From a virus, in the IMG/VR virus record IMGVR_UViG_3300021792_000018, positions 1-23,384 of that record: a stretch of 23,384 bases of DNA, one strand, 5' to 3'. Both the position numbers and the translations under genes were made by a program. Numbering within the stretch: position 1 is the first letter of the stretch; each line of letters opens with the position of its first letter. A model generated the notes under the pieces. The model saw nothing but the letters and a program-made list of their open reading frames with translations, ran no database searches and had not been told where the DNA came from. Below are positions 1 to 23,384 of this stretch, in pieces.

Positions 1-450
1 TTGAAATGAATTTTCACTCGCTATGTTTACTTTCTTAATACTGAAACTTTTTCCCTGATGACACGATTTCACACTGAAAACCGTAATAATACATAGGCTA
101 CCATCTGAAGTTGTCATTATTGCTTGCATTGGATCAGCTAAAAATGATTTAGTTACCAAACCACCAGTTGTACTTATTATTGTAAAAAATTTACCCTTTT
201 CACTTTCTCCAGTTTTATTATATTGCCCAGCAGGTATTTTATACATACCTGCTTGAGTTGCTTCACTAAATTCAATTACATCATTCTGTCTCAAAGTGCC
301 TTGCACAAGCATTTGATCGCCAACACTTACAGTATTTATTGAATTTATTGGCGGCTTACTAATATTACTTATAGTACTGGTAGAATTATAAACTGGTGTT
401 GCACAGCCAAATAAACCAACTGTTAATCCTAATAAAAATAGTATTTTCAA
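1..450 (-). CDS. Putative lipoprotein, moron gene (partial, 3' end missing)
   Basis: An open frame runs from a TTG codon at 450-448 off the left edge, giving 150 codons without a stop. The first 16 residues, MKILFLLGLTVGLFGC, form a classic lipoprotein signal: a short basic start, a hydrophobic stretch and a lipobox (LFGC) with the lipidated Cys at residue 16. The mature part begins with a Ser/Thr/Asn-rich linker and then looks like a compact beta-rich domain. The TTG start is chosen because GGGGA lies about 8 bases upstream and because the nearby ATG (463-461) is in another frame that closes after about 25 codons. It follows the antirepressor but has its own promoter. Phage-encoded lipoproteins in such positions are often superinfection-exclusion or surface-altering morons; that role is inference. 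I do not recognise the family. Confidence 0.75.
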   Translation of the reverse strand, partial: MKILFLLGLTVGLFGCATPVYNSTSTISNISKPPINSINTVSVGDQMLVQGTLRQNDVIEFSEATQAGMYKIPAGQYNKTGESEKGKFFTIISTTGGLVTKSFLADPMQAIMTTSDGSLCIITVFSVKSCHQGKSFSIKKVNIASENSFQ

Positions 451-485
451 AAAAAATCCCCATCATTTTGTTATCAATGATAGGG
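448..485 (-). terminator. Terminator of antirepressor transcript, overlapping the lipoprotein start
   Basis: On the minus strand a 10-bp stem (arms 476-485 and 458-467, one G-U pair, 8-base loop) is followed by A and eight T (449-457). This has the form of an intrinsic terminator for transcripts coming from the antirepressor. Its 3' arm contains the GGGG that serves as ribosome binding site for the lipoprotein, and the U-tract runs into the TTG start codon. Confidence 0.6.
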
Positions 486-514
486 ATCATACTATTAGAT
501 TTAAAATTACACAA
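486..514 (-). promoter_or_regulatory. Sigma70-like promoter for the lipoprotein gene
   Basis: Minus strand: TTGTGT (514-509), 17-base spacer, TATGAT (491-486). The start point would fall near 479, inside the 5' arm of the terminator hairpin, so a transcript from here could not form the full stem. Confidence 0.5.
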
Positions 515-539
515 ACTTACTTATTCATGAAATCTAAAA

Positions 540-1283
540 TCAAACTCGACCACGCAAATAAGCCATACCATCTTCATTGATCATAATGACTTCTTCTACA
601 CCGTTGGCAACTATCTCGTTTTGGATAAAAATTACATCGAATGACTTGCCACGTTCAGTCAGTTTCAATATCGGTCGACTACTTTCCACATAAGCACAAC
701 GCTCCTCGATAATAAATTCATCCTGAAAGACTTTCTTAATTTTGGCTACTGGCACTTTTAAAACACTAGCAGCCTCTTCAATACTGATTGCACTACGCGC
801 CATTTTAAAATCATAACGACGGCATTTACGCTGCATAGCCTCTACTTGCGCTCGCATGGTGTCAATCATGTCATCATATTCTCTAAACATACGATGATAT
901 TTTAGCGAAACTTTATTGTGAACTTCTTTGCTTACAAACAAAGACATATCAATTTGCTTTTTAGGTTTAGATTCCTTTTTCTCAATAATATCTAAAACCC
1001 ATTTTCTAAATTCTTTGGCAACTGATGTACGGGCAAATATTGCAATAAGATGCGCCCCACGTAAAGAAAATATCCGTAACCTCAAATTGAGGTTATTAGG
1101 ACTATCAATAGTTTGCGTCATTGTATGATCAAATTCATCAGCATGACGGCTGAATAATTGAGCGACCTTATCTGGTCTTGTATAACCTAATGCTTGAGCC
1201 AAATCACTTGCAGTTACCCAAATTTTCCCATCATTTTGATGAACTGGACTTAATGTTGCTGATTGAAAAACTAATGCATTCAT
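540..1283 (-). CDS. Bro-N family phage antirepressor
   Basis: A 247-residue protein. Residues 1-105 fit the Bro-N domain found in phage antirepressors and baculovirus BRO proteins, with the pattern WVTASDLAQALGY near residue 22 and a region ending in ARTSVAKEFRKWVLDII around residues 84-100. The middle (about 120-160) is charged and probably helical. The C-terminal 85 residues (from about ISIEEAASVLKV) look like a small DNA- or protein-binding domain of the type that follows Bro-N or KilA-N in antirepressors. Such proteins inactivate the prophage repressor and favour lytic growth. The start ATG at 1283 has AGAGG about 8 bases upstream. The leader upstream carries a C4-type antisense RNA gene and its targets, as in the immI locus of P22 and P1, which strongly supports the antirepressor role. 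Confidence 0.8.
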   Translation of the reverse strand: MNALVFQSATLSPVHQNDGKIWVTASDLAQALGYTRPDKVAQLFSRHADEFDHTMTQTIDSPNNLNLRLRIFSLRGAHLIAIFARTSVAKEFRKWVLDIIEKKESKPKKQIDMSLFVSKEVHNKVSLKYHRMFREYDDMIDTMRAQVEAMQRKCRRYDFKMARSAISIEEAASVLKVPVAKIKKVFQDEFIIEERCAYVESSRPILKLTERGKSFDVIFIQNEIVANGVEEVIMINEDGMAYLRGRV

Positions 1284-1290
1284 AGTGAAT

Positions 1291-1384
1291 ACCTCTGAGA
1301 TGTAGAGATTATCACCACCAACTTAATGCGACTTGAATTGGTGGCAGATTAGACAGGATTCGCATTACCAGTCTCAGAGCTACT
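1291..1384 (-). promoter_or_regulatory. Antirepressor leader with RBS-sequestering pairing
   Basis: In the minus-strand transcript CTCTGAGA (about 1382-1375) is perfectly complementary to TCTCAGAG (about 1302-1295), which includes the ribosome binding site of the antirepressor. Between them sit a 7-bp hairpin (CCACCAA/TTGGTGG, 1315-1321 and 1338-1344) and the short leader ORF. Further upstream are a UUCG-loop hairpin (1388-1399) and a CCAGT/ACTGG hairpin (1368-1386) that would compete with the long-range pairing. The layout suggests translational control of the antirepressor coupled to leader ORF translation. Confidence 0.5.
1312..1365 (-). CDS. Short leader ORF (icd-like position), 17 codons
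   Basis: ATG at 1365-1363 reads MRILSNLPPIQVALSWW and stops with TGA at 1314-1312, 28 bases before the antirepressor ATG. The predicted pairing sites of the C4 RNA (1346-1354 and 1356-1365) cover its start codon and first codons. In P1, C4 blocks translation of the small icd ORF, which is coupled to ant; this ORF sits where such a coupling ORF is expected. A weak GAG lies about 8 bases upstream of the ATG. That it is translated is inference. Confidence 0.4.
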   Translation of the reverse strand: MRILSNLPPIQVALSWW

Positions 1385-1458
1385 GGCGCACCGAAGTGCT
1401 CCTACCTAACCTGCCATAACAGGCACTTTTTACAGATTGTAAAAAGCTTAGGCAAAAT

Positions 1459-1549
1459 AAAACCGCTTATGCGGCTTTGCGCTCTGAAACGTTATTGGAT
1501 GCGAAACCAAATCACAGATTTTGCTGTGACTTGAAAAGCCTAATCCAAT
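1459..1549 (-). ncRNA. C4-type antisense RNA upstream of the antirepressor
   Basis: The minus-strand RNA has an outer stem ATTGGAT/ATCCAAT (1543-1549 with 1494-1500) enclosing a 6-bp hairpin TCACAG/CTGTGA (1524-1529 with 1512-1517). It ends in an intrinsic terminator (8-bp stem with AUAA loop, 1459-1478, then U-rich 1454-1458). Single-stranded segments beside the inner hairpin are complementary to the leader downstream: the segment at 1499-1508 pairs with 1356-1365 (9 of 10), and the segment at 1538-1546 pairs with 1346-1354 (7 Watson-Crick plus 2 G-U). The two targets are adjacent and in the order needed for both loops to bind together. A further GCCTAA match lies at 1448-1453. This is the architecture of the C4 antisense RNA family of P1/P22-like immunity loci. 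The promoter is not obvious. Confidence 0.7.
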
Positions 1550-1642
1550 TTTTTCAAAAGTGCAACAACCTTAGCGGTATCTTATTTGCTATGCCTGCTA
1601 GAAAATATGATTGTTTAAAGTGGTTTTAAACATTCCTAAAAT

Positions 1643-1672
1643 AACAAAACCCCGCAAGATGCGGGGTTTTGA
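1643..1672. terminator. Bidirectional intrinsic terminator
   Basis: An 11-bp perfect stem, AAAACCCCGCA with TGCGGGGTTTT around an AGA loop, has A/T tails on both sides. It closes the minus-strand transcript of the two small genes at 1687-2429 and separates them from the C4/antirepressor module. Confidence 0.85.
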
Positions 1673-1686
1673 ACTACAGATATTTA

Positions 1687-1866
1687 TTAGCCAGCTTTTC
1701 GTAAGCGTGTCTGTAGAACTTTCGATTGCATATCACCAACAAGTACTTGACGTAAGTTTGGTGTATTGGCACATGCTTCTTTAATACATTGAGCAATTAG
1801 AAAGTTAACAGTTGCTTTCCGATTTTGCTCTTGAACAAAGCAATCTTGAATGCGGATAATAGCCAT
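1687..1866 (-). CDS. Small hypothetical protein (59 aa)
   Basis: ATG at 1866-1864, TAA at 1689-1687. The start has AGGA about 9 bases upstream, and the gene begins 8 bases after the stop of the 184-residue gene, so the two are probably one transcript ending at the terminator at 1643-1672. The product starts MAIIRIQDCFVQEQNRKATV and has a basic C-terminus (QTRLRKAG). It has no signal peptide, membrane segment or zinc motif; the two central cysteines are spaced too irregularly for a metal site. I do not recognise the family. Its place in the moron cassette between tail chaperone and antirepressor suggests an accessory rather than a structural role. Confidence 0.6.
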   Translation of the reverse strand: MAIIRIQDCFVQEQNRKATVNFLIAQCIKEACANTPNLRQVLVGDMQSKVLQTRLRKAG

Positions 1867-1874
1867 AGTTGATC

Positions 1875-2429
1875 CTATTTAATTTGAGATTTACGATTAA
1901 AAGCAAGCCAACGCTGACCTTCAAATCGTACTTCAATACCTGCTGCCTCGAATTGTTCTTTAGATTTATCAGCAGCAGAGTGCAGCATATCTATAAATGC
2001 TTTTGTGAACGTCGTTCGAGCATAAATTTTAGTTGCACTACCTAATGTGTCAGTTTCATCAAGGAATTTTTGAACTAGAAATATCAAATATTCCTCATAT
2101 AGCTCATCATATTCCTTATTGACCAAACTAACAAGATATGGACTAACATAAATGTCAAGTATCTTAAATGTTTTCTCACGCCCACGACGATGATATGAAA
2201 CCCCAACTATCACATCTGGAAAATCAGAACCATCCTTGCATAAACCAATATAAGTAGTTTTCTTTTCTCGTTTTAAAAAATCACCATATTGGTTTTCTAC
2301 TTGAATTGTCTCAAAAAATTGTTCATTCAACTCAATTAAATCATCATCTAATTCTGTTTTAATACCACTATCTACCCAATAACGAGCTGTTTCTTGTAAC
2401 GTCAGCTCATCAAAAATAAAATGTTTCAA
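1875..2429 (-). CDS. Hypothetical protein (184 aa), possible acetyltransferase-like fold
   Basis: It starts at a TTG codon (2429-2427) with GAGAG about 10 bases upstream; no in-frame ATG gives a longer or better product. The sequence alternates predicted strands and helices: TTYIGLCKDG and VIVGVSYHRRG early, KTFKILDIYVSPYLVS in the middle, a long helix (YEEYLIFLVQKFLDE), then TKIYARTTFTKAFIDML and a final strand GIEVRFEGQRWLAFNRK. The order, with a strand followed by a V-x-P turn and a helix and ending in a gone-through strand pair, is reminiscent of GNAT N-acetyltransferases, but I do not see a clear acetyl-CoA loop (R/Q-x-x-G-x-G/A). The function is unknown; the acetyltransferase idea is weak inference. 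It is the first gene after the tail chaperone, at the point where the tape measure gene would normally come, so it is probably part of an inserted accessory cassette. Confidence 0.65.
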   Translation of the reverse strand: MKHFIFDELTLQETARYWVDSGIKTELDDDLIELNEQFFETIQVENQYGDFLKREKKTTYIGLCKDGSDFPDVIVGVSYHRRGREKTFKILDIYVSPYLVSLVNKEYDELYEEYLIFLVQKFLDETDTLGSATKIYARTTFTKAFIDMLHSAADKSKEQFEAAGIEVRFEGQRWLAFNRKSQIK

Positions 2430-2508
2430 ACTTCAATCTCTCTTAGTTATTTTGCTTAATAACAATAACAAAATGATAAAAAAATATAAAGATTGAAACA
2501 TTCATTAT

Positions 2509-2837
2509 TTAACTAGATTTATTACGCCTTTTAAGCGCTTCCTCTTCAAAAGTAGTCTCAACCTCAACTACATCTTCATGCGGGCAAACATCACTTGGCT
2601 CAATCCAATGATCTTCTTTCACTCTGCCATTATGATAAAAAGCCATCAGACCACCAATTGCCTGCTCAATACGACGGCCAGTAAAAAGCGAGCCTCGTTT
2701 ATCACGAAAGGCCCGCCATATTTGTAACTCAGCGTTATCTATGTTTCGCTTGGCTTCACTGATTGTTCGTCCACCAATTCCGTTGATGACGAGTTCACAC
2801 CAGAGTTCGTTGTCTCTGAACTCTTCGTCCGTGACTT
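2509..2837 (-). CDS. Tail assembly chaperone, T-type domain made by -1 frameshift
   Basis: A -1-frame open reading frame of 108 codons from the slippery site to TAA at 2511-2509 has no good start of its own. Its frame is closed just upstream (TAA at 2850-2848), so it opens exactly at the heptamer G-GGA-AAG (2841-2835) of the upstream chaperone gene. That heptamer is identical to the one lambda uses to make gpG-T. The decoded segment reads as a real protein: acidic start (TDEEFRDNELWCELVING), then AELQIWRAFRDKRG and RRIEQAIGGLMAFYHNG, resembling the W-x-x-[FY] and helical pattern of tail assembly protein T, and an acidic tail. Shifted translation from 3269 would give a fusion of about 253 residues (149 plus 108 codons if the upstream start 3281 is used). 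In lambda, gpG and gpG-T load the tape measure protein and recruit tail tube subunits. Confidence 0.75.
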
Positions 2838-3269
2838 TCCCGAAAAATTATTGACACCATCTGCAACTTTATAAAGCGCCTCAATAAAGATCGGATCTGA
2901 ATCATAAACATCAGCAATGGTTTCAAAGAAAGCTTTACCATTGACATCTTCACAGACTGATCCAAGCAACTGAGCTGCACGCAACAAACGACTATCAACA
3001 GATTCGAGTTTAGAATTTTCAAAATTCTGATAATCAATGTCCCACTTATAAGCTTTTGCTGTAGCTTCAATATCTTTATAGCTCAAACGCTTAATAAAGA
3101 CTTGACCTGAAAGCTCAACCATTTCACCCAGACTTAAATCAGCTTTACCTGTATTTTCTTGGATAAATGCTAGATTTTCGTCTGTGACTTCAACCAACCA
3201 AGTCACTGTACGCTCAGTCGGTGCGGCAACTTTGGTCACTTTTTTCAGTGATTTCAATTTCAAGGTCAT
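2739..3269 (-). CDS. Tail assembly chaperone, G-type
   Basis: A 176-residue protein from ATG 3269. That start overlaps the tail tube stop as ATGA and has GGAAAG four bases upstream; an ATG at 3281 would add four residues but has a poorer ribosome site. The body (MTLKLKSLKKVTKV to about residue 140) is mixed alpha/beta and helical, with ALYKVADGVNNFSGKS at the slippery site. The last 30 residues are a low-complexity Ser/Thr tail (TTNSGVNSSSTELVDEQS), typical of the dispensable end of an unshifted G protein. Its position directly after the major tail protein and the frameshift into a T-like frame identify it by gene order and mechanism; I could not compare it with a family model. In the late operon it should be much more abundant than the shifted form. 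Confidence 0.75.
   Translation of the reverse strand: MTLKLKSLKKVTKVAAPTERTVTWLVEVTDENLAFIQENTGKADLSLGEMVELSGQVFIKRLSYKDIEATAKAYKWDIDYQNFENSKLESVDSRLLRAAQLLGSVCEDVNGKAFFETIADVYDSDPIFIEALYKVADGVNNFSGKSRTKSSETTNSGVNSSSTELVDEQSVKPSET
2835..2841 (-). promoter_or_regulatory. Programmed -1 ribosomal frameshift site GGGAAAG
   Basis: In the zero frame the codons read TCG GGA AAG TCA, so the heptamer is G_GGA_AAG, the lambda G/T slippery sequence, in the correct phase. The -1 frame is open from here to 2509 and closed immediately upstream. Confidence 0.8.
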
Positions 3270-3742
3270 GGTACTTTCCATTCATCAATGATTTGAGATT
3301 GGCGACGTAAAGGCAAAGTATGGTTCACTAAAGAATTGGCTTCAGTAACAGGCTTTCCTTTGCGTAAAACAACAGTGGCATAAGACCAAGAACGAGTTTC
3401 AGGTAAAGTAACTACATTACCCGATACTGTTGGCACACCCGTACCATCAGAATAACCAGCGTAGATCCCAATTGGTTCTAATGAATTTGCAAATCCTAGC
3501 AATAAAAGATGTGTGGCATTGGTTGGATCAGTATCAATTTTTACAGATCCATCCCCAGGCTTTCCAAGAATAAAATCACTGGTTTCAACATCATCATTAT
3601 CTAAACAATTGTTGTCATACTCGTTGTAATTTTCATCACCCCAATCAAACGCTTTGATACAGCTTAATTTTGTTAATGTTGGCGTTTCGCCATGCAGTGC
3701 CCAAAATTCAGTACCTTTTGAAACAATACCTTTTTTAGCCAT
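3266..3742 (-). CDS. Major tail tube protein
   Basis: 158 residues from ATG 3742. Order in the operon (after DUF3168-type tail completion protein, before the chaperone pair) and sequence style fit siphoviral tail tube subunits: a short N-terminal arm (MAKKGIVSKGTEFWAL), a loop region rich in D/N (WGDENYNEYDNNCLDNDD), then repeated beta strands such as DFILGKPGDGSVKIDTDPTNATHLLLLGF and the C-terminal SWSYATVVLRKGKPVTEANS. Tail tube subunits stack as hexameric rings on the tape measure. It is shorter than lambda gpV because it lacks an added Ig-like domain. Its stop overlaps the start of the chaperone (ATGA). A terminator lies just upstream, between it and the preceding gene. Confidence 0.75.
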   Translation of the reverse strand: MAKKGIVSKGTEFWALHGETPTLTKLSCIKAFDWGDENYNEYDNNCLDNDDVETSDFILGKPGDGSVKIDTDPTNATHLLLLGFANSLEPIGIYAGYSDGTGVPTVSGNVVTLPETRSWSYATVVLRKGKPVTEANSLVNHTLPLRRQSQIIDEWKVP

Positions 3743-3765
3743 GAGTTTTTGCTCCTTATTGGCAA

Positions 3766-3788
3766 TAAAAAAGCAGCCCTATGGCTGC
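3766..3788 (-). terminator. Intra-operon intrinsic terminator before the tail tube gene
   Basis: Minus strand: GCAGCC ATAG GGCTGC (3788-3773) followed directly by six T. It lies between the tail completion gene (stop 3807) and the tail tube start (3742), so late transcripts must pass it. Confidence 0.7.
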
Positions 3789-3806
3789 CCGTATCTACTT
3801 AAAAAT

Positions 3807-4172
3807 TTAAATTTCTTGAATCCAATTTGCATCGAATCCGCGCATAGATTGCTTCGTAGTCGGATCAAAACCACTGATTCGCGGATTTAAAATAAAACAA
3901 TAACTTTCTAAAGCTTTACGCACCAAATCGCGCAACTGATAAGCACGTCCCAAATAGGTGTCATAAACCATGACTTGAAACTGCACATCATCAAAGTTTG
4001 CAGGCGCATTATCTAAATGATTATTTGACTTCCCACCCAATTCTTGCCACACAATATAAGGAACTTCAGTATCTTCAGGCGCAATATCCTCATATATACG
4101 CGGCTCACTGCCTAATATTGCGGTAATAGAAGGATCTGCCTCTAAGATTGGTACAACTGGCAAAATACTCAT
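3807..4172 (-). CDS. Tail completion protein (DUF3168 family, gp17-like)
   Basis: 121 residues from ATG 4172, overlapping the previous stop as ATGA. The sequence follows the DUF3168 pattern: an N-terminal helix on the form LEADPSITAILGSEPRIYEDIAPEDTEVPYIVW, a central strand pair with DVQFQVMVYDTYLGRAYQLRDLVRKALE, and a terminal strand SGFDPTTKQSMRGFDANW. Members are the tail terminator/completion proteins that cap the tail tube and meet the head-tail connector. It sits between the HK97 gp10-like gene and the tail tube gene, the usual order. A strong terminator follows. Confidence 0.85.
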   Translation of the reverse strand: MSILPVVPILEADPSITAILGSEPRIYEDIAPEDTEVPYIVWQELGGKSNNHLDNAPANFDDVQFQVMVYDTYLGRAYQLRDLVRKALESYCFILNPRISGFDPTTKQSMRGFDANWIQEI

Positions 4173-4630
4173 AGTCTAGCCAACTCCAAATCAAGCTCAT
4201 CACTAAAGACTTGTGCAAACGTGCTAATCACTGAATCAATGTTGTTATAAAAAGCAATTCGCATAAAAGGAATTGCAGGAATATAAGCCGTACCTAATTC
4301 AATAAAGCGCCAATGACGTGTGTCACCGCCACTAGTGATTTTTGCAGGTCGACCATTGAAAGCAGCACCACCATCAACACCAACACGCATCAAAATCATA
4401 TCTTTATTACTAACTCGACCAGATGCGACTTTAATATTTTTGGCAATATTTGCGGCTGTTTCAGGATCATCAATCATTTTTGCATTTTGTCTTGCTTCAT
4501 TTCGGAAAATATTCATGCCCCGTCTTGCAGCTTTTCGAGTAATCTTTCTCACAACTTTTTTATCAGTCAAAAGCTTAAATTTCTCAGTAACCTGCTGCTG
4601 ACCTTGCCAAATAGAAAAATTTTCCATCAA
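4169..4630 (-). CDS. HK97 gp10-like morphogenesis protein
   Basis: 153 residues. The start ATG 4630 or the next codon, ATG 4627, is possible; both overlap the end of the head closure gene. A basic N-terminal helix (KKVVRKITRKAARRGMNIFRNEARQNA) is followed by a beta-rich half with the family hallmark HWRFIELGTAYIPAIPFMRIAFYNN, which corresponds to the H-x-x-x-x-E-[FL]-G-T...P-A-x-P-F-[ML]-R block of the HK97-gp10 family. These proteins join tail to head or complete the tail. Neighbours on both sides are tightly overlapped, showing translational coupling within the head-tail joining block. Confidence 0.85.
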   Translation of the reverse strand: MMENFSIWQGQQQVTEKFKLLTDKKVVRKITRKAARRGMNIFRNEARQNAKMIDDPETAANIAKNIKVASGRVSNKDMILMRVGVDGGAAFNGRPAKITSGGDTRHWRFIELGTAYIPAIPFMRIAFYNNIDSVISTFAQVFSDELDLELARL

Positions 4631-4983
4631 GCCTCCTTAAACTTTTCCACTCCTTTAGAAAGTAAAAAAGTGCTGTAGATATTCCCAGTTTCATCATCAT
4701 TCAAAGCAGGACTATCAATCGCATATGTTTCACCACGGAAAACAACACGCATAGAACTATCAATATCAGTTCGATGACGTATTTTTAAACGCGCTATGAC
4801 TTGGGATTGAGCAGCCTGAGCCGCTATTAAATCCTTTGCTGATAATGGAGATACCTTGGCCCATAAAGTTAAAAAAACCTGCCAATCGGCAGGTTGTTCA
4901 TGATTATATTGATTACGCCCACTACCCACATTTTTTTGAATAATGACACGATGACAAAGTTCACCAGCACTGATTCCAGACAT
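4627..4983 (-). CDS. Head closure / head-tail adaptor protein (SPP1 gp16-like)
   Basis: 118 residues from ATG 4983. A TTG two codons upstream (4989) would overlap the previous stop but adds nothing, and GAGTGA lies about 7 bases before the ATG. The sequence MSGISAGELCHRVIIQKN...WQVFLTLWAKVSPLSAKDLIAAQAAQSQVIARLKIRHRTDIDSSMRVVFRGETYAIDSPAL matches the phage head-tail joining family: N-terminal RV-x-[IL]-Q, central W-A-x-[VI]-x-P-L, and the R-[HY]-R...D...M-R-[VI] segment. It closes the portal channel after packaging and docks the tail. Confidence 0.85.
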   Translation of the reverse strand: MSGISAGELCHRVIIQKNVGSGRNQYNHEQPADWQVFLTLWAKVSPLSAKDLIAAQAAQSQVIARLKIRHRTDIDSSMRVVFRGETYAIDSPALNDDETGNIYSTFLLSKGVEKFKEA

Positions 4984-4985
4984 AA

Positions 4986-5213
4986 TCAATCACTCAAATA
5001 TTGCTCTTCATCCTCATCATCATCCAAAACCTGAGCAATCAGCTCATTATTTTGATTCATGATTTGGGCCATGACTTCGTTCTGTGTGTTGACTGTCTGA
5101 ATCAGATCCCGACACACGCTGATTAGTTCCTGAACTAAGTTGTTGCAACAATTGTTGCAGTTTAAGCCCTGCTCGCTTGGTGTTTCGCTTAATCCACTCA
5201 CGTCTTGCCTCAC
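4986..5213 (-). CDS. Hypothetical acidic coiled-coil protein overlapping 5047-5229
   Basis: An open frame of 75 codons from GTG 5213 to TGA 4988-4986. Its second half is protein-like: a heptad-like helix LVQELISVCRDLIQTVNTQNEVMAQIMNQNNELIAQVL followed by an acidic end DDDEDEEQYLSD. It is shifted +1 relative to the overlapping Cys-rich ORF (5047-5229) and is the only frame covering 4989-5046, ending just before the head closure start. A weak AGGA precedes the GTG closely. Either both overlapping genes are expressed, or one of the two frames is chance. I do not recognise a family. Confidence 0.5.
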   Translation of the reverse strand: MRQDVSGLSETPSEQGLNCNNCCNNLVQELISVCRDLIQTVNTQNEVMAQIMNQNNELIAQVLDDDEDEEQYLSD

Positions 5214-5229
5214 ATCCTGAACAACTCAT
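5047..5229 (-). CDS. Small Cys-rich phage protein overlapping 4986-5213
   Basis: ATG at 5229-5227 overlaps the previous stop as ATGA, the same coupling used by its neighbours, and gives 60 residues starting MSCSGCEARREWIKRNTKRA. The C-x-x-C-x-x-R-R-x-W-I-K opening is common to small proteins in siphoviral head-tail blocks. The second half (SGTNQRVSGSDSDSQHTERSH) is low complexity and less convincing, while the alternative frame there encodes a better helix. Function unknown. Confidence 0.55.
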   Translation of the reverse strand: MSCSGCEARREWIKRNTKRAGLKLQQLLQQLSSGTNQRVSGSDSDSQHTERSHGPNHESK

Positions 5230-5525
5230 TTCGTCCAAGCCTCATAAGCCAATTGAACTACCAAAATCTTGTATTGATCACCATCTTTAATGAACAATCG
5301 CTCACCATGAATAAGCATCAATTTTGGATAATGGCTCGTTGATTTAATCCAAACTTCAAAATTTTGAAAAATTTCTTTACCAGATGGATTCTTTGGCGGT
5401 GATAAAATCATGACGCTGCTCTTGTTTTGGTGACAAGGTTGATAACCACCACCATTACGAACATTCGTACATGCACAACACCCACATTTTTTAAGTTGCC
5501 CAAACCATTTCAATTTAAACCTCAC
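5226..5525 (-). CDS. Hypothetical head-tail region protein with Cys cluster
   Basis: 99 residues from a GTG start at 5525 that overlaps the connector stop as GTGA. It has a basic, Cys-rich N-terminus (KKCGCCACTNVRNGGGYQPC, five Cys within residues 13-31) that could bind zinc, then a beta-rich body (FEVWIKSTSHYPKLMLIHGERLFIKDGDQYKILVVQ). I do not know the family. Its position between the gp6-like connector and the head closure gene, with overlaps at both ends, marks it as a regular member of the structural operon. Confidence 0.65.
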   Translation of the reverse strand: MRFKLKWFGQLKKCGCCACTNVRNGGGYQPCHQNKSSVMILSPPKNPSGKEIFQNFEVWIKSTSHYPKLMLIHGERLFIKDGDQYKILVVQLAYEAWTK

Positions 5526-5809
5526 ATCACCAAAGGCACGTAATAAGGATTAAGCAAAGCTCGTACAGGATCAGGTAAAAAATCCCCAAACATCGGCATA
5601 CCTGTTTCAGCATTACGGTATTTATCGTAATAACCGCACAACAATAAAATCGCGAGCTGCTGAACTTTATTTTCTGCATTGAATTTGGTTTTTACATGGT
5701 CCTGAACTTGCTGTGTCGAAGCATCAAGTAAACGTTGCAGATCTGCTGTTATCTGATCATCAAGATCATAACGAAGGTGACTAGCAACATCATTCACTGT
5801 TAGCGGCAT
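5522..5809 (-). CDS. Head-tail connector protein (HK97 gp6-like)
   Basis: 95 residues from ATG 5809 (MPLTVNDVASHLRYD). This start is chosen because AGGGGG lies about 6 bases upstream and because the frame upstream of it only mirrors the portal gene. The pattern VNDVASHLRYDLDDQITADLQRLLDASTQQVQDHVKTKF...KVQQLAILLLCGYYDKYRNAETG is that of the gp6-like/DUF3199 connector family: an N-terminal L-x-[VI]-x-x-[AV]-K/S-x-x-L element, D-D-x-x-[IL]-x-x-L-[IL]-x-A, and the C-terminal helix before a short P-x-x-[VI] tail. It forms the dodecameric adaptor under the portal. It overlaps the portal stop by 20 bases. Confidence 0.85.
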   Translation of the reverse strand: MPLTVNDVASHLRYDLDDQITADLQRLLDASTQQVQDHVKTKFNAENKVQQLAILLLCGYYDKYRNAETGMPMFGDFLPDPVRALLNPYYVPLVM

Positions 5810-7055
5810 CTTTACCCCCTTTGCTATTAGCAAATGGATCATCTTTAGCATCACGTTTAGACAATGCTTCAAGACTAAAGTTTTGCTGTTGCATATAGAC
5901 TGAATCACCACCAATGACAGGTTTAAGATTGAACTTAATCCGTGCCTCATTTGGGGCAATAACCCCACCCTTAACGCCTTTGGTGTAATAATCAACTTTA
6001 GACGCTGAATCCATACGAATCAGATTTTCAACATCCAGAAAGACTTCATAACCCATTGCTTTTAAGCCAAAGCTATCATCTAAAAGATTTTCAATTGCTT
6101 CTGTTGGACTCTGTAGACAGTCTCCAAAATGTAAAAGATTTACATCCTCTACTTTTAAACCTTGTGGGATTGAGCCAAATCCAATTTTGAACGGGTGAAC
6201 ATGAAAAGCAGAACAACAAACCTCTGAACTCATCTTATGTTGTTCAATCAATTGAGCATCAGCAGCCGCAATACTGATAGGCATATACTTCATATCACTA
6301 CCAAGAATTGCTGTACCCCCCACATTTTGACCAGAATAGTTCTCTTTCCAACGCTTGCTAATCATTGCAGCATCTTCATCAGAAATACGACCTGGGGCTG
6401 TTAAAATTCCACTTGGTCGGCTCATATTGTTAAAGAACGTTGCACCATGCTTTTGAATTGCAAGACCATTTCCCGCAGCCAAACCACACGCAACAATGGG
6501 ACTTAACCCCACCAAGGGGTGATACATACAATTCCAACGGTCATGGATGATTTCAGATGCAGGTAAAATAATTGGAGCTGATTGCTGAGCCAACAAATCA
6601 ACACTGACCTGATAAAAAACCTCACCTTTATCACTGACTAAAGGCTTCACTAAATCAGGATTAAGCACAATTAATTGTTCAACACTACCAAATGCATTTC
6701 GCAACTTGAGAACGTATGTATTGCCATGTCGACACTTTGAAATGACCCAAAATTCTAAAAACTGTTGCATCGTTTGAAAGTGGTTTGGCTTTTCCAAAAA
6801 CTTGAGTTTCTCATCTTTGGTTTTGACCCAAATATCACCATCTTTCTTTTTCAACTCTAAAGGCATCTTGCCAATGTCTTTAGAAATTAATGAAATACAG
6901 GAAAATACAGCGTGAAAAGAGAGAATATCTTCTTTTTTAAGCTCAATATTTCTCTGCCAAGCACCCATAAATGGCTCAAATATGCGAGTCCAACCACCTG
7001 AACCTTGAACTGGAGACATGGACTTTTTACGAAAGAACCCACTAAATACGCCCAT
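5790..7055 (-). CDS. Portal protein, HK97 family
   Basis: 421 residues from ATG 7055, next to the previous stop. Recognisable landmarks of the HK97-type portal family are the N-terminal AVFSCISLISKDIGKMPLELKKKDGD segment (about residues 49-75), the wing/stem region with LNPDLVKPLVSDKGEVFYQV, the conserved IIHDRWNCMYHPLVGLSPI, LAAGNGLAIQKHGATFFNNMSRPSGILTAPG, and the C-terminal EQHKMSSEVCCSAFHVHPFKIGF with a final Asn/Arg-rich NEARIKFNLKPV helix. Twelve copies form the channel through which the terminase moves DNA. Length is normal for the family. The gene is followed by connector genes and preceded by a small gene instead of the usual direct capsid order. Confidence 0.93.
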   Translation of the reverse strand: MGVFSGFFRKKSMSPVQGSGGWTRIFEPFMGAWQRNIELKKEDILSFHAVFSCISLISKDIGKMPLELKKKDGDIWVKTKDEKLKFLEKPNHFQTMQQFLEFWVISKCRHGNTYVLKLRNAFGSVEQLIVLNPDLVKPLVSDKGEVFYQVSVDLLAQQSAPIILPASEIIHDRWNCMYHPLVGLSPIVACGLAAGNGLAIQKHGATFFNNMSRPSGILTAPGRISDEDAAMISKRWKENYSGQNVGGTAILGSDMKYMPISIAAADAQLIEQHKMSSEVCCSAFHVHPFKIGFGSIPQGLKVEDVNLLHFGDCLQSPTEAIENLLDDSFGLKAMGYEVFLDVENLIRMDSASKVDYYTKGVKGGVIAPNEARIKFNLKPVIGGDSVYMQQQNFSLEALSKRDAKDDPFANSKGGKDAANSE

Positions 7056-7361
7056 TTATCCACCTTTTTTAGTGTTTTTCCCGCCTTTACTCGCTGCTTT
7101 CTGAACATTCTGAACCACTGTTTCAGGAACTAAAGCACCAAAATCATCTACAACAGGCGTTCCATTCAGATTTAGCAACAATCCTTTTAATTCGATTGGC
7201 TCAAATACTATTTTCAGATCAACTTGTTTAGATGTATTGGTTAAATCAGCAAGTTTTGCAACTCCAAGCTTTTTCAGCACATTGAACTCATAGTCTTGAA
7301 CATCAATGATCGAACCCGCTGGACCTGCACATAAATCTGCTAATAATTCAATTTTTGGCAT
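7056..7361 (-). CDS. Hypothetical protein between capsid and portal genes
   Basis: 101 residues from ATG 7361. N-terminal half: MPKIELLADLCAGPAGSIIDVQDYEFNVLKKLGVAKLAD, a pattern seen in small phage proteins of head modules in which a strand-turn (G-S-I-I-D-V) is followed by a helix ending in L-G-V-A. The middle is beta-prone (VDLKIVFEPIELKGLLLNLNGTPVVDDF) and the C-terminus is a Gly/Lys-rich tail (KAASKGGKNTKKGG) that could contact DNA. Possibly a head decoration or accessory protein, but that is a guess from position. It lies immediately downstream of a terminator, which would lower its level relative to capsid. Confidence 0.65.
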   Translation of the reverse strand: MPKIELLADLCAGPAGSIIDVQDYEFNVLKKLGVAKLADLTNTSKQVDLKIVFEPIELKGLLLNLNGTPVVDDFGALVPETVVQNVQKAASKGGKNTKKGG

Positions 7362-7373
7362 AATGAATACTCA

Positions 7374-7400
7374 ACAAAAAGCCCCTAAAATTTAGGGGCT
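7374..7400 (-). terminator. Intra-operon terminator after the capsid gene
   Basis: A palindrome, AAGCCCCTA with TAGGGGCTT (7380-7401), has five T on the minus strand right after the stem and a U-rich side on the plus strand too. It lies 16 bases after the capsid stop and before the next gene, as in many phages where capsid is over-expressed. Confidence 0.75.
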
Positions 7401-7415
7401 TATTTTATTTAGAGC

Positions 7416-8738
7416 TTAGAACTGGATATAACCAGCAGCTTTACCACGCGGCTTCCAGCGAATGAATCGTTCAGCACGGATTGCCATCAAGTTATTTTCG
7501 TACAAGTTGATCCAGCTTGGTGATGCATCAGTTCCCATATTAATGGTTGCCTCTGAACTAATTTCAAAGTCCATACTTTCATCATCTGCAAGTAAAATTT
7601 GTTCAGGTAAAACCAAAACAATTTTATCTGTAGTTGCGGCTGAAATTTCAACACCCAGAGTCAATAACTCTTTAGGACCATTAATAGTCATGCCTTCAAA
7701 ATACTTTTTGCCTAAAGCATCGCGCAACATACTTAATTGTGCGGCACGAGTTTCAGACATGACCCAAGTCGCACCTTCCAGTGTAAGACCAGCATCAGTA
7801 ACTTGCTTAATAACTAATGCCAAATCAGCCTCAATAGCTGCACCAGTCACACCTGAACTTGGAACAGCAGTTAAGCCATTTAAAATAGAGGCTGGACTAT
7901 CTGTTGATTCTGCTTTAGTTGGATCAAAAAATTGACCATCAATAAAAGTGGCCGTAGATTTTAGCAAATCATCCAAAACGAGCTGATCAGCTTTTGGATT
8001 AGAGAAACGTACTAATTCATCAGAAAGCAGGACAATTCCAGCTACTTTTGATTTAGTCAATGTAATACTTCCAAATGTTGGATTCGTAGTTGGTTTACGT
8101 TTACCTTCACCTACCCAGCCAACTGTAGATGCGCCAGTTTGCGAAGGGATCTTAATATTAAATGGCACTCGGCGCATACGTGGAGACAATTTATCAACTG
8201 CTGTTTTACCACGTAAAAGCTCGATAAATTCACTCGTATAATTTTGCAATTCAACCAAAGATTGACCAAAAGTTGCCTCTCCAGTTGCCCCAATCAAAGC
8301 TTTTTGCTCTAAAGCTAAAATAACGCCTTCAGGCGCATTCCAACTTTTCAAGATTGTATCAGCAGAAACAGCACCTTTTTGCTTTGCTGATAGCGCCATA
8401 GCTTTTACCATTAATGAAAATCCAATACCTTTTGGTAAGGCACTTTCTGTTTTTACAACTGGATTTCCTTGAGTCGTACTAGCGCTTTGCTCAGAATTAT
8501 CACCCGCTACTGGAGTAGCTACCCCCCATTCAGATTGAGATTTTTCCAAGTTTTCTAGCCGTGTTTTATTTAATTCAAGATTTTTAATCTCAGTTTCAAG
8601 ACTTTGAATCTCTGTTTCTGTTTCGCCTTCTGGAGTTGCACCAGTTTCAGTAGCAGCTTTAGTCATTAAAGCAGCCATTTTCTTTTTACGCTCATTAATC
8701 GCTGCCTGCGCTTTGGCAATTTGCTCTTTTAAAGTCAT
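7416..8738 (-). CDS. Major capsid protein, HK97 fold
   Basis: 440 residues from ATG 8738, overlapping the protease stop as ATGA. Residues 1-75 are a charged coiled coil (EQIAKAQAAINERKKKMAAL, ETEIQSLETEIKNLELNKTRLENLEKS), the delta scaffold domain, followed by a Ser/Gly-rich linker (about residues 75-100) that the prohead protease would cut. The remainder has the HK97 signature: LPKGIGFSLMVKAMAL, the E-loop region FIELLRGKTAVDKLSPRMRRVPFNIKIPSQTGASTVGWVGEGKRKPTTNPTFGSITL, then DELVRFSNPKADQLVLDDLLKSTATFIDGQFFDPT, and the late domain with GATWVMSETRAAQLSMLRDALGKKYFE and LYENNLMAIRAERFIRWK at the C-terminus. Size, processing domain and neighbours all agree. Confidence 0.93.
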   Translation of the reverse strand: MTLKEQIAKAQAAINERKKKMAALMTKAATETGATPEGETETEIQSLETEIKNLELNKTRLENLEKSQSEWGVATPVAGDNSEQSASTTQGNPVVKTESALPKGIGFSLMVKAMALSAKQKGAVSADTILKSWNAPEGVILALEQKALIGATGEATFGQSLVELQNYTSEFIELLRGKTAVDKLSPRMRRVPFNIKIPSQTGASTVGWVGEGKRKPTTNPTFGSITLTKSKVAGIVLLSDELVRFSNPKADQLVLDDLLKSTATFIDGQFFDPTKAESTDSPASILNGLTAVPSSGVTGAAIEADLALVIKQVTDAGLTLEGATWVMSETRAAQLSMLRDALGKKYFEGMTINGPKELLTLGVEISAATTDKIVLVLPEQILLADDESMDFEISSEATINMGTDASPSWINLYENNLMAIRAERFIRWKPRGKAAGYIQF

Positions 8739-9352
8739 GTAAACTTTACTCCAGTTGATTTTGGTTCAGATACATCAAACAGCTTCACACCGCCTGTTTT
8801 AGGCTTTTCTGTTTGAATAATTTCGGGCTTAACACAAGGTACAGAATGTTCTGAACCTGTTTTCTTCTCAGAAAATTCCTTTTGATATAACGATTTAACC
8901 CCAGTAATCGTCGCTTCTTGATTTGCTGGAATAGTCACAGCGGAAAGCTCTAACCAATCCCACTTCGTATAACGAATGCCCCAAGTACCAGAGATTTCGA
9001 CATACTCAATTGCACTAAATCCAATCGACATACCGCGAACCAAACCTGTTTTAATGCTGTCCCAAGCTTTTTGAAGCAATTCTTTTAATTCAACCGACTC
9101 AACTTCACTTGGTTTCACCAATTGGACCTTGACCTTAATCCCCTCATCCGTAATTGTTGCTTCAATCACAGAACCAATCGGCTTTTCTCGGTAATGCTGC
9201 CAAAGGAAAGGAACTGGCAAAGTGAATTGCGCACCTTTAGGCTCGACAATATCGTCAACTCGATCAGGTGCAGGTGTTGTCGCAATACCCTCAATAATCC
9301 ACTGCTCTTCATCAATAGACTTGATATTGAGCAAGCTATAAGCGAGCTTCAT
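8735..9352 (-). CDS. Prohead maturation protease (HK97 gp4-like, peptidase U35/S78)
   Basis: 205 residues from ATG 9352, with GGAG about 10 bases upstream. The family motifs are visible in order: ATTPAPDRVDDIVEPKGA near residues 24-41, FLWQHYREKPIG with the catalytic His at 53, GLVRGMSIGFSA with Ser 109 in the expected active-site position, and WDWLELSAVTIPAN (132-144) with the conserved Glu 135. After residue 150 the protein has a variable tail (SLYQKEFSEKKTGSEHSVP...) usually trimmed during maturation. It cleaves the delta domain of the capsid protein and then itself. A terminator separates it from the terminase gene upstream, so its expression may need read-through. Confidence 0.92.
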   Translation of the reverse strand: MKLAYSLLNIKSIDEEQWIIEGIATTPAPDRVDDIVEPKGAQFTLPVPFLWQHYREKPIGSVIEATITDEGIKVKVQLVKPSEVESVELKELLQKAWDSIKTGLVRGMSIGFSAIEYVEISGTWGIRYTKWDWLELSAVTIPANQEATITGVKSLYQKEFSEKKTGSEHSVPCVKPEIIQTEKPKTGGVKLFDVSEPKSTGVKFT

Positions 9353-9366
9353 ATTTTTAAAACTCC

Positions 9367-9392
9367 AAAAAAAAGCGACCTAAAAAGGTCGC
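9367..9392 (-). terminator. Intra-operon terminator between terminase and protease
   Basis: Minus strand: GCGACC TTTTTA GGTCGC (9392-9375) followed by eight T. It is placed 20 bases after the terminase stop and just before the protease ribosome site. Confidence 0.75.
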
Positions 9393-9411
9393 CTGATAAA
9401 ATTAAAATCTA

Positions 9412-11100
9412 TTACGCAAAATAGATGCTGTATTTTTTTGCCGCTGGTTCTGGATTCATAGACATCAAAGCCACACCGTTAAACATTGCAATTAATGGAT
9501 CAATCTTGGCTTTCCCTGATTCTTGCTTACGGATCGTCATCGCATTACCTTGATAAACCCCCTTTGCATTTCCCACACACCAATTCATCATTGGTTGCCC
9601 TGCATGTAGAAATTTCCCTTCAGCCACTTTTCGCTCGGTTGTCTGAACATAACCCGATAATTGATAACCTTGAGGCACACCAATTAACAACTCAAAAGGA
9701 ACTTCCTCAAGCAAACCATCCTGCAATGAAGGCATTCCCAATTTGTCTAAACCAATTGCAGCTTTTTCAGGAAATTTTCCCGCATCATAAATACGCTTAC
9801 AAATCTTGGCAGCTTGACTGACATCATCACCAATATTTTCAACGATGACCAAATCACCCTGATCACGGAAATCTTGTAATGTTGGTGCAATATCCTTTCG
9901 ACGAAGTAAAACAATCGGATGCGCCCAAGCCCTATTCCAGCAATACCATTTTGAACGATCTTCTTTATCTCGCCCAATAACAGCCATACCAAATAGATCA
10001 TCTAGGCCACCACCATCAAAACCCACTGTACAAAGCTCACTTAAATCCAAAATTGATTCGATGAATAGCTTGTCTTTATATGCTGACAATTGCCAGAAAT
10101 CTGCACCCGCCCAACGATCCGCACGTTTATTTAAACCGATTTCAATATTCAAATACTTAGCTAAGAATATTTGTACAGATTCATCACCATTTTCCTGTGC
10201 TTGCTGATATTTATTCGTTAAAAAACGAATATGAGTTGAACGCCCAAGATTAGGATTAGTCACATAGAAAAATTCAGGTTTCAGATAGCTTTCATCATCA
10301 ATCATTTCCTGTTGAAACTCATACAACACAGGCAAAAATGATGGATTAATAATTTCACCATCACGTACTTTACGCGCGTAATCTAATTTTTTCTTAAAAA
10401 TTCCCGCTGGAGGCTTATCCGATTGAGTTGATAGATAAATCAAAAATCCTTCAGGAAATGAAGCCATACCGCCCGTAGCCTCTTCAAGCATTGATTCAGC
10501 ATTAGCACGCTCACCAAAGACCCAAAGCTCATCCACCAAAATGAATGCACCTTTTGCACCTGCACTTGATCCAGTTTCAGCAGCAATAACCATCAAAACC
10601 GCTTTAGTCGAACGATGAGTAATTGTTCTTGTATGCTCTGAAACACTGAATAAAGCATTCAATTCAGGATCAGCCCGAATCATGTTTTTAAGCGGGGTAA
10701 AGCTGTTATCTGCAACTTTTTTTGTTGGTGCAATGATAATAAATTCAGCAGCTTCACGACTATTTAAAATAATCGCAGTAAGCATAATGCCCGCTGCCAT
10801 CGTTGATTTTGTATTTTTCTTACTAATCAGCAAGAAAAATTCAGTAATTAATCGTTGATTGCTCTGATAATCGTAAGCACCAAAAATTGAAGCAACGAAA
10901 TCAAATACCCATTGTGCTGTGATCTCACCAATTGTTGGCTTTCCATTCACATCAACAACAATTAATTCTTTAAAAACACGTAAAGCCATATCAGCTTCAG
11001 CAGGAAACAACGGCTCAAAAGCAATTAGCGATTCTTTCGCTAAAATCTTTTTTTCCCAATCTGGGCAAGCTGTTGTCCAGATCGGAGACATTGAAGACAT
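9412..11100 (-). CDS. terL: Terminase large subunit
   Basis: 562 residues from ATG 11100 (an alternative Met is residue 4). Terminase_1/HK97 gp2 type. The ATPase part has a deviant Walker A SKKNTKST (93-100), Walker B AFILVDEL with D190-E191, and coupling motif LIYLSTQS (220-227). The nuclease part begins about residue 350 with LCTVGFDGGGLDD (metal ligand D362), includes VENIGDD, and ends with KIDPLIAMFNGVALM, where the Asp is the last metal ligand. It is the packaging motor and cuts DNA at cos or pac sites. The gene follows the small subunit with a one-base gap. The combination with a nearby HNH gene is typical of HK97-like cos phages. Confidence 0.95.
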   Translation of the reverse strand: MSSMSPIWTTACPDWEKKILAKESLIAFEPLFPAEADMALRVFKELIVVDVNGKPTIGEITAQWVFDFVASIFGAYDYQSNQRLITEFFLLISKKNTKSTMAAGIMLTAIILNSREAAEFIIIAPTKKVADNSFTPLKNMIRADPELNALFSVSEHTRTITHRSTKAVLMVIAAETGSSAGAKGAFILVDELWVFGERANAESMLEEATGGMASFPEGFLIYLSTQSDKPPAGIFKKKLDYARKVRDGEIINPSFLPVLYEFQQEMIDDESYLKPEFFYVTNPNLGRSTHIRFLTNKYQQAQENGDESVQIFLAKYLNIEIGLNKRADRWAGADFWQLSAYKDKLFIESILDLSELCTVGFDGGGLDDLFGMAVIGRDKEDRSKWYCWNRAWAHPIVLLRRKDIAPTLQDFRDQGDLVIVENIGDDVSQAAKICKRIYDAGKFPEKAAIGLDKLGMPSLQDGLLEEVPFELLIGVPQGYQLSGYVQTTERKVAEGKFLHAGQPMMNWCVGNAKGVYQGNAMTIRKQESGKAKIDPLIAMFNGVALMSMNPEPAAKKYSIYFA

Positions 11101-11101
11101 A

Positions 11102-11563
11102 TCAACTCACTACTTGTTGTTTACGCTGTTCATCAGCCGTTGCAAATTTACTCTTTTTAGCGACTTCACCTGCAGCAGCAGCACGACCATCCTTAATACC
11201 CATTTCACCCACTTTGCCAAACTCATACGGCAAAGCAGCTTTTGCGGCTTCAATTCGAGTTTTACGGTCAACACGTGGATTTTTATAAACCCATTGCAGA
11301 AAGTCCAAAGAGTTATTAACATCCTCCATGTCTTTAAACTCTGCTTGAATAGCAGCTTCGCCCAAAGGCGTAGCACCCAACCCCCCGCCCCCCTGAGAAT
11401 TTAAGCTCGCCAGATATGCAATGACATCGGGATCATCGGCAAGCTGACTGCCTTTTGCCCCCGCTGATCGCTCAGAATAGCCAGCCAAGACAGCAGATTC
11501 TTTATTTGACTTACCTTGCATTTTTGCAGCGGCAAAATCTTTCTTCTTTTGAGTCAAAGCCAT
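11102..11563 (-). CDS. terS: Terminase small subunit
   Basis: 153 residues from ATG 11563 with an excellent GGAGGT 7 bases upstream. The N-terminal helix-turn-helix MALTQKKKDFAAAKMQGKSNKESAVLAGYSERSAGAKGSQLADDPDVIAYL matches the Terminase_2 pattern (A-[GA]-Y-S-x-x-[ST]-A...G-x-x-L...P-x-[VI]-x-x-[YI]-[IL]). A glycine run (SQGGGGLGATPLGE, residues 55-70) comes from a 13-base G-rich tract, then a helical middle with DVNNSLDFLQWVYKNPRVDRKTRIEAAKAALPYE and a basic tail (EVAKKSKF). It recognises the packaging site and loads the large subunit. The upstream gap of 214 bases is the likely place for the packaging site. Confidence 0.9.
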   Translation of the reverse strand: MALTQKKKDFAAAKMQGKSNKESAVLAGYSERSAGAKGSQLADDPDVIAYLASLNSQGGGGLGATPLGEAAIQAEFKDMEDVNNSLDFLQWVYKNPRVDRKTRIEAAKAALPYEFGKVGEMGIKDGRAAAAGEVAKKSKFATADEQRKQQVVS

Positions 11564-11777
11564 TTTTTACCTCCATAATGCAAAATATTGGCTGTTTTTA
11601 TCTAAATTTATCTATTTTCTAAAAAAGTTTATTTACTTCTTTGAAAATAGGAAAATTTTTTACAAATGAGATAGGAGGGCGGTGTCCGCTGAAGCCCTTT
11701 AGACAATTTTTAGATACCCCCCCACCACCATAAAAATGCACCATTAAGATGCATTTTATTAATGTTCCACGGAAATA
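11564..11777. other. Non-coding gap upstream of terS; candidate cos/packaging region
   Basis: No convincing gene. It holds the terS ribosome site, an AT-rich stretch (11580-11665), a GC-rich hairpin-like element GGGC...GCCC (about 11678-11699), a C7 run followed by CCACCACC (11717-11729) and a terminator-like hairpin (11733-11757). In HK97-like phages cos lies just upstream of terS, and the GC-rich islands in an otherwise AT-rich gap make this the best place to look. No site can be assigned from the sequence alone. Confidence 0.3.
11728..11757 (-). terminator. AT-rich intrinsic terminator candidate
   Basis: Minus strand: AAAATGCA, 9-base loop, TGCATTTT (11757-11733), with the T run continuing beyond the stem. 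It lies 20 bases after the stop of the gene at 11778-12311. The stem is weak because it is AT-rich. Confidence 0.4.
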
Positions 11778-12311
11778 TTACAAAGCTTTCAAATCTTGTA
11801 ATGTTCCACGATGAATCCACTTCAATCCTTTTGCTTGAAGCTGCTCATCGGTCAAGACTTCTAGTGAATATCCAGAGTCAAACACAATGACCTGTTTTCC
11901 TGCCTTCTTAAATGCTTTATGCAAATGATCAATCTCATTTCGCATTTGATCAGCACTATGGAACTTACTGAAATTAACCTTTGCTAGCACCAGTACAGCA
12001 TCGGGATTGACCAATTTAAAATCTAAACCTAGCTGATATTCAAGGTCCTTAACCTTTTGGCTTTGATCATTGAATGCTTGACCCTGCTGGATGACCAACT
12101 TGTCTTTTGCATCAAGTTTACGTTGCTGGACTAACCAAGCATCCCAAGCCACGTTCACCACAGTAGCTGCAAACTCATGATCTTTTGTTGTTCCAGATTC
12201 AATAAAACAGACTTGGTCAAAGCTATACGATACATAACCAAGCAAGTGTTTTATCGAATGCACGGCTAACTGGAATTGAATTGCAGCCTGCTTAAATTCA
12301 TTCTTATTCAT
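11778..12311 (-). CDS. Hypothetical phage protein (177 aa)
   Basis: ATG 12311 overlaps the HNH stop as ATGA. The N-terminal half is helical (NEFKQAAIQFQLAVHSIKHLLGYVSYSF, ATVVNVAWDAWLVQQRKLDAKDKLVIQQG), a style common in small phage proteins encoded near nin-region or terminase genes. The middle has a coiled-coil-like segment (AFNDQSQKVKDLEYQLGLDF). The C-terminal 80 residues look like an alpha/beta unit (AVLVLAKVNFSKF, KKAGKQVIVFDSGYSLEVLTDEQLQAKGL). Function unknown. The last codons include a 12-base sequence that is repeated just downstream (11760-11771 and 11799-11810). Confidence 0.7.
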   Translation of the reverse strand: MNKNEFKQAAIQFQLAVHSIKHLLGYVSYSFDQVCFIESGTTKDHEFAATVVNVAWDAWLVQQRKLDAKDKLVIQQGQAFNDQSQKVKDLEYQLGLDFKLVNPDAVLVLAKVNFSKFHSADQMRNEIDHLHKAFKKAGKQVIVFDSGYSLEVLTDEQLQAKGLKWIHRGTLQDLKAL

Positions 12312-12616
12312 CGTTGACCCGCCTTACTTTCTTCTAATGATTTAGCGTCATGACATGGCTTACATAATGATTGCAGATTTTCCAAATCATCCGTTCCACC
12401 TTGTGCAGTATTGATGATATGGTCACACTCAAGGTCCATAGTTACTCGACCACAGCCGCAACAAGTCCATTGATCACGCTCATGCACCTGTTGTTTGATT
12501 CGTCTCCACTGGCGACCACCACGACCCTTGCCATAATTTGTTTCAGGTTTAGGCAATGTTGGATGATTACTTTGCAGTGTAGGCAAATTTGATGAGCCAA
12601 GCTTAGGTAGTCTCAT
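12308..12616 (-). CDS. HNH endonuclease near terminase
   Basis: 102 residues. A Pro/Lys-rich start leads to GGRQWRRIKQQVHERDQWTCCGCGRVTMDLECDHIINTAQGGTDDLENLQSLCKPCHDAK. All HNH-cluster elements are present: C-x-x-C pairs near residues 52-55 and 84-87, the D-H pair at 69-70, the Asn of DLENLQ and the final C-x-x-C-H. In HK97-like phages an HNH protein beside the terminase genes is needed with terminase for specific cos cleavage; the position here is slightly further upstream, one gene away from terS. Its start lies 14 bases inside the preceding gene. Confidence 0.9.
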   Translation of the reverse strand: MRLPKLGSSNLPTLQSNHPTLPKPETNYGKGRGGRQWRRIKQQVHERDQWTCCGCGRVTMDLECDHIINTAQGGTDDLENLQSLCKPCHDAKSLEESKAGQR

Positions 12617-12827
12617 TTGTATTCACCTGTCTACATTGAGCAACAACCTCTTCTGAACGTGCCTTACGAAGTTGTCTTGGATTCTCAACTTTGGATTTCA
12701 TCTCATCATTCCAAAGCACCTTAAAATTTTCTTTGCATGAGTTAGTGATAACACCAATCTCATCCATACCTAAAAATTCATCCCGATAAACAACTGGATC
12801 ACCCAATTGCATTAACTCGCTGTCCAT
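12603..12827 (-). CDS. Hypothetical small protein, possible SH3-like fold
   Basis: 74 residues from ATG 12827, chosen because GAGGA lies 5-6 bases upstream; a TTG at 12839 in the same frame is less likely. The central part (LGDPVVYRDEFLGMDEIGVITNSCKENFKVLWNDEMKSKVE) has the look of a small SH3-like barrel, with G-D-x-V-x-Y, E-I-G-V-I and K-V-L-W strands, followed by a basic helix (NPRQLRKARSEEVVAQ). Function unknown. It is sandwiched between two HNH genes and overlaps both, so it is co-translated with them. Confidence 0.7.
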   Translation of the reverse strand: MDSELMQLGDPVVYRDEFLGMDEIGVITNSCKENFKVLWNDEMKSKVENPRQLRKARSEEVVAQCRQVNTNETT

Positions 12828-12828
12828 T

Positions 12829-13179
12829 TCATTCCTCAATCAAAAGTAAATCTGATTTACTAGAAATTGGCTCTAATACAACTAAATGGCTATCTGGTCT
12901 TAGACGCTGATGGCATGGCTCACAAAGTGATATCCAGTTCTTTTTATCCCAAAATAAAACCCGATCTAGTTTTGGCTCTATCTTATGCATCACTGCACAA
13001 GCAACTGATACATAACCGCGACGACCACAGTCTTCACACAACGGAATAAAATCAAGGTGACTTGAAACAGCAGCTTTCCATACTTTATCCTTGAACCCCT
13101 TTTTACTGGCACGATCTTTAACACGCTCAGCCTTTGTTATGTCTGCCTCATGTTTTCCCCAGACTTCTTTACGGTCCAT
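12829..13179 (-). CDS. HNH-like nuclease, first gene of the late operon
   Basis: 116 residues from ATG 13179, with GAGG about 8 bases upstream. After a basic helix (residues 1-37) comes the zinc/HNH part: FIPLCEDCGRRGYVSVACAVMHKIEPKLDRVLFWDKKNWISLCEPCHQRL. The C-x-x-C pairs and the NWISLCEPCH end are intact, but the first catalytic motif, usually D-H, reads M-H-K-I. The His is kept while the preceding Asp is replaced, so it may be catalytically altered. Two HNH genes so close together are unusual. Its start closes the structured leader region 13180-13480. Confidence 0.75.
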   Translation of the reverse strand: MDRKEVWGKHEADITKAERVKDRASKKGFKDKVWKAAVSSHLDFIPLCEDCGRRGYVSVACAVMHKIEPKLDRVLFWDKKNWISLCEPCHQRLRPDSHLVVLEPISSKSDLLLIEE

Positions 13180-13480
13180 TGAATTACCTCATATTGATTA
13201 GCCCATCCTTTCGGACTACTCTCGCGGGGCTTGACGCTACTCCCTTACTTTAAAAAACCACTGGATAGGCACAGTATTTTTTAATTTTCTGGTTTCGGAT
13301 TCCATTTATGGCGGGGCATCACTCCCAATTCAGATTGTCACTTGCCTGCTTATCCTATCCATGCTCGATGAACTGCATGGGTTGTACACACTTTCGTGGT
13401 GTCTCGACGCTTACTTGAACAGCCTTTAGCTAATCAGCATGCATTTTCAAATGGGGGCAAACATAATCTAGCTCCAAAAA
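13180..13480 (-). ncRNA. Structured leader RNA of the late operon (candidate)
   Basis: 300 bases without a gene. Read on the minus strand it folds into a chain of hairpins: a GNRA-type hairpin CAC-GAAA-GTG (13398-13389), CCATGC/GCATGG (13375-13380 with 13359-13364), CCAT-AA-ATGG (about 13303-13312), TCC-GAAA-GGA (13215-13206) closed by AGCCC/GGGCT (13227-13231 with 13200-13204), and a long-range pairing TGGATAGG/CCTATCCA (13354-13361 with 13262-13269). The long-range pairing shares bases with the CCATGC hairpin, so the two exclude each other. It lies between a terminator and the first late gene. I know no RNA family that fits; an antitermination or attenuation leader is inferred from position. 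Confidence 0.5.
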
Positions 13481-13514
13481 AAAGAGGACTGTATGCGGTT
13501 TCACATACAGTCCT
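13474..13514 (-). terminator. Strong terminator below the Q-like gene / late promoter
   Basis: Minus strand: an 11-bp perfect stem (arms 13504-13514 and 13485-13495, 8-base loop), then TC and eight T (13483-13476). It lies about 50-75 bases downstream of the putative late promoter, where Q-dependent phages have their tR'-type terminator. Confidence 0.85.
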
Positions 13515-13568
13515 TTGAATAGAGCCCTAAGACTCTGAGGATTAAACTTACAATTATTCATTATGGAA

Positions 13569-13597
13569 AAACTAACTTAACTTTGTTCCAATGTCAA
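13569..13597 (-). promoter_or_regulatory. Putative late promoter (TTGACA-N17-TAGTTT)
   Basis: Minus strand: consensus -35 TTGACA (13597-13592), 17-base spacer and TAGTTT (13574-13569), directly after the stop of the Q-like gene. The plus-strand early promoter at 18990-19018 has the same two hexamers and spacing. The weak -10 suits a regulated promoter. Start point near 13562. Confidence 0.5.
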
Positions 13598-13617
13598 TTA
13601 CTAATTTAAATTAGTTT
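13569..13617. promoter_or_regulatory. Operator-like sites at the late promoter
   Basis: Two sites match the immunity-region operator AAACTAA-N6-TTAGTTT. 13598-13617 has 12 of 14 arm positions and a perfect 16-base palindrome ACTAATTTAAATTAGT; 13569-13588 also has 12 of 14. Their centres are 29 bases apart and they straddle the -35. The first overlaps the stop codon of the Q-like gene. Confidence 0.55.
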
Positions 13618-14080
13618 TATTGAGCTGAAAAAATACTTTCTCTTCTGCAATTGCGTACTCCATTTCAATATCTTCTAAAACAGAAGTAATTATTTTACCT
13701 AGATAACGATGAACTACACGATACTCAACACCAGCCAGAACTGCACGATTTCTGCAAGAGGGTTTATAATCACCCGTTACCTTACAAAACTCCATCAGCG
13801 CAACATAGATTGCAGTTTGGTGATAATCAAGATTAAGCTTTTCAGCAGCAAAAAAATCTTGGTACTTACCCACAAGCAATTTAGAAAACAGATTGATATT
13901 CTCAAAAGTATTTGCATCGAAGCATTTCAATTTGATTAAGTTTTCTTGAAGCGGAGTCAGCCTCGCAAAACTCATTGCTAGCAAAACATCCTGCGCTGTT
14001 AATTCACTTTTAGCATTATCAACTCTAATCACTTCATAATTAACAGTTTTTGGATTTAATAATCGTAATAATTTTTCCAT
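13601..14080 (-). CDS. Putative late regulator (Q-like position)
   Basis: 159 residues from ATG 14080. Helical throughout, with the segment NRAVLAGVEYRVVHRYLGKIITSVLEDIE near residues 108-138 resembling a helix-turn-helix. There is no zinc cluster as in lambda Q. I do not recognise the family by sequence. The position is telling: it is the last gene of the right-type early operon, after replication genes, and is followed at once by a promoter, a strong terminator and the late operon, the place held by Q-type antiterminators in lambdoid phages. The late operon contains several intrinsic terminators that would need such a protein. An alternative is a replication accessory protein. Confidence 0.55.
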   Translation of the reverse strand: MEKLLRLLNPKTVNYEVIRVDNAKSELTAQDVLLAMSFARLTPLQENLIKLKCFDANTFENINLFSKLLVGKYQDFFAAEKLNLDYHQTAIYVALMEFCKVTGDYKPSCRNRAVLAGVEYRVVHRYLGKIITSVLEDIEMEYAIAEEKVFFQLNKTNLN

Positions 14081-14450
14081 TGGTCAGCCCTTTAGGTGAA
14101 CGAGTGAATGACGAGGGAATGAGATTTTTATCTCGTTCACCTGATAAGCTTTTGTTTTTATTTTAAAATTTATTAAAAGTGAACGAGTGAATAAAAAAAT
14201 ACGCGCACGCGAGAGAATAAAAAAAATAATGACAATAATATTGGAAAATAAATTAGGAATAGATAGAGAAAAAAAATAATTTCCCACGTGTGCGTGCGAG
14301 AAGTTGTTCCCTCGTTCACCTGAGAGCTTTATTTTATTATTATTCAATTGCTTACTAGGTGAACGACTAGGGGAACGAGTAAATTTGTCATTCCCCTCAT
14401 TCACCTGAACAGCTTCACAAGCTATTGTTTTTACATAACAAAGCTTAGGT
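14081..14450. other. Candidate replication origin with GGTGAACGAG iterons
   Basis: An AT-rich, non-coding block between the helicase gene and the Q-like gene. It holds an 11-base element AGGTGAACGAG in both orientations: 14094-14104 and 14357-14367 (last base changed) forward, 14132-14142 and 14311-14321 reverse, plus near copies at 14178-14187, 14369-14379 and 14396-14406 (reverse). They form three inverted pairs. P4 alpha protein, a primase-helicase related to the two proteins encoded next door, binds type I iterons beginning GGTGAAC in the P4 origin. A related origin is therefore likely. The segment 14190-14280 is very A-rich and could be the unwinding region. Confidence 0.6.
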
Positions 14451-16286
14451 TTATGCAGAATTTTTGTCAAGTACATTTGGTACACCGTTTTCAAAATCAT
14501 TTACGCACTCTCCATACCAATCAATTGCGGTCATTCCTAGAGGAACTTCACCAATTTTAATAATCAATGATTGATTCTCCTTAAACTTCTCGCGCTTGTC
14601 CCTCCACTTTTGCTTCTCAAGTAGCTCTATACCATCAATCTTTTTTAAGTCCTCAGTAAATTTTCGGTATGAATATTTATGCTCCAGTGTCGATGATGCC
14701 CACTCTTTATATGCATCATAGAGCTGCTTTGCCATACAACTTGTACATTTGTATTTCGTTTCTCCAGCAATCCATTCATCAACAAAAACCTCAATGGATC
14801 GCTTGCTTGCATTCATTAATGCTCTTTTGGCCTCAGTTAAAGGCGGTTTGTCGTGTTTAAAATCATCAAGGGGAATGCTTAATAAATATGAGTAAAAAGC
14901 ATCCAAACCATCACTAGCAATTTCTGCATATACCCGCTCACTCAACCCCTCATCCAATTTGCTTTCTGGAGCTATAACAAACCAGCGCCTAGCTTCACCA
15001 TGTAAAGGAAATGGAATATTTTCATTCGATGCAAATGCCATGTTGAAATATGCAGGTACTTGTTTTTGCGGTCTTTGCTTCTCATTGATCGTCACACTTT
15101 TAGCGGTAATCAAAGCATTCAAATAAGGAGTTACATTGTATTTTGTCGCATTGGTTGCAATTTCCTCACCAAAGATAAATGCAGCATTATTCAACCAACC
15201 GTTAAATTGAGGGCTTTCCAATTCTTGAGAAGTAATGACTCGGTGATATTTCCCATATATCCCACCCATTACTTTTTCAAATAATGTAGTCTTACCTGAT
15301 CCTTGGATATGACTAGCCATCAATACAGCGCTATGTGCCTTTTGACCCTCATTTTGTAAAGGATAAGCAAGCCACTGGAGCAACCATCGTTGAATGTCTT
15401 GATCTCCGTTACACAAACACCAAGTCATCTTCAAAATACCACCACAACGCTTGAATAATGAAATACGGTCTAAAGGATTATCCTGATCATCTACAAGTTG
15501 CTTAACTCCATAACCCTCAAATGTATTGATGTAATTTGGATCAATATCAATTTTCCGTGTCGGATCGAAAATCAACTTTTCGTAATCAATTTCACTACGT
15601 TGAGGACTTTCAATCCATTTTTTATATTCATGTGGATACATCAATTGTGCAGCCGACCATGACACCACTCGATTGAGTGATTTATCATATAAAAATGTTT
15701 CACCTTTCAACAAAATACAATTCTTACTCATTGTTGGTGCAATATCTCCAGCACCATCAATTAGCATCTTTTCTACTTCATCCTTTTCAAGTGTTTTTCG
15801 ATCTTCATGGCTATACCAATTTTTATAGATACTACTCAACGTATGTTTAAGTGATGAAATCTTAAACTTGTGCTTTGTCTTTAAATCGAAAGCATCATTA
15901 CTACACGCAATTACAGCATAACGCTCTAAAGCATTTTTTAATTTAGCAGCAGGACTGTTAGGATCAATGACTCTGAAATCCTCCCCACTCCCCGTTTCAA
16001 GCTGCTGACCAGTTTCAGAATGCCCATTCATGGGCGGTGCAAAATCTAATTTAAACTCATGATCGGAATTGTCGATATTTGACTGATTTTCCGAGATTTT
16101 CCCAAGATTCTGGTCGGCTAAAACTGAGGGGTGCGGGGAAACAGTAAAAGCAAAATCAGATGTTGAAATTGCCGTTTCGATCTGCCGACGAACTTCCTCT
16201 AAACCTGCTAAAACGTGCAGATCGTTAAAGTCAGATGGTGGCTTTGATGTTGCTGGTGGCTGCTCGTTATTTTCTTCGAGATTCAT
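14451..16286 (-). CDS. SF3 replicative helicase (P4 alpha / DUF5906 type)
   Basis: 611 residues from ATG 16286, overlapping the primase stop as ATGA. Residues 1-110 are a variable, low-complexity N-terminus. The SF3 core has Walker A HIQGSGKTT (326-334), Walker B AAFIFGEE (368-375), motif C FNMAFASNEN (414-423) and the Arg finger in GEARRWF (430-436). Upstream of it, LLKGETFLYDKSLNRVVSW and YPLQNEGQKAHSAVLM are typical of the D5/DUF5906 group. The C-terminal part (KYKCTSCMAKQLYDAYKEWASS...SYRKFTEDLKKIDGIELLEKQKWRDKREKF) looks like the winged-helix domain that P4 alpha uses to bind origin iterons. It would unwind the phage origin, here the iteron block right after its stop codon. Confidence 0.88.
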   Translation of the reverse strand: MNLEENNEQPPATSKPPSDFNDLHVLAGLEEVRRQIETAISTSDFAFTVSPHPSVLADQNLGKISENQSNIDNSDHEFKLDFAPPMNGHSETGQQLETGSGEDFRVIDPNSPAAKLKNALERYAVIACSNDAFDLKTKHKFKISSLKHTLSSIYKNWYSHEDRKTLEKDEVEKMLIDGAGDIAPTMSKNCILLKGETFLYDKSLNRVVSWSAAQLMYPHEYKKWIESPQRSEIDYEKLIFDPTRKIDIDPNYINTFEGYGVKQLVDDQDNPLDRISLFKRCGGILKMTWCLCNGDQDIQRWLLQWLAYPLQNEGQKAHSAVLMASHIQGSGKTTLFEKVMGGIYGKYHRVITSQELESPQFNGWLNNAAFIFGEEIATNATKYNVTPYLNALITAKSVTINEKQRPQKQVPAYFNMAFASNENIPFPLHGEARRWFVIAPESKLDEGLSERVYAEIASDGLDAFYSYLLSIPLDDFKHDKPPLTEAKRALMNASKRSIEVFVDEWIAGETKYKCTSCMAKQLYDAYKEWASSTLEHKYSYRKFTEDLKKIDGIELLEKQKWRDKREKFKENQSLIIKIGEVPLGMTAIDWYGECVNDFENGVPNVLDKNSA

Positions 16287-17185
16287 ATCGTCTCCACCGT
16301 TTTAAAGTCAGGTAATACAATGATGCCGCCTGTAGCAGCCACAGCTTTATTCGCGGCTTTTAAGCCTGCATCTAAAGTTGCACTGTCATCATCGGCACAG
16401 TAAACAAGTTGTAAATTTGGATATTTAGAACGAATAGCAATGCCAACTTTGTCGATATTGCCCGATTGAAATGCAATTACGGTTGTATGTCCTGTCGCTT
16501 CATAAATACTTGCTCCAGTTGCATAACCTTCCGCAATGCACACAATTTGATTAGTAACCAAGATTTCACCAATGATATAAAAGCAATCATTGACACGCCC
16601 ACCAGGTAGATATGGTTTAAATCCATCCGCATGGATTTCCTGCATATTCCAAATCTTGCCTTCTATGTCAAACAAAGGGACAAGTAGATTGCCTTTACCA
16701 TTAATCTTGCAGCCGTGATTCTTCACTTGTTTACGGTCTAAATAAGGACAATCGCGGTCAACAGCTTTACCTTTCCAAAGTCGATCCGCACGTTTTGCAG
16801 CAGCTTCTTGCGCTTTACGTTCTTCAGCTTCAGCCTGTAAACGCATTTTTTCTTCACGTTCACGCCATTTTTGACGATCTGCATCTGTCACATTGCTGTC
16901 AGCAGTTAAGCCCAGTACAGCACCGACCTCTTTTAAAACTTCCGCATGTGAATATCCACGTGCTTTGATGACCAGTTCAAAACCATCACCAGCACCGCAT
17001 TGATTACAAATCCAAGTGCCTTTACCTTGCTTGTCGTCGCAACGGAAACGATCAGTTCCACCACAAATTGGGCATGGGCCATGTTTATTTTTATGGACTG
17101 GTACAGTGATGGCAAAGGCAGGAAATATCATTTCCTTCCATCGACCAAGCGCTGCATCACGTACTTGAGGGAATGTTAGAGCCAT
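16283..17185 (-). CDS. P4-type primase (zinc-binding plus Toprim)
   Basis: 300 residues from ATG 17185. The N-terminal zinc ribbon is clear: GPCPICGGTDRFRCDDKQGKGTWICNQCGAGDGFELV (36-72), matching the P4-type primase zinc-binding domain. A charged, probably coiled linker (KWREREEKMRLQAEAEERKAQEAAAKRADRLW) leads to the Toprim half: LLVPLFDIEGKIWNMQEI, IVCIAEGYATGASIYEATGHTTVIAFQSGNI with the catalytic Glu, and LQLVYCADDD with the Asp metal ligands, ending near residue 300. It lays primers for phage DNA replication. In P4 the primase and helicase are one protein; here they are separate but translationally coupled (4-base overlap). Confidence 0.9.
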   Translation of the reverse strand: MALTFPQVRDAALGRWKEMIFPAFAITVPVHKNKHGPCPICGGTDRFRCDDKQGKGTWICNQCGAGDGFELVIKARGYSHAEVLKEVGAVLGLTADSNVTDADRQKWREREEKMRLQAEAEERKAQEAAAKRADRLWKGKAVDRDCPYLDRKQVKNHGCKINGKGNLLVPLFDIEGKIWNMQEIHADGFKPYLPGGRVNDCFYIIGEILVTNQIVCIAEGYATGASIYEATGHTTVIAFQSGNIDKVGIAIRSKYPNLQLVYCADDDSATLDAGLKAANKAVAATGGIIVLPDFKTVETI

Positions 17186-17187
17186 GA

Positions 17188-17472
17188 TTATCCCTCACTC
17201 AGTCCATTTTCTATGCGCTTAATAGCTTCAACTAGTAGCAGCCCTTTCTCCTTAAGCAATCCTTTGTTTGCAGTTAAAAACCAATTGCGGACTACCGCAT
17301 CACTCACAGCAGAACTAAACATTTTTGATTTAGCATCTTCAAACATTTCAAAATCAGCAATGGCTTGTCTTAGCGAATTAAGGACTTCATAATTTTCGAT
17401 ATAAGCGAGTACAAAGGTATGCTCTTTTGATTGCTCCAAGCCCATTTCTTTCACATATTCATATGCATTCAT
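17188..17472 (-). CDS. Hypothetical small early protein (94 aa)
   Basis: ATG 17472 overlaps the CII-like stop as ATGA, and the gene ends 2 bases before the primase start, so it is embedded in the early operon. The protein is helical (MNAYEYVKEMGLEQSKEHTF, AYIENYEVLNSLRQAIADFEMFEDAK, ANKGLLKEKGLLLVEAIKRIENGL) with no recognisable motif. Its place between a CII-type regulator and the primase suggests a replication or regulation accessory; nothing in the sequence decides this. Confidence 0.65.
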   Translation of the reverse strand: MNAYEYVKEMGLEQSKEHTFVLAYIENYEVLNSLRQAIADFEMFEDAKSKMFSSAVSDAVVRNWFLTANKGLLKEKGLLLVEAIKRIENGLSEG

Positions 17473-17972
17473 AAGCTTTTACCCCCATGATGCAATTCAG
17501 CCATTGCAAGCAAAGTTGCTGCTATACCTATCAATTCATATGACTCTTTGCGAATCACTGCCAATTCATCTGAGGTAATAACGTTATCTTTGATAGCAGC
17601 AACAATAGATTGCACAAGGTCGCCATTTTCATGTGCCAATTTTCCAACTTTAAAAATGAAATCAGAATTGGATAGCACATCAACTTTTGGCAACACAAAC
17701 CAAGCAGCATTTCCATGAATTGCACAAATACTATCCATGATTCGAGTATCTTTAGTTTCAGAAAGAATCGCTTCAAGATGATAAATATTAGGCTTATGAG
17801 TAGGAGTAGTCGGATTTATTGAGCTACGGAAAGTATTGATATTAAATCCATTCTTTTCCGCAATAACCGCCATCATGCAATCATCTTTATCAGAATTGCT
17901 TACAGCAGCCTTTAGCGCTAACTCAAGAGGCATTACTGCTCGCTCTCGACGATCATTAAAAGATAGAAACAT
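17469..17972 (-). CDS. CII-like phage regulatory protein (Phage_CP76 type)
   Basis: 167 residues from ATG 17972, with GGGAG about 9 bases upstream. The first half follows the phage regulatory CII family: ELALKAAVSNSDKDDCMMAVIAEKNGFNINTFRSSINPTTPTHKPNIYHLEAILSETKDTRIMDSICAIHGNAAWFVLP, that is, a HTH that begins with an A-[LI]-K-x-A/V helix, N-x-x-T-[FL]-x-x-x-[IL]-N-P near residues 49-58, L-x-x-[EI]-[AL]-x-x-I-x-x-x-T and the closing G-[NA/G]-A-W-F-x-L-P. The second half is two long helices, typical for oligomerisation. It is second in the right early operon after cro and probably helps decide between lysogeny and replication. Confidence 0.8.
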   Translation of the reverse strand: MFLSFNDRRERAVMPLELALKAAVSNSDKDDCMMAVIAEKNGFNINTFRSSINPTTPTHKPNIYHLEAILSETKDTRIMDSICAIHGNAAWFVLPKVDVLSNSDFIFKVGKLAHENGDLVQSIVAAIKDNVITSDELAVIRKESYELIGIAATLLAMAELHHGGKSL

Positions 17973-18001
17973 GTTTAAAATCTCCCAATTTATTCATATT
18001 T

Positions 18002-18211
18002 TTAAATTTTTGACTGAGATAGATTTAATTTAGCTTTTGATTTAAATAGAGGATTACGACCAGCAGCTAACTCTTTTACTTGTATTTCGCGTAAAAGAGG
18101 AATGTCCTTGTCATCACCCCATTGAGCAATTGCAGCAGTTGTAATTCCTAATTTTTCAGCAAGTTCAGAAAACGAACAATTCAAAAGTTTTGCAGCTTCT
18201 TGACGAGTCAT
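18002..18211 (-). CDS. cro: Cro-like HTH repressor
   Basis: 69 residues from ATG 18211 (AGGTG about 6 bases upstream). The HTH is SFSELAEKLGITTAAIAQWGDD (residues 13-34), with recognition helix TTAAIAQW close to that of the neighbouring CI (SDAAIVHW), which fits shared operators. The rest is short and basic, as in Cro proteins. Divergent from the repressor gene and first in the minus-strand early operon. It should compete with CI at the operators 18222-18290. Confidence 0.85.
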   Translation of the reverse strand: MTRQEAAKLLNCSFSELAEKLGITTAAIAQWGDDKDIPLLREIQVKELAAGRNPLFKSKAKLNLSQSKI

Positions 18212-18221
18212 GTTACACCTA

Positions 18222-18290
18222 AAACTAATTTAACTTAGTTTATTTAATAGGAGTTAACTTAGCGCGTCAAGAGTTAAGATAAATTAGTTT
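18222..18290. promoter_or_regulatory. Right operator: three sites and cro promoter
   Basis: Site A 18222-18241 is the best copy (arms AAACTAA and TTAGTTT around TTTAAC). Site B 18246-18265 is a half-site (TTAG arm only). Site C 18271-18290 matches TTAGTTT fully and TAA of the other arm. Centres are 24-25 bases apart. The cro promoter on the minus strand is TTGACG (18270-18265), 17 bases, TTAAAT (18247-18242), so site B lies between the hexamers and site A at the start point. Confidence 0.65.
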
Positions 18291-18309
18291 TAAACTTAAG
18301 GCTTAAATC

Positions 18310-18951
18310 ATGGAATCTATTGGTATTCGTATTCGAAAACTGAGAAAAGATAAAAAATTAACTCAAAAAGATTTGGCGAAAATCTTAGGTATCTCTGATG
18401 CAGCAATTGTTCACTGGGAGAAAGATGTAAACATACCTAAACTAGAACATTTAAATATTTTAGCACCAACATTGAATACAACTATAGACTATATAATGTA
18501 TGGAAAATCAGACACATCTGATAAAGTTGTAGACTTCAGACCTATTACAAGGATGCTTCCAGTTTTGACTTATGTCCAATGCGGTTTAATGACTAACGTA
18601 CGTTCAATTTCACCTCATGAAATTGAAAAATGGCTACCAGCACCACCTGAAACAGGCAAAAATAGTTTTTATTTGATTGCTCAAGGTATCAGTAACGCAC
18701 CCGAATTTAATGACGGAGATTTCATATGTATCGATCCAGATGTACCATTAGAGTATGTTCAAACTGGCGAAATGATCGTTGTTATTCAAGATGATGAAGC
18801 TACATTTAAAGCTTTAGTAAGAGAACATAAAACCATATATCTCAAAGCATTAAATCCAAACTTTCAGCCAAATATTATACCACTCAAAGAGAATTCTATT
18901 TATAGAGGCAAGTACACTGGTAAATTTACACCTAGCAAAAAATTCTTATAA
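18310..18951 (+). CDS. CI-type prophage repressor (HTH + S24 peptidase)
   Basis: 213 residues from ATG 18310 (AAGG 8 bases upstream). Residues 5-65 are a XRE helix-turn-helix (IRIRKLRKDKKLTQKDLAKILGISDAAIVHWEKD...IPKLEHLNILAPTLNTTIDYIMYG). The C-terminal half is a LexA/UmuD-like S24 domain: the self-cleavage site is Cys91-Gly92 in TYVQCGLM (Cys-Gly as in UmuD instead of Ala-Gly), the nucleophile is probably Ser128 in GISNAPEFNDGD, and the general base is Lys167 in EATFKALV. It should keep the prophage dormant and be cleaved with RecA after DNA damage. The active-site motif GISN differs from the usual G-[DN]-S-M. Confidence 0.92.
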   Translation: MESIGIRIRKLRKDKKLTQKDLAKILGISDAAIVHWEKDVNIPKLEHLNILAPTLNTTIDYIMYGKSDTSDKVVDFRPITRMLPVLTYVQCGLMTNVRSISPHEIEKWLPAPPETGKNSFYLIAQGISNAPEFNDGDFICIDPDVPLEYVQTGEMIVVIQDDEATFKALVREHKTIYLKALNPNFQPNIIPLKENSIYRGKYTGKFTPSKKFL

Positions 18952-18964
18952 GATTTAGCTAAAA

Positions 18965-19046
18965 AAACTAATAAAACTTAATTTTTATATTGACACACAA
19001 ACTTAGTGAAGTTAGTTTTATATAACGAACTAACTTTGCTTAGGTG
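18965..19046. promoter_or_regulatory. Left operator: three sites and plus-strand early promoter
   Basis: Sites at 18965-18984, 18999-19018 and 19027-19046 match AAACTAA-N6-TTAGTTT with one to four differences in the arms; centres are 34 and 28 bases apart. The promoter is TTGACA (18990-18995), 17 bases, TAGTTT (19013-19018). The -10 is inside the middle operator. It drives the plus-strand genes from 19052. Confidence 0.65.
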
Positions 19047-19051
19047 TTTTT

Positions 19052-19357
19052 ATGAAAAATCAAACTATCCCACAAGATCAATTTGACGCAATTGTTATTG
19101 GTCGCCTCTTTGCTTCTGATTTTGCTCAACCCCAAAACGACTACGATTTTTATCGCTCAAGATCACTTGATCAGATCAAGTGTGCAATCTCAAACATCTC
19201 AAACACTCACAGCTACCCTGATTTTATTGCAGCAATTGCCCAAGCAAATGCATTCATCGATTCCGCATACCACTTAGAACTCATTAATTTAAGTGAAAAA
19301 GCAACATGGGTGAATGCAGTACATGAAGCACATAAAAATCAATTGATTGAGGCTTAG
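19052..19357 (+). CDS. Hypothetical early protein (101 aa)
   Basis: First gene of the left-type operon; ATG 19052 with AGGTG about 8 bases upstream. The protein is soluble and helical: MKNQTIPQDQFDAIVIGRLFASDFAQPQNDYDFY, SLDQIKCAISNISNTHSYPDFIAAIAQANAFIDSAYHLEL. It has no known motif. Since it is made at once when the repressor leaves, host takeover or counter-defence roles are conceivable but not shown by the sequence. Confidence 0.65.
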   Translation: MKNQTIPQDQFDAIVIGRLFASDFAQPQNDYDFYRSRSLDQIKCAISNISNTHSYPDFIAAIAQANAFIDSAYHLELINLSEKATWVNAVHEAHKNQLIEA

Positions 19358-19359
19358 TC

Positions 19360-19548
19360 ATGAAAGCAGCTATAGCCCTCGCCTCTACTTATGTGCTGAT
19401 CGCCTTGCTTGCATTGGTTCTACTCACATCCACATTGAAAGGGTGTGCTGATGCAACTACTGCTGAAAATGAAAGCGCTTTTGCATACCAAATTCAATTC
19501 CAAAACTCGAACGAGCATGAAGTTTTTGTTCATCGCTTGGGAGAATAG
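19360..19548 (+). CDS. Small membrane-anchored protein (62 aa)
   Basis: ATG 19360 is 3 bases after the previous stop. Residues 3-27 (AAIALASTYVLIALLALVLLTSTLKGC) form one membrane helix or an uncleaved signal; the tail of about 35 residues is polar. Function unknown. A Cys follows the hydrophobic part, but the residues before it (LKG) do not make a good lipobox. Confidence 0.6.
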   Translation: MKAAIALASTYVLIALLALVLLTSTLKGCADATTAENESAFAYQIQFQNSNEHEVFVHRLGE

Positions 19549-19550
19549 TC

Positions 19551-19871
19551 ATGACTGAACTTACAGGATTAAAAAGCCCATTTTCAGTGATTCGAAAAAC
19601 AGTATTGAGATTGATTAAACAGGACGTTTTTGCAATTCAGCAATGCACATACATTGAACTCATGAAACAACCAATTAATTGGTTATATGGTTCAGCAAAT
19701 GCCTATTACATGGCAGAAGTAATCACACATGAAGAGCGTAATAACGTTTTATTTTTTCTAGAGTATCACGATCATTCCTTTAGACCTTCAGATGAATCAA
19801 CATCTCATGTTTCTCATGTAGCTGATTATTTTGCCCACTTAATTAAGGGTGATCATAATGACAAAACGTGA
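19551..19871 (+). CDS. Hypothetical early protein (106 aa)
   Basis: ATG 19551, 2 bases after the previous stop, with GGGAG about 7 bases upstream. A basic amphipathic start (SPFSVIRKTVLRLIKQDVFAIQQ) precedes a mixed part rich in aromatic residues and His (QPINWLYGSANAYYMAEVI, VLFFLEYHDHSFRPSDESTSHVSHVADYFAHLIKG). No motif I can name; the His-rich end might bind metal. Confidence 0.6.
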   Translation: MTELTGLKSPFSVIRKTVLRLIKQDVFAIQQCTYIELMKQPINWLYGSANAYYMAEVITHEERNNVLFFLEYHDHSFRPSDESTSHVSHVADYFAHLIKGDHNDKT

Positions 19872-19959
19872 ATTTTTCCTTGGATTTTTTGCATTAGTAA
19901 CTCTTCTATCAGGTTACTTAATCGTGGCATTTTTGGAGAAATATCATGCAGTTTTATGA
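19858..19959 (+). CDS. Micro-protein with one membrane helix (33 aa)
   Basis: ATG 19858 with AAGGGTGA about 7 bases upstream; TGA at 19957-19959. The product MTKREFFLGFFALVTLLSGY continues to IVAFLEKYHAVL: a basic start, one hydrophobic helix and a short tail. It overlaps the end of the previous gene by 14 bases and the start of the next by 14, so it is translationally coupled. Function unknown. Confidence 0.55.
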   Translation: MTKREFFLGFFALVTLLSGYLIVAFLEKYHAVL

Positions 19960-20671
19960 AGCTCCAGTAATTCAAATTAAGCCAAATTTAAACGATGAAG
20001 TTGAAAAGTGGCTTAAAGATAAAACCAATCAAATCACTGAACTACCGTTTGGATTTTCAAATTTTCCTGATGGGAAAATACCAATGTGTAAACGCCCAGT
20101 TCAGCAGCTTGATATTGAAAAATATAATGCTGAAAAAGTGACAAAGCACAGCCCTATTTCAGCTGAAAATGTGCCTAGAAAAGCTAAACCAACCAAGGTC
20201 AAAACAGTTAAAAAGCGCAAACCTAAGCCTAAAGCTGAAAAGCTTTTGAAGCCTAAGAAAGTGACTAAATTGGTTGTTTATTCTGAACGAGCAATGATCA
20301 GATTTCACAATATGGAAGTCTTTGATAAAGCACGTAAAGAAAAAGCTGGTGCTGTAGAAGCTTTATGCATACATCATGGTTTCACTACATACAAAATTTT
20401 TAATGATCGTCCACGCTGCTTAAAGTGCATTAAAACAGATCAAATTAGAGATTTAGAAAGCCATAACCGTAAAAACTTAAATCATAGATTGATGTTAGCA
20501 GCAGCTAGAGAAAATCAGAAAAAGTTTACTGGTATGTGCAAAACGCATGGTGAAACAGCATTTTTTATCATCAAAACCGACACTTCAGCAACAGGTCTAA
20601 ATTACAAATGCTTGGCTTGTAATGCTGCACATCAACTGGCGTACAAAATAAGAAAAGGAGCGAATGCATGA
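19946..20671 (+). CDS. Double zinc-ribbon protein, probably DNA- or RNA-binding
   Basis: 241 residues from ATG 19946 (GGAG 9 bases upstream). Three parts: an N-terminal domain to about residue 65; a very basic linker (residues 72-108, repeated K/P such as KPKPKAEKLLKPKK) that should contact nucleic acid; and two copies of a zinc-ribbon-like unit, C-x-x-H-H-G...C-x-x-C (residues about 142-162) and C-x-x-H-G...C-x-x-C (about 197-223). The two units arose by duplication. Similar C-x-x-H-G units occur in phage proteins of unknown function and in some homing endonuclease-associated domains, but no catalytic motif is seen here. It precedes the exonuclease with an ATGA overlap, so they may work together. 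Confidence 0.65.
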   Translation: MQFYEAPVIQIKPNLNDEVEKWLKDKTNQITELPFGFSNFPDGKIPMCKRPVQQLDIEKYNAEKVTKHSPISAENVPRKAKPTKVKTVKKRKPKPKAEKLLKPKKVTKLVVYSERAMIRFHNMEVFDKARKEKAGAVEALCIHHGFTTYKIFNDRPRCLKCIKTDQIRDLESHNRKNLNHRLMLAAARENQKKFTGMCKTHGETAFFIIKTDTSATGLNYKCLACNAAHQLAYKIRKGANA

Positions 20672-21612
20672 ATCGTTTAATGCTAGATTTTGAAACTTTG
20701 GACATTGCAGAATGCCCTGTTATTTTGAGTATGGGTGCAGTTGTCTTTAATGAAAATGGTATCGTTGATTGCATAAGCGAAAAGATCGACACACGCTCAT
20801 GTATTGACCTTGGCTGCACCATTTCTGACGATACTATTGCTTGGTGGGATAAACAAAGTAAGGAAGCTAGAGCTTCTGCTTTCGGTGGGAAAACTAATAT
20901 CGGTTATGCAATGGGTATGCTTGTTGATTTCTATAAGAAATATGAATGTGCAGAAATTTGGAGCAAAGGTTCAATTGCAGATATTCGATGGACAAATAAT
21001 ATTCTTGCGAAGTTAAATCTAAAATCACCTTGGAATTTTTGGGATGAAATGTGTTTTAGGACATATTTAAAGTATTCACCTAAAGTTGATTTTCAACCAG
21101 TGGGTGAAGCTCACAATGCGCTTGATGATGCGATGAATCAGGCTCTTCAATTTATATTAATTGAAGCTACTAAGGCTAATAGTACAAATGATCAAAAAAT
21201 CTTAATACAACGATACAATGAACTTGGCGATTTAATTTTAAAAAAGTTTGGCAGTTCTAATGTTGCAAATAATGTAGAAGGATATGTCAACACAAGGGAA
21301 ATTGAGCGATTAAATCAATTTGTCTCAGATGTACTAGATATTGAAGGCATCATGATTGAAGACATCAAATCTCTAGCTAAAGTAAATGGATATTTTTGCG
21401 TTTTAGTTGGAGGCGATGAACATCATGGTTCATATTCTATTCACCAAAAATATAATACTCATATAGTTACTATCACCAAATGTCATTGCGGTCACATCCA
21501 CTTATTAGAGGATATGTGCGTTGAATGCAATCCTGATCTTAAAGATAACTTTTTAGGAAATGGAACTCCAATTGCAGCTATTGAACCAGATGACAATAAT
21601 TTGCCATTTTGA
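20668..21612 (+). CDS. DEDDh 3'-5' exonuclease with zinc-binding C-terminal extension
   Basis: 314 residues; ATG 20668 overlaps the previous stop and has AAGGAG upstream. Residues 1-170 match the RNase T-like/Rv2179c-like exonuclease group: MLDFETLD (Asp7, Glu9), SWITH-like WWDKQSKEAR near 60-70, SKGSIADIRWTNNIL with the second Asp, and HNALDDAMNQALQF with the His and last Asp. All four acidic ligands and the His are present, so it should be active on single strands or RNA. Residues about 180-314 are an added domain that ends in a Cys/His cluster (ITKCHCGHIHLLEDMCVECNPD) likely to bind zinc. The family includes T4 DexA and ExoVIII-type prophage enzymes; it may serve recombination or host nucleic-acid turnover. 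Confidence 0.85.
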   Translation: MNRLMLDFETLDIAECPVILSMGAVVFNENGIVDCISEKIDTRSCIDLGCTISDDTIAWWDKQSKEARASAFGGKTNIGYAMGMLVDFYKKYECAEIWSKGSIADIRWTNNILAKLNLKSPWNFWDEMCFRTYLKYSPKVDFQPVGEAHNALDDAMNQALQFILIEATKANSTNDQKILIQRYNELGDLILKKFGSSNVANNVEGYVNTREIERLNQFVSDVLDIEGIMIEDIKSLAKVNGYFCVLVGGDEHHGSYSIHQKYNTHIVTITKCHCGHIHLLEDMCVECNPDLKDNFLGNGTPIAAIEPDDNNLPF

Positions 21613-21622
21613 GGATAATCAC

Positions 21623-21871
21623 ATGACTACATATACAGAAATGCTTGATAACCCTCAAATCAAAACCAAAATTGAATCGGCGTTATCAGGTCATATTGTA
21701 GGCGTTTATCGCAATGCTGGACTAAATCCACCAATCCCTTTTTTAAATGTTGATACTTTTGTTTATGCCGATCCAGCACCGCAAAAATATGCAAATCATT
21801 TACGTGAAGGTATGAAATTATTTGCTGAAGTGTTGGACGAGATTAACCAAAATGGAGGGGAAAATGCCTGA
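21623..21871 (+). CDS. Hypothetical early protein (82 aa)
   Basis: ATG 21623 is preferred because GAGGA lies 9 bases upstream and it begins 10 bases after the exonuclease stop; the longer frame only overlaps that gene. MTTYTEMLDNPQIKTKIESA opens a helical N-terminus, followed by VGVYRNAGLNPPIPFLNVDTFVYADPAPQKYANHLREGMKLFAEVLDEI. No family recognised. It overlaps the next start by 8 bases. Confidence 0.65.
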   Translation: MTTYTEMLDNPQIKTKIESALSGHIVGVYRNAGLNPPIPFLNVDTFVYADPAPQKYANHLREGMKLFAEVLDEINQNGGENA

Positions 21872-22145
21872 AATCATCATCACACTTGAAGTTGATTCAG
21901 CACCTCAATTGGTACTAGGTCAGTCTATTTTTGGTGGGATTATTACTGCTTTAAAACTTGAAAAGAAAAAATTGGTGAGTGTTGCTGAGCTGGTTGCTAA
22001 ATACAACTTGTCTGATGAAACGATCAGAACAAGATGCATCTCAATCAACAAAGGTACAAATGGCAAACACCTTTATGATCCTGATGAGGCTGATGCGATT
22101 TTGAAAAACACGAAACGCCGACGTGGTGCAAAACGAATAAATTAA
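21864..22145 (+). CDS. Excisionase-like HTH protein
   Basis: 93 residues from ATG 21864, which has GGAGGGG 5 bases upstream; the longer upstream frame is rejected for lack of a site. The C-terminal part reads LVSVAELVAKYNLSDETIRTRCISINKGTNGKHLYDPDEADAILKNTKRRR. This is the pattern of the small winged-helix excisionase/MerR-like group: a S-x-x-E-[LA]-x-x-x-[YF]-x-[LI]-S-x-x-T-[IV]-R helix-turn-helix, then a wing with a basic end. It is the last gene before the integrase, in the opposite direction, the usual place for an excision factor. Function is inferred from this position and the fold. Confidence 0.65.
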   Translation: MPEIIITLEVDSAPQLVLGQSIFGGIITALKLEKKKLVSVAELVAKYNLSDETIRTRCISINKGTNGKHLYDPDEADAILKNTKRRRGAKRIN

Positions 22146-22176
22146 AAAAACGCCCGCTATATGCGGGCTTAGTTTT
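22145..22176. terminator. Terminator shared by the early operon and the integrase gene
   Basis: GCCCGC TATAT GCGGGC (22152-22168), with seven T on the minus strand side and TTAGTTTT on the plus side. It separates two converging genes. Confidence 0.8.
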
Positions 22177-23203
22177 AACTGTTAAATGCTTCAACCAAAT
22201 CAGCGGCATTTGGATTGTAATAAGTATTCACTAACACATCTATTTTCTTATGCCCTGTAATCTTCGCTAGAATCTCCACTGGAAGCTTTCTTACTCGAAC
22301 CATACGTGTGATAGCTTCATGTCGAGTATCGTGAAAATGAAGCCCATCTAATCCTATTGATGCCTTTCTTTTTTCCCACATCAAACGAAATGCATTTTCT
22401 GATTGAGGAATGATTTTACGGCCATCATGCTTAATTAACGCAATTAATTCTTTTGCCTCTTCAGATAAAGGAACGTTCCTAGAATCTCCATTTTTAGTTT
22501 TTGGCAAATGCACATGACCGTCATAGACATCTTTTTTCTCCATTGCCAATATTTCACCCCTACGCATTGCAGTTTCAATCGCAAATAAAAAACCCCATGC
22601 TACAAAGTGCTGAGGCAATACTGGCTCTCTACCCTTTTCATAATCTAAAGCTTTGAGCATCAATTCAATTTCAGATTCATGAATACGACGATCACGCGCT
22701 TTTGGTTTTTTGGGTTTTGTTATTTGCATCCAAGGATTTTCATCCAGAAGAAATAGTTCTTTCTGGGCATACGTGAACATAGCACTGTAATGTGAGATTT
22801 CTTTCAATACGGTATTTTCACCAACTTCAGTTAAGCGCTTATTTCTCCAATGAGTTAAATCTTTTGGCGTGATGTCATAAATTGATTTTTGAGCCAGTGC
22901 TCCAAATTTCATTTCAAAATTTTTATATTGGCCAGTGATCCAAGCCCTTGATGATTTAGATGAATTAAACTGACCTACATCTTGATAATATTTAGTATTG
23001 AGATCACGAAACAAATATTTTGGTTTTAATTCACCATTTTCGATTTTTGTTTGTGCTTTTAATTCTAGTAGTTTTGATGCTGCCCATTGCTCACACTCTT
23101 TTGCAGTGTCGCGAGTACAGTAGTATCTTTTTTTATCGTATGAAATAGAGATTGAATAAGCATCACCTCTTTTTCTTGCTTTTGGAAGCTTCATTCTTGA
23201 CAC
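22175..23203 (-). CDS. int: Tyrosine integrase
   Basis: 342 residues from GTG 23203; an in-frame ATG at 23194 (residue 4) is an equally possible start. The N-terminal arm-binding part (GDAYSISISYDKKRYYCTRDTAKECEQWAASK) is followed by a SAM-like core-binding domain (residues 62-165) and the catalytic domain. Catalytic residues: R214 in TAMRRGE, K237 in KTKNGDSR, H291-x-x-R294 in FHDTRHEA, H318 in ITGHKK and Y328 in NTYYNP. It inserts and, with an excision factor, removes the prophage at the tRNA-Val gene 137 bases away. The N-terminal coding region contains a tandem 11-base repeat (23193-23214). Confidence 0.95.
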   Translation of the reverse strand: MSRMKLPKARKRGDAYSISISYDKKRYYCTRDTAKECEQWAASKLLELKAQTKIENGELKPKYLFRDLNTKYYQDVGQFNSSKSSRAWITGQYKNFEMKFGALAQKSIYDITPKDLTHWRNKRLTEVGENTVLKEISHYSAMFTYAQKELFLLDENPWMQITKPKKPKARDRRIHESEIELMLKALDYEKGREPVLPQHFVAWGFLFAIETAMRRGEILAMEKKDVYDGHVHLPKTKNGDSRNVPLSEEAKELIALIKHDGRKIIPQSENAFRLMWEKRKASIGLDGLHFHDTRHEAITRMVRVRKLPVEILAKITGHKKIDVLVNTYYNPNAADLVEAFNS

Positions 23204-23214
23204 ATTCTTGACAC
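23193..23214. repeat. Tandem 11-base repeat at the integrase start
   Basis: ATTCTTGACAC occurs twice without a gap (23193-23203 and 23204-23214). The core TTGACAC recurs inverted at 23275-23281. These could be integrase arm-type sites or a promoter element of int; the gene start lies inside them. Confidence 0.6.
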
Positions 23215-23285
23215 AGTTACGCTGGAAATATTGCCATTTTTTGCCATAAATTCCAAGTTTGCCAAATTAAAAACGTGTCAAACAG

Positions 23286-23329
23286 GCATAAAAAAAGACC
23301 TATAAGCTTCTGATTTGCTTATAAGTCCT
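23286..23329 (-). terminator. tRNA terminator
   Basis: Minus strand: an 11-bp stem with one G-T pair (arms 23317-23327 and 23297-23307, 9-base loop) followed by seven T. It lies 13 bases after the tRNA CCA end. Confidence 0.8.
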
Positions 23330-23339
23330 TGATATATCT

Positions 23340-23384
23340 TGGTAGGTATATCCAGACTCGAACTGGAGACCTCTACGATGTCAA
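23340..23384 (-). tRNA. tRNA-Val(GAC), 3' part, cut by the window edge
   Basis: Minus strand from the right edge: anticodon loop TTGACAT (anticodon GAC, U33 before it), the 3' arm CGTAG, variable loop AGGTC, T-arm TCCAG-TTCGAGT-CTGGA, acceptor arm TATACCT, discriminator A and encoded CCA (23342-23340). The loop and variable region are close to those of other gammaproteobacterial tRNA-Val(GAC). The 5' half lies beyond the window. Confidence 0.85.
23340..23384. other. Prophage attachment site in tRNA-Val 3' end
   Basis: The integrase gene reads away from the tRNA 3' end at 137 bases distance, with phage genes on one side and tRNA on the other. Tyrosine integrases of this type use the T-arm and acceptor end of tRNA genes as core. 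The core limits cannot be seen without the other junction, but it should be within this stretch. Confidence 0.5.

Follow-up and report, generated by a model that had tools for sequence, protein, structure and literature searches.

An intact-looking C4 antisense RNA switch predicted to control a Bro-N antirepressor gene in an Acinetobacter-type phage

Organization of the locus

The window, by which we mean the whole 23,384-base virus sequence that was analysed, carries minus-strand head and tail genes and also encodes an S24-type repressor and an integrase; the phage is of Acinetobacter type. A cassette consisting of a leader RNA, a C4 antisense RNA and an antirepressor gene adjoins the tail genes. 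The main features are as follows, with (−) denoting the minus strand:

3266–3742, tail tube gene, neighbour of the cassette
2739–3281, tail assembly chaperone gene, neighbour of the cassette
1645–1671 (−), intrinsic terminator closing the upstream genes; 12-pair stem (7 G–C), then a T-rich tail
1537–1565 (−), probable promoter, read from the sequence; −35 TTGCAC (1565–1560), 17 nt, −10 TAGGCT (1542–1537)
1456–1530 (−), isrK-like leader RNA with targets a1 and b1; RF01394, 50.1 bits against a cut-off of 50 (marginal)
1459–1478 (−), intrinsic terminator of the leader; 8-pair stem, then TTTTATTTT
1337–1421 (−), C4 antisense RNA; RF01695, 65.7 bits against a cut-off of 45, E = 6e-11
540–1283 (−), Bro-N antirepressor gene, 247 amino acids; PF02498, 49.4 bits, E = 7.2e-13
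18310–18951, HTH and S24 repressor gene (CI-type), from a domain search

An earlier note, made from the sequence alone, had proposed a C4 antisense RNA and antirepressor operon with a Bro-N antirepressor in a tail-gene setting, and these three points are borne out by the matches above. Because the strong terminator at 1671–1645 lies between the cassette and the upstream tail genes, the cassette would behave as an independently transcribed unit of the late region. Two minus-strand open reading frames (ORFs) between the tail genes and the cassette (1875–2429 and 1687–1866) had no PHROG match; the former also had no Pfam match and is overlain by a 69% DNA match to Acinetobacter phage R3177. Within the tail assembly chaperone gene, a slippery heptamer, GGGAAAG, is present on the minus strand at 2835–2841, where a −1 shift would lead into a 108-codon extension ending near 2509, as in the lambda G-GT frameshift. 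Further along the window, the Pseudomonadales-1 RNA (RF03046) matched the minus strand at 13201–13381 (73.8 bits, cut-off 68).

The product of the antirepressor gene also matched PHROG 5060 (anti-repressor Ant, E = 3.6e-32). Its C-terminal part (residues 106–247) is common to the window and its relatives at 85–87% identity, whereas the N-terminal domain is Bro-N in the window and P22_AR_N in the related locus L002. The antirepressors of the window, L002 and L006 thus share a C-terminal part of approximately 140 residues and differ in their N-terminal domains, a modular exchange. In other Acinetobacter-type loci, the gene at the equivalent position encodes P22_AR_N (L002), Bro-N (L104) or Rha (L134), or has no Pfam match. 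A wider protein search of genomes with the antirepressor returned one locus.

A C4 antisense RNA downstream of an isrK-like leader

The Rfam C4 model reads from 1421 to 1337, between the isrK-like leader and the antirepressor gene. The earlier note had instead placed C4 at 1459–1549, a region that is indeed predicted to be structured and to end in a terminator. However, 1456–1530 is the isrK-like target leader, meaning that regulator and target had been swapped; the covariance models led us to reject 1459–1549 as the regulator and C4 as its target. The minimum-energy fold of C4 (−35.7 kcal/mol, z = −3.85) consists of a long outer stem and two inner hairpins, and compensatory changes were found in 21 of its 27 predicted pairs across 16 relatives. 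Members of the C4 family repress in trans after RNase P has trimmed them to about 77 nt. By analogy with P1 c4, we predict a mature RNA from about 1415 to 1341, with the GG at 1415–1414 corresponding to the site where the mature P1 RNA begins. In this phage, the reading frame beginning with the AUG at the C4 5′ end is just three codons long. The Rfam model for sar RNA (RF00262) had no match in the window.

In the leader (fold z = −2.95), a1 is exposed in a hairpin loop and b1 directly precedes the terminator at 1478–1459. The leader also overlaps a match to the c4-a1b1 model (RF03163), whose 33.2 bits (E = 3.4e-6) fall short of the 46.7-bit cut-off. Judging from the position of the promoter, transcription probably starts at about 1530, where the isrK match has its 5′ end. 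The promoter is a weak match that was not reported by a consensus promoter scan; its boxes are kept in the close relatives L002, L003 and L015, and TTGACA-type boxes occupy the equivalent position in many relatives. A palindrome with 8-base arms, TGTTTAAAGTGGTTTTAAACA (1612–1632), precedes the predicted transcription start by approximately 85 bases; no clear counterpart to it was found in the cI region. Comparing the cI region with the operon promoter for a common operator gave A+T-rich partial matches only, and none was identified.

Two C4 segments match sites on both sides

Searching 1270–1700 for exact complements of the C4 loop region returned four sites only, two on each side of C4:

1372–1380 (−), C4 loop b′ (GCUCUGAGA)
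1359–1367 (−), C4 single-stranded segment a′ (UAAUGCGAA)
1499–1505 (−), target a1 (UUCGCAU), hairpin loop; exact a′ complement, covaries across relatives
1481–1487 (−), target b1 (UCAGAGC); exact b′ complement, changed with b′ and b2 in L002
1324–1331 (−), target a2 (UCGCAUUA); exact 8-nt a′ complement
1293–1300 (−), target b2 (UCUCAGAG); exact 8-nt b′ complement, overlaps the antirepressor Shine-Dalgarno sequence

The upstream sites pair over 7 nt each, with predicted duplex energies of −8.7 kcal/mol for a1 with a′ (1359–1365) and −17.3 kcal/mol for b1 with b′ (1374–1380). The downstream duplexes span 8 nt, at −10.1 kcal/mol for a2 with a′ (1360–1367) and −14.4 kcal/mol for b2 with b′ (1372–1379). 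The b2 site covers most of the Shine-Dalgarno sequence AGAGG (1292–1296) of the antirepressor gene, whose ATG lies at 1283. A looser motif (CGCAT, 5–30 nt, CAGAG) has three minus-strand occurrences, namely a1b1, a2b2 and a third at 6952–6986; its plus-strand occurrence falls inside C4.

Short complementary segments arranged in antiparallel order had been noticed before, and the exact complements confirm them. One of the two pairing sites then named, 1356–1365, contains a′, but the other, 1346–1354, forms the 3′ side of the outer stem of C4, and the a2 and b2 sites at the antirepressor Shine-Dalgarno sequence had been overlooked. The earlier note had also drawn attention to a 17-codon ORF ending just before the antirepressor gene. 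This ORF exists (ATG at 1365 to TGA at 1312, with 28 nt separating its stop from the start of the antirepressor gene), and it starts there because a′ reads AAUGCG. Its counterpart in L002 has 20 codons and a different end, and in loci with other a′ sequences the leader ORF is absent or unrelated. We therefore rejected it as a leader peptide or icd equivalent, since conservation among relatives is lacking. Between C4 and the antirepressor gene we found no icd-like ORF coupled to ant, and the antirepressor start directly follows b2.

C4 specificities covary with their flanking targets

A plain sequence profile search was of little use, returning only 10 C4 relatives because the C4 sequence varies too much; a covariance model was required. 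Using a purpose-built model, we obtained 149 C4 matches in the fetched loci, 143 of them distinct and nearly all from Acinetobacter. C4 was present in 101 out of 119 Acinetobacter genomes, with up to 26 copies per genome.

Across the 143 loci, stretches complementary over 7 nt or more to the loops of the same locus were found at a1 in 94%, b1 in 78%, a2 in 82% and b2 in 75%, compared with 4–9% for non-cognate loops and 0.4–3.1% for shuffled zones. When a and b were both required, own flanks matched at a1b1 in 111 loci (78%) and at a2b2 in 105 (73%). By contrast, only 483 (a1b1) and 527 (a2b2) of 20,306 cross pairs matched at both (2.4–2.6%). The loci are interrelated, and the search zones were set around positions from a first table; the non-cognate control uses identical zones and is thus a fair comparison, although the exact percentages vary with the zone limits and the 7-nt threshold. 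Cross-reactions at a2b2 join the 143 loci into 37 predicted specificity groups, and the window C4 matches only its own locus within this set.

In the closest relatives, L002, L003 and L015 (mean column identity 92%), a1 and a′ are unchanged with respect to the window and a2 is still complementary, whereas the b elements differ at all three sites (b1, b′ and b2), with b′ still complementary to both b1 and b2. Specificity has thus changed together at three separated places. A covariance-model match and covariation of the pairings, whose absence the earlier note had named among its possible refutations, were therefore both found, and all four C4 pairings are backed by natural covariation over many specificities. 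The same comparison yields a testable prediction as to which lysogens should be mutually immune at the C4 RNA level.

Under a strict terminator test, only 40 out of 143 loci had a terminator before C4, compared with 1 in the shuffles; the leader terminator is thus a feature of some of these loci.

Comparison with known C4 and isrK systems

The immI region of P1 (c4-icd-ant, RF01695) resembles the window in RNA family, in the order a1-b1-C4-a2-b2, in similar spacing and in its downstream antirepressor. The P1 record annotates a1, b1, c4, a2, b2, icd and ant1 in this order, and our complement search recovered the four sites. However, the window has no icd, and b2 lies on the antirepressor's own Shine-Dalgarno sequence; the antirepressor is Bro-N rather than Ant1; the leader matches isrK and is closed by an intrinsic terminator; and the cassette adjoins tail genes. 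Of the P1-like logic (C4, icd, ant) suggested previously, C4 and the antirepressor thus stand, whereas the icd equivalent does not. The likeness to P22 also drawn at the time is loose: sar (RF00262) of P22-type loci is likewise an antisense RNA at an antirepressor gene but belongs to a different RNA family, and it is sar, not C4, that adjoins the Bro-N antirepressor of Salmonella phage SPN3UB, as our match there shows.

The isrK-orf45-anrP region of Gifsy-1 (RF01394) shares with the window an isrK-like terminated leader, C4 and an antirepressor gene with b2 adjoining its Shine-Dalgarno sequence. There, isrK, c4-a1b1 and C4 all scored above cut-off, with C4 at 69 bits and within the described orf45 region. 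The window differs in a′/b′ specificity and has no equivalent of orf45. Gifsy-1 produces terminated IsrK and a processed RNA of approximately 80 nt, STnc1160, and IsrK in trans activates anrP translation about 140-fold (PMC4825925). Such trans activation of a downstream antirepressor by isrK has been shown only for Gifsy-1 (PMC4825925). IsrK might accordingly be read as a C4 decoy, but constitutive STnc1160/orf45, a C4-containing RNA, left the IsrK-dependent growth arrest unsuppressed (PMC4825925), which speaks against a simple version of this idea.

Pairing of C4 with Bro-N is not unique to this phage. In APSE-1, Vibrio phage 1F53_PE003 and Aaphi23, C4 lies directly upstream of a Bro-N antirepressor gene, as in the window but with other specificities, and it is absent from the annotated features of all three records. 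An isrK match precedes C4 in APSE-1 and 1F53_PE003; in Aaphi23 (L148), its place just upstream of C4 and the Bro-N antirepressor gene is taken by AaHKsRNA82 (RF02900, 1262–1342), which is named as an Aggregatibacter sRNA. The APSE-1 antirepressor gene sits among replication genes, whereas that of the window is beside tail genes.

Group 1 sRNAs of A. baumannii are likewise C4 RNAs with an upstream leader and apparent processing at a GG (PMC5320573). Their leader loop reads CUACAUU instead of the GCAAAAUC of the window, and the gene at b2 is usually an ORF of 12–45 codons instead of an antirepressor gene. The locus therefore links P1 C4, Salmonella IsrK and A. baumannii Group 1 sRNAs, bodies of work that are not joined in the cited literature, and would provide a clear-cut case of C4 control in which icd is lacking and the antirepressor's own ribosome-binding site is covered.

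A model for antirepressor control

We consider it highly probable (roughly 0.87) that the locus is a C4-type immunity operon in which C4 hides the antirepressor Shine-Dalgarno sequence and the leader may titrate C4. It looks like an intact C4 antirepressor switch, whose expression and function in the phage are predicted. Transcripts from the promoter near 1540–1565 would partly stop at the leader terminator, giving an isrK-like RNA that carries a1 and b1. Upon read-through, RNase P would presumably excise C4 from the transcript, and its a′ and b′ would pair with a2 and b2. As this hides the Shine-Dalgarno sequence, a lysogen would make no antirepressor, leaving the latter's presumed target, the CI-type repressor (18310–18951), active. 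Since a1 and b1 would bind the same C4 loops as a2 and b2, either in cis on the unprocessed transcript or in trans as the short leader RNA, the antirepressor could be released when a burst of leader RNA titrates C4. The weak promoter match, the isrK score barely above cut-off and the c4-a1b1 score below it weaken this explanation.

The scheme of the earlier note, in which an RNA at 1459–1549 is C4, pairs with 1346–1354 and 1356–1365 and controls the 17-codon ORF coupled to the antirepressor, is hardly tenable: the a1/a′ complementarity beneath it is real and the leader does have both structure and a terminator, but the C4 model matches 1337–1421, one proposed site lies in the C4 outer stem and the ORF is unconserved. 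More serious is the thought that C4 mainly promotes termination at or after the leader via a1 and b1, with the a2/b2 effect on translation secondary. P4 CI RNA is, by description and not by sequence, comparable to C4, being an antisense RNA that is excised from a leader transcript and flanked on each side by complementary sites, and it acts by transcription termination on replication genes (PMC4825925); the IsrK authors raised attenuation for Gifsy-1 by this analogy (PMC4825925). The position of b1 immediately before the leader terminator and the 14 out of 143 loci that have a1b1 without a2b2 would suit such a mechanism. However, b2 lies on the Shine-Dalgarno sequence in the window and a2b2 is kept in most relatives, and blocking a1 and b1 in the prediction brought no gain in leader terminator pairing, for which reason C4 binding as a direct terminator switch was rejected. 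Attenuation as the main mode of action thus seems unlikely to us.

We are similarly doubtful of self-regulation in cis, in which a′ and b′ would be occupied by a1 and b1 of the same unprocessed transcript, the fold would be opened by leader RNA acting in trans, and free C4 would be a by-product. In the unprocessed read-through transcript (1530–1270), a1:a′ and b1:b′ are predicted to pair at probabilities of 0.76–1.0, resembling the silent structure of Gifsy-1 isrK-orf45, where pairing of isrK with a downstream orf45 segment is backed by mutational analysis (PMC4825925). But the silent structure hides the orf45 start, for which the window has no equivalent, and the conserved, covarying a2 and b2 would be left unexplained. 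Finally, C4 might have been co-opted to regulate host mRNAs, as the authors of the A. baumannii study suggested for Group 1 sRNAs on the grounds of a′ variability (PMC5320573). This is very improbable for the window, whose C4 has intact targets of its own beside an intact antirepressor gene. In the Acinetobacter C4 RNAs generally, a′ and b′ vary with the RNA's own flanking sites, which does not fit retargeting to host genes, although these RNAs may have host targets in addition.

Chromosomal C4 units in Acinetobacter

Two leader classes separate in the Acinetobacter set. Loci with GCAAAAUC leaders mostly have an ORF of at least 46 codons at b2 (29 out of 33, antirepressors included), whereas 80 of the 88 loci with CUACAUU leaders have one of 12–45 codons. 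The Region 1 loop of the A. baumannii Group 1 sRNAs has the motif CACAUU/CUACAUU; these C4-like RNAs are expressed, with apparent processing at a GG motif (PMC5320573). A term search of two A. baumannii RNA interactome papers returned no mention of C4.

The high-copy units (L016–L144, up to 26 per genome) carry the CUACAUU leader, their own a1/b1 and usually a2/b2. In these units, b2 overlaps the Shine-Dalgarno sequence of an ORF of mostly 18–31 codons, and a TetR-like or lipoprotein gene often lies further on. The short ORFs possibly encode leader peptides or toxin-like peptides; the signal of selection on them was weak and mixed. As a tentative proposal, C4 in Acinetobacter could form a large self/non-self RNA code of dozens of mutually blind groups, with the terminated leader as a dedicated anti-C4 decoy. 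Chromosomal units would then be self-cognate modules silencing their own short ORF, in the manner of a type I toxin–antitoxin system or an anti-phage arsenal, rather than host-retargeted sRNAs.

A subclass of these units, 14 of the 143 loci, retains a1/b1 and has lost a2/b2; it includes L048, L054, L046, L068, L070–L072, L086, L101 and L102, and most of its members have a conserved 18-codon ORF with a TTG start after AAAAAGGAG.
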